Shown in pieces: positions 1 through 64,000 of a stretch of 64,000 nucleotides of DNA (within the stretch, counting starts at the first letter, position 1; each line of letters opens with the position of its first letter). A program made the position numbers and the translations under genes. A model generated the notes under the pieces. It was not told where the DNA came from. It made no database searches and worked only from the letters and a program-made list of their open reading frames with translations. The stretch comes from Polytrichum commune (lineage: Eukaryota; Streptophyta; Polytrichopsida; Polytrichales; Polytrichaceae). The stretch spans positions 21,636,001 to 21,700,000 of the forward strand of contig OX485809.1 of the NCBI GenBank assembly GCA_950295325.1. The letters run 5' to 3'.

Positions 1-75
1 CCTGAGGTTGGCAATATTTTAGTTCCATGCTGATGATTATTTGAACTCATTGTAACAAACGTTTGTACACTGCAG

Positions 76-162
76 TTGGTCCCGTCTGCTGCCATTGGAT
101 TTGCTGCTTATGACAGCATCAAGGGTTACCTTCGAGTTCCACCTCGAGAGAAGAAGGTGTGA
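76..162 (+). CDS. mitochondrial carrier family protein, last coding exon only
   Basis: The last 28 codons of a gene that enters from the left edge. The exon starts after the acceptor TACACTGCAG (CAG at 73-75) and reads in frame to TGA at 160-162. The peptide has the usual C-terminal end of plant mitochondrial carriers: V-P-S-A-A-I-G-F-A-A-Y-D, the tail of the sixth membrane helix, then an R-V-P-P-R-E-K-K tail. Family members exchange nucleotides, cofactors or other metabolites across the inner mitochondrial or plastid membrane. The substrate cannot be told from this fragment, because the PX[DE]XX[KR] repeats lie in exons outside the window. Phase 0 at the acceptor is assumed. The following A/T-rich bases are probably 3' UTR. 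Confidence 0.75.
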   Translation: MVPSAAIGFAAYDSIKGYLRVPPREKKV

Positions 163-3100
163 ATTTGGCATCCAGTTGGAACGAATGTAACAAAAGTCAA
201 CAAGCATTCTACATACTTCTAGACCTGGACTTTGAAAGAAATACTTGTGGGAGATAGTGGGAATGGAATTACCTATGGATATGGGCCTAATATTGAATCA
301 TTCAAAAATTCAAAAAGGACATGTGGGGGCAATTCATTTTTAAAGCTTGCGCTGGACAAGTGAGGAGGGTAGAAGTGAATCGCCGTATGAATCTAGTGAT
401 TATGTTTTGTGACTGCAACAAGGACATCACATAAGAAGTGTTGAGATATGCTTGTGGTATGGTTGGAGGAAAGTCTCTCATTAGATCCCAAACATTTACA
501 TTGACATTCTAGATTAAATTAAATCATTCATTGGGAACCTGCATTCTGTGCGTTGTCACTGTATTATTGCTGTGTTGGAGGTTGGAAAACATAGGTATCA
601 CTGCATTATTGCCTTGGTGATAATGTTACAAACTTCAATATATTCTGCATAGGCAATCAGGCTGATTCTTGCTTCTTGCTTGCTTGACAAATTTACCCTG
701 AGGAATTTGTGTTTTTCAACTCCAAAGTTTTCTACTGTTGACAATGAATATTTGCTATCTTTTGTTGAACCAGTAACTTGCAGAAGATTCTGGATTGTAG
801 AGGTATTCCCAAGTATCCTAGGTTATAATTTGGATTATAAGGTCGATGGGTCTTCAATGGTTACATTTTCTGACTAGCCCACTTCTCCTAGGATGTGAAT
901 CATGCAAATCCAAATTTAGGTCAGTCATTTTCCTCATAATTTTCGGAGTATGTATGAATATTTTATTCATTATCAGAGTGAAGAGTCTTTTGCTTGTTAA
1001 ATGGTTATATGTGTCTCCCCCCCCCCCACTTATATTAACTGAAGCCTAGAATGGTTATCATATTATGAGCACTTAATCTACAGTCTACCTCAAAGTGTTA
1101 CCTTTCAGGAGTACAAATTTTGTAACACTTCTGGCATTGTGTACCAGTTAGAGAGGATGGGTAATTCAGAAAATAACACTTCTGGCATTGTGTACCAGTT
1201 AGAGAGGATGGGTAATTCAGAAAATAACACTTATGAAACTAACAATTATGTAGTAGACATATATTATCACATATATTAATAAAGAATAAACTTACACTTG
1301 GTGGCCAAAAAGACATGTGTTTAGAAAAGGTTAGCCTATGTGCTCAAAATTTGTTAACTAGCCTAAGTTCAATCATCAATGGATGGAGGGGACTTATCTT
1401 ACCATATTATGACCTTGAGAATCTTCAGTATGATATTGAGATTCTAAACTTAAGGGCCACAATTTACAAACACAATATGGAATTGGTATTCATTTCACAC
1501 TAATTATGTGTTCCATATACTAGAAGAAGTGGGTATAGAGCTATAAATTGTCCATTTCAATATACGATGATATCAAGGAGGCTTTTCTTGCTAGATGATG
1601 GGTGACTATCCCTATCTCTAGAGATGCTAGACTATGCACACATTTGCTCTTATAATGGAGTTAAAAATGAGGCACATTTCATGTTGGACTATCCCTTATA
1701 TAACCCCATTAAAGATAAGTTTCCATCATTATTTGAGAATGTAGTTCAAGCCCACATACCTGACATGTTAGTAAACCCATTTTTGGAAGTGTTTCATAGC
1801 AACTTTGTTTGGGATTAACTGACCATGTTACCTTGTGCCATAATAAAAGCCGAATATACATAGTGTGGCTTACAAAATGAGCACTCAACTTGTTATGTGG
1901 GCCCACATAAATGTAATTACATCTGCATAATTCATGAACAGTTAAAACAATTACAAAGAATACTGAATGGAGGCCCATGGTATATTTATGCATCATGAAA
2001 ATTTATATGAAATTTATGTTTGCAACAAAACTCTACAACTTGAAGTGATTCTGACCCATTCACTAGACATTGAGAAGTAAGCTATGTCTTTGCTCTCACC
2101 ATGGAAGTGGGAGGTTAGAACCCTTGCAAAATTTCAATTCTTATTTGTTGGTGTTCATTTCATTCTCCCATTTTTATTATTTATTATAAGCCAGATCAAG
2201 AAGCACCTTAAGGATAGTTCAATTAGTGTTAACTGCTCTTTTGGAATTGCAAAGCTTAAAAACATGACCTTATGATCAGAAATGAGGTTAGAATTGCAGT
2301 CCCATATATAGTTATTCTTATAAAATCCACATCAGCTCAACAATGAGTTACTTGCTTCTAAGTCACCTGAAGCAAGTAATGATTCTTCCTTATAGATATT
2401 TGAGAGTCTTTCCAAAAGTTAACATACAACAAAATTCATTAAGCTGTTTCAAAGCAATAGATTTGAGCTGTTTTACATCAAATACCATTTGACTATAAAA
2501 CAACAAAAGTACATGTCCAATGCAGAAAAAGATGAGTGTAACTTGCTTGAACCTTTGAGAAAGTCTCAAGATCATTGCACATCAATTAAAGAACAATTAG
2601 AATCTACTTGGTGTGAAATTCCAGGCACTCCATTTTTTCTTATTTTAATGTGGAGCAATCGGCTATCATATTGTCACTTGTTGAAATGACCTTGTAGTTG
2701 ATGTTAATCTGCAGTGTTCAAGCTGAACCTGTTTCCACTATTATGTGCTATTGTGGGGGCATGCAAAGTCTGGCCTCACAATTGGAAAGTATAATAGCCT
2801 TATGTATGGGTGGAGTAGCTCAAAACTTCTTTGAAGTGCCTAAATATGACAGATTGCCAAAGGAATGCACATTTGCCAAAGCCTTTGCAGTATACAATTA
2901 CAAGTACTTTAACCTTCATCGCCGCTCTATGATACAATCTCTACAAAAGAATGACATGAGATTCAACTCCCACCTTGTATCTATTGCAATGGTCATGTGG
3001 TAATTGGGGTCTTCTTCTGGGCAGGTGGAACTTAGAATTCATCCTACACTGGGGTTGCGAATGAGATTGTCCTTAGCCTTTTTATATAAGAGCTTGTTCA

Positions 3101-3459
3101 TAAAAGACAGGTCTGCAGTCAATCCCTTCCTAGATGGAGACGCCAGCCAGGGTCTAAGACTTTTATTGCTTTTGAACCCTAACCCCACCAAGTCTTGATA
3201 CTCATCTTCAGTGTTGTCATCATGCAAAAGGCGCTCTGTTGAATAACATTATCCAATCAGAAAAGATGAGAACAGACTTATCAAAACAACCTAAGAATTC
3301 AAACTCTTGAACCAGTTTTTGATTTTGAACAGATACTGAACCACAAAGAAATGAAAAATATCAAACAAATGAACCTGGACCAGGAAAAATAAAGCTCCAG
3401 GTTGTCATATATCCATGGATGTGCATGCAACTTATTGCCTGTGTCAAAACTAATTGATG
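163..3459. other. intergenic stretch with short repeats, no convincing gene
   Basis: About 3.3 kb between the carrier gene and the minus-strand gene ending at 3460. The first few hundred bases are likely carrier 3' UTR. Positions 885-1080 resemble 43829-44040 and, inverted, 18833-18990 (repeat family M7). An 11-base C run lies at 1017-1027, and a 51-bp perfect tandem repeat at 1123-1224. Near 1313 begins a sequence (CATGTGTTTAGAAAAGG and following) that recurs in variant form near 6177, 18456 and 63945. Open frames here are short and show no recognisable protein. The minus-strand gene could have a further 3' exon in 2000-3400 if a GTATGT donor at 3534-3539 is used. Confidence 0.5.
1123..1224. 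repeat. perfect tandem repeat, 2 x 51 bp
   Basis: Two identical 51-bp units, 1123-1173 and 1174-1224, each beginning TAACACTTCTGGCATTG. A third unit starts at 1225 but diverges after six bases. The identity of the two units points to a recent duplication. No reading frame spans it. Confidence 0.9.
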
Positions 3460-4802
3460 TCATTGTAGAGCCATCCCTCCACTTTTCACATTGTTCTTGT
3501 GATGATACCTTGACAACATAAAAAGGGATTTTAACATACCCACAAGAGGATCTGACAAGATGTCAAGCTTTTGAGGCGGAGGTTGCTGAACCCTTTGAGC
3601 TCTGACCTCTGCATCCTTTCCCGCTTCCTCTCGCACTCGATTCCTTGGCCTTCGAGGAGATCTATGTCTGTCTGAACTTCTTAATCTATGGTTCCCAGCA
3701 CCTGAGTCATCCTGATTCTCAATTCTATTTAGGACACCGCTTGATATATCCAGATCAGTTGATTGCACCACCTGCATGTTTTGTGGAACTCGTACCCGAG
3801 ACCTTGAGCTCCTTGAAGAGATTGACAATCTACTGGCATCCTGATGATCAGAAGAAGACGAATTACCTGAATATGAAATCCTCTGTGTCTGATCCTCAAG
3901 TAACCCATCCAGGGCATGGGTTGCAAAAGATTTATCCACAAGTTCCTTTTTTCTACCCTTGAGTTTTATCTGTGACGACACAGCTGTAGAAGGTATAGCA
4001 CCCCTGGTGGAGGAAGTCTTGTGACTATGAGAGAGATGTGCTACAGCCTTTGAATTGCTGAAGGGGGCACTTGTTCTAGCATAAAACCTGTGTTGAAATT
4101 CACTTCCAGAGTTCTCAGGACTCAAGAAAGTCCAAGCTGGTAATTCTTCAAAATCAAGAGATTTACCTCCCTCCTGTGAACTGAATCTGCTCAACATGGC
4201 CTCTCTTTTGCCATGCAGTAGCCAAGCTGGACATGATAGAGGGTCATAGAGCATCTCAGATGTGCTCTCAGAACTTTTGCAAAAACTTAATTTGCATTTA
4301 GACTCTGGGTATTTTCCCGTATATAGCTGCAAATTGGGAGGAATGCCAGATCGCTTCCTTCTATCTCTTGTCTTGATGATGGCGCTTGATCGTCCAAGCA
4401 TGTAGCCGTCAAGCCCTCCAGTTGACATAATACCCAACCTGCTCCATAAAAAGGGAGATAGGAGGCACATGTTGCAAAGTCAGGTCTGCTAACATATCAC
4501 TATTGAAGAAACATAATTCCTTAAAAAGAACAGAAACAGAAAGATATGCAGATCGTGATAAAGGAGACATTGGGTCAAAATTGAATGGGGATGAAAACAT
4601 ACCCATCACAAAACCAACACGGTGCATTAGACGAAGATGACTGCCCCCATTCCCACAGGGACTGACCTATAAGCAACCCTGTTCCCTTACATCGCGGACA
4701 CTTGGATCTTACTCCGTCACCTTTCCCAAATAAATCTGTGACATTTGTCACAAGTGCACGAGCTGCCTCAAACTGCACCAGAGTAACATAACTCTTCATC
4801 AT
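3460..4802 (-). CDS. unrecognised plant protein: DnaJ-type zinc cluster plus Ser/Arg-rich tail
   Basis: Proposed join: exon A 4802-4603 and exon B 4438-3460, giving 392 residues. The donor is GATGG|GTATGT and the acceptor ATGGAGCAG|GTTGGG; the frame continues exactly. Residues 35-42 are C-P-R-C-K-G-T-G and residues 62-65 are C-W-F-C. This is the CxxCxGxG and CxxC pattern of half a DnaJ cysteine-rich domain, likely binding one zinc. No J domain (HPD) is present. The rest is hydrophilic and rich in Ser, Arg and Pro, with a basic stretch near the C-terminus, so probably disordered. The start at 4802 is the first ATG after an in-frame TAA; ATG at 4799 would serve as well. An alternative 3' end uses a donor at 3534-3539 (GTGG|GTATGT), which would replace the last ~26 residues with a further exon. 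Function unknown. The two-exon core is well supported. Confidence 0.6.
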
Positions 4803-5990
4803 CAGCCGGCGTGCACTCAGTTGTTACCGACAAGCTCAAGATATTAATGGAGTTCACCATGCAGTAACATTTCAATACCTAACTGCTGAATGAGTTTGAA
4901 CAGATGTTTAAATGACAAGGTGGATGACAGAAGGGGATTCCTCCTGTAAGCCTCACAGTGTTCTTTGACAAAAGAAGTTCACAACCAAACAACTGGATGC
5001 AATGATCTCAAAAGCAAGGAAATGAAGTCAATAAGAACAAATCTTTATTATTTATCTCCTATCCTTGTGTAGCTGATGATAAATGAATACGTCATACCTA
5101 GTACTCAAACACTTCAAAGATCTAATTCTTTAGGGCTGAGTTTCCGGGAGTTCAAAAGCTCACCACAACTGGTCCCATGCCTACAAAAGAATTAGGTCAA
5201 TCTTTGAACTTCCATGCCTCTTTCTGCACATGTCATCACATTGCAACATCCACTTAGCATAACTCAAAGTTCACTGGAGGTTCCAGAGGCAAGAAGAAGA
5301 CACCTATTAAGTACTGTCGGAATCATGAACTACAACTAGCACATAAAATTTAACGCTCGACTGCTACATCGCACATACGCTGTCCTCAATATCCTACTTC
5401 AACAAATTTATTATTTCCTGGTGGATGCCTCGTAAACCAGTGAACATATGTGATAAAACATCCATTACCAGACGTGGACATTACATGCAAGTCTTTGTAT
5501 TAAGAATGCACAATTTCTCAAATCTTGGAAAAAAAATTCCCAATGGGAAAAGAGACCACAGACCCAACTCTCGAGGTTAGCGAATGATTTCTACAGCATC
5601 CTGGATATACCGGCAACTGACCTGTTTCATCAAGCTTCAATCAATTCTGATCCATAAAACTCCTGAGAACTTTCGCTTCCACCTTTCGATGTATCAAATT
5701 TTCCGCAAGCTTGTGATGGATCCAGCAACACGAAAGAATTCGGCGGAACTACTTAGCTCGGTGCAGATAGGTAACCAATACCAGCAAGCGAGAGTGTGAA
5801 AATGGCCAGCTGGTGAAAAGTGAAACAAATGTAAATTGCACAATCCGGAGAGGAAGGAGAAGCGGGTGTCCACACATGCAGTCCTGTAAGTATTTCTCTA
5901 AGATTCTATCGTCAAAATGGTATCTGTGATCCCTCGATGTTATCTGCTCCGTCCTCTCACGTAACGCTAGGTTTAGCTAGGGTTTCGCCA
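4803..5990 (-). other. probable 5' UTR, 5' intron and promoter of the zinc-cluster gene
   Basis: No convincing coding frame. The stretch lies just upstream of the minus-strand gene. Read on the minus strand, 5985-5978 is AAACCCTA, a telo-box often found near transcription starts of plant housekeeping genes; it suggests initiation around 5900-5980. The distance to the ATG implies a long leader or a 5' UTR intron. Open frames here have no recognisable content. Confidence 0.4.
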
Positions 5991-6371
5991 TAGCCACATG
6001 TCCACCTCAGCTTTTTTTGGAAGTACAGGCCTCTCCTGCTACCCACGTGGCAGAGCCTCGTTTGCCTTAGGGTATGCGGGGTGTTATTCGGTTACTTTCT
6101 TCATCGAACGCCTGTATTTGATTGGTGTGTGGTTGGGTGAGGATCAAAGAACAAACACCGCTAACTTAATAAAGACCCATGTTTAAAAGAGATTGCACTA
6201 TGCCTTCAAACTTTATTAACTACTACATACTCAATAATGAACCCATATCAGAGGACCTATGTATGCATTTAAGGTATACGTACCCATTTCCTCTCCCCCC
6301 CCTCCTCCCAATCTTAATACATAGAGTCCCCCTAAAGTCATGAAGTTGCACACATGTAGCCGTCACATTAA

Positions 6372-6930
6372 GTGTGATGGAAAAAGTAAGTTAGAAGGGC
6401 ACTTATTGTACTCAAATTTTCATCTCTCAGTTATCGGAATAATAGGTTGACCTTTGTTGTGAATATGGGTTGGATGAGAATCTTGCCTTTGAAATATTAT
6501 AATAATGTCAAAACTTGGAAATGGATTATGATTTTTTTTGGTTTGTTGAATGTTGTGATATCAATTTCCAAACCTGTGAAAAATCACCCAATATCACACA
6601 TGTGCTACACTTGTGTGAAGTTTCTGAAGTGAACGGAATTAGGTATGTTTACTCTAATGGAAATAGTAAGTTAAAAGAGAATGGATTTAGGTTCTTTGAA
6701 AAGGGGCACTGATTGTACTCAAGTTTTAGTCTCTCGGTTATTGGAAATAAGTCAACCTATGTTGTGGTTAAGGCTTGGGAGAGAATCTTGCTTTGAAATT
6801 TGACGGTGATTTCAAAACTTGGAAATAAATGTTGATTTTTTTTTTGTTAAATGTTGTGATACCAATTTCTAGACATGTGAAAAATCACTCGAGTTTTCAC
6901 ACTTGTACTATACTTATGTGAAACTGCTTA
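6372..6930. repeat. imperfect tandem duplication, period about 300 bp
   Basis: Two diverged units. Unit 1 starts near 6372 and has GGCACTTATTGTACTCAA at 6398. Unit 2 starts near 6657 and has GGCACTGATTGTACTCAA at 6705. The units share a series of further blocks, including a run of T before GTTRAATGTTGTGATA and the phrase GTGAAAAATCAC. Indels make the period vary from about 285 to 310. Non-coding. Confidence 0.75.
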
Positions 6931-7459
6931 TGAATAACGGAAAAGTCTATCCACCTTAGTTCATGAATCAACAAACATGCACCTATGCTAATCATAACTA
7001 CGGGAAGTTTGGTTTTTTAATATAGTTTATGTTGACGTTTTATCATAGATTTGTTGATGCAACACAAATTTGAAGACGTAAATATAGTCAGCAGAAGATG
7101 GAGAACTACAAAATCAAATGGATTAATAACACCCACATACTCTTGATCCATGAGGTCAATAAATTATAAACACTTGGATGGTGGGCCAACATAACATTAT
7201 TAAGCAATGTGCATTAATAATGTTACGAGCATCCCAAATAACTTTGGAGGTAGCCCAAGTTGATTTTTTTTATCTATGAATAAACTACCACCCAAAATAT
7301 CATCCAATTCATAGACATGTACAGTAGGAGGCATACGTGGAGCTCCCACAACGTTCCCTTGCGTTCCCCTAAACCATGACATCCTCTATAAAACCAAAAA
7401 CCTAGAGGTTGACATCATCAACTCCGTGAATCTTTAATAATTTAGCATGAGCAAATTGT

Positions 7460-7672
7460 TGCATACGAAAGTGCCTCTCATCCATGCAACATAAAAAACT
7501 TGACTTCTTATAAGTTTACGGCTAAATTCTTTCAGACGAGTTTGGCCACGTTGTCTAAGTTGAGGTCTTTGAAGCTAATTCCGGTGTCAAATAAAGAAAT
7601 TCCACACTAAAAATTATTTCAAGATCGTTTTTTATGTTAGACGAATGAGAGGTACACTTGTATGCGATAATT
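7460..7672. mobile_element. M6 MITE-like element with ~40-bp inverted ends
   Basis: The left end (from 7460, TTGCATACGAAAGTGCCTCT) is roughly the reverse complement of the right end (7630-7672, ending GTACACTTGTATGCGATAA). The element is 213 bp with no coding capacity. Similar elements lie at 38667-38883 and, expanded, at 46315-47500. The size and ends fit a non-autonomous DNA transposon. Target-site duplications are not clear by eye. Confidence 0.65.
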
Positions 7673-7884
7673 CCCTCTTGCCTTTAAATTCCTTTCAGCC
7701 CATTCTTCAAATGACTTATCTTTGATGCTATGGTGATGATCAATAGCTCTTTGGAAAGCTCTTGAGACCACGAGCAAGATGAAGTCTTCATGTGCTTCAT
7801 TGAGTTTTTTTCCGGGGAGGATAGAATACTATTCACAATGATGAATAATTGATTTAATTTAATTTAATTATTATTTGTGTGTGT

Positions 7885-7906
7885 GGGGGGGGGGGGGGGG
7901 GGGGGG
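7885..7906 (+). repeat. homopolymer run of 22 G
   Basis: An uninterrupted run of G after a short GT repeat (GTGTGTGT). It could form G-quadruplex structures. Its exact length is prone to sequencing error. Other G-rich runs lie near 9520-9540 and at 50920-50945. Confidence 0.85.
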
Positions 7907-10744
7907 AGCCATGTCACTACAATGTGTCATGAGGTGAATTGTAGATGGAATTTGGGCCGTTGGACAAGTTACCTAAGATGGACGGTATCTAGCTGTGGTG
8001 GGCAGGCAAGGAGGCTTGTGGGGTTTTGGCCACCAAGCATGGAGATGGGAGCTCAAGGATTCCGGCCGGGGTCTATGATGTGAAGGTGTTGTTAGGCATC
8101 ATGGGGCTAAGGCATGTTGCCAAGCCTAAGGCATGTGGGTGTTATTTGGTGATTTTTTTTTTCATGTTTTCCACCTTCTACCGATCAAATTTATTGAAAG
8201 ATAGTTGTGTTGCATTAGAAATTCTATATTCAACAGTCATATGTACTGATTTAGGGCGTTGTTTTTGGGTGGGGTGTTGGTTTTAGCACCTTTTACTTGA
8301 GTGGATAGATCTGACAAAAACTAAGGGAATTAAACTAGGTTACAAAAGGGATTAAATTATGACTTTAAGTAGCTTTTACTTAATACATGTTCACCCAAAA
8401 AATAAAAGCTATGTGAAAATAACATCAAAGACATAAAAACTTCAGCTTCAAGTAGTTGCAAGAATTTTCAACTTGTCGCATTTTATTGAGGTTTCCTTGT
8501 TTTCAATCTATTTGTATTTTTGCAAATGGAGGATTCCTGGACTTATGATGTAGTTGATGATATAGAAGTAGAGATGAATGAGGTTGTCGAGGAGGATATC
8601 TTCGATGACGAAAATGTCTACATAGAATACGATGTCTTCATAGAGGACATGGTTGAGGGCAATGTTTAGGAGGTTGGATGTCTTAGTAGTCCAAAGGGTC
8701 CCACCGGGGTCCCACCCTTCCTAAGTCACCTTTTGGAATTTGTTCCCCATGCTTATTATTATTTTTCAACATTCTTATACATACATAGTTTTATGTCTCA
8801 TAAAATCAAGGCTACTAGTGGGAGGGGGAGGGGCAGTCAATGCCTATCTTTCTTTTGCAAAAGTTAACCAACCGTTAGATGTTGTCCACCAAGAAGTGTT
8901 GAAGAAATGGAGGAATATAGAGACTCGTCTACGTTTATTAGAGCATAATATTTACCGGAGATTGTTCCATGAGAATGCAAACATCTCCAATTTGGTTATT
9001 CCTTTTCTTGAAGAGTGTGAGAGTATTGTGCTGCAAGCCTGTATAAGCAAAGTGCCACACAATAGAACACAAATACATGAGAAGATTCCAATGTGTAGCA
9101 TTTTTATGGAATAGTCTCGGGTGATTATTATGCTTTGATACATGTAGATGAGTTTGTATATTCCTCCAATTCTTTAATGCTTCTTAGTGGTCAACATCTA
9201 ATAACAACATATTCAAAATTTTGGGAGATTTCCAGTCTCCCAATTTGATGACAGTTTAGGTGGAGTCGACCTAAAATGTACCCAGTGGGTACATTTTAGG
9301 TCGACTCAACCTAAACTATATTTTCCCAAAATCATGGAATTTTCCCAAAATTTCGAATATGGTGTTTAATGGTTGGTTAGCTTATGGAAAAGAAGGATTT
9401 ATATTGTCTACCCCTCACTAGTGGCCTTGGTTTTGCGTTGAAGACATAAAACCATGTATGCATACGACCGTTCGAAAAACGGTTTGAATTTTATATGCGC
9501 CTCGCCTCATAAGGGGCACTGAGGGGGGAGGGGGGGGGGGATCTTTGTCTTCAAACTATTGGGTGGAATTCAATTGGTGCCTTGGGGGTCCACTCTTCAT
9601 ACAATGTACATACTAACATAAGTGTAAAATTAGGTATTGTTAGAGGAATTAGCATACATAATATACATAAGGGGAAGATGTTGTTTTTCTCCAATGTGTA
9701 CTAACTAGAATTCTATTAAGAATTTAGAATAGCGATTGATGCACAAAAGGGTTCTAAAGTTTAGAGATAAAAAATAACAATAAATATGTTGAAAAACATA
9801 AATACATAGATGATGGAAGTTTTTTTTTCATGTAGCCTCTTGAACATGCACATGATACACTTGGCATACACTAGAGTTTTCTTCCTTGTAGGCTAGCTGA
9901 CCATCTTGGAAGTTATAAATGCATCCTATCCCTCTAGAAACTTTTATAAATAATCTAGAGTGAAGTCAACTACCCCATATATTTTAATCTATGTAATGTA
10001 AGTAATCATGGGAATCCCAACATTTGTGAAATAAGTGTAAATTATATGATTATAGTCTTAACCCCTAATGCCCTATGCGTCCATAATCTAGTTGTGTTCA
10101 ATTTGTCATTTGGAGATGATTTGAGTGGAGGTTTGATCAAAAAACCAATCCTAATTTAATTTCTAAACCGTTGCCCGTCAAGATCATTATTGACATTCAT
10201 ATTATAATCTCCTACACAATAGACATTCAACGTTTGAAATTTGGATTGTCAGCAATCACTTCTAACCTGCAAACATCTATATGGCTGGATTTGTCAAAAA
10301 AAAAAAACTTAAATCTTCAGCTACGATCGTTGAAACCGAGGTCACATTTTTTTGGACGGATTTGAGAGAAATTGGACGTGGGAAGTTAGGGGTTAAGGCA
10401 AAACCAACAACACTTTGTTGCATATTTTCATTGATATCAAGATTCCATTTTGACCCCAAAGATTCCTTGAATTCTTGAATTTCCTTCCCACCTGCTTAAC
10501 CCATGGTAATACAATAAAACGATGTAACGATGAAATCCTCATCATTCCACATATTATTATTCTACTTCTCTTTGTGATCTTTGGACACATCCGGAAGTTT
10601 ACACGAGGGGAACCAACTTACATGATGAAATGATTGAGGGTATTACAAAGTTTGATATGCATATTCAATTTCCATGGAAACATCAATTACACTGATGCAA
10701 TGTCCCTGTAATAACGTACAACCCAATGTCGACAAACCTTGTTT
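7907..10744. other. intergenic stretch, no convincing gene
   Basis: About 2.8 kb. It contains the foldback at 9203-9367, listed separately, and a G-rich run near 9520-9540. A 124-codon frame at 8740-9114 (plus) has a moderately protein-like middle (a segment around K-K-W-R-N-I-E-T-R-L-R) but no recognised family. Its first third overlaps low-complexity sequence, and it is not called. A short acidic-looking frame at 8527-8670 (D/E-rich, read from ATGGAGGATTCC) is also left out for lack of support. Confidence 0.4.
9203..9367. mobile_element. foldback element with a near-perfect central palindrome
   Basis: The outer arms, 9203-9231 and 9338-9367, are imperfect inverted repeats built on ATATTC(A/G)AAATTTTGGGA. 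Inside them, 9254-9316 is a near-perfect palindrome. Its arms GTTTAGGTGGAGTCGACC and GGTCGACTCAACCTAAAC meet at ACCCAGTGGGT. The whole 165 bp would fold into a long hairpin. It is a MITE or the remains of a hairpin RNA locus. No protein is encoded. Confidence 0.7.
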
Positions 10745-13700
10745 TCATGTCCACAATCTTGTTGTCTTGCCTTTGTAATCCTCACTATATACTCCATGCG
10801 ACATGAATGAGAGATTAACCCGCAATCTTTTGAGTCCTTCACCCCATACCGTCCAGAACTTGGTCTTTTGCTCGTCCTTTGAAACCAAGGGCCACTTCAC
10901 ACACGAGCCAAGAGCCGTGACCATGAGATTGTGAGAGCTCAAAAGAAAGTGTCCCAAGGCCGTCCCAACACACCTCCAACATCATGTAGTGTGGTCACGG
11001 ACCCTCCAGTGTAGTGTGAAGCCATATATATGTGACCGGGCCCTCAACCAAGTGCTATTTCAATGAACTTCTATTCATGCGGGTTCTCACGAATGAACAA
11101 GTAGAATAAACCAACGGTTGTGAGCGTTCGGAGTGCCATGGTCTCCCGGTTGTGTGTGTCAGGCCTACCTCCAAGAAGTGGTTTTTTGAAGATAGCCCAA
11201 GTGACCATGAAACATGATCCATTCGATGCCGTGTAGGAAGGAATCCATGCGGTGTGAAGTGAACTTGGACCGGCTCCGCCGTTTCCACTAATGAGAGTGC
11301 TTGAAGCGGAGTGGTCACGGGCTCTCAGTCTCGTGTGGGAAGTGGCCCTAAGGGACGAAGAAACAAGATTGACACAAGGAGGTAGGAGGCTCCACGGGTG
11401 GTTCCTCCTTCACTTTCTTTGCCGCTTCTGCCGCTTTGCGAGCCTTCTCTTCAGCAAGAATGATGTCCATAATATCTGGAAGATCGTCAATCCAGAAATA
11501 CAAGACTGGTTCTTCCCATTGAGGCTTCACCCTTCGCACCCCGAGAAGCTCTCCCTTGGTTACTCTGGTGATGGAAATGCAAGTTGGGTCAAGACAAGGG
11601 ATGGTAGTACATTTCAAATGCTCACAATACACCCCTAAACTCCGTATTATCAACCCCCATAATGTCACTCACTCTCTAATATCCCGAAACCCTAGGGAAC
11701 GCATGTTCGTAGTTCAAAATCTCACTTCTTTTTGTCACTTTTCTCTCCCTTGTATCACGAATTTTGTCATTAATGCAAACCACCAAAGAAGTCAACCCAC
11801 ACCCTCACATTGCACCATGTGTCAACATGTGGAGTGTCTTCTTCTTCTTCTTCTTCTTCTTCTTCAATGTTGGTGCATGCATCCGCCACATTGTAAAATT
11901 GTAAAACAATCTATATACCCTAAACTCTGTAATATCAACCCCCATAACGTCAGTCACTCTCTAATATCCCGAAACCCTAGGGAACGGATGTTCGTAGTTC
12001 AAATCTCACTCCTCATTGTCACCTTTCTCTCCCTTGTATCACGAATTTTTGTCATTAATGCAGACCACCAAAGAAGTCAACCCACACTCTTACATTGCGC
12101 CATGTGTCAACATGTGGAGTGTCACCTTCTTCTTCTTCTTCTTATGCCACTTGTTGAATGTTGATGCATACATATGCCACATCACCCGGGAAGGCCAAGT
12201 GGAGTGGACCATACCACACCATTTAATATGTTACACTTTGTGTTATTCCATAGTGTCACATGCTACACTAATTCACAAACATCACGCATCCATGTTAACA
12301 CTACAAAACTCCGTAATATCACATGCACTTTAATTGCGACAGGTGTGATACTACGGAGTTTAGAGTGTATAGTCATGTAAGAGTATGAACAAGAGTGTGG
12401 TAAGCAAGTGAGGCCTTACCTTAGATGGTGATCTATCCTCACTATGGGCGGAGGTGGGGTCTTCTCCCGTGGCCTCCTATGCCAAGCGCGAAGCTTCTCA
12501 ATGCTTTCTTGGTTGTTTTTGTAATGTCGTCTTGTGTTCAATTTGTCGGCTTTCATGCTGTATCAAACAACCTAATTTCCATAAGGAAAAAAATTGAGGT
12601 TCTTACTGAGAGACATGATATTTTTTGTGCTTTTAGTTCATGTCAAACTTCTTGGGCAGCTTCGAATATTTTTAGCTTATTTCCAAATTTTCATTTTACA
12701 GAAGTAAAAACTGTAAAAATGAATGTATATTTTAATACTTTTCTGATTCTTTTAAAAAAAGGTTAAGAATTACATAATTCCTATCAATAGGGCATTGTAT
12801 TTGCAAGTTATGAGTCAATCCAAGCTTGATTATTTGTCAACGTTGTTGCAAAATGACATATTTACGAACTCAATGAATAAATAAATAAAACATAATCAAA
12901 TTTGTGTAGAACGTACAACTCATAAATGTGAAGTTCCTCAATATCGGGTTCATTTATGACGACACTGAAATTCCATGGAACTTCAGGTGGTATCCACATC
13001 TCAGGTCGAGTCCACATTGTACTAGCTCTATGGACCTATGACCATCGAAAATGCAAATCTGTCATGTTGTCCCTTTGTCGAGATTGTGATTAAATTATTC
13101 ATGTAGGTGCATGTTGTCATAAAGTCTCACTGCATATTATAATTCATAAATAAACATAAATAAACAACAATTAAACAAAACTTTTATTATACATTCATCA
13201 ATCCACAATGTGATTTATATTTAACAACATGGTGTGGTCGGAAGAAGATTCTTGATGTCAAGCCTTTAATTATGTTGGTTTGCAATATTCGACATTTGAA
13301 ATTTTTTTCTTGAATGTCCAACAAGCAAATCAAGATGCATTCATCAATAAATATGAAGAAGGTAGGAGTTGGTTTGGCGTACATGTGGGATGGGTGGGTG
13401 ATAGCAAACGGGGTGAATAAGCTTGGGGAGCTTGGGTAAAAAGTAGCATTGTAGTCGTCGAAGCTCAGGCTTCAAGAACAAACGCACAAGTGTGCATGAG
13501 TTGTTGAGCAAAAAATGGCCATCTGATCGGTTGTAAAAAGGCGTTGGAGCTGGTCTTTGGACACCTCTAGGATCCCATCTCCTAGGGGGTTTCAACCCAA
13601 ACATGTTGGGGTCTTTAATATTATACCATACCCATTCATGTGCTTCCTTAGCCTGCATGCATGAAAGCAAGTTGCCATAACATAAGGTGGATAATGCTTA

Positions 13701-14704
13701 AATAATTGCATAACATCATTTAAGTATCGTATTTCTAGCTTCGGTGAGCCCGTAAATATCACTTGATTGCTTTTGCATAATTATTTCTCCTACATGCTCC
13801 TTGTTAGGTTCAAGCTAAAATTCACTAACATGGATGGGAGAGTAGAGGACAACTGTGTCAAATGCAACATTCCACTTTCTAGACCTATGCAACTGTTCAA
13901 GGTTTACAATCATCTTGATTTTCACAATCCTATTGCATTGGCCTTCACAGATATTTGCTAATCATAGCTTGTGTTATCATGCGTAGCATAGTATGTAGTA
14001 TTAAATTCTTGTCCAACTCATTGTAAGCATAATATTTTAGAAATCCTTTATGCAATTGACATAAAGATAGTAAGATTCTTCATTCTACACCTCTAAATGC
14101 GTTTAGCATGTTCGTACCAACTGTGTATTCTCTGTATATTGGATGACATGAAATTTTCATCGAATTCTTTCGAAGTCACATTGTGTGGATGTTAAGAAGT
14201 GTAACCTTATAAGACAACAAACTATCACTATCCATCAAAATGGCACATCACAATGTATCCTCACATTCTACAATTTCAAAATGTTGAAAGTATAAGAAAC
14301 CAATTTTGGCCCCCCAAAGAATTTAGGGGCTAAAGGATGTGTAGGCTCCAACTCACATTAGGGTTTCGAGCAAACGTCAAGTCCCCCATGACACGATCGT
14401 GTATTCCAAAATCTGTTTGCCCCACCCGCCCCGCCTTGTTTTTGGTGGGTGTGACGAGCTTGCGGGCCAACTCTTGCATAGAACCATCCTGCCAAACAGG
14501 TTCTGCAGCTGCATCTTGGTACCCAGGGTATGCACCATACCGATGCTTGTAATTTCTGAACACTGGTTGTTCTATTACCTCAAGCCCTGGAAAATGGGGT
14601 TTTGGAGGCTTTGGGGGATAGGGGTAGTCGCGCGCACTTTGGGGCAATGGATCCAAGGTCTTTCGATAATCTCGCCTTGGCGGAGATTTTTTTTTGCAAC
14701 CCAT
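10745..14704 (-). CDS. unrecognised proline-rich multi-exon gene, interrupted by repeats
   Basis: Exon 1 is 14704-14357: 116 codons from ATG (M-G-C-K-K-K) to N-P-N, ending in a strong donor, AACCCTAAT|GTGAGT. Exon 2 starts at 13652 after the acceptor CATGCATGCAG and begins A-K-E-A-H-E-W-V-W-Y, then P-P-R-R-W-D-P-R-G-V; its 3' end is unclear. A third piece lies between about 11564 and 11350, with K-P-Q-W-E-E-P, D-D-L-P-D-I-M-D-I and an alanine/lysine helix. A last piece, 10887-10745, includes S-K-D-E-Q-K-T-K-F-W-T-V-W-G-E-G and ends T-T-R-L-W-T-stop. All are on one strand, in order, with protein-like composition. Exon 1 is hydrophilic and rich in Pro, Tyr and Arg. I do not recognise the family. 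The joins after exon 2 are not settled, and two MITEs lie within the gene, so it may be broken. The two-exon 5' part is the firmest. Confidence 0.45.
10888..11349. mobile_element. M3 MITE-like element inserted in the unrecognised gene
   Basis: 462 bp with imperfect ~40-bp inverted ends. The left starts AGGGCCACTTCACACACGAG. The right ends CTCGTGTGGGAAGTGGCCCT. The interior matches 47815-48256 over most of its length. The ends match the smaller elements at 57201-57448 and 63323-63648. It separates two stretches of minus-strand coding-like sequence in the gene above, and the TAG that ends the upstream frame spans the element's right boundary. No clear target-site duplication is visible. Non-coding. 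Confidence 0.7.
11627..12370. mobile_element. M5 element with an internal tandem duplication
   Basis: The ends are inverted repeats: left ATACACCCCTAAACTCCGTA from 11627, right TACGGAGTTTAGAGTGTAT ending 12370. The interior holds two similar blocks, 11627-11910 and 11912-12180. Each starts with a copy of the left end and includes CACTCTCTAATATCCCGAAA and a (CTT)n tract. Related single copies are at 18480-18819 (inverted) and 40384-40727. It sits in the intron between the second and third pieces of the unrecognised minus-strand gene. Confidence 0.65.
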
Positions 14705-16336
14705 TATTGTTGACGTGATCAATCAACAAGCAAGATAGATAGATATAAATGCCAGCTCCTTTCGGAGCAAGCATGAATAAAGAGCCTCTTCGCCCTCAAT
14801 CACCAACACCATATGTAGGGTAAAAATGATCAATCAATCCATCTCCTCCGACATGTATGACCTTCTTGCAATAGGAGAGTGGAGTTTAAACAGGATGTGA
14901 CATTAAGAGGCAAATTCTGTGATCTTATCTTGGAATTGAAGCAAGTGGGATCAACATCTAGCTCCTATTGTCACATTGCGGCATTGCAGTTCTCCTGAAG
15001 ACATTGAAGTACAATTTGCACCCTGTACCTGCATGTCCAATATACGTAAGCCCGTATATTGACAATTAATTACCACATGTAGAGAAGAGATTGATGAGCA
15101 TTCCATGCACAACTTTCTTGCATGATTCAAGGATCGAAGGATGAATTTGAAACAAGAGACAAATATTGCTTGCAGTGAATCGAAATTAACAAGTAACCAT
15201 TTCCACCATCATGTTGCGTTGTGGATCCAATCGTTGTTTGGATGCAGGGTTTGGTGGTGCATGAAGCTGTTGTGGTCGACATCGATTTCTGTGCGTGTTT
15301 CTGCAACTGGTCTCAACTCTTTCTCCATGACCTCCAGGAACAATAACCCAACCTTTCTCAACCTCATTGCAAGGATCGAAGAAACACCATTCAATGGCTT
15401 TTTGTTGCACTTTTGCTGCGATAATATATATGCAAATGGCCTCTGAAACAACGCTTCGTGGGTTTACCGCTTGCGTGCCATTCATGGTGGGACACCAACA
15501 CCCCTTCCCTCTACAAATGATGCTTCGTGATTAAGCCTTAAACGCCACTCTAAAGGCTCTCTTGGGACACTGTCGAGGTGGCATGGGAGATCCATCGACC
15601 TGCTTCTTTAAGCTCACAATGTCAAAAGTAACATGCAACAATTGACCCGTCCATCAACTACATGCGTTTTCGATAAGACTACAGTAGTTAATATATGTTT
15701 GTAGATTTAAAGACGCAAGTTCAGGCCCAATATATTTAATTTTAGGGTTTTTTTTTTAAAAGGAAAAAAGAACACTTGCATGAAGTTCACCAAGTAAACT
15801 GAGGGTCCACCAACCATATGGATATGACCTTTAAATTGATAAATTCTCAGTTTTTGGTTTTCCAAGGTTTTTTACTTTCTGACATAACAACTATTGATTT
15901 ATAGTGCAAGTACTAAGCAACGTGTGATGTTATGTGATAAAATCCTTGAGTTTTTAGGGGTTAGATCAATTTTTGTAAGAAAAGAGTTTATGAAGGGATA
16001 CAATTTGACATTTTTCCGATTTTTAAAATTTTATTTATTTTTTTGTTTGCTTTTTTGGTGTGTGTGTGTGTGTTGGATTTTCATCAACCATAGATCAACC
16101 GGTCAACACCCATGAGGTGACTAATACACCAAGTGGCCGATTAATTATGCTAATTGGTCACTTGATTAACCCATAGTCAAATGTTCAACCTTGGATTGTA
16201 GGTCCAATGGGTCCATGTGTAGCCCACTTTTAGGGCAATACTTGGCTATGGTCATTTGTAGTGAACCAAGGTTTGTCCCCTTGTAGATTTAGTTTGGAAT
16301 GGAGCAATCCTGGAACACTACACCGTTTATGGTAAT
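14705..16336. other. intergenic stretch, nothing recognised
   Basis: About 1.6 kb upstream of the minus-strand gene. The first ~100 bases (with a GATA repeat near 14733-14745) are probably its leader and promoter. Open frames near 15141-15485 overlap on opposite strands and show no family features. A (GT)n tract lies near 16058-16072. Nothing else stands out. Confidence 0.4.
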
Positions 16337-16585
16337 TAGTGTCATGTACACTATTTGCGAAGGCCTAGACTAGATGCCTAGACACCTCAAAGTGTCACAT
16401 GCACTTATTGCCAATATGATATTATTTGTCAACATAAGTATTTTTTTAGGTGAAAATTTATTTACATCAAGACATTTAGCGTAGCTCATTGAGATACTTG
16501 AGATGATAGTTTTGAGTTTTAGTATGCAAGGGTAAGATATTATTGTTGAGCATATAAATGGCAAGTGTCATTTGTGTACACTTTA
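16337..16585. mobile_element. M8 repeat, copy 1
   Basis: Starts TAGTGTCATGTACACTATTTG and ends near GTGTCATTTGTGTACACTTT, which is a loose inverted match. It aligns along its length with 54363-54673. The shared interior includes TTGTCAACATAAG, GACATTTAG and GTATGCAAG. Non-coding, probably a small non-autonomous element. Confidence 0.6.
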
Positions 16586-16660
16586 GTCTCTCAACTTGGT
16601 TTAACATCCTCACATGGAGTATGATTTGGAAATCATGTTGTAATGACAATCCAGAGCAAT

Positions 16661-16860
16661 GATCGGGGAAATTTTGGGCATAATCGGTTGAGATCCTAGT
16701 GTTTGCAAGTCCAACCGGTTACATGTTGACATCCTTCGGTTTTCCTTTATTAAATTGGGGTATTTTCTATAAATTCCTCTACATCGATCGGTAAATTTCT
16801 TGCAGTCTTGAACTTGAAGTGGTTATTTCTCAAACTCAACCGGTTCATCTGTAACTAAGT
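16661..16860 (-). repeat. M2 repeat (CCGGTT-rich), copy 1
   Basis: A ~200-bp dispersed repeat with spaced AACCGG or CCGGTT hexamers and the phrases GGTTACATGTTGACATC and CTCAACCGGTTCATCTGTAA. Other copies are at 29498-29700, 56223-56409, 60426-60629 (opposite orientation) and 63096-63293 (same orientation as this one). No coding capacity. Confidence 0.7.
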
Positions 16861-17497
16861 GCCGCTTCTCCCCAATCATAGATCCAGAGGGCGCTTGGTG
16901 GTTAAACTGAGGCTCAGTTTTGATTTAATTTTTCTTTTGAAAGGTCTTCACGGTGACGGTGTTATTTGCATGACGCACTATAGTTGTGAAGAGCTACCTT
17001 TAAGGTTGAGACATTTATAGTCTATCAGATCCACTTAACCGTTCATTAGGGTCATGTAATGCCGACATAGATGAGATTTATATTTTTAGGCAAACAGAGT
17101 AAGGGTTTATTTGGTGATGGCTTGTGATTGATTACCCTCGTAAGAGTTTTGACAATTGTTGTAATCAATCATTAACATTGAGATGAGTGGTTATGGATTA
17201 ACTTATAAATCGACTATGTGTTACCCTAGCTTCACTGTTTGAAATTTTTTAACGATTTCCATATTCATGAACTTTTTTTTATAAAAAAATCGCATTATCC
17301 CAAAAAAAAATTCTCTTGGCAAGAAAAATAACTCCCCACTACTCCTCCTCCCAAACGGATGCAAACTCTTGTATTCTAACGGTTATAGATGCCTCAACCT
17401 TAACCCTTACAGAGATTGCATGTGGATTTGCCAGAGTAATATGCATTTGGAAACCCGTGGAGTAAACCATACAGTATTGAAAATACACAACACATAT

Positions 17498-18084
17498 TAG
17501 AGTTATCCGTTAACTAACCGGGGGTTTGAGATGGAGTTCAACCGGGTGTCATCCATTCGCCCCTAGTTTAGGAAGTAACCGTTAATTGTGCCACCTCATG
17601 GTTGACCAATTAAAGGGGCGGTTGACCCTCCAAAAGATAAGGTGAGGTAAGGTCATGGTGCACGGTGGGCCGCCCGGTTCCCAAGTTTAGACCCGTGGTA
17701 GGTAGCCACGATTTAGGGGCGGTGTCATAGATAAATACGGTAGATGCCCACGCTTTATGGATGGCGTCATAATATGACGTCATCACGTGGGGTGGCTAGA
17801 CCCAAATATGGGCATTTTAAATTAAATTCCTCATTAGACTTATCCACTAACCCCAATGTGGAAACTGGGCTCCAACTCGACCCGGTCTCAAAACCGTGTC
17901 GGGCTCGTTCCAAATGGTAACCCAGGGTCAAACGCGTTTTGACCCTCTCCCATACCCAAAAAAAAGTCTGGGTCCGCGTTTTTTTTTAGATCGTGCTGAC
18001 GGGCTGGCTTTTTGTATACTGACGGGTGATTCTCCTAACTCCCCCAACTCAACATGTGTTTAGGGGAGTTAGCGGATAACTCTA
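17498..18084. mobile_element. 587-bp element with TAGAGTTATCCG inverted ends
   Basis: The left end is TAGAGTTATCCGTTAACT and the right end AGTTAGCGGATAACTCTA, a ~18-bp imperfect inverted repeat. The flanking bases allow a TA or ATT target duplication (ATT precedes the left AGAG and follows the right CTCT). The interior is more G+C-rich than its surroundings, with runs such as GGGGCGGTTGACCC and GGGCCGCCCGGTTCCC. No long frame. I found no second copy in the window. Confidence 0.6.
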
Positions 18085-18479
18085 TTGTACTCTATATTTT
18101 CTCTTAAATCTGAGTGTATCTGAGAAAGTAATCTGTGCCATCTGAATCTTATCACTTCATAATTCATACACATGCACATTATTATACAAGGACCTCAGGC
18201 CTTTTGGTGTCCAAATTTGAAAAATCAAGGTTTCAGTTCAAATCCTCACATTCCACAGATGAGTTAAATCCCTCTTAGTTGACATTGTTGTTATTAACTG
18301 GAGATGTATATACTATGACAGTCAGGTACATAATACTTATGTAGTATACTTACAGATAAGGTAGATGAGCCTACTTTGGTTATTAATCTTTATCGGACAC
18401 CTATATTTGAGTGGTATGTGTTTCAGTTTGGCTCCAAGAACGGATACTCAAAAAACATGTGTTTAAAAGAGATTGGACT

Positions 18480-18819
18480 ACATTCTAACTTCTCTAATAT
18501 CATGTTGGTGGCAACCAAAGTGTACATAATATTAAGGAGGTTTATAGTATAAACATGGATACGTGATAATAGAGAATTAGTGTAGCATGTGACATTATGG
18601 ATTAATCCAAAGTCAACATTGCAATAATGACAATGTTGACAACATGATGCGTGCGAGTGTGTGGTTTGAATTCCTTGATGGAATATTTTAATGTCAAAAT
18701 ATATGAGATGTGTGCAAGGGAAATGTGACAAGAAGGAGAGAGACTTAAATTGAGCATATCCGTTTTCTAGGGTTTCAAGATATAAGAGAGGGACTAACAT
18801 TACAAAGGTTCTGGTGTAC
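18480..18819 (-). mobile_element. M5 element, inverted copy with an open frame
   Basis: Aligns as the reverse complement of 40384-40727, with diverged ends (ACATTCTAACTTCTC at the left, GGTTCTGGTGTAC at the right). A minus-strand frame of 134 codons (18827-18423) runs through the whole element. Its middle resembles the frame of the 40.4 kb copy, sharing C-N-V-D-F and H-N-V-T-C-Y-T. It could be relic coding sequence or chance openness. Confidence 0.6.
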
Positions 18820-19139
18820 ATCTTCAAAATATGCTAACCATTTCAGATTGAAAAGTCAACATAACTGGAAGGACCTACATGACCATTTAACGAGCATGAG
18901 ACTCTTCACTTTGGTAACGAGTAAAATATTTATATGAGCCTTGAAACTATGAGGGAAGTGGCTACAGCCTCGATTTGGATTTGCTAACCATCTTGTACTA
19001 ATTGCGTGTTTTGTATCCCCGGGGAAGTGGGCTAGTTGGAAAAAGTAACCATTTAAGACCCATATACCTTACTAGAGCCAGCAGAAGTTATGTACTTATG
19101 AACTGTTTTCTTGAAGGTTTTGTAAGCACAGTGCAAATA

Positions 19140-19236
19140 GCGCCACGTCACAAGCCCATTTTGCAACAAGTGGCGCCTTCACAGCGCCACGCATGCAGGG
19201 CCGCCACGTGTATCACCATTCTGGCCTATATATATA
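19140..19236 (+). promoter_or_regulatory. LEA gene promoter: ABRE/G-box, RY motif and TATA box
   Basis: Within 100 bp: GCGCCACGTCAC (core CACGTC 19144-19149), a GCATGCAGG block containing the RY core CATGCA (19192-19197), the palindromic G-box CACGTG in GCCGCCACGTGTA (19205-19210), and a TATA box TATATATATA (19227-19236). CACGTG/ABRE elements bind bZIP factors of the abscisic-acid pathway, and RY motifs bind B3 factors of the ABI3/VP1 type. Both are classic in LEA promoters. Transcription probably starts near 19260, leaving a ~200-base leader before the ATG at 19469. Confidence 0.75.
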
Positions 19237-19468
19237 ACTGCTACCATTCTTGTCTATTCCATCCATGCATTCAAGAATCAAGAGCATTTTCTACTGCACC
19301 AAATCAAAATCTCCATAATAGTACTGCTTGATCAGACTCGATCGAAAGAAGCAAGCTCGGCGGATACTTTAGTCTACTTTCCTCTAGTTCAGTATCCCAA
19401 ATTCTCATCTCCACTCGTATTGATTGCTCTTGTTGAAGCATTGGCATCCTATTAATTGACGAATCGTC

Positions 19469-21024
19469 ATGCCGAACTACGAAAGCGCCAGTGACTTAGC
19501 AGCCCACAAGACCAAGGTAAGGTTCTCTTTATACATGTTGCCAATGGTACAGGTCAATGTGATTCTCCACGGCCACTTCAATTTGTTATCTGCAGGTTCC
19601 AATTTTCTTTGCAGTAAGTATACTCCATGAGTCACGTGGTTAATATGTTTAATGCATGGGGTACTCCTGATCCTGAGAACAACATCCGTTTCAGGTTAAG
19701 TTGCCTACTCATGAACTGGGTGTTGTAAATTATCTTTTATTGGAATTAGCTTTGAAGCATTGATGGTTTGATCGATCTTGGGGTGCTAATCAAACTCTCC
19801 ATATCCTTTGGCTGTTTTTGCAGGATGCTGCTGGGGTTACCCAAGACAAGGCTCATGACATGGCAGGTGCAGCCAAGGTGAGGGTTTCACATCATTTTTC
19901 TGCAGGTTCTGATTTTCTCCATGGGTGGGGTTGAATGGGTTGTCTGGAAATCATGAGCACATCATCACAAGGTTAATAATGTGGAGAACCGTTTGCGTTA
20001 ATAGTGGTCGCATTCATCTACTCATGTGGTTTAAATTTAGTTAAAAATTTGATTTCAGGTGACAGTATACAAGAGACCAGACCACAATCCTGGTCGCAGA
20101 TGCTTGGTTTAATCTTGCCTGCACGGTGCTCATTGACTGTTTTTCCCTTGTTTTTATGGTTCGTGCAGAATGCTGGTGGAGCTACCCAAGACAAGGCTCA
20201 TGACATGGCAGGTGCAGCCAAGGTGAGGTTCTATGTTTATCGCCACATCAGTTCCTGCAGGTTCTAGTTTTCTCCATAAGTGGGGTTAATAGGTTGTCCT
20301 GATCATGAGCACAAGTACTACACACAATTATGTCGAGAATGATCTGCATAAATATAGGTTGCAATTGTATCATGATCTACTCATGTGGCTACTTCTAAAA
20401 GCTTATTGGTAACTTGATCTTGCGGTGCTACAGATTGACTGTTTTTCCCTTGTTTTTATGGTTCGTGCAGAATGCTGGTGGTGCTACCCAAGACAAGGCT
20501 CATAACATGGCAGGTGCAGCCAAGGTGAGGTTCTATGTTTATCGCCACATCAGTTCCTGCAGGTTCTAGTTTTCTCCATAAGTGGGGTTAATGGGTTGTC
20601 CTGATCATGAGCACAAGTACTACACACGGTTATGTTGAGAATGATCTGCATAAATATTAGTTTCAATTGTATCATGATCTACTCATGTGGTTACTTCTAA
20701 AAGCTTATTGGTAACTTGATCTTGCGGTGCTACAGATCGACTGTTTTTCCCTTGTTATTATGGTTTGTGCAGAATGCTGGTGGTGCTACCCAAGACAAGG
20801 CTCATGAGATGGCAGGTGCTGCACAGGGCAAGACCAAGGCAGCGAGCGACTTGGCAGGGGAGAAGTGGGAGAGTACAAAGCAAGCCTCCTCCAACGCTGC
20901 ACAAGCTGCCTCCAACAAGGCCGCGGAGGCCAAGGACAGTGTGAGCGGCCTGTTGCACCAAACTGGGGATGCAATGAGCGGTGCCTACCAGAGTGTCAAG
21001 AATGCTCTCTCTTCTAATAACTAG
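19469..21024 (+). CDS. group 3 LEA-like protein with tandemly repeated exons
   Basis: Five exons: 19469-19516, 19824-19877, 20169-20222, 20471-20524 and 20773-21024. All introns are phase 0 with AAG|GT donors and GCAG acceptors. The product is 153 residues. Exons 2, 3 and 4 are each exactly 54 nt and encode near-identical 18-mers: D-A-A-G-V-T-Q-D-K-A-H-D-M-A-G-A-A-K, then NAGGATQDKAHDMAGAAK, then the same with H-N-M. Exon 5 opens with a fourth copy (H-E-M, then A-A-Q) and continues with Ala/Lys/Ser-rich sequence (S-D-L-A-G-E-K-W-E-S-T-K-Q) to S-S-N-N-stop. The protein is hydrophilic, with no Cys, signal peptide or membrane segment. Family members are disordered in water, form amphipathic helices on drying and protect membranes and proteins. 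The promoter suggests ABA or drought induction. Skipping any repeat exon would keep the frame. Confidence 0.88.
20142..20824 (+). repeat. 302-bp exon-plus-intron tandem repeat in the LEA gene
   Basis: Exon starts at 20169, 20471 and 20773 are exactly 302 bases apart. Introns 20223-20470 and 20525-20772 are both 248 bases and differ at only about a dozen sites by eye. Intron 19878-20168 is a more diverged relative with the same GGTTCTAGTTTTCTCC-like and GACTGTTTTTCCCTTG blocks. The duplicated unit is therefore one exon with its flanking intron. Confidence 0.9.
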
Positions 21025-24000
21025 ACACCCAAAACTGTCACCTTGTCATGTAATCGAAGCTCATCATGTGATCTCATGCCATTGCTTAATTTGCTGGCGC
21101 CAATACATCACAAAGTAGACAGCATCGTTTTTGAGGCATTATACATAGATCATCAGGGTAGTGATCAGGATGTTCTTGGCGTGTCTTTTTAAGACTTTCA
21201 ACGATCAATATGAGCTGAAAAAGTTTGAGTACTACTCTCTTCCTGCTGCTCGCAACATATCTTCATATGGGCCCTTGTGATTTGAGGAGGTGCTATTCAG
21301 AAATTAAGATGGCCTATTAATTATATGATGAAAGACTTGATGACCTCTGAAGCCATTACCCATAAAAAGGAAATGTTTGGGAATGCGCTCAAGATAGTAT
21401 TTATACAATTGGAGGATGTTGTTGCATTCACTGAAAGCTTATAAACCGTTACTTCTCACATCACCATTTTTATTTTACTCGATGTTTTTGAACTTTTCAT
21501 ATGGCTTGAAACATTGCTGCAAGAATTCAAAAGGGGTATGATATTGCATGATAGTGGTAATCAAATATACTACATGTGGAAAGAAAATTAGCATTTGCAT
21601 ATTTGTATGTGTTCATAGTTTGGAATGTAATGCACCAATTGGGAGAGTGAAATAGATAGAACACCTGAATGAAGTTAGCGCCCAAGTTGGCAAGACTAGG
21701 TTACAATGTACTTGGGGCATATTTACACTAAAGGCCTTAGGCCTTGGATCCTACATGACCATGGTACGCCGTTTTTTGAATGAGACCATACTAGACTATA
21801 GCCCAAAGTCTTTGGAGGTCACAAGCCTTTAGTGTAAAACAAATAAGATCATAAAAAAGACCTCACAATACTTTAACTAGATACGAGAATGTATATGAAG
21901 GAGAGAAGAAAGAAAGTGTTCGTATCTTTGTTTATGTATTGATGTTTGTATATGTTAATTCATGAAGTTTTAAGCATCCAATCTTTGTTTATAGGTTATG
22001 AATCAAATGAATCAACTTTGCTTACAACACACCAGAAAAAGTATTGCTTAATTAAAATATTGCACAATAGAAAATTACTATACAATTAAAATATTGCACA
22101 TTAGAAAGGTTATTGCTCAACATTTACACAAAAAGTAGCCATCTACAATAGCTCATTAGTCAATTATTTTGAATTGAACATGAATAGTATTGAAATATGT
22201 ATATTTAATAAGTTGTCATGGGTTGTCCCCAAGGCCCACCGCACATTTCCACCTTGCCTATCTTCAAGAGACGTCCCAAAAAAACCCCTACAATCTCAAC
22301 CCACATTATTCATACCTGCCATGTGGAGTTTCATGTAGATTTTTCATTCACTGAAAATTTTATGAGTTGTTGTTCAAAACTACCATCATGTAATCCTAAA
22401 GCAAGGGCCCACAACACTCTCAACCAATTAGAATTCAAGGATTCTCAAGAGCCAAGGCCTAATGGCATTTGTGTAAACAGGCCCTCATGTAACTGTACAT
22501 AAAATACAAACATTGTAGCAAAATGCCACATTCCAATAGTCCAGTGACAAACAATGAATGATCTTTGCCAGCTTTTCCAGTAATTAGAACCTGGACTCTT
22601 CTCCACTGTGTCATAGCCAAATATTGTGAATAGGATATCAGCCTGTGATATTCCTTAGGAAGCTACACTGAACAATTAAATCTGCTTATAAATGAGTTAT
22701 TTCCCCACCAGAATCCTAAAAGTATATATGCTTTTGATACAACTCTTGAGGAAGAAGCCACCATAGTGGTGAGAATAGATCCGTGTAGCTCACATTAGCC
22801 AAGTAGTTTATTTCATTAAGTTTGAGATATAGCACCCCTCAACTAACATGTACGCTTGGCATTGGTCCTATATCTATATTCTTGCAGCTAAATTAATATT
22901 AACTCATGGATCACCTGCCTAAGATTGGATGCAGAAATGAATAGAGAATTTAATAATTTAAGGATGTGTTGCACATTGTAGGTTAGTTTGAAGCTTATCT
23001 TAGCTGCAGGACTAGTGGCATGGTTTAAGAGTCCAACAGCTCAAACTCCCATCTTTAACATACTCAGGTTCTCAATTTTGTTTCACGTCCATTCGCAGGA
23101 TAGGTTCATGGAGTATTGCTATCAGAATTGAAGCACAGATATCAACTTGTGTTGATATCTTTGATTGTTTAGTTAGCAATTTCACTCTACTTGGTTCATA
23201 ATAAGTTCAAGTATTCTTGTAATTCCGCCAATTCGTTCCAAGATAGGTTGTAGATTGGTTCAAGTAGAGCTTGTCCTAGTTATTTGGCCTCTCCTATTCA
23301 AACAATGCGGAGTACCATACCTTGAACAATCTGTGAACTACTCCTCTTACAATGGCCGCAATTAATCCAAGGACAGAACACATTGATCATTATTCATAAA
23401 AGATGAGAGCACCAACATCAAATTCCTAACTTTTCCTACTGCTAAGTAATATGCAGACAGTTTTACAAAACCTCAGGAGCTCTGACTGACGATGGGGGTA
23501 TTTAATGATTCAAGTACCCCAACTGTTCTTTGTTCAAAAGATTCCATCCAAGGAAGACAGGACTACGACCACCTGAACTTTCAGAAAGAATAGCTTGCAT
23601 CCCCTATGATAGATAACCAATAATAACTGAACAGAAATTCACATACAGCATGTTAAACGGGCTACAGGACTCTGCTAAGTTGTGCACGTATGCTATTATC
23701 AGCAACTACTTCTATTATGTGAAAGATATCACCCTGTAACATTTCCAGCACAACACTTGAACATAGACCTTAGAATCACTCTAATTGGCCCCATTACCTC
23801 AAGAGCCCTCACATGGCAACTTTGATCTGTTGGGAGAAAATCTAACTCCATCACATAAATGATCTGGCAAACCAGGTAACATCTTAGGCAGCCTAAACAG
23901 CATTGAACTTTTTACACAATAAAAGCAACCAAGCTGGCTCCTACAGTTCAGTAGACAGCATATGTGAACCATGGTAGCTTAACCAGTATGCTCAATCTAA

Positions 24001-24170
24001 TCATTGAAGAAGCTATATGCAATTGCAGATAAAACATGGTATGAAACCCTTTTCCTGCTCAAACTGGAAATACAAACACATGCGAGAAATCTCCCCAACA
24101 GCAAATTGTAAATCAATCAATATGCATCACTTGCAGAAACAAAATGGTGCACTATGGGTTGTAGTTCCAC
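21025..24170. other. 3' regions of the LEA and phosphatase genes and spacer, no gene
   Basis: The two genes converge here. Bases 21025 to roughly 21300 are probably LEA 3' UTR. The part towards 24170 is probably phosphatase 3' UTR, of unknown extent. A small foldback sits at 21722-21838. Open frames are short, overlap on both strands and show no family features. No other repeat was noticed. Confidence 0.45.
21722..21838. mobile_element. 117-bp element with 17-bp inverted ends
   Basis: The left end TTTACACTAAAGGCCTT is the reverse complement of the right end AAGCCTTTAGTGTAAA apart from one base. The interior is non-coding. The size fits a very small MITE or a solo foldback. It lies about 700 bp downstream of the LEA stop. 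Confidence 0.6.
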
Positions 24171-27100
24171 CTAATATATGTAATACATGGGGTTGGGCAA
24201 CTTGAAGGTGCGGCTGCCAACCGACTCCACTGTGATGTCACTCCATTGGTCACCCATTGAACTCCATATGCGGAAGCCCTGGGCTTCTAACTCTTTCCGA
24301 CGTGCTGTCTTATATTCAACAGCAGTTAAGCCTGTCTCCTCTGGTGACCTGGTTTCATCAGATGACAAATGAGAAATCGATCTCAACTATTATTAACAGA
24401 AGCAAAGCAGTGCTGATGAGATTGGAATTTCAGAAGGACAGTGTAAGGTTTACACATTCTTGATGTGCTCAATCCAAATGTTTGAACACTTGTTGTTTTA
24501 TTGTTGAAGCGAACAAATGCTCTCTACAACATCAAGGTATATCTACTTGCCAATAATAGGTTAACGGATCACCTGTTATAAAAGCTTCCCTCCAATCTCA
24601 GTGGTCTACAGATAATGATTCACTCTCAAAAAGAATCAATAAATGGATCAATGCAATAACTTCATGAGGATTTCACCTTCTCCAGAAAAAAGTCAAGGGC
24701 ATAACTTGCCTTGAGTTAGAGCTCTACAATTGGTGCTTCAAAAACATGACTCAGATTGTATTGTATGGATACATGTACGTGCTCAATATATTGTAGAGTG
24801 CCACATGGCAAGTCTTTTGACACCAATTAAATCCCAAATAGAAATTACAGTTTGGCATAGAAAAAAAATGAACCAGGAAGCACCTTATGGTAATACATGA
24901 CAAGCCTCATAATGCACTTGCAAGCATCTTGGCTAGCAAGATACATAGGAGGAGCAGGACAACAGAAATTCCTTGATAGACAAGCACAGGGCAGCTGTCT
25001 ACTAGGCTGTTTTGGAATATTTCTTTTCTTGATCAATGTATTACCTCTCTACAGGTCAAAGCATATTGAAGGATTTCTTTATTTATGAGTCTTTTGATTG
25101 CACTCATCCAGAAACAGAGGCACTCACCTTAAAATAAGGGCTGACCAGCCTGCATAACCAGCAGAAAGCAGATTTTGTGTAGTTACATTGCGCTGCTCCT
25201 CTGGTCTACCAGTGATGAAAGCAAAGCTCCAATTTTGAGCCTGGAGGTCAGTATAGAGGGAAAGCATTGGTTCTAATGCAGGAGCACTTGCATTGTTCAC
25301 CCATATATTCCATGTTTTCTCAATCCAAGGATCCGTCCTGGCAAAATTACAAAATTGACGTTAATAAGGATCTCTCTATCCTAAGAATGTGGAGACATTC
25401 CTCAAGAAACAAGCATATGCAATGAAAAAAACTGACCAACATTTGCACCAGTTGTAGATTGAATAGGTGAAAGAAACGCTTGGCAAAAGTTGTGAGCTTA
25501 CCCATAGTTGTGAGCTTGATAGTAAGGAATGTTTGACAAAACTGTCTCATCAATATCTAGCACAATAAGGTCGCGGTGATCTGGCCCTGCAGACAATGTG
25601 CTGAAATAGTCTCTGGCAGCATCAATAGCTACCTCATAATCAGTATCATACTGGCCTAATTCAACATACTCTGCCACATAACTTTTGCACTCTTTCGGGA
25701 GGAGCCAGCCCTGCAGATTATTGAGTTCTGCATTGAAAGCAAAGCTTCTGCATGTGTTTGGCACAGGAGGCTGCTGACATTTGCCCAACATAACAGCTAG
25801 GGTTACCACAAGGGTGAAAAGTATGATCCCGATGGTGGCCATGACAGCCATCAAGGCAGTGACTGCAATAGATGAGAGGTAAATACCAAGATCATCCACT
25901 TGAATATATGCATTTCCAAAACCATATCTGCTTCCATATACTGCACGCCCCAAAAGAAAGGAAACATGCTTAGTTTGACAACATGGAACCACCATAAATC
26001 TTGTTCATATTATGTATGCAAAGCAAACAAAACGACCATCAACTGGCATTGGTAAAGCCAGATCCTTAGGGCTGGAAGCAGAGCACGGGACATATACCAG
26101 TACTAGCTGAGGATATCCTCACTACCTTCTATGAAGGTCAACAAAATCTCTCACATGAAAAGCTAAAGAAAAGTCAGAAAACTCAGTCCATTGAGCACCA
26201 TGAGTTCTATATTTCCTTCCATGTTCAAAAATATCGCGAAGACAAGTCCGGCCAGATTCTTGTAACTATCATCCTAAACTAAGAGATAAGTTAGGAATGC
26301 AAAGCATATAAAATGACCACCAAGTAACATTGGTATTGCACATCCTTAGGGCAAGAGGCAGAACAGAGGGACATATACCGCTACAGATAGCTGAGGAAAT
26401 CCTCAACCCCTTCTATGAAGGTCAACATGTTTCACATGAATAGCTAAAGAAACATGACAGAAGTCTAAAAACTTGGTCCTTTGAGAACAATGAGTTCTAT
26501 ATTCCTTCCATCTTGAAATATATCACAACAGAAGTCCACCCAGACTATTGTTACAATCACTCTTGATAAAAAGATATGTTATGAATGCAAAGCATAAAAA
26601 ATGACCACTAAGTGACATTGGTAAGCCAAATCGTTGGGGCTAGAGGCAGAGGGACATACACCCCTACTGATAGGTGAGGACATGGTCAATCCCTTCTACA
26701 AAGGCCAACATGTTTCACATGAATAGCTGAAGGAAAATTTGAAATCTCGACCCTCTGAGCACCATGACTTCTATGTATCCATGTTCAAACATATCACAGG
26801 AAAAGTCCGGCCAGATACATGTAATAATTTTTCTTATTATCAGATAAGTTAGGCACCCAAGCCATACAAAACGACCCCCAAATGACATTGGTAAGCCACA
26901 TCCTTAGGGCTAGGAGCAGAGCAGAGGGATATACCACTAAGATAGCTTCTGGGAACGTCAACAGTATCTTTCAGATGAATAGCTGAAGGATTTTCTGAAA
27001 ACTCACTCTTTTGAGCACCATAAGTTCTATATTTCCTTCCATGTTCAAATATATCACAAGAGAAGTCTGGCCAGATTATTTTACCAATCATTCTCGATTA

Positions 27101-27883
27101 AGAGATGAGTTAGGCATGCAAAGCATACAATATGGCCACTAAGTGACATTGGTAGGCCACATCCTTAGGGCTAGGAGCAGAGCAGAGCAGAGGGACATAT
27201 GGCTCAATCCCTTCTACGAATATCAACATCTTTCACATGAATAGCTGAAGGAAATTCTGAAAACTCGGTCCTGTGTGCACCATGAGTTCTAAATTTCCGT
27301 CCGTGTTGCAATATACCACAAGACAAGTCCGGCCAGATATTTTCAACGGTCATTCTTGATTAAGAGATGATTTAAGCAGCAAAGCATTCAAAATGACCAA
27401 GTGACATTGGATAAACCACATCCTTAGGGCTAGGAGCAGAGCAGAGGGACATATACCACTACTGATAGATTCTATGAACGTCAACAACATCTTTCACATG
27501 AATAAGCTTCTGGAAACTCGGTCCTTCGAGCATCATGAGATCTATAATATTGAAATCTATCACAAGAGAAGTCCGCCCAGATCATTCGTCCAACGACCAT
27601 TCTTGATTAAGAGATAAGCTAGGCATGCAAAGCATAAAAAATGACCAAGTGACGTTGGTAAAGGTGCATCTTTAGAGCTAGAGGCAGAGCAGAGGGACAT
27701 AGGTATACCAGAGTCACGCTGGCTGCTGAGGAGAGATTCCCTTGACGCATTTCTGCTACCGAGAAGGGAATTACTGGGTGACCTCCGGCCAGACTCAATT
27801 GTGTCGTCATCTGGTCCAAAACTGAAGGATCTGGGTAAGTCGGAGCCTGAGGCTGAGGCAGGATTATCACCCGTTTCCACCAT
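24171..27883 (-). CDS. HAD superfamily (subfamily IIIB) acid phosphatase, membrane-anchored
   Basis: Four exons: 27883-27709, 25940-25502, 25337-25128 and 24348-24171. Junctions: TCTG|GTATAC to GTGCAG|TATATGG; CTATGG|GTAAGC to TTGCCAG|GACGG; TTAAG|GTGAGT to ACCAG|GTCACC. The frame is kept throughout, giving 333 residues. Residues 1-60 are Ser-rich and polar. One membrane helix spans about 79-110, with no cleavable signal, so it is a likely type II anchor. HAD motifs are complete: D187-I-D-E-T (nucleophile and acid/base Asp), T247-G-R-P after F-A-F-I, K288 in Y-K-T-A-R-R-K, and G-D308-Q-W-S-D312 for Mg2+. This is the plant acid phosphatase / vegetative storage protein family (class B type). 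It should hydrolyse phosphate monoesters; substrate and compartment are unknown. Intron 1 (~1.8 kb) is mostly a tandem array. All key residues are present, so it is probably active. Confidence 0.88.
25990..27708 (-). repeat. tandem array of ~250-280 bp units filling intron 1 of the phosphatase gene
   Basis: The anchor GGGACATATACC or a close variant occurs at 26087, 26368, 26651, 26926, 27192, 27446 and 27694. The spacings are 281, 283, 275, 266, 254 and 248. Each unit also carries TCCTTAGGGCTAGRAGCAGA, a CACATGAATAGCTGAAG block, CATGAGTTCTATATTTCC and AAGTCCGGCCAGAT. The last anchor abuts the true 5' splice site, so each unit appears to include a copy of donor-adjacent intron sequence. Units diverge by point changes and small indels. 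Confidence 0.85.
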
Positions 27884-29162
27884 CGTGTTGTACCTTCACT
27901 TCGTCTCCTGATGATTCCTCCCTTCTTGTTCTCAGCCTCTTCAAACTGATGAAATTGCAATTTGGTGGCGGGGAAGAATGGATTTAGAAATCTTTCAGTC
28001 ACACAGGAGCTTTGATAAGAGTTTCCATCAAGCCACCGAGATGAACCCTAAAGCCTAATAGTTCCTGTGCCTGCACAAAGCACCCTATAAATACAAATAC
28101 AATGGCTACGGGAACAACCTCTGGTGCAATGTCCCGAAGAAACTCGCGTATAAACCAGCCTGTTTTTTATTCTCTCGAATTTCGCATTCTTCTCATTCAT
28201 TCCCTTTGCGAAAGCAGAAAAAATTGCCGCAACACCTCTCAAATTTGAACTCGCCACATATTATTGCACATATGGAGATGGGTTAGCTTGGTCCCAGTGA
28301 GAGCCCATTACAATGCCTTGGTCAAAATCCTTCTGCAAGACGAAACACATTGCCATGTGGAATGCAGAACCAAATGCAATACAAAAATCTTTCCACGACA
28401 TCTCATCAACAGCGGCTACCACCTTATCCAACTCACATGCTAAACCCTCGACCACATACATCCCGAAGGCATCATCATCAACAACTGCAAAAAACGCGGC
28501 CCAAAGCAACTTTTGACTCTCTTCGGAAGATAACTTCCAATGTACCAAGCAAAAGTGAACAACACAACATAACTTAAGCCAACCCAACCCAACTCCAGAG
28601 CCAGGAGTAAGGAGCTACAAACCAGTGTAAGATCCTCTCCTTCAAGCAGACAGCACTCACCTCAAAAAGATTGTTTGGCAGCCTTGGAAGAATCCTCAAT
28701 CGCCCCACAAAAGTGGGACTCGCAATCCTAGAAGAACTCAAAATGAAAATAAAAAGAAGACTAACCTCACTCTCCTCCGCTCAAAGCTCCTCTTAACGGA
28801 TGAAAGTACTTTCCATCCCCCAAGGTTTGCTCCATGTACATCCATACCTCTCCAGATGCCATCGAAAAAGGTGGTGTGAGCGCAAGTACTTTTTTTAAGC
28901 TTATTCGAACTTCAACTTCCTCCAGTTGCCATACGAGTAGGTAGCTACCGTAGTAGGATTTCAAGATATTTCATAAGTTAAGATAGTGCCTCACTCATAA
29001 GAATCCATGTTGTTCTCTACTCACAACATTCAAACGTTCACGAAGATTTGAGGGGAGACTCATACCACACCATCCACACTATATTGTTAGGGCGAACTCT
29101 GGAGTGAGAAAAAAGTGAAGGAAGTCCACATAGGTAATGTGTTCCGAACTTTTAAGGACTCT
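27884..29162. other. phosphatase leader and promoter, and an unassigned 108-codon frame
   Basis: The first few hundred bases upstream of the phosphatase ATG are probably its leader and promoter; no TATA box stands out. A minus-strand frame at 28587-28261 (108 codons) has a protein-like, acidic and hydrophobic composition (S-S-E-E-S-Q-K-L-L-W-A-A-F-F, then V-V-D-D-D-A-F-G-M-Y). It has no recognised family and could be an exon, a gene relic or chance. The rest holds nothing I can name. Confidence 0.35.
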
Positions 29163-30110
29163 CTACACTAAATAAATTCTGGTCAAGGTGACATCTTTAC
29201 CTGAACTTAACACAGTAACCTAGGTATCTATCTCCTCTGTTCTTCTGTCCTGTGAAAGTTGTGTACAAAAATACAAGAAGTCACTCTCAAGACTCAGCGA
29301 CTGCGGGTTCTGTTCAGAATACATGTAAGTTAAAGCTAATTAGTTTAAGTTATTAGGTACACAAGTCTTTTCTTCTCTGTGAGGCATAGCAAGGCCATTC
29401 ATACTAACTTATACTGTGTAAATGCATCTGAGAAAATTTATTATGATCTTGAAACAAAGCTGATGAGTTTGCATCTACGAGCGGGGATATCCGACCGCTA
29501 GTTACAGATGGGCCAAGTTGAGTTTGAGAAATGACCGGTTCAAGTTCAAGACTTAAGGCATATTCTTTGGTTTCTTTTTAAATGATCGGCGAAATGTTTG
29601 AAGTTAATAAAGAAAACCGAAAGATATCAACATGTAACCAGTTGGACTTAGACACACTTGGATCTTGACCAATTGTGCCCAAATCTTCCCGGACACTGGT
29701 TCGCATGAGGACGTTTGGCTCTAATTACAGATCAGTCAGATAATTTGCACTGGGAGCTCACAACTTCGTAGTTATTAAATCTTTTCGATCATGTGTCTGC
29801 TTTCGGCCGTTGAGAGTTGGTAGTTTGCAAGGCATGTCATTCTACTGATGCAGATGATCTTTAAGGATTCGCTACGATAAATTCTTACACAATAAATTCG
29901 CTACCGATGTTTACCTGAACTTAAACAGTAACCTAGTTATGAGTATCTCCTGTTCTGTCCTGACAAGTCACTCTCAGCTACTGCTCTGTTTGGCCTACTT
30001 ACATAACATGTAAGTTAGGTACACAAATCTCTTATCCTCTGCGGACATGATAGTTTTCATATGCATCCGAGAATTTTATTGTGATCTTGAAACAAAGTTG
30101 CCAGATGAGT
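29163..30110. repeat. diverged direct duplication upstream of the fucosyltransferase gene
   Basis: Blocks in 29163-29475 recur in order in 29888-30110: AAATAAATTC, TTTACCTGAACTTAA, CAGTAACCTAG, TATCTCCT and TGTTCTGTCCTG, AAGTCACTCTCA, ACATGTAAGTTA, TAGGTACACAA, TGCATCYGAGAAA and TGATCTTGAAACAAAG. The copies are about 700 bp apart. An M2 repeat (29498-29700) lies between them. A second phrase, GGCTCTAATTACAGATC, recurs near 29717 and 30130. Confidence 0.7.
29498..29700 (+). repeat. M2 repeat (CCGGTT-rich), copy 2
   Basis: Opposite orientation to the 16661 copy. Recognised by GTTACAGATG, GAGAAATGACCGGTTCAAG, AACCGAAAGATATCAACATG and CCCAAATCTTCCCGG. It separates the two copies of the upstream duplication. 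Confidence 0.7.
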
Positions 30111-30239
30111 AAGTTCACATGAGGAAGGTTGGCTCTAATTACAAATCTTTCAGATTTACGGGGAATTTGCCGGTAGGACTTGCTTGGCACTTGAGTGGAG
30201 TTTGAACATGGCAGCATGAGGAGGAAGCACAGATATTGA

Positions 30240-30258
30240 GAATAGGGTTTAGGGTTTA
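30240..30258 (+). promoter_or_regulatory. two telo-box-like motifs just before the fucosyltransferase start
   Basis: AATAGGGTTTAGGGTTTAAG carries two overlapping TAGGGTTT units a few bases before the ATG at 30266. Such telo-boxes are common near transcription starts of plant genes active in dividing tissue. They may lie in the 5' UTR. No TATA box is obvious upstream. Confidence 0.45.
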
Positions 30259-30265
30259 AGTAGCG

Positions 30266-33200
30266 ATGGGGGAGAAGGCGAGATCTCGAAGGATGGGGAT
30301 CCGCCTGCGCTGGATGTGTGTGCCAGCCTTCCTAATGCTTTTTCTGATATTCTTGGTGCCCTTCTTCTACGATCCACAATGGCAATGGAACGTGTCATCT
30401 CAAGCGGACGATCAAACCCCCACATTGCCATTGCGAGCAAAGCCAGGAGAGAGCCATGTGCAGGCTTTGATCAATGCCATTCGAACAGCCACGGCTGCGG
30501 CTGCCGCAGTCAAGAACAAGACTTTCTCCGATCAGGATGCTCAGGTATTGCTTTTGCTCCATAAATAATTTCATTCTCATCAAAAAAAAATCTTTGGACC
30601 TCTTAGGGGTGAATTTAGCCTTTGTGAAATGAGGGTTTAGGGTTTGTTCGGTCTGGCTATGGAAGTTGCTTGGAGGGCTGAAGCAGAGTGCTTAAGCCGT
30701 ATGTGAGAATCAGTAGGCTCTTGATTAGCTTATTGGGTTTAGCTTGCGGTCTCGATCCACCCAATTTCGGTCTGGGGGTAGCGATCCCGAGGAGGGAGGC
30801 CTGTACATGTGTTGTTGGAAATACTCGACAGAAATCTTTGTCAAGGTTTTGTCTGCACTTAAGTTTTTGAACTGAGAAATTCCTCTTGCTCTTCTGCCTT
30901 TTCACTTTTATGTGTTCGCAAGCTCCTCATCGTCTCAGATCGAATAAATCCTTAACCTTCAACCCTGGAAGGTGGTCCTGAAGTCTTTCCCGGTGTGTAT
31001 TTCAACGATATCTGTCTCCATTATTCAAGCATGATAAATAGAGTGGTATATGGTTACGGCGACTGTAAGAATTCAAAATCTACGTAGGGGATATAATTCT
31101 CTGCAGAGCTGAGCAGTAATCTTGTCAAACGAGGATCATCACCATCTCCTGTTAAGGAAATGGATTTAAAAGTAGGGTTTAATTAATGAAAGAGTGTATC
31201 TTTCCTGCGTTTTTCTGACGATTAACTATGCGCTTGCGAAGGGAAGGCATGGAAGGAGCACAACCCATGCTCGGCTCGAACAGAATTAGGGTTACGATAT
31301 GCACGCCGACCAAATGCAAAAATTCTGGATCCCAATGTCGACTGGGACAAAGTGCTCGAGGAGTACTCAGCTCTCCATCGAACCTGTATGAACAGTGTGG
31401 GCAATATTCCTGAGTACTTTCTATCCGGAGCCACTCACGCCAACTGCAAATTCTTGATTATGGAGATTCAGGGTGTGGGAATTGGCAACAAGATTGGTTT
31501 GTTCACGTCAGCCATTCTGTACGCAGTGTTGACACAGCGGGTCATCCTTGTGAACGGCTATTCCTACATTCCTTGGGTTATGTGTGAGCCATTTTTGGGA
31601 TCACATTGGTTACTAGATGGACACTTCCCTCTTCCTGACCGCCATGGCCGCGAGACCACCCTTCTAGGGAGGTGGTCTGGATATGAGGATCCGATTTGGA
31701 AGTCTAGTGCATTTTTTGGGAAAGGTGTGTACTCTAACTCTCTAATCTATATCCTGAGGTAATTGGCGCATGTGTGCCTATGAGGTTTTGAGACTAATCA
31801 ATTGTCCATTGAAGCTTGTGACATATTTCATGCTCACATCGATTGGAACTTGTGAGGATTCCCGCATGCCAAGCAAACATGCATTTATTTTGGCGAGGGC
31901 TGCCTAACCTCATAGGCACTTATGATATGCAACAGACTGATATTTGTGCAAGTATGTATGTATCTTTTTGCCAGAGAATCTTCAGATACATACATACTGA
32001 TAGTGGAAAGTAAGCACTATCATCAAAAGTTTAGCAAGGGTGATATATACATATCAACACAGATACTTACTTACATCATACAGCAAGGGTGATGCTAATA
32101 TGTTGATAAATGTGCTACTTTCTCCTCACCAACCTCCAGAACTACACAACCTGCAGCATAGAAAGAGAGAAACAACACTTAGAATGTTGGAAGTATTTAG
32201 TTATGAATATCACAGCACATGCCAAATGTGGTTGATTTGTGTCTAGGCTTTCAACTTGACCCGAGGCTCCTATCTGCAACTTCAAGAGATTCTTTTCTTA
32301 TCACAACTTGGGACTTACCTTTTATATCTATGTCATCTTTTCAATAGGTGTTGACGCGAAAAAAGCAGGCAGACATGCACCCCCAGCCTTTGCAGTGAAG
32401 GTTGACCACTCTCATCCCGAGGTGACCAGGTTTTATTGTAACACAGAGCAAGCTTATTTGACAGAGGCAACATGGGTGCATTTCACTGGCTGTCTTTACT
32501 TCCTACCAAAGCTCTTTGCTGTTCCTGCATTCCGGCCTGTCCTGGAGTCACTCTTCCCTGACCCATCACTGGCTCTTACATACTTGCTGCGAACTTTGAT
32601 GATTCCAAATGATGGCATATGGGAGCAAGTGAAACAGCAAGATAATGCTCTTTTTGCAAATGTGGATCGTCGTGTTGGCATCCAGGTTCGTGGCTGGCAC
32701 TTCTCGTACATTTCCAACATTCTATCCTTCAATCTTATGCAGAGAATGTGTGTGGTTTGAAGATAGCCATCTCACAGATTCTTCTTCCATCCCTGCCTGG
32801 TTGCCTTGTTCTTTATATTTAAGTTTTTAGCCAATCTTTGGACCTCTTTGATGGCAATAATTGTTGTCAAAACATAGCTCCTTGAGAAGTATGAAGATAG
32901 AATGAGATAACCCTCAAGTTCGTCATAACCCCTAAGGTGATGTCCAGAAGGGAATTAAGAATCCTTTGTGCCGGTAGTACACCTTCCAAGGCATTTGTAA
33001 TAGATCGGCACCTGTGTAGATTTTTGAGCAGGTACTTGCCTTGTTTTTCAGTCAAAATCTTTGGACCACCTGATGGCAGTAATTGGTGCCAAATTATATC
33101 CTCTCAAGAAGTCAAAAGATAGATTGGGATTTCCTCCAATTCTGTCATGTCAGGATCATATCAATGAATCAGATGCACCCATATCCAGGGATGGAATTCC

Positions 33201-34376
33201 AGAAGGATTGGAAAAGGCCTTTGTATCAATAGTACATCTTCCGAGTCTGAATTATTCTTAATGAAACGGAAGCAAGAGGTGACTGAAACCCAAGGCCTTA
33301 ACCCAGATCCCATGGGAACTCGGAGGTTAATCCGCCTAAAGGCCAGAATAGTACTTGGATGGGTGTACCTTCCTAGCACTTAATTTCCAGCGCCCCCTAC
33401 CACCTATGGTCCACCCAGTCAGATTAGGGGTATCGGATATTTTTAAACAACCATGTGGAAACCCAGAGGCTTTCCATTGGGGGAGATAGGTGCCGGCCAG
33501 CTTATCTGCGCCTTTTTAAGGTGTCACCTTCCAAAAGAGGCAGCAGTCTTGGGGGGGGCCTATAAATTAACCTTGTTAATCCCATTTTGGGATTACATGT
33601 AGACGTAGACCAACTCACAAATGAAGCAACATCATAATTCACACCGGTGGCAACATCAGAGTGGTCGTTTTTCCTTTCTGAAATGAAAGCTGTGTAGATT
33701 TCTGTTTGGAAACTGACTGTAGTTCATGATGGTTGAGCAGGTTCGGTTCCTCTATGGGAGGAAGGTTTATTTTAGGTCGGCAAGCAAGAGGGCAAACAAG
33801 CATGTCGTTGAATGTGCAACAGAGAACAACATTCTCCCACACATTATTCAGAAGGGCTCCTCAAAAAATACTGAAAGTGTTGCTCAGAAGACCCCACAAG
33901 TTATACAAGTGTTTGTAGCATCTCTTCACAGAGCTCTTTCGGAGGAGCTTCTGGAGAGGTACACCAAGCATGAGAGCATCAACGGCAACATAGTTCGTGT
34001 GGCTCAACTGACCAACAGAGAGACACAGCAGTTCAGTGTAAACGAAGATAACATTGCCATGGTTGAAATTATCTTGTTGAGCCTCGTGGATGATCTGCTT
34101 GTGACCCCTCTCTCCACTTTTGGAGGTCTTGCACAGGCGTACGGAGCAATCATCCCTTGGTTCCTTGAAGTGAAGAGTCGATGGGGCTCAACAAGTTGTG
34201 TTCGAGCTCAGACTGTGGATATTTGTTATCAAAAAGCAAAGTCTCATTATAATTGCCGACATGATTCGGATGCCGGTTGGAAGGCCATTCAGAATGTGGT
34301 TCCTTATATTCAGACATGTTTACCCATAGAGGAAAGTGATGGGGTACAGTTAGTGTCCCCTCCAATGCGAGGCTGA
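30266..34376 (+). CDS. GT37 fucosyltransferase (xyloglucan fucosyltransferase-like)
   Basis: Four exons: 30266-30544, 31247-31724, 32348-32685 and 33741-34376. Junctions: GCTCAG|GTATTG to GGGAAG|GCATGG; GGAAAG|GTGTGT to CAATAG|GTGTTG; ATCCAG|GTTCGT to GAGCAG|GTTCGG. The product is 576 residues, near the usual size for the family. A short basic N-terminus and one membrane helix (about 16-35) give the type II topology of a Golgi enzyme. Family marks: G-V-G-I-G-N-K-I-G-L (169-178), the plant counterpart of the GLGNR motif; T-E-A-T-W-V-H-F..Y-F-L-P-K-L-F; V-D-R-R-V-G-I-Q-V-R (358-367), the GDP-fucose-binding GIQVR motif; and S-T-F-G-G-L-A-Q (490-497) followed by P-W-F-L. GT37 enzymes move fucose from GDP-fucose to xyloglucan galactose or to arabinogalactan proteins; which acceptor applies here is unknown. 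Exon 2's acceptor is the least certain join. Confidence 0.88.
32830..33250 (+). repeat. diverged tandem duplication inside intron 3 of the fucosyltransferase gene
   Basis: Unit 1 (32830-32995) and unit 2 (33054-33245) share AATCTTTGGACC, TGATGGCARTAATTG, the phrase AGAAGTMTGAAGATAGA in variant form, CCAGAAGG and AGTACAYCTTCC. The spacing is about 220-230 bp. The intron is about 1.06 kb. Confidence 0.6.
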
Positions 34377-36240
34377 ACCCTCAGATATGTCAACCTTAAA
34401 TGGTCACTTTTTACTGATATCCTTTTTCCGATGTTTAAGTGTTACCCTGTAAAAATTATGTTAAACCTTGTCTACAAAATGGAGGATGTCATGGTGAAGC
34501 TTCATTGAATAAGTTCTGAAATTGGATAAAGATTGGTGTTTTTCTGTGCACAAATAATTACCAACTAAAACATCACAGCATGTGCTATTATTTTAGAAAG
34601 TGAAAGGTTGAAAGCTGCCAATATAAAACTGATGTAGAGTGGGGAGGTCATGATCTCAAAGCCAGCACCTAAATCAGATTTGTAACTTTGTATAACAGTT
34701 ATAAGGTTGGCTATATGTGTTTCTTGGGTGAGACCAATTTTTTTGACTAAGCACCAAAATTAAGATTTGAGTTCTGCAACCATGGCCACTTAGCACCCCA
34801 ATGTAGTTGACATTTGAAAGAAAAAAATCGGTTTCATGTACATATTACACTTGTAAAGGCAAGTATCAGTATTAATACACTAAATATGATATTCAATTTC
34901 ACCAATTCTAATTGTCTTGCTCAATGCTAATTGTAAACCGCAGTATAGTGTCACTAACAGTAAATGTTAACCCAATATTCTTTATCACTCCTTGTAATTT
35001 TTGGGGGGGATTATAGATTTGCAATGTTGCAATCACTGTCACTTACCAAGTGTTTTTCCATCCAAAGTTCAATCATCCGTGACAATATTTCATCACAAGT
35101 TGCTGACAAGAAAAGGTAGGGTTTTTGGCTATTGGATGAACTCATCCATCATCCATGACAAATTTGCTCACTTATTCATAAGATTTATCATCCAAAAGGT
35201 TACCATAGACATAAATATCATATTTAGTGTAGTACCCATTTAAGGACAATTTAAGTACATATATTTCCTTGGTGAAATGATCCATAACACTTGCCATTGT
35301 AACTGGCTTATAGTTGACTATCCCAATCCTTAGAGGTAACATGTTGTGCCACTTTTGCCCATACTATGTAAATGAGGCACACTTTGTGTTGAAGTGTCCC
35401 CTCTATTTTCCTTCTCCATTTCAAGATGTAACACTAGGATAGTCTCAAGTGTTTCTGCCAACCATCAAGTTGATATTAGCCTCTAATCTCACGCAGTGCA
35501 ACTCCATTACCATAGGGAATTAGCCCTTTTGACGCCATCGTTGATGTACTTTTCATCCCATAAGCCCTTTGGCTTTCCAGACTTTACAATCAATTTCAAT
35601 TCACAACGTTTTCCTCAAGACAATAGTGTACCCATGATGATGTTGGCTACTTATTCCCACAGGTGCCACGTGACTCTGCGTGTTAAATAGATATCTGCTG
35701 TACTGCTGCATCAAATGAATAATGTCAAGATTTCTTAATTGCGAAATAGAGACACTCAAAAACACTCTTGAAGTGTTAAAGCTTTTGTGCAGTGACCAAT
35801 TACATGAACCTACTTGAAGTCACCAAATGTATATAAAAGCTAGCTATGGATACAATGAAAGGATGCAATGAGGATCAATTAATTCTCACATTCCAGGAGA
35901 TGCTGGAATACAACAAACTCTGAAGTTGCAATTCATTGCTACAAATCATTGTGCAACCAAGAGACTCGACAGTGGACAGTCAGAGAAAATAGCTTGAAAA
36001 AGTTTGATAGGTCGAAACCCCTCACAATAATATTTACTTATTCGGTGCTCAGGGGGAGCACAACAACCACTAGGGGAAAAAACAGCGGCCGCTCTGTGTC
36101 AGATTACAACTAAAGCTAGAAGAGAGTTCCGACACACAAAATCATACACACATGAAGTGCCAGAGTCCAAGAATTATGGTACAACTGATGGGAGTGAATT
36201 CTAGGTAGCGGATACCTAACCTCTAAAACCAACCATCTAG
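34377..36240. other. fucosyltransferase 3' UTR and repeat-bearing spacer
   Basis: The first hundred or more bases are probably 3' UTR. The M1 element at 34876-35231 is listed separately. The rest (35232-36240) has short overlapping frames with no recognised family and no further repeat that I could see. Confidence 0.4.
34876..35231 (-). mobile_element. M1 MITE with perfect 17-bp inverted ends
   Basis: The left end TACACTAAATATGATAT is the exact reverse complement of the right end ATATCATATTTAGTGTA. The element is 356 bp. Its interior matches, in reverse orientation, 55283-55655 and 60832-61165, including TGTAAATCTA, GACAATATTTCATCACAAG and GGATGAACTCATCCATC. No coding capacity. Target-site duplication unclear. 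Confidence 0.8.
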
Positions 36241-36590
36241 TGTATGATGTGCTCTCTAATCAGAAAGAAAGATTGATCTGAACTACACCAATCTATCCGG
36301 TGGAGTCTAGAAGTGCGAAGCAACAAAAACCAAAAGTGAAATGGAGCATAATCCTGCAGTCCAATCCAGTTCGGCGTGAAATTTCAGCAAAATTGTCCAG
36401 CTGAACGATGGCCTGATTTCGGGGAGATGGAATGGATTGAATGGCAAAGATTAGCTGGTGGCCATCAACTATTCGGGCATCTGCACACAGGAGGGCCGGT
36501 GGTACTGCAGACCATTGCTGAGATACTGGGAGGTTCAGATGACCATCTTCTCCTTCAAAATGCTCAAGAGACCTAACCTCGAAAACTACC
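36241..36590 (-). pseudogene. decayed copy of the 3' end of the adjacent small gene
   Basis: Aligns with 36600-36930, the last exon part and 3' flank of the gene at 36808-37326, in the same orientation. The shared sequence includes CACCAATCTATCCGGTGGAG, CAGTTCGGCGTGAAATTTC and GATGACCATCTTCTCCTT. On the minus strand the codon after K-M-V-I is TGA here but CGA in the intact gene, a nonsense change typical of CpG decay. The frame beyond still reads like the gene's C-terminus up to a TAG. Only the C-terminal part was copied, so it is a fragment with no start. Confidence 0.75.
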
Positions 36591-36807
36591 TCTTTTAAAG
36601 TACGATGGTGCTCTCCAGTCAGAAAGAAAGGAAGGTCGATACGAACTACACCAATCTATCCGGTGGAGTTTAGAAATGAATCAACCAAAAAGAAAAGTTA
36701 ACAATGAAGTATAATCCTGCAGCCTCAATCCAGTTCGGCGTGAAATTTCGGCAGAATTGTCCAGGCCAGAAAGGGATTTGATCTAAGAATGGATTGAATG
36801 GCAAAGA

Positions 36808-37326
36808 TCAGCTGGTAGCCATCAAGCACTTGGGCATCTGCACACAAGAGGGCCGGAGGTACTGCACTCCGTTGCTGAGATAGTGGGAGGTTCGGATGAC
36901 CATCTTCTCCTTGAAGATGCGTGCTCGGAGGGGCAGCCGGTAGTTGCAGGCAACGACAGCCCAAGCCGCAGCCTTCAATCGCAGTAGCGACTTCTTCACC
37001 TTCTCGGGGGTTTTGGGCTCCGTTGTCGATGGCCTTGTGAAGGTGTAGGATCGCAGGTACTCCTGCCGGCTGCCGTAGTCCCGGGGTGAGATCGTGAAGT
37101 CGTCGAAATCTTCTGTTCCCGAGTACTCGTTGCGGAAGGGGGAGAACGGTATGTCAATCAACCTGAACCCCTCCACCTTGTCCACGTCCGACCTACGTCT
37201 GCTCGTGTTGCCGAAGCTGGTTGCGAAGGGCGAGTGTTTCCCCGGGTAATTGTTGTATGGGCTCATCATCTTGCAATGCTCGCCTCTCAATTCCTTCAAC
37301 GCAAATGAACTTGAGTGCCGACACAA
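36808..37326 (-). CDS. small unrecognised plant protein, single exon, 172 aa
   Basis: An uninterrupted frame from ATG at 37326 to the stop at 36808-36810. A second in-frame methionine pair (M-M-S-P-Y-N-N) follows at residues 20-21. The protein is basic. It has a polar N-terminal part, an acidic patch (S-G-T-E-D-F-D-D-F), then R-Q-E-Y-L-R-S-Y-T-F and a basic, helix-prone segment (K-V-K-K-S-L-L-R-L-K-A-A-A-W-A-V-V-A). The L-R-S-Y-x-F motif followed by a basic helix occurs in several small plant-specific protein groups of unknown role; I cannot name this one. G+C is higher than in its surroundings, which fits real coding sequence. There is no signal peptide. The duplicated 3' end next door supports a functional parent. 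Confidence 0.6.
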   Translation of the reverse strand: MCRHSSSFALKELRGEHCKMMSPYNNYPGKHSPFATSFGNTSRRRSDVDKVEGFRLIDIPFSPFRNEYSGTEDFDDFTISPRDYGSRQEYLRSYTFTRPSTTEPKTPEKVKKSLLRLKAAAWAVVACNYRLPLRARIFKEKMVIRTSHYLSNGVQYLRPSCVQMPKCLMATS

Positions 37327-38198
37327 GTGCTTTGATTAGATCAAAAACAGAGCTTCACCTCTCCAACTTCCTCGATCCAAACAACATATCGATGATTCCT
37401 CTGTGCTGGCCTCACAAACCTATTCGACCTAAGAAAAGCTGAGAGACTTGACGCCAATCGCCTCCCAGCTTCTTCTACTGGAGAAACCTATGTTCACTGA
37501 GTCTGAAACTCTTGCAGCTAAACCCCTGAACCTCACCTCAAATGATCCAATCTTGCATATCTCCACAGATACTAGCAGGAAGCTGAGGATTTTGGATTGT
37601 AACCTACAAGCCACCATATGTTGGATCGACCTCAAGCACCAAGTGCCATGCCCAATCCTGCAATCCACCCACTCCGGGGCTCCGGAACACCTAACTTGTT
37701 CTTCTCCCTTGGTAGAAGTACTAGTCGACGAACCTGTCGGGTGAAACGCGGGTAGCACTTGGAGCTGGTGGGGTTCTTATTGCAGCTTTACTCTTGACAC
37801 TGCAAACCAGAGGTTTACACACAAAAACTAAAACATAAATGAATACTAACCACTAAATGATCTAGCAGTAGCAGATTGTAAGGACCCTACAACAAGTGGG
37901 GTAAGAGATAAGAACTCTTGCTCTTGTGCAAACCAGAGATTTGCTTTGCAACAGACGGAGAATATGAACTTCACACCCAGTCAGCCGGACATCCACTTCT
38001 GGTGTGCACCCAAAGAAGCTAGCGAGCAATTGCACCAAAAACCCCTCCCGCTACGACAGCAACAGACACAGAGAGAGAGAGAGAGAGCAAGCAAACCAGG
38101 GATTTGCTTTGCAACAAACAGAGGCAGCTACATATGATGGTGTGCGCACACTGAAAGAAGGGAGCATGCAATTGCACAGAAAACTTCCCACTGGATGA
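37327..38198 (-). other. 5' leader and promoter side of the small gene, with a duplication
   Basis: Upstream of the minus-strand gene. Two diverged copies of a ~165-bp block lie here: near 37926 (CAAACCAGAGATTTGCTTTG) and near 38092 (CAAACCAGGGATTTGCTTTG). They share GCAATTGCACMRAAAAC further on. A (GA)n microsatellite lies at 38070-38087. A 98-codon plus-strand frame at 37448-37744 is opposite the likely leader and looks like chance. Confidence 0.45.
38070..38087 (+). repeat. (GA)n microsatellite
   Basis: About nine GA units. GA tracts are common in plant 5' UTRs and promoters, which fits its place upstream of the minus-strand gene. Confidence 0.85.
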
Positions 38199-38430
38199 TA
38201 TATAAAAACAGCCTGAGCAGCAGCAGGCAGATCAGTCGAAAACTTGAAGAAAGTATACTAGCCGGTACTGAGAGGTTGCAGGGCGTGAATTAGAAAGGTG
38301 GGAGATGCAAATAAAGGAGGGCTTTGTGGCAACTTTGGCACCAGACTCAGAGCGGCCATGCAGTGATGAGCTACTCGACTTGAATGATAGCTTACTACAT
38401 GTGCAGGCTGTGCATATTATATGGTATTGA
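38199..38430 (+). promoter_or_regulatory. TATA box and a 41-codon frame, possible small transcript
   Basis: TATATAAAAA at 38199-38208 is followed about 100 bp later by an ATG at 38305 and an open frame to TGA at 38428-38430. The peptide is acidic (P-D-S-E-R-P-C-S-D-E-L-L-D-L-N-D). It could be a first exon or a small peptide gene divergent from the minus-strand gene. No family is recognised and no clear donor was found. Confidence 0.25.
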
Positions 38431-38666
38431 GAGTTGAAGGCAGTGATGGGCGCAATTGGTATTGCGAGTGATGGCAGACTCTTGTGCTCACTTTACCTTA
38501 CTTTGTAATTACTTGCTTAATTACTGAGCCACTGGCTGTACCTTACCTTACCTGCATCATCCCAAAGAGGCAAAAGAGTTTCCGAGGGAGGGTGCTTTCA
38601 GTGGGTGGCTGCTATTGGGGGACGTCTCTTTGGGTCACACACAGACACGGGATTTAGCAGGAGGTA

Positions 38667-38883
38667 GGCGTACCCTCTCATCCATGCAACATAAATACGT
38701 ACTTGACTCCCTTTAGGTTTGTAGCCGGTTCATCTCAATTGACTTGGACTATTGGACTATTCTAATGCGACGTCTCTAGAGCTACTTTCAGTATCAAATC
38801 GATTGAAAAGAGTAACGTCCGGGTTGCATCCTATTTCTTGGTTTTTATGTTGGATGAAAGAGAGGGACACTTGTTTGCGATAG
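38667..38883. mobile_element. M6 MITE-like element, copy 2
   Basis: The left end CGTACCCTCTCATCCATGCA is inverted relative to the right end (GATGAAAGAGAGGGACACTT and following). It is close in size to the 7460-7672 element, with the same end motifs (CTCTCATCCATGCAACATAAA) but a diverged interior. Confidence 0.6.
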
Positions 38884-40383
38884 TTTCTTCTCTCAAAGGT
38901 TGGCGGAGGAGGTCTAGTGTTTATGTTGGCGTTGCTCTTGCACCTCCTAGTATACTTAATGCATATGGTGTTAAACCCTTCGCCCTGAGCGGTGAGTGTA
39001 TAGGTATGTTGTTCTTTTGTATTGGTAAGGTTTTAGATGTTTTCACATTAGCAAATTGAAAGGGGATTCCAATGCACCATAGCATGTCTTATTTGAACTT
39101 TGTATGCAAAAGTAAGAAGGGTTCGAAATTTAATCGGAATGGGCATAAACCAACACATAGCCTAATGTCAAGGTGATGAACATTCTCATAATCTATAGGT
39201 AGATAGATAGATAGATAAAGCAAGACTTTAGACTGTTGGTTGTGGTGGGTGTTGGATTTACACAATCTAAGACTTTAAAACAAAACAAAACAAAACACTA
39301 CATATAGACCATCATATATGTCTTACAAATGCCCACATTCATAGAAAAGAAAACAAAAATAACGCCCGTATATACATACCGGCATGAATGTGAGCCCGTT
39401 GGCCTTACACTGATCACGGTGTTCCATGATGCAATATAAGGTGTTATGCCTCTTTTCACCCACATTGAAACTACTTTGTTGTTCTCACTAATACATAACA
39501 ATACTCTATACCTATTGTTTGTTCAATGGACTCTTGGAATATAACAATCGGATGCTCGAAAAGCTGACCAAAAGACTAAACTTTCCAAGCATACGACTGT
39601 TATATTTTGAGGGCCCACTAAACAAACAGTAAGTGTTGAGTAATGTTATGTACACTCTTATGCAAGAAGCAAACATCAAAACCCTGCATATATATTATGG
39701 TCACCTTCCAATTCTTCTACTCTCCCATAACTCTCCCTAAACTCTCCCTAGGGCTCCACCTTATGCCATAAGGCCATGTCAAACGCCCTCATTTTTCCAT
39801 GTTGCGGCGGAGCCCGCCACACACCAGTCTCCTCCATTTAGTTTCCTTCTTGAAATGGTGAGGCATCATGCTCATATACTTTACTTATTACTTAATGTTT
39901 CCTCATGAACACACCACACCACATTCTTGACTTAAATCACTTAAGTCACTTGATGTTTGGAGTTACACAATGCTATGTTTTTTTTACTATTAATGTAATT
40001 TTCTATCAAGTAAACATGTTAATGTTCTATAATGTTCAAACAACCAATTCAACCTTTATTAGCTCAAAATAAGATATACGGTAAATAGTTATAGCTTTGC
40101 GTAAGTTCCAAATAGTATGCGACATTAAATAAAATATTTAAAGTAGTGCTTTGTGCTAGGATAATTTCACGAATATGGTACAGAGAATTAGACTCATTGG
40201 GCGACATGTAAACCCTATGCATGTCTGGTTTTTTTTGGAATGAGAGAACACACAATCCGGGTTGAATGATGATATGTAGTATGTTTGATAGATGACGATG
40301 TAAGTATTATGGATAGGAAGCTCAAAATATGCAATAAAAGTACTGTACAGAGGACACTCTACTCCAACAACAAAAAGAATTAT
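38884..40383. other. intergenic stretch, nothing recognised
   Basis: About 1.5 kb of A/T-rich sequence. It contains a short GATA repeat near 39201-39220 and an AAAAC repeat near 39279-39297. No protein-like frame and no clear member of the repeat families listed here. Confidence 0.4.
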
Positions 40384-40727
40384 ATACACCCTAACCTATG
40401 TAATGTCACCCTCTGTAATGTCACTCCCTCTCTTAGATTTCAAAATCCTAGGGGCCAAATGTGCTCAATTCAATCTCCCTCTTTGTCATCACATTTTTTT
40501 CTCATATATCAAAGATTTGACATTAAAGTAATCCACCAAAGAATGCAAATCACATGCTCACACACATCACGTTGTCGTTATTGCAATGTAGACTTTGTGT
40601 TATTTCATAATGTTACATGCTACACTATTTCTCAATTGTCATGCATCCATGTTAACAATACGCATCTCCTTAATATCACATGCACTTTGATTGCCACAAG
40701 CACGATAGTAGGGAGGTTAGGGTGTAT
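40384..40727 (+). mobile_element. M5 element with perfect 14-bp inverted ends
   Basis: The left end ATACACCCTAACCT is the exact reverse complement of the right end AGGTTAGGGTGTAT. It is 344 bp. A plus-strand frame of 165 codons (40285-40782) runs through it and resembles the frame of the inverted copy at 18480-18819. This copy defines the family boundaries best. Confidence 0.75.
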
Positions 40728-43700
40728 GTGTGTGTGCCCATCCTTCAAGTTATGCCACATGTCATCCTTATATGATGGTTGAGACCAACCGGAATCCCAC
40801 ATGGAAACTTCATACAAACACTACATTAATTATCCCAATTACCGTGTGTTATTCATAGTTACGCATTGTTGTAACTAGTTAATGAAAATGTAATATATTA
40901 TCAAGCAAAGCTATTTATGTTCTATAATGTCTGAAAACCTACTGAACTACGTTACTAAAGATTGAAGTTCCAAGTAAGATGTTAGTGCACTGCATAACTC
41001 CGAATAGTAACATGCACCAATTGGGATCATCAGTGTAGTAAAGGTGAAATAGATCGGCATGTAGGTCTTATCTATCCAACCAAATTTATACTACTCAAAC
41101 ATTTAATATTCTAGGCTAGTTTAGCATCGAGATTAGCTCCGTAGACCCTATTTAGTCCTCTAGCATCCAACAATACTAAAAAAGCCAACCACAAACTCGG
41201 AGAGTGGGATTTTGAATGCAAATGGATGAAAGATATGCTCCAAAGTGTATATGTAACCGCTCTTGAGGTCATGGGTTCCAAGCCCCCCCAATTTTGCGGC
41301 ACCTACCGCTTCACAATTTTGTCGTGGTTTTGAATGAATATTATACATGAGTTAGTTAGTGCCCCAATCGTCATTTGTTTGTTTGTATACATGCAAAGTC
41401 CTACATAGTATTTTATGGAGTCCACCACTACATTAAGTGCGAGACCTACCAAACGCAAAGTACTTCTTCTTTCTATTGGTTCTAGTGGCGAGGTTTGCCT
41501 GTGCCTGTGTTTATCAAAGTCATAAATTACATTGACTGTACCTTTGACAAGAGGACTTTCTTGGCCAAGTATCAAGGACAGATCTTGTAATAACTTAGAC
41601 CTAATTAAGATAGACGTGTGTTTAAGTTAAGGTAGAAATACAGAAAACTGTGAGAAGGAGTGGCTTGAAATTGTGCAAAGATTTTCTCAGAGATGGAGTA
41701 GAGGAAATGGTGAGGAACTCAAGTTATTTCTTATAGATAATTAGTTACATTTTTCCAAAGAGGCAAATAAGTCAGCCCTTTACTTGTACAACACAGTCTG
41801 CCTTTTATGAGCATCAAAATATCTTACTCTGCATATGAGGGAAGTTAAGACATGAGCAATGGGCGGTGAGTAGTAATATATGAGTGATGAGCAGTATTTT
41901 GTGAGCGACGAACAGTAACATGTGAGCGGTGAGCTCAAAGTAATGAAATCCTCACAATTATAGGGTTTATAATGTGAATTGTACACTTGTTTTGATAATT
42001 GTGTTATAAGATGTGGATATTAAATATTTGTTTTGAATATATAATAAGGCATATTACCATGCATTGTATTATGTGTGATCAAATCATGAAGCATTTTATT
42101 AGAATCACAAATTGATTATTGTTTATAACCACCATTGAATACCAACATTCAATGTCATCTACTACGAATCCAAAATGTATCATAGAAAATCTTACAAAAC
42201 CTTGGGAGTTGATTCAACACAGACCATGTGGATTAAAATATAAGGTGCAATTTAGCTATTCAAAAGAATTGTTAGATTTGAAGTACAAGTAACAGTAGAA
42301 GTAGAAATGTCAATCAAAACCCCAAGCAATAGATATTTCCCAACACTTACGAAATACAACAACGGGACAAGAACATGCTAATAACTACAAGAATACATTA
42401 TTTAACCAAGAAAAAAAACTCACTAGACAGGTGACCAAACCATTATCTCACTCACAATTCTAATAATAATAAAAAGTGGATAACGTTACATTGAAGACTC
42501 TATATCGCAAACCCCCAAAAATAAATAAGTAACTAGTCTCAAATTTACAAAAACAAAAACTTTTCATGGCACAAAATTTTGTTGGCTTATGTACAATGAC
42601 AATCATCAAATATTTCCAACAACAAATTGAGTAGCACAAACTCCATCCAAAAAAAAGTTGCAAATTCTAGTCTTCAATGAGGTGTGCCACAATTCCCTAC
42701 AACCCCTAGGCATACTTGGCATGACCAACATCTAGCAAGATAGAATAAACCTAGCAGGAAATGTATCAAACACAAACATATTACATCTCGAGTTATCACA
42801 CAAAATAAAGGACATTACATCTATAACATTTTATTTATCCATTCCTAGTCAATATTCAATGCTAAATCAATTACCAATTTCCGTGCTACTTCATCTTTTC
42901 ACCCATCCCCATCTTCATTATGCATAGACATGTTATATTTATTCACAACTAAGGATAATGTAAGTTTTAGCTCCAAGGAATAAGAATAACCCTACCTATT
43001 TTCCCGAGCGATTTCTCAAATGATCATAATCACCCAACCCAAGATTGTTTGTTGTTCAATTTCACCTCGCATTAAAGGTGTTTGAAGCACAACCCTTTCA
43101 TTTTCTTCTTAGAGATACAAAGCACATATTGACCCCATCTGGGTGAATTTAGGGCATGTGTATTGCGAGATATTATGATATTGTGAACAATTTCCTCTTG
43201 TACTTCCATCTATACCAAGAAAGTTGAGTTCGTTTCTTGTGTAGTATAGATGTCATTTCATTGCTCCAACTTACATGTGCTAGCCATCTTTCCATTTAAT
43301 TGAATGTTGAGTTAGGCTACATTATTCCAATTCACACGTAAAGTATTTTTTTCGACCTCGCATTTATCATTTGTCAAAGTAGAGTAAGGCACTTCATTGG
43401 GTTAATCGCTCTTTGTTTGAATATTACTATGAACAAAAATGATGTTCCTTATGCCAAATTACCACGGGTATAAGATATTAGTGGGTGTATTTTCATATAT
43501 TTTGTCTCCCTCATTAATCATGTGTTACCGCTCATCATTCACTACTCATTACTCATATGATAGCATTACCCCTCCGCATATGAATGCACAGAAAAGGGTT
43601 AACTCAACAACACCTAAAAGTGATCCCTAGTGGTGTAAAACATAGACCTATATGGCCAATCACCACATCCAACCTATCACTGGATTTTTTTTGGGCCATT

Positions 43701-45782
43701 GCTTTTTACAGTTAGCCATTTTGAGTCAACACAAAAATCCATGTACTCCTAATCTAGTGCATCAACATTGGTCATTCATAATTTTCATGTTTTTCTACCT
43801 TATTCGGATAATTTTTCTCTGTTCTTGTAGGATGTGAAGCATGAAAGTAATGCGAGATGATTAGCAAATCCAAATCATGCATGTAGCCATTTGCCTCATA
43901 ATTTTGAGAACTCGTACAAATATCTTGTTCATTATCAAAGTTGAAGATTCTTGTGCTCGTTAAATGATCATATAGGTTCCTTAATGAAGTTGATTACTGA
44001 ACCTAGAATGCTTAGCATGTTTTGAACACGTAGCCCAATATCTTTTAACCACGTGTCATTATGGTGTCCGTTCTTAGATCCACGCCTAACTACATACCAC
44101 TTAAATATAGATGTCCAAATGATTGTTGTGTTAAAATTGGGCACATCTAACTTATGCAAGGTGATCAAAAGATCGGAGCACGGACATCATCACCAAGGAA
44201 GACTTACCTTAGAGAAGAATGGGAAGTACGGACAAGTGACTGGGCTATAATATATAGTGATTTAAGAAGAATGTACATGGCATCATGCCATTTTTGGGGG
44301 TTGGATTGGCCTTTGGATAAGCTTAATCATCCCCATCAACAAAAGTAGTCAACATGCCTTGATAACCACGAAGCACAAATTAAGGTGGTGTCTTAACTTA
44401 CGGTCATTTTGAGCTTTTGCATTCGAAGTTGTTGAGGGTCATTGTCCCAAAGTTACGGGAGGTACATTGACTTGTCCTAATAGTGGATTTGGGCAAACCA
44501 ACTCATACACTTGTTCCTTGTTGGATGCCTCAACCCTTGCCTCCAAGGAATCAATGTACGGGTTGCTTCACCCTAGTCCTATTAGTGTGGGTTGCCATTT
44601 GGAGTTACAAATTAGTATAACATTTTATGGAGCGTATGGTTTTTTACTCAAGCTACATGAACAATTAGTATGCACATCAACGAACATGATCCCATTGAGC
44701 TTAGACCTTGCATTTGTGTACATGAAGGATGCATTTTGGTGGGAGATTTGTGACCTTGTTGCAGACGTACGGATAAGTGATGAACAACATGTTTATTACT
44801 TTCATTTTATCACAAATTTTTGAAAATGCTTTTTAGATAGCAATTTCCACCATCTACATTTGTTATGGTATTTGATGCCACTTGTGATTTGCAATCACAC
44901 GATGCACTAACTTATTACTCGTGAGTTCAATTTTTACAAACAAAAGTTGAATGGGTTATTTGGACAATATAGAACATACATGACTTTTCTTGGTAAAATG
45001 TTACATTGTTAATGAATAATTATAACATTGCGTAACTCTATATAGTAAGTGACACTAAATACCATAAAGGGTGTATTGAGGTATCAGAACTTGCCCTTGT
45101 AAGGTTTTCGAACCAGTTTACATACAATATGACCACAACCGACCCATAACGTCTATCTCTACTTGAATTTATTGCTTTGCATCATATGAGTTGCATGTAG
45201 AGTAATTGCAATATTTAGCATGGGTAACCATTCAATCCAATTTGGTCAACTCTTAATAAGATTAATTTTGCGAGTTGGATTACAACCAACTACACAAAAA
45301 TGATATTTAGTGTTTGATTATATTTAATGATGTTACTACCCGACCTTGCTCAACACTAATTTTCAAATCCTTGACAATTAGTGTTAGACATAAATGTGCC
45401 GCTACCTTCCCTACTGCCAACTCCTTTCATGTGAAGGATGGATTTCACTGGATTCAACACTAAATTCAAACATGTAACTTCCACATATTACCATAGTTGA
45501 TATTTAGTATTTGATTTTACATTTAATGTTAATTGTTTTCATAGGGTAATTGACATTTAGTGTATGTGTTTGTATTTAGCGTATCGAACACTGAATATCC
45601 TTTTTAGTGTAGTGGTACATTCAATTTTTTTCAAAAATAAATGAATCCTTTTGTTGGGGTTGACAAAATGTATATTATTATGGAAAATATTGTATTTATA
45701 CCTTGTGACCCTAAACTAATCTAATGGTGGACTATTGTTCATATATTGTTTGATGATATGATGGTTCCTATTGGTGGCACCA
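40728..45782. other. gene-poor stretch, repeats only
   Basis: About 5 kb. 43829-44040 is an M7 repeat resembling 885-1080. Near 41260-41292 is a B-box-like sequence (ATGGGTTCCAAGCCCCC) that may be a SINE remnant. Near 41840-41940 are loosely repeated GAGCRRTGAGCAGTA phrases. Frames at 44467-44823 and 41303-41575 have no recognisable content. Phrases such as TGATATTTAGTGTTTGATT (45301-45560) recall M1 ends without a full element. Confidence 0.4.
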
Positions 45783-46130
45783 CGGGCTTGGCCTGGTGGT
45801 TAGGGCTCGTGGCTCCCAATGAGGAGGTTGTGGGTTCTATTCTCCATGCCGGTGTGGTGCTCACCACCTTAGTCCACTCAACTATGGTGGGGGGTCCTTG
45901 GACCTTGTTGTATGGGTACCTCAAAGCCCTTTGGGGGGATTCCATGTCCAGTATCCTCAAGGCATTAGTGGCTAGCTAGGAACTAGTATAGTGTGTCACT
46001 ATAGTGTCCACCCCGAGAGGGGTTAGTAGTCATGCACCACTGGTATTATGCCCTATGGGTTTAATGCCAAGGGTGGGTTGAACGGGCATTCCAATCATGC
46101 TGATCACATGGTCAGCGTTTCTTCTTCGTA
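45783..46130 (+). mobile_element. tRNA-derived SINE-like element
   Basis: The 5' part has a pol III A-box-like TGGCCTGGTGG (45789-45799) and a B-box-like GGTTCTATTCT (45833-45843) at tRNA-like spacing. Around them are GGCTTGGCCTGGTGGTTAGG and GAGGTTGTGGGTTC, the arrangement seen in plant SINE heads. The 3' part (GTGTCCACCCCGAGAGGGG onward) recurs, diverged, at 54969-55102. Both copies finish at a YTTCTTCTTCKTA tail. No protein. Confidence 0.6.
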
Positions 46131-46314
46131 TTGGTAAGATTTTATCAGAATGTGCTTGTGGGTGTCAAGGTTTGTAAACCCAAAATCAACACCACGTACC
46201 ACAATCATGCATTGGAAAACCTCGAGTATATGACATTGTTATGTTGTCACTATTTGTTGTAGTTTATGAGTTGGTTATGGTTATGCTTGCCTTATACCTC
46301 TTGGTGAGAGGAAA

Positions 46315-47500
46315 TTTTGCATACGAGTGTACCTCTCATTCATCGAATATAAAAGCATGAAATAGATGCATGTTTATTTAAGTTGATTTGACATCATAAG
46401 TACACTACAAGCATACGAGACTTGGGCATTACGTCATGTGTCGATGGAAAATATGTAAATTTGCCATTATGGTATATTTATATGTTTTTTTATTGACGCA
46501 GATTATGTTGCTCAAGTCTCATATGCATGTAGTGATAATTAGCTTTAAAGACCCTAAATTACTCTAGTTGACGTCAATCGCCATAGATGATTAGCCATAA
46601 ACATACATGATGTCAAATTTGTATGTTGAATTGATGTGAGGTATGCTCGTACATGACAACTGCCTCTTGGCATGTCCCAAGTTGGACCATTTGCGTGATG
46701 CTAATTCCTCAATTCATTGCTTCAATTTGAAACCAACATGAATGATGTCAATTTTGTAAATAAGGTACATGCATCGATGTGTGAATAGAATTTTTCTGTG
46801 AATCTACCATTGTGATAAGTATCCACATTCTCTTTCCCAATTTGTTTCCAAGTTTCACACGTTGGTGGTGATAATTAGCTTCAAAGACCCCAAATTACTC
46901 TAGTTGAAGTCATTTGAGACGAATAGCCACATCAAACCTATAGCATGTAAGAGGGTTTTATGTTGAACAGAGGAGAGGTCCACTCATATGCAACAATTCC
47001 CTCTCCAAGATGACCATATGCGTCATTCTAATTCCTCAAATCACTGCTTCAATTTGAAACTGACATGACCAATGTCAATCTTGTGAATAAGATACACGCG
47101 TTCATGCATCGACCAAAAAGAAAAAGAAAAAGAAAAAGAATGTCAAGCTAAAACTGTGATAAATATCCACATTCTCTCACCCACGCAAGAAGTGTGTTCC
47201 AAATTTCATACGCTGGTGATGATAATTAACATCAAAGATCCCAAATTACTGTAGTTGAAGTCGCTTCATAACATTATTTAGATGCATAACAATGTTATGT
47301 TGAGATGATTCGCCATGTCAAACCTATAAGTTAGCAAGTGAGAGGGTTTTACGTTGAATGGACATTCCATTGCCCTCCACTCCCTTCGACGACCATGTGC
47401 ATGATTCTCTAATTCCTCGCTTCACTGCTTCAATTTCAAACTGACATGAATGATGTCAGTAGATTGTGAAGAAGATACATGCACATACAGACACGCTTTC
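46315..47500. repeat. M6-related element expanded into a three-unit tandem array
   Basis: An M6 left end (TTGCATACGAGTGTACCTCT) lies at 46317, and M6-like right ends occur near 46635, 46980 and 47355. The phrase TGATAATTARCWTCAAAGA plus YCCAAATTACTSTAGTTGA starts near 46532, 46868 and 47220, giving periods of about 335 and 352. Each unit includes CTAATTCCTC, CTTCAATTTGAAACYRACATG and TATCCACATTCTCT. An (AAAAAG)n tract lies at 47115-47140. Non-coding. Confidence 0.7.
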
Positions 47501-47814
47501 GAAAGCAGGAAAAATTGCACCAGATGCACAAGCAATTAAGGACGTATGTAGCTTAGCTTATCCCTGCTGAGACTGCTAATTAATAAAGAGACAGGTCAAG
47601 GGGTTTGGTACTCGGTACTTTGCCATGAAGTATAGGTATAGTTTTTTTTAGCTTTGTTTTTTTTGACTCGATTGACCCTTCCGACTGAAAGATCTGAGAC
47701 TCTGAGTGTTGTAAGTTGTGTACTATACTTTGTCACAAGACAACCGAGCTTCACTGACATGCTTGCAGGAGTATCGCCTTATGATATTTTGAGTAATTGT
47801 GGTGGCACCTCGTG
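47501..47814. other. spacer, nothing recognised
   Basis: About 310 bases between the M6 array and an M3 repeat. No frame, repeat or motif of note. Confidence 0.4.
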
Positions 47815-48256
47815 AATCCTGAGGGCCCAAACGAAAGTGTCCAAAGACCATCCTCCCAAGACACTTCCACAATCATGTAGTGTGGTCACGGGCTTGTAAG
47901 TCATATGTGATTGGCCCCTCAACCTAATGCTATTTCAATGAACTCCTATTCACGTGGGGTCTTCACACATGGTAAAGTATACTAAATTAACGGTTGTGAG
48001 ATTTTGGAGTGCCATGGTCTTCTGGTTTCGTGTTAAACCTGCTTCCAAGAGGTGGCTTTTGAAGAAAGTCCAAGTGACCATGAAACATGATCCGTTTGAT
48101 GTCATGTAGAAATCCATGTAGGTTTTACATTCACCTTGCATTAACTTATTCCGTTGGTCCCTCAAGTGTAGTGTGAAGTGAACTTGAAATGGCTCCACTT
48201 TTTCCACCAATGAGAGTGCTTGAACTGCGATGGTCACGGGCTCTCAATCTCATGAT
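47815..48256. mobile_element. M3 repeat, copy 2
   Basis: Aligns with most of 10888-11349. Shared phrases include ATCATGTAGTGTGGTCACGG, GTGCTATTTCAATGAAC (TGCTATTTCAATGAAC here), GGAGTGCCATGGTCT, CAAGTGACCATGAAACATG and ATGAGAGTGCTTGAA. The outer AGGGCCAC...GTGGCCCT ends are degraded here, so it is an old copy. Confidence 0.65.
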
Positions 48257-50585
48257 ATTTTGAGGTCCGAATAGGGCTGTTTAGACACTTAGGGGTTGCT
48301 TAGAGCCAATTGACACTAGAGCTTGAGGGCCCTTGACCCGTGGTATACAAACTTTGTGATTGGTCGAGAATCCCGAGATTGTCCAAGTTCCCTTGCCACA
48401 AGATCTTGAGGGCCCGAGTGACCCAAGAAATACAAATGGATGAAATTTTATAATGATGGCTTCCTACATGACACCAACTGGATAATGTTTCATGGTCTAC
48501 CGGATATTGCGTTAGGCCCATAAAAACCAAGTGAGTTTATCGGAAAACTAGGACCATGACAAGCAAATTAAATTGCCATTGATTCCTATACCTATTATAT
48601 AGTCATGGTGGGGACCTGGACTACCTACTATCTTGGATTATCCATAAAATATGTCGTAGTCCCCAACATGGTCCATTTTCACTTTCACTTTCCCTAAACT
48701 CGAGGACCCATCAATTGCAAAATTGGATCTCCATTTCCCACAACACGACCTTTGCATGATTTTCAAGGGCCCTTAGATTTTCACGGTCACTTGCTCATTG
48801 CCCGTGTGTAAAGCGGTCCTTAATCAACTTTTTGGGCCGATAATCCGACTCCTTGAGCCCAACAAGGTATGAAAGAGCTGGTTCAAGTTGTCACTCATTC
48901 AATGAGGACCACAAGCAAGTGGTGGTGTGTGTTGCTAGAATGTGGACTCACTGTAGAGGAGGAAGTGGTATCTTAACTTATTAGTTATGCTTGAGAAATA
49001 GGCATGTTTTTTTTCAATGACAATAGAAAGCGCAAGTTATAGCTTAGCCATAGCTTACCTATATATACATATAATGTAAGCAAAGTGACAATTCCATGGC
49101 ATTGAGAGACTTTGTACCCAAGCCCAATATGGCACCTGTCATTTTGGCAAGCATTAATGTTGGTGACTGGCACTCATGGTCTACATTGACAACTTAGTTT
49201 TATTAAGGTAAAGTATACTCCTTAACCAACACTTGACCTAATCCAACATGCACAATGCCCCCTTCCCACCTAACTTTACCAATTAACCAAAGTCTTTCCT
49301 AAAAATTGGGTAAAGTTCTTTCGGTTATAGCGGAGGCATCCAACTACCCCAATGCCCTTACAAGAACTTGTTCTAGACATTTTCGAGTAAGTTTTAGTTA
49401 AGTAGTTTTCACACATGTTCATTGTTTTATCTACCAAGCAATGAATGTTGGATAGTTTTTGTCCATCCCCATATGCCTTACTACTCATCTATCTTACCAT
49501 CGGTTTTTGTTAATGAAGCACCTCGTGACCCCATAGCTAAGACTAAAACCAACCAATTAGAAGGGCCGGAGGCGACAGTTTTAAAGATCTTACATTCTTG
49601 CCTCATCTCTAGGTACTAATGGGAGAGTCAATGTTTGAGGCTTAGAACCTCCACTTTCAAACCATGCCACATCATTTGCCAACTAGGCTTGGGACTAGAT
49701 AGCGTCGATGGTGTGAAGGCCGTGTTTTTAGAACGAACTTTTAGGCTTAGCTATAATCAAGTGGGAAGGGGACATAAATCATGTGCAATAGGTACATATT
49801 GGTTATACACAACTACAACATGTGAACATGTGATATAGGTGTTGGTTTTAGGTCATCTATGAATGAAATTTTAAATTCTTATAACTTTTGCATAAGGTGT
49901 CCAAACAATAGAGTTATTTATAAAGTCTCTCAAAGAGAAATGAAATCATGGGTTTGATGCTTCTTTGAGAAAACTCTCCATTAAGAGCTCGTTAGCTCAT
50001 CTTGTGTCGGAGCCTATTTTGAAAGATGGGTGAACGTTTTGGGGCCTCCTTTTTCCCACCTCTCAAACTTTGAGTAAATTTTAGGACCTAAGGTGGGGTA
50101 TGCGCACGGGATCTGCTATCCTAAATCATGCATTGGCTATGCAAGGCTAGTTTGGCCCACCCACCCTTGTAGGACAAATTAAAAACCCGTTTTTTAATAG
50201 CCTGACACCACGCTTTGTGTAAGGTAATTTAAGCATTAAGAAACTTGAGTGAATTTGTTTTAATTCTTATAAACTCGTGGTTTGGGACTAAACCCACAAT
50301 TTCATATGCATAAATCCTCTTGATCTTGTGGAAAAGAAAACATAGAAATTTGAGAAGCCTAATAAAAGAAGACATGCTCAACGCTTATTTTGACAATTTA
50401 GGTTTTAATAAATATATTAAAGTAACGTTGGGGTTTCTCTTTACACCGACGTGAATGGGAGCCCGTTCCTCTATACCGTGATCATGTTTGACCAAGTGTC
50501 ACCATAAGGATACTTCCTCCCTCTTGGAAGGTGGGCTCCTTTAGTTTTCAGGGAAAGTGCTATACCTAGCCTCTAGGGGGGGGAT
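48257..50585. other. intergenic stretch, nothing recognised
   Basis: About 2.3 kb. Several GAGGGCCC-like phrases at 48320-48420 and 48770-48800 recall the M3/M4 ends. No element with two ends could be drawn and no protein-like frame was recognised. Confidence 0.4.
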
Positions 50586-51425
50586 CAATGGGGGGTTGTT
50601 TGTTGTCTAACTTTCGTTTGTGTAATATCAAGTATGTGAGGTATTTAATGGCAATTTGGTGTAGATGTTTCATAAGTGTTTTGATTTCGCTTTTGGGTAT
50701 TTTGGGTTTTTACAAGTCTTTAATCGGTTGTTTGTGAATAGCCCATCTAACGCCAGCTGTGATAGTGATGAGAGGGTTGACTTGCCATCTGGTTGTTTTG
50801 AGTGTTTGGATGAGTGGGTTGTATTTTGCGGTTTTTTTAATGTGTGCATATTTGAGAATTTGTCGTGGCAATATGTGAATTCAATGAATTGTATGACATT
50901 TGGTGGGGTTGGCGTTAAGGGGGGGGTGGCTTTCGGTGGGGGCGCCTAGTACACATAGTATGTCTGGCCTAAGTCTGGCTAAGCATGTGCATGGTGTGGT
51001 GGGACATGTACATTTGAGTAGCCATGGTGGGACTGTGTTGTCTTGTGGTCCAGAGTTTTGGTTGCCTGCATTTATAACGGTATAGAATCTTGTATGTTTG
51101 CTTGATCATAGTGTGTGTGCGATTTGGTGGACTGCTTTATTATGGCGTGCTGTACGCAACCCCTTTAAGTGTTGGCTTGAGCATGTAGAGAGTAAATGTG
51201 GCCATGTGTCCATGGGCATTGTTAGGGCATAGTGTAAAGTTTGGGTTTGGGTATATATTAAGCCAGAATATATTTTTACGGTGGTTACCCATATATTGGA
51301 CATATCGGAGTTTTAGAGTTTGTGTAATTTTGGCGTTTGTGGTTCCAGGCTTTCCCAAATTGGTTGGAAAGTTTATGGTTGATTTGGTCGTTGAATGTCA
51401 ACAATTTAGGTATACTTACCTTACT
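50586..51425 (+). other. G+T-rich strand-skewed segment with a 94-codon frame
   Basis: The plus strand is about 70% G+T (roughly 72% over 50641-50940, counted by eye), unlike the flanks. A frame at 50665-50949 starts with ATG and is Phe/Gly/Cys-rich; it has a plausible middle (D-S-D-E-R-V-D-L-P-S-G-C-F-E-C-L-D-E-W-V) but no recognised family. The skew alone would create Phe, Val, Leu, Gly and Cys codons, so the frame may be a by-product. Origin unknown. Confidence 0.4.
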
Positions 51426-51600
51426 CATAACATTGTTAAGTAGTTTGCGTTTGTTCATGTGGACCTTGAAAGTATAACCATGGGATGCCCAACCTAGTGC
51501 AATTTCAAGCTTAATCTGAGCCGCCTTGCACTAAATTGGGGATCCCATGGTTATATTCTTAGGAATCACAAGAACAAACGCACATTGCTTATAATGTTAT
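51426..51600. mobile_element. 175-bp foldback with ~75-bp arms
   Basis: The left arm 51426-51502 and right arm 51526-51600 are imperfect inverted repeats. Both contain TATAACCATGGGAT and, further out, TTGCGTTTGTTC or its inverted form GAACAAACGCAC. The loop is 51503-51525. The stem has scattered mismatches, as in a plant pre-miRNA or an old foldback MITE. It directly follows the G+T-rich segment. Confidence 0.7.
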
Positions 51601-51780
51601 ATTATTTCCGCCTTCAAAAATTGCTTTAAAGTGAACATGGGTCAGTGTAATTTGAAATTTTGGATGATAGTCAATTCTCTAGATTATGCCATTGCGACCC
51701 GGGAATATATAATAAGTTATATTAGATGCTCACGGGCGAGGAGGTTGAGGGAAGTAAGTAAGAGGGGCCTTATTAATTTA

Positions 51781-51835
51781 CACTGCACTGCACTTCACTT
51801 CACTTCACTTCACTTTACTTCACTTCACTTCACTT
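51781..51835 (+). repeat. (CACTT)n microsatellite
   Basis: About eleven pentamers beginning CACTGCACTG and continuing as CACTT units with one CTTTA variant. Non-coding. Confidence 0.9.
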
Positions 51836-52894
51836 ATGTCTCACAAAAGTTAAGTGCTGACATCCTTACGGAGTCACAGCCTGGACCCTGAACTGAAGCG
51901 AGATTTTTTCTTTTCTTTTCTTTTAAAAGGGTCTGGACGAGGACATTGACAAATCTCTCAACACTAACTTAATAAGGGAATTACTTCCCCGGCTCCCGTT
52001 TCAGCTCCCACACTTGAGCAACTTCTTGGTTCCGGTTACAAACCGATTCTCTTCGTCTCGCTCAATGTTGATCCTAAACCACCCAATCAACACTAAATAC
52101 GAACCTCACATTATTTGTCACTCTTCGTAGAGGAAATCCATTTGAGCATGATGGTTTTTACAATGTTGCAATTGTCGTCGCTCCCGGAGCGCTTTTGGGT
52201 CTAAATTTCAATCATCCGTGACAATAGTTTACTACAAAATGTAAGGATGCAAAAATGTACCAGTCTTTGTTTCAATAAAATTTGGAATTTGGGTGAACTA
52301 AGATTAAGCGGGGATGACAATACTTGTGAACTTTCATTAGAAAAGTTGCCACAATGACATAAAATACGGTGTGACACTAAATACATTGCTGAATGCACTA
52401 CACTGTGTACGGTATTTGGTGTTTGTAGGCCGTTTTTGGGGTCATAGCCAGGCCGAACCATGCAATTTTCAAATTTTAGTGGTTTTCATCTAGTGTTTGC
52501 TACTTATGATTTCATCCATAGTAGGATCAGGAGGCTATTGCCGTGACAAGTTAGTTATTGCTTTTAACCACCTTCTTCTTCCTCACGACTCAATGAGGAG
52601 AAGGCTGCCCAAAGAAAAAGTATGTTATTTGTCTAGCATAGTCTTAGTGTAGAAGCATGGGCTTTTTGTATCACCAAAACTTTGAGAGAGAGTTCGGGTG
52701 CATAGATGTTGGGCTAATCCCAAGTGAGATGCTTAAGGACATGAGAAGTAGGCGGACATGGCGGAATGATTCGGACTCTAAAATTTATTGACAACTCTGA
52801 TATGAGAGCGAATGGCTTTGAAGGGCCATTATCTTGAGGCGTTATACATGGCAAATTGATTGATGGATGTGTGAATTTGGAAGTGTATGAGAGA

Positions 52895-52934
<40 letters not shown>

Positions 52935-54362
52935 CAACAACTATATGTATGGTCCAAGCAATCAAATTGTTAAGAGTGCGAATAAGCTAATTGAAGGCTA
53001 TAAGAGCTTGAGTTGATGCAATTGAAAGAAGTTTGGAGATAGCCTTGTGAGAATAGGATTGTTGAGAAAGAGGGTAAGTTGGATTAGGGCGTGACTGAGA
53101 GAATGATCGTGAGGAAGATAGCTCGAGCACAATCAAACTGAAAGTAATGTGGATGGTGGAACAAAGAATGAGAGTAAGTGAGGAAACTTTGGGCAATAGA
53201 CTAAGGAAGACAAATGAATGGAAGGTTGTAAGAACTAAGTCGATGGAGATAACAAATCAATGAAATTATGAGAGTGGACATGGAGTCTACGAGGAAATTG
53301 CACATTAGTAAGGGAAAGAGAGAATTGAGGATGTGAGAATCATAGTCCTACTTCAACATGTATCCTTGGTAATGTCCCAAGTAGGCAAAACGTGAGAGAG
53401 ATTGCAAGAGGCATGAATGATAAATAACACAAGAGAGAGCATGTGTCAAGCTTCACTCAACCTATGAGAGGGAGTGCATATTAACTGCCAGGTCAAAGGC
53501 AATTGCCTTGAGTTACAAAAAAGAATGTTAGTCATTTGAAATTGAAGAGTCAAAAAAATTTTGAGAGAAGACTTGAAGGTGGAGGGATGGCCATACCAAT
53601 GGAAGGTTAAGAAGGGGAAATCCCCAAGTGAAGCGAGAAAGCAAATAGACCAAGTGGAAGACGAAGGTTGAGAGGGCATAGTTGACATCAATGAGGGCAA
53701 TAGGCCATAGCCATTACTTATTTTGTGCATGCTATACGTAGCCAATGACATTATTGTGGTCGAAAGAAGAACTTACCCCACTAGAATAAGTTTGTATCCA
53801 ATGAAGACTATTTAAGCACAAGAGACAACCTAAATACTATACTAAAGGATTTAGCCTATCTTGTTGAGGCGTTGTTATTGTGTTAACCCATGTGGGTGAT
53901 TCTTGAAACAAGTTGCTAGATCCACTGAAGACAAAGGTTGTGATTATAGTTGTGAAGACTTGCATGATGGTTGTAAGTTGATTAAGAGAATTTAACTTTG
54001 AGATTATGGCAAGCATAATTCATGACAATTTAAGACTATGTAGTTACTCAAAAGATAATACCCCAAACATTGTCATGATTATGAGCCATTGACTACTTAC
54101 CAAGCTTTTGAGCTTCATGACTGACATAGAGGATGGAATTAGAGTGACATGAGTCCACATACATAGGACAAAACCACACACAACTGAGAAAATACCATTG
54201 AACCATAAGAGTGCGAATTAAGCTATACTAAGAAGGAATGAAGGAGTAAGAGACATTTATTGTTGTTAGAAACATGTGGCATTAATCCTTAAAGACACTA
54301 GCTCAACCTTTCACGAGACCTTATACCATGGGTAAGTTTAAGTGATAGCAAAAACCAAACTA
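51836..54362. other. gene-poor stretch, purine-rich in part
   Basis: About 2.5 kb. 52140-52470 shares scattered phrases with M1 (CAATGTTGCAATTGTCGTC, TCAATCATCCGTGACAATA) and may be a degraded copy. From about 52690 to 53700 the plus strand is purine-rich, with long GAGAG-containing runs. The minus-strand frames there (53751-53446, 52965-52714) mirror that composition and show no recognised domain. Confidence 0.4.
52894..52934 (+). repeat. (TG)n(AG)n compound microsatellite
   Basis: About eleven GT units followed directly by about eight GA units. Non-coding. Confidence 0.9.
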
Positions 54363-54673
54363 TAGTGTCATGTATACTATTTGCGAAGGGCCTAAACTAG
54401 ATGCCTACCAATCTCAAAGTATCACGCCCACTAATTGCCAATACGATCCCATTTGTCAACATAAGCAACTTCTTTAAGTGAAAAAAAATCCACATTATGA
54501 CATTTAGTGTAGCACGTTAGGATACTTTAGATAATAATCTTGCTTTTTAAGTATGCAAGGGGTAGATTTTTGGAGCGTACTAATGACAAGTGTCATGTGT
54601 TTAACATTTTAGTATGCAAGAGGAAGATATTCTTGAACATACTAATGGCATGTGCCATTTGTGTAAACTTTAG
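54363..54673. mobile_element. M8 repeat, copy 2, with duplicated right end
   Basis: Aligns with 16337-16585, including TAGTGTCATGTATACTATTTG at the start. Near the right end the segment starting AGTATGCAAG occurs twice (about 54550 and 54613), where copy 1 has it once. Confidence 0.6.
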
Positions 54674-54968
54674 TCAACTTCTGGACCATTGTGTAACATA
54701 GGCATGCACTTCACAACACTTTGAACATACTCATGCCATGATATTAATAAGTGTACTTGAATGCCATGCAAAGCTTAAACTCCCTCCCCCACAAATCTGG
54801 AACACATTAAACAAATCAACTTAATCGCCATACAATACGCACACCTAATACTAGTCCATAAAAGGCGAATAGAAAATAGACAACCTATCACAGACATACA
54901 AAATCATGTATAAGTTAGAAAAAAACACATATTACCAGTTCACCGGTAAAACCACGTGTCACTAACAT

Positions 54969-55102
54969 AGTGTCTACTCCCTGCAAAGGGTGAAGTAGTA
55001 TTACACCCAACGCCATTACCCTGGGGTATGGCCAAGGATGTTCTACGAACATACACTCTAGTCACTCCGGCCCCCTAACGGGGACTGGAGTTCTTCTTCT
55101 TA
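54969..55102 (+). mobile_element. 5'-truncated SINE-like copy
   Basis: Resembles the 3' part of the 45783-46130 element: GTGTCTACTCCCTGCAAAGGG, a TATGGCCAAGG block and a GTTCTTCTTCTTA tail in the same order. It lacks the A- and B-box head. 5' truncation is usual for retroposed copies. Confidence 0.5.
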
Positions 55103-55282
55103 TGTACTTGGATGCCAAGAGTCATGTGGTGACACTTGCAGTGAAGTTGTTAATCATGAATGTAACCTAGCATACGCTTGAAAATAGGATAAGTGACACT
55201 ATTACGCATGCGATTCTAAATATCATAAACGGTGTAGATTGTCAACATACAATTTGATATTTGAATTTATGAATTAAACAGC

Positions 55283-55655
55283 TACACTAAATATGATATA
55301 TATTGTCATATGGTATTGAATGTCACTATGGTAACTTTTCGGATGACATTTCTCGTGAGTGAATTTACAGAAACTGTCATGGATGATGGATGAGTTCATC
55401 CATTGGCCAAAACCCTACCTTCTCTTGTCAACAACTTGTGATGAAATATTGTCATGGATGACTGGATTTTGGATGAAAACTCACGTAGTAACTGACAGTA
55501 ATTGCAACACTGTAAATCTACAATCCCGCAAAAAATTTACAAGGAATGACAAATAATGTTGGGTTAGCATTTAGTGTTGGTGACACTATATTGTAGTTTA
55601 TAATTAGTATCGATCAAGACAATTAGGATGGGTGATAGTAAATATCATACATATC
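55283..55655 (+). mobile_element. M1 element, copy 2
   Basis: The left end TACACTAAATATGATAT is identical to the M1 end at 34876. The right end is diverged (AGTAAATATCATAC). The interior aligns with the reverse complement of 34876-35231. A 65-codon frame inside has no recognised content. Confidence 0.75.
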
Positions 55656-56222
55656 TCTCTAGCAACTTGGACACCTTTCTACCTAAAATTAATTAAAGTG
55701 CAAAAGTAAGTTAGGCAACCCATAAGAAAAACATCTAAAATTGGGCAAATCAAAAAAGTAATTAAAAGTAATTTAGACATTCATTCCCGTGTGCTTGTCT
55801 CATTCCCGTTTTTATGGTAGCGTGTTAGCATGACTTGTGGAACAAACCCATGCTTGAGCAAATCCATACTTGTATTGTTTTTAGACCACGAGTAAGATTG
55901 ATGCAACGTGAAAACACTGTTGGAGTTATTTGATGCTACTTTGTTGGTTTTCAGTGAATGTCACTTGCATTACTATGATTTTAGGCACTCTTTAAATGCT
56001 ATTTCTTCTTCTTCTTTTTTTTGGGGGGGGGGACACTCCATGAAACTATTTTACCATAAATTTAGGCACCTTTAAAATCAATTGTTTTTTTGCCCAAGCC
56101 GCTAGAGAGCTACGGCATTTAGTGTAGCTTTTGTTGTGTAGAGGCTAACTAGGCAATTCCCTCAAGACCTACTACATTGCAACAAAATGTAGAACAAATC
56201 AACGGTCGGGGAGAACATGTAA

Positions 56223-56409
56223 TTAGTTATAGATGAACTGGTTGAAGTTCAAAACTACATGAACATTACCGATCATCTTAGAGGAATTCATAGAATATAC
56301 CCCAATTTAATAAAGAAAAACCCAAAGGATGTCAACATGTAACGGCCGGTTGGACTTGTAAACACTAGGATCTCAAACAATTATGCCCAGAAATCTCCCC
56401 GATCACTGG
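56223..56409 (+). repeat. M2 repeat (CCGGTT-rich), copy 3
   Basis: Matches 29498-29700 and 60426-60629 over TAGTTATAGATGAACTGGTTG, AAAGGATGTCAACATGTAAC, GGTTGGACTTG and AAATCTCCCCGATCACTGG. One GGCCGGTT variant is present. Confidence 0.7.
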
Positions 56410-57200
56410 AACGAATCGGTTCAACAAACTCCATTTATTTACTTGAGCTCATGACAAATTCTCTCACCAATACACTCGCCTTAAATTTGGCATGACCCGA
56501 GCAATTAATTACTACAGGGAATGACCTGCAGTAAGAAAGGCCAAAAACATTCAACACACCCAAACACCATTCCTGTCATTACACTTAATTTCGTGCTGTG
56601 GCTGGCTGACTTGCTAGCTCCTTTAATTACTTGTGCTTCGTGGCTGAGTCATTTATTTCAAAGTTGCAGAAGAATTTGCTCGAGTTTTCAAACCCTAATT
56701 CAAATCCGAGGTGAGAATCCAAAGTGCAATTTGATTACTATCATTGTGTATGGGGAGTAGATATGGTTGTTTTTTCAAAGGTATTTACAGAGAATCAAGT
56801 TGCTAGCGCTTGTGAAGCACATGCCAGCCCATAAACTATTAGCGATGGAATAAGAGAGCTTGCATCTGTTTAGGAGGAGGAATAGCGCGGAGTTGTTTTT
56901 TCTTGCGAAGAGAAACAAATTCTAAGGAGAATGCCAACAAATTTTAAAATTTTTGAAGTGGTTAAGTTAGGGTAACACATAGTTGGTCTATAGGTTGACC
57001 CATAATTGCTCATCTGGATGCTAAATGCTTGGCTATGATAGTTGTCAAAATCCTTACTAGGGCAGTCAATCACAAGTTGTAATCACATAAACCTTAAACT
57101 TTGTTTGCCTTAAAAATATAGATTTCATCCATGTTGGCATTACATGGCCCTAGTGAGTGGTTGAATGGATGTGGTCGACTATAGATGTCTTGACTTTACA
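56410..57200. other. spacer, nothing recognised
   Basis: About 800 bases. A 79-codon frame at 56521-56760 has no recognised content. Nothing else of note. Confidence 0.35.
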
Positions 57201-57448
57201 AGGGCCACCTCACACATGGGATTGAAGGCCCATGACGGATGAAAATCTACATGAATTCCCATATGGCAAATTATAAACAATGTTTTGTGGTCTATTGGAA
57301 TTTGTGTCAACTCGACCTCCAAGAGGTGGGCCTCATGCAGAGTTTGGCAGACCATGTTAGTCGAACAAGTGGTAAAGCCTTTGGACAAGAGTCGAGGGCC
57401 CTCACAACTACATGGTTAGGGCCCTTGGCTTGTGTGTGGCGTGGCCCT
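57201..57448. mobile_element. M4 MITE, 248 bp, ends as in M3
   Basis: The left end is AGGGCCACCTCACACATGGG. The right end, GCTTGTGTGTGGCGTGGCCCT, is its imperfect inverse. Shorter than M3; its interior (ATGAAAATCTACATG, CCTCCAAGAGGTGGG, ACATGGTTAGGGCCC) resembles 63323-63648. Confidence 0.7.
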
Positions 57449-60425
57449 GGGATAGGTAGTCCATGACTGCAGTGGGGTGGAGAAAATAAAATATCCGTAC
57501 ATTGTTCATGTCATAAAACTATGCTCCATTTGGTGTTGGTCCAAGGAATAGTCCATGAACAATGTCCTCGTTATTTCGTCACCCAATCGTATGCACACTC
57601 GATTTGGGCATAACGTTACACAACTCCTTGGCTGCGTTCCGTGGGACCATGTATTACATGAGCATAAGTCTCCTCTAATTTCGGGATTCCCTATTTATGG
57701 GGGAGCACTCATGATGTGTATTATATATTTTTTGATAAGCGGTTGTACATTACTAGAGTATTTTATACGTTTTCTCTTTCTTTAGAAAGAATCCATCATG
57801 TAATTGTTTAGTAATGTTATGAGTTTTCAGCAAGTCTCCTCCGATTTGTGTAGAAGAATGAAATATCGTATTAATTTCACTAGGTTGCAAGGTGTGTCTC
57901 ACGCTTCGGTTTCTTAACACCTACCAAAGAAGTGATAGTAAAAAGAAAACGACCTCCCATTTTGAGCTCACCATAATGATTTAGGGTCTTTGACCTCATA
58001 ATAGGGGTAAATTTAGGTCAAAATACCACAATAGATTTTGGTGTTCTCACCCTACCCTCCCCCTCGGCACATGTAGTTAACATTCACCCTTGATCTCATG
58101 AACACGGGATGCAAGGGGAGGCTACAACATACGTAGTGGAGCTTGTGTTGCATCTTTTGTGAAGGATACATGGATTTTAGTTCATGGCAACTACACTAAA
58201 TCACCCCGGAAATGACTTGGACAAATTTAGTTGGAATGGTGCGACCAAAAATATGGTGTAGTTTATTATTTGTACTTATTCTTAAATTTTAATAGAGGTA
58301 ATATACGATGGATGAAATATGCCATGTTAGATTATAACTAATATAAAATCCTATATATATACACTATATGGGAGAAATGATCTTCATGTTGATAATGAGG
58401 CATTGTTTGTTGTTTGTGTTATTGACTACGTAATGTCAACATTTGTGAAACCTAAGCTATTGAAATTCAAAATTTATGGTTGTCAATACAAAAGCAAGTG
58501 CCATTTGGACGCAGTGGTTCATGGTGCCATTCCTTGATAACTTAGTCTTCGTTTTGGCACTCAAATTGTGAGAAATATCCTTGCCTATAATCTTTGGCTT
58601 TCACTTTTTCTAATTTTCTTCAATTTGTTATAATAAGCTAAAGGGATGAAGAAGTACCACCCTTCATAATTTGCAAGTAATTATTATTTTCCCTTAAGAC
58701 ATCGCAATTTAGATGAGCAGGTAGTTTATTGATCAATTTAAATAGTCCGGGCCATAAAAAATAGCCCTCAATCGCATGTGATATGCAACTCTTCCCAAGG
58801 AGTCACCCCCTCTGCTAAATTGTCATATTGGTGTGAGCCACAATAATTCTCTAGAACCCACATACATTTTCAACCCACATCAAATATCTTGTTTAATATT
58901 GATGTGGGCCAAATTAATTGATTTTTGGGAAATGGAAGTGGATGACTAGTTTTTTTAAATGCAAGATGCTCAAATTGACTAGATTCAAGACCTGGAGATT
59001 TTTCCTTTTTTTGTGTTTTTTTCAAGCTTTTATATGTTGGGCTTTCTAGTGCATGTGCTTCCTCAACTGGTGGTTTTAGGGGGTTTATAGTGTTAACTAT
59101 TTGGGGCCATATCTCCTTTTGATTTTGGAATCTATGCACCAATTGTTCCATAATTTTTTTTGCTATGGCCTTTCATGCTTGCCTCCATAAGAGGCAAACA
59201 CTTTTTTTTCATCCATCTATATGTTATATTCTTTATTCCACATCTAGCATTGGCATTTGGATTTTGAGGTCCACATGTACCACTATCAAAGATTGGGATT
59301 TGCCCCAACAATATCCATATTCAAACGAAGGCTCATCATAAATGCAACATGTGGCCATTTGGTCATTTATGAGTTGTAGGTAAAGTATTTGTTTCAAATG
59401 GTGCATTTCTTGGTTTTTTTGTTGGAATTATGAGGTATGAAAATTTGAAAAGGACATTGGGCCTAAAACTCTCACACTTGGAGACCACTCTCCACTTATT
59501 TGCTATTATATCCTAACTGAAAATACTTGGACCATTGAAATATCTTGCGGTACAAGTCTCTTACAAGGTCTAAAAATTTATACAATTGAAATTGTCATCC
59601 TACTTGTTGGATGTGGATAAACAAATCGCTAAAGTACATTGTGTCACACGTGGAACTTCAAAGTCATTTCAAGACCTCCCTTTGGATTAACAACACAAGG
59701 TCACGGCTTCAAAAAAACATATGAAAATTCCTTTATATCACATGGCGGGAATCATACACATGCATGCATGTGACATGTTTTCCATTCATGAATTACAAAT
59801 CCAACAAGGTGGTTTGTTGTTGTCGAATTGCATGTGTACTAGGTGGAACATTGATTTCCTCTAAAGTCGTGAATCATCCCAAATACACAAAAAAAATCAC
59901 ATATTTGCTCTTACATCCCAACTAGAGATACTTGGACTGCTAAAATATCTTGAAGTACAAATCACCTACAAGGTCTAAACATATGTATATGGTTATATTT
60001 GCCATTTCAAAGTTTAATGTGTCACAAAAGAAAACCTTCGACATCAATTTGGGACCTCCAACAAGTGAGCATTTAGGAGTTAACACCAAGAACTAGGTCC
60101 CGCATTACACCATTGTTTTCATCCATGTCACGTGACTACGTTCGTGCAAGTCCATCCATGCGACGTGTTTTCCACAATGAACGGGAAGAAACCGACAACT
60201 ATGGTGATTATCCCAATTAGTGTGTGTAACTATTCACAGTTACACGGTGCAATAACGTCTTACTCGGGAGTTCAATTTTCACTAACTAAATTCCATATAG
60301 GTTGTTCGGACATCATAGAACATAATACATAAATGACTTTGCTTGATAAAATATTACATGCTCATTCAATATTCTTAGCACTGCATGACTCCAAAAGTGA
60401 CATGCACTCCTTCTGATAATCGGTG
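57449..60425. other. gene-poor stretch, nothing firm recognised
   Basis: About 3 kb, A/T-rich. A 93-codon minus-strand frame at 59151-58870 is Lys/Pro-rich without a recognised family. Two similar phrases, TATCTTGCGGTACAAGTC (59541) and TATCTTGAAGTACAAATC (59946), with surrounding text (ACTTGGACY..., AAGGTCTAAA) mark a diverged duplication about 400 bp apart. Confidence 0.4.
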
Positions 60426-60629
60426 TAGTTACAGATGAACCGGTTGAGTTAGAGAAATGACCAGTTGAAGTTGAAGACTTCAGGAGAACTGCTGATCGTT
60501 TTAGAGGAATTTAAAGAACATACATCAAATTAGTAAACAAAAACCGAAAGATGTTAACATGTAACCGGTTGGACTTGGAAACACAAGGATCTCAACCGAT
60601 TAGGCCCAAAAATCTCCGGGTTATTGGTT
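60426..60629 (+). repeat. M2 repeat (CCGGTT-rich), copy 4
   Basis: The best preserved copy for spaced hexamers: GATGAACCGGTTGAGTTAGA, AAAACCGAAAGATGTTAACA and TGTAACCGGTTGGACTTGG. Same orientation as the copies at 29498 and 56223. Confidence 0.75.
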
Positions 60630-60831
60630 CTCCATTCGTGAATTACAAATCTAACTTGGTTGGTTTGCTATTGTTGATGAAACTGCATGTGTGCCAGGTG
60701 GATCTTTAGTTTTGTCGAAAGTTGTCAGCTGCCATTGGAACTACAAAGTTCTTTGTACGCAAGTCCACTGAATAAAACTTGCACTCTAAGAAAATTGAAC
60801 AGTCTACTATATATGTAGCTGTGGCTTTGAA

Positions 60832-61165
60832 CTACACTAAATGTTGCATTTAGTGTCATATGGTATTTTATGTCACTGTGGTAGTTTTTCTAATGACGCA
60901 GCTTATGAATAAGTTGACACGTATTGTCATTCCAACTTACATTTAGTTCATCCAAATGCCAATTATAAAAACAAAGTTCGGTATAGTCTAACAGTTATGT
61001 AACGAAATATTGTCATTGATGATTGAAATTGGATGAAAATCCATTTAGTTACTGACAGTAAGTGCAACATTGTAAATCTATGATGTCCAAATTTCTTTAC
61101 AAGGAATGACAAATATTGTTAGGTTTACATTTAGTAATGGTGATGTTACAATAAACAACTTGTGT
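60832..61165 (+). mobile_element. M1 element, copy 3 (diverged)
   Basis: Begins CTACACTAAATGTTGC and follows the 55283 copy: GTCATATGGTATTTTATGTC, ACGAAATATTGTCATTGATG, ACTGACAGTAAGTGCAAC, GTAAATCTA and TACAAGGAATGACAAATA. The ends have drifted. Confidence 0.65.
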
Positions 61166-61297
61166 TGATGTCTTGTGGGCCCCGGAATTTGCGTTTATTT
61201 ATTCCCATATCGTAGGAGTTGGACTTCGCCGACGTCTAAAAGCTCAACATGACACACTAGTCCGTGGTCGCCCCGATCACTGGCTTTGCAAGTGTCC

Positions 61298-61469
61298 AAC
61301 AATATAGCCCACCCACACTTACTGGTGTGGGCCAACAGTGAACGGTTCCTACTAGCAAGGGTCACTATTAGAGTTGGCTTAGCCAATGAGCTCCACTGGA
61401 TGTAACCAGTGCTGGTAGGAACCGTTCACTGGTGATTCACACCAGTACGTGTGGGTGGGCTATTAGTTG
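61298..61469. mobile_element. 172-bp foldback with ~55-bp arms
   Basis: The left arm 61298-61353 and right arm 61415-61469 are inverted repeats. They share GTGGGTGGGCTAT, ACACCAGTA and GTAGGAACCGTTCACTG or their inverses. The loop is about 60 bases. A MITE or hairpin locus; no other copy seen. Confidence 0.7.
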
Positions 61470-63095
61470 CCGCATGTGCCACCTTCTATCACTGGTGGCT
61501 ACCCTCATTTCTTGGGTTCCAGGGCAATCACCTTCCTTGAGGTCGGGGTCGGGATGCTTTATTCACTCATGCCCCGATCACATCAAACTTTCGGTCCAGT
61601 TCCAACCGTGAAATTGTTGGGAATTATGTATAGAATTAGATGTTGGCCCACCACTTTTCACACTATTACAACCGGAGATGCTAACAGATGGTGCCAGAAG
61701 TGATTGGTGTGATCAACCCCTCATAGTCTATTTGTCGATTGCAACAGTTGTTGGTTTAGCAGCAGATGGATGTAAAAAAATGGTGGAATTGGGTGGGAGT
61801 TGAATTTGACACACATGGCTCAGCAATGGCTAATGTTGATGGTAAAGAACGCAATGGATATGCAAGAAGCCCAAACATTGGGAAGGAGGTTTGAGCAGAC
61901 CAAATGAAAACAAGCTGGAAGAGCCTCCAAGCTATGGCCGAAAAGATGATGGTTGACTGGGAGCTTCTTGAAATTAAAGATTAAATCCACAAAACTCTGT
62001 ACAACAACATCATGTGTGTGAGTCTTGTGATGTCTTCATCACACCAAACCGAAAGTGCAATTTTTGTAGGTGAATTAGTCTCCCACAATGACTTTCATGC
62101 TGGGCCATCACTGTCTAACCTTTATGACGGCACCGGAGATGGTCATAACTTGCACTCTAATGTCCACGTTTGGACAAGTGGGGTCCATCATCAAAAACTC
62201 GTGGGTTGTCCACATGGGGAGGTAGGGTAGCCAAGCGAGCAGTTGTACATCACAACAAAAATGTTGAGCAAGTTGAGATGCTAGAGATTGAAGGGGTCGG
62301 GGTGCGATTGGATCAATTTATTACTTGCATACATGTAGTTGCCAAGTAGACATGTTCAGTGGCAAGCCGAAAATCACACATTTGTGACCGACATGTTTTC
62401 ATAAACCCTATATGCCAACCAGGTAACATGGTTGCACTGGGCTATCCCCCCTCTTCCCTACTGCTTAGTTGTTGGCATGCCTTTGCAGTTGGACCCCATA
62501 CTAGCGCATAACTCCCATAGTTTTTGCTTTTTTTACCTCATTGGCTGCCAAACTTTGCCATGGTTTGTGACATTACATAGCTGACGAGTTAGGTTCATCT
62601 GCCTTTGCCTTCAACTTCAGTACGAAACACTGCAATTCCAACATCCAGAGTTTTATTCTAAAATCTACCGTGGGGCCCATGAACACGGCTCATCGATTGA
62701 GTAATGTTATGTTGCTTGTGAGATGCCCTCTAATTGTTCTTTAATCACCACAATAGAATTGGAAATAAGTGCATGCTAACACAACCGACTAATGTTACGG
62801 ACACTTACATGGGCGGTTTACAATTAGCATTGAGCAAGACAACTGGAATTGGTGACACTCAATACATTTTTCAATGTAACTTCTCCAAGACCTTTGCTTA
62901 ATTATACCATTCACAAAGGAGTGTTCAAACTTTGTACAATATCCCAGTTCAGATTCATTCCCGTGTTTCCACTTGGTTGGCCATGAATATTTTTGGGTTT
63001 TGCAAGTACTGTACTTCAAAAGCTTCTTGTTGGATATAAAGATATGCATCTCCTCAATCAAGGGGATTTGGATGTGTGTGAGCCTTGGGGCAATG
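61470..63095. other. spacer with an M1 fragment
   Basis: About 1.6 kb. 62816-62880 matches one end of M1 (CAATTAGCATTGAGCAAGACAA). The frames at 61467-61703 and 62012-62230 show no recognised domain. Confidence 0.35.
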
Positions 63096-63293
63096 TCCGG
63101 GGAGATTTATGGGCATAATCGGTCAACTCCTAGTCTTGCCAAGTTCAACCGGTTCCATGTTGTGATCTTTCATTTTTTTTCTTTACTAATTCGAGGTATA
63201 TTTCTCATATTCCTCTAAAATAAGCATTGTTTTTCCTAAAGTCTTGAACTTCAACCGGTTATTTCTCAAACTCAAGTGGTTCATCTATAACTA
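63096..63293 (-). repeat. M2 repeat (CCGGTT-rich), copy 5
   Basis: Same orientation as the 16661 copy: GGGCATAATCGGTCAACTCC, GTTCAACCGGTTCCATGTTG and CTTCAACCGGTTATTTCTCA. It is followed directly by the M4 element at 63323. Confidence 0.7.
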
Positions 63294-63322
63294 GTGGTCG
63301 GTTCTCCCCGTTCATTGCCTTG

Positions 63323-63648
63323 AGGTCACTTCACACACGAGCCTGAAGGCCCATGACCATTACATTCTAAGATCTCTCGTTGGTTGAAAAGGTTGCGACC
63401 ATCCAAGTTCACTTCACACTAGAAAGTGAAGGCCTGAGGGGCCGAAGAAATTAGCACGGATGAAAAGTCTACATGGCATACTATAAATAATGTTTCATTG
63501 TTGGTCATAATTTGCATGAGGATCACCTTCAAGTAGTAAGTCTGATGCAAATTCTAGCATACCATGTCAATGGCACGATGTTTGGATGAGAATCAAGGGC
63601 CCTTAGAATTACATGGTCACAACCCTTGGCTCATGTGTGAAGTGCCCT
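63323..63648. mobile_element. M4 MITE, copy 2
   Basis: The left end GAGGTCACTTCACACACGAG and right end CTCATGTGTGAAGTGCCCT are inverted. The interior shares blocks with 57201-57448 (ATGAAAAGTCTACATGGCA, CAAGGGCCCTTAGAATTACA). Confidence 0.65.
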
Positions 63649-64000
63649 TATGTGGTCACTCTTCTTAAATAAGCACCTCCATTTGATAGGTAAATGGTAC
63701 GGCTTATAGCTAAGACCAATCATCGTAATGACACGTGTTATAATGAGATTAGACTTTGTGTTCAAAATATAGACATCGGCCTAGGTTCAATAGTGAACAC
63801 AAGTGTGATGATCACTTAAGGAAAAAGAGTTCTTCAGTTCGACCTCTTATAAGGTACATGTGTATTTCAACTGAGCAAAAATATGGGCATTTGTAGTGGA
63901 GTCATATGTAGTTAGGTCATGATCTAAGAGCATACATTAAAATGACACATGTCTAAACGAGATTGAGCTATGTGCTCAAAATTTGTTAACCATTCTAGGC
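63649..64000. repeat. right-edge repeat sharing a boundary motif with 1.3, 6.2 and 18.5 kb
   Basis: Near 63945 is ACACATGTCTAAACGAGATTG, then ATGTGCTCAAAATTTGTTAAC. The same phrase, varied, occurs near 1313 (with the same ATGTGCTCAAAATTTGTTAAC), 6177 and 18456. It probably marks one end of a dispersed element cut by the window edge. Confidence 0.5.

Follow-up and report, generated by a model that had tools for sequence, protein, structure and literature searches.

A LEA-like gene of Polytrichum commune whose repeat region probably grew by stepwise tandem duplication of an exon with its intron

How does a gene come to carry the same short exon, together with much of the same intron, several times in a row, and does the number of copies serve a purpose? 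These questions are raised by a predicted gene in a stretch of 64,000 nucleotides of Polytrichum commune DNA (GenBank assembly GCA_950295325.1, contig OX485809.1, positions 21,636,001 to 21,700,000 of the forward strand), which we call the window and whose first letter is position 1 for the coordinates given below. The gene model, on the + strand at 19469-21024, has five exons and a product of 153 aa (Table 1). An earlier note on this DNA had read 19824-21024 as a LEA gene growing by exact duplication of a 54-nt exon with its intron, and as a modular dosage system for a desiccation protein. The repeat exons do lie within that interval, but exon 1 (19469-19516) falls outside it.

Table 1. Position of the predicted gene parts, the tandem units and the modelled relatives; exons and introns are those of the predicted model.
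Feature	Position	Strand	Length	Remarks
Putative promoter	19142..19235	+		CACGTC at 19144, G-box CACGTG at 19205, TATATA run from 19227; pattern match
Exon 1	19469..19516	+	48 nt	16 aa
Intron 1	19517..19823	+	307 nt	Weak homologue of introns 3 and 4, borderline with intron 2
Exon 2, repeat copy 1	19824..19877	+	54 nt	18 aa, phase 0
Intron 2	19878..20168	+	291 nt	Terminal 37 nt same as terminal 37 nt of intron 3
Exon 3, repeat copy 2	20169..20222	+	54 nt	18 aa, phase 0
Intron 3	20223..20470	+	248 nt	Initial 211 nt intron-4-like (8 differences), final 37 nt same as intron 2
Exon 4, repeat copy 3	20471..20524	+	54 nt	18 aa, phase 0
Intron 4	20525..20772	+	248 nt
Exon 5 (last)	20773..21024	+	252 nt	83 aa and stop; starts with repeat copy 4
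Tandem unit U1	20132..20433	+	302 bp
Tandem unit U2	20434..20735	+	302 bp	10/302 differences from U1
Partial third unit U3	20736..20826	+		8/91 differences from U1, 8/91 from U2
Paralogues A, B, C	C7:37.13 Mb (L016)
Paralogue D	C7:30.42 Mb (L017)
Paralogues F, G	C1:15.99 Mb (L018)

The gene would be spliced as laid out in the model, in which exons 2, 3 and 4 have GT...AG borders. The claim that each repeat exon is in phase 0 and encodes one 18-residue repeat agrees with the model for these three; the fourth repeat copy is not free-standing, being the initial 54 nt of the 252-nt exon 5. The 302-bp period leaves a remainder of 2 on division by three, three of the four intron lengths are likewise not divisible by three, and translation on from the upstream exon runs into stops in every one of the four introns, so that the repeated coding pieces would enter one protein only if spliced. 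Comparison with paralogues A-D (see below) gave dN 0.20-0.21 and dS 0.68-2.90 for a block of 52 codons in the last exon, and dN 0.18-0.26 and dS 0.23-0.57 for exon 1 (14 codons), where strong constraint was not seen. The CACGTC and the G-box upstream are presumably ABRE-like, that is, motifs of ABA/drought control.

As had been claimed, the starts of exons 3, 4 and 5 (20169, 20471 and 20773) follow one another at intervals of exactly 302 bp; the distance from the start of exon 2 to that of exon 3 is 345, not 302. In sequence, exons 3 and 4 differ at 2 of their 54 nt. TRF reported an array at 20132-20819 with a period of 302, 2.3 copies, 96% matches and a score of 1278. Comparing the difference counts of U1/U2 (10/302) and U2/U3 (8/91) gave a Fisher p of 0.042 for pairs that share U2 and so are not independent, whilst over the same 91-base stretch the counts were 2/91 for U1/U2 against 8/91 (p = 0.10). 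U1 and U2 may therefore be called sister units only as a statistically marginal relation. The youngest visible duplication is 3.3% diverged over the unit, which argues against very recent growth. At illustrative rates of 5e-9 and 1e-8 per site and year, K of 0.034-0.046 would translate into 1.7-4.6 My, a range that is not a dated result. The repeat exons offer 12.3 silent sites, too small a sample for dN/dS to be used.

Of the phrase “exact duplication”, the noun stands and the adjective does not, as the copies are in reality about 96-97% identical (11/248 differences in the introns, 10/302 in the units). These differences also bear on the possibility of an assembly artefact. Tandem repeats are places where assemblers generally fail, yet a false duplication should yield near identical units, and here 10 of 302 positions distinguish the full units, and 8 of 91 the partial third copy; we regard a false duplication as extremely unlikely.

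TRF found further repeats elsewhere in the window. One is a tandem array at 26010-27701, whose period is about 262 bp and which has 71-75% matches, given in two overlapping rows; a six-frame reading of 26010-27000 contained many stops, so that this array is probably non-coding. A tandem repeat with a 357-bp period (1.8 copies, 82% matches) lies at 36262-36920, and a perfect 51-bp repeat (2.2 copies) at 1123-1232, with one forward frame open throughout.

The introns of the gene were compared by local alignment after cutting 10 nt at the donor and 20 nt at the acceptor side, with 300 dinucleotide-preserving shuffles for each pair. Introns 3 and 4, described earlier as equal in length and nearly identical, are both of 248 nt and match at 237 positions; their divergence, proposed in the earlier note as a check, thus comes to 11/248. 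Their local score of 400, against a maximum of 40 in the 300 shuffles, shows that the likeness is not chance. Scores for introns 2/4 (136) and 2/3 (128) were reached by none of 300 shuffles, and those for introns 1/4 (58) and 1/3 (48) compare with shuffle maxima of 44 and 43, respectively. The score of 38 for introns 1/2 was reached by 3 of 300 shuffles, and in an untrimmed comparison with 100 simple shuffles it lay below the maximum of 45. Judged by these alignments, introns 2-4 are clear homologues and intron 1 is a weak one. The graded divergence suggests that the four are copies of a single intron that differ in age, with intron 1 looking oldest, intron 2 intermediate and introns 3 and 4 young.

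At its right end, intron 3 departs from this simple order. Its final 37 nt match intron 2 at 37 of 37 positions, and intron 4 departs from both at three sites; directly upstream of those 37 nt, TGCTACAG is common to introns 3 and 4 and absent from intron 2. The simplest reading is that intron 3 is a hybrid, with a left part like intron 4 and a right part like intron 2, as unequal exchange would leave; this reading is founded on three substitutions and a single short indel difference. A similar picture would arise if intron 4 alone had acquired three mutations since the duplication, and local gene conversion could be another route.

Conversion on a broader scale would keep the whole array similar, and the seemingly recent duplication would then be an older one that has been homogenised. 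This would fit the 88-nt run without differences that extends in U1 and U2 from within the exon into the intron, the identical terminal 37 bases of introns 2 and 3, and the confinement of all differences between exons 2 and 3 to the initial 14 nt. However, most of intron 2 has not been homogenised with introns 3 and 4, so any conversion would have been local, and we consider an older, homogenised duplication rather unlikely.

Near-identical introns of the same phase within one gene could also be mobile, that is, introner-like elements inserted separately. Against this, the repeat unit contains exon sequence, and introns 1-4 form a graded divergence series. Genome searches with introns 1 and 2 returned this locus only, and a query with 20132-20830 returned this locus and one place in paralogue B, which matched the start of exon 5. 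Dispersed intron copies were not found in the genome by these searches, which skip very common words, so that the absence is not absolute. We give separate insertion almost no credence.

To place the repeat exons, relatives were sought by a protein search of the same genome, which at E ≤ 10 gave no fewer than 35 matches, the exons of the window gene accounting for five. Six relatives were modelled (A, B, C, D, F and G), whilst pseudogene-like pieces in L016 and L017 and weaker matches were left out. All six have an exon 1 of 102 nt (34 aa), a phase-0 intron of 278-785 nt at a position common to the window gene, followed by a long exon that carries the repeats; in F and G one extra intron lies near the 3' end. 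None of the six contains a free-standing 54-nt repeat exon. Exon 1 of the window gene (48 nt) is shorter than that of all six by 54 nt, exactly one module, and its best alignment with exon 1 of A-D has a 54-nt gap at nt 42-45, with 38-41 of 48 identities. This alignment and the exon structure indicate that one 18-residue module has gone from exon 1 and that three are present as exons. One conceivable source of the repeat exons, the tail of the ancestral exon 1 with its 18 residues, was rejected: exons 2-4 are identical to the terminal 54 nt of exon 1 at 20-28 of 54 positions, against 34-41 of 54 for the initial 54 nt of the second exon, in a comparison that covered paralogues A-D and left out F and G. 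When introns 1-4 were compared with the six paralogue introns, the 24 comparisons gave nothing clear (best z 2.7, reached by 5/300 shuffles; next 2.6, by 9/300), so that descent of the window introns from the paralogue intron would rest on position and phase.

The relatives have a history of their own. The last exons of B and C are similar (dS 0.11) and their introns have no detectable homology (score 31, reached by 25 of 300 shuffles), whilst B and D, which lie about 6.7 Mb from each other, show intron homology (score 166, shuffle maximum 41) and an exon dS of 0.85. This combination suggests that gene conversion, limited to the exons, took place between B and C. Decayed-looking fragments of the family lie beside intact-looking copies in L016 (G000:C7:37131000-37140999), at about 6431-6596, and in L017, at about 1828-2124. 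Paralogue G, on the + strand of L018 (G000:C1:15986500-15995500), carries a longer repeat region within one 462-nt exon, and sister genes can thus carry more repeats without introns.

With a probability of roughly 0.8, we conclude that the repeat region of this LEA-like gene grew by stepwise tandem duplication of exon and intron. Adjoining copies are homologous in the exon and in the flanking intron, the duplicate exon, which the model predicts to have 54 nt and to be in phase 0, is symmetric and keeps the frame, and the relatives, all six of those modelled, lack the extra exons. The growth proposed in the earlier note, by duplication of an exon with its intron, is in this way borne out by intron homology, by unit identity and by the paralogues.

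The steps may be reconstructed as follows. From the six paralogues, the ancestor would have had a 34-aa exon 1, a phase-0 intron and a large repeat-rich exon. In the lineage of the window gene, 54 nt would have dropped from exon 1. The duplicated segment would have consisted of the phase-0 intron and the initial 54 nt of the following exon, which, joined to the copied intron donor site, would have become the first free-standing 18-residue exon. Subsequent duplications would have added more exon-intron units, the youngest visible step being the 302-bp copy (20132-20433 and 20434-20735). This copy would best be explained if an intron-4-type and an intron-2-type intron had been joined at about 20433-20436 through unequal exchange or an equivalent template switch. 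Since the introns are in phase 0, the frame would be kept at every step, and the net effect of each duplication would be a longer alanine-rich repeat protein with its frame intact. The sequence of exchanges and their mechanism are what we infer from the intron comparisons.

The length of the module was also considered from the side of the protein. Eighteen residues make five ideal alpha-helical turns, but amphipathicity at 100 degrees was not unusual, as 1465 of 5000 column-shuffled arrays reached the observed moment; the helix test therefore gives no support for selection on the 18-residue length.

The earlier note had called the protein a LEA, and this stands indirectly. A Pfam LEA_4 (PF02987) scan of the window protein gave no match, whilst all three scanned paralogues (A, F and G) matched LEA_4, with E-values of 2.7e-4, 1.1e-8 and 1.2e-6 and with 21.2, 35.2 and 28.7 bits, respectively, all under the curated cut-off of 51.1. 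By that cut-off neither the window protein nor these three paralogues belong to LEA_4; the window protein is homologous to proteins that match it below the cut-off. Because the paralogues fall below the cut-off and the window protein has no match, we describe the latter as LEA-like (group 3 / LEA_4-like), by paralogy, and do not class it with the LEA_4 family. A LEA_4 family search of the same genome gave no match, but the control likewise matched nowhere, so that no weight attaches to this negative. For the window protein, a weak hit to Tektin (E 0.022, with 14 bits where the cut-off is 34.3) was put down to chance, and paralogue G matched Pfam CsbD weakly (E 3.7e-4, 20.8 bits, under the cut-off of 40). 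The repeats are alanine-rich and Gly/Lys-rich, like those of group 3 LEA / LEA_4 proteins. The classic group 3 LEA repeat has 11 residues, unlike the 18-residue repeat of the window protein. The LEA-like protein may have a protective role in drying.

It remains to ask whether the copies are put to use. In the dosage system claimed earlier, a desiccation protein would be tuned through its repeat number, which unequal exchange would vary from one individual to another, or exon skipping from one transcript to another. Its arithmetic is right: with internal exons of 54 nt in phase 0, repeat copies can be gained, lost or skipped without disturbing the frame. This follows from the copying of one phase-0 intron, so that a regulatory function is not needed to account for it and frame-neutrality can be read as a by-product. 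U1 and U2, about 97% identical, should be similar enough for further misalignment, but their divergence of 3.3-4.4% argues against a very recent gain or full homogenisation of the two. The upstream G-box and CACGTC would be compatible with ABA/drought control if they are indeed ABRE-like, but the splice borders of the internal exons are alike and give no sequence hint of preferential skipping. On balance we find an active dosage system improbable. Its most specific form, a live length dial in which the number of 302-bp units varies among individuals and drying or ABA shifts the skipping of exons 2-4 to give LEA-like proteins of 99, 117, 135 or 153 aa, we think very improbable.

Under stepwise tandem duplication, the reading that we prefer, the locus is a real and well-readable exon duplication, a type of event already familiar in evolution. 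The case is compact: its intron sequence still lets one follow how a repeat protein was lengthened, and paralogues that keep their repeats inside one exon are available for comparison. Variation in the repeat number of a likely stress protein can also be tested at this locus. Should there be neither variation nor skipping, it is an ordinary example of exon duplication. Among the titles and abstract openings listed by searches of an open-access library, we recognised none on a LEA gene growing by exon-intron duplication, and such a case may well have been published.

Among known systems, introner-like elements are near-identical introns, and in this the window gene resembles them; unlike them, its unit carries an exon, and dispersed copies were not found. 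The 54-bp exons of collagen are in phase 0. The window gene shares with fibrillar collagen genes the 54-bp exon of 18 residues, a size that we take to be shared by coincidence, claiming no homology; unlike collagen, an extracellular triple helix, it has three internal exons and an unrelated alanine-rich product. For fibrillar collagen, a passage of PMC4450265 proposes growth by 54-bp exons and gives 57 as the number of exons coding for the collagen domain. The alternative oxidase of the oyster has a duplicated exon, reported in PMC5589949 as alternatively spliced. The duplicated exons adjoin in both genes, whereas the copies in the window gene would, in its predicted model, all be included and so lengthen the repeat.
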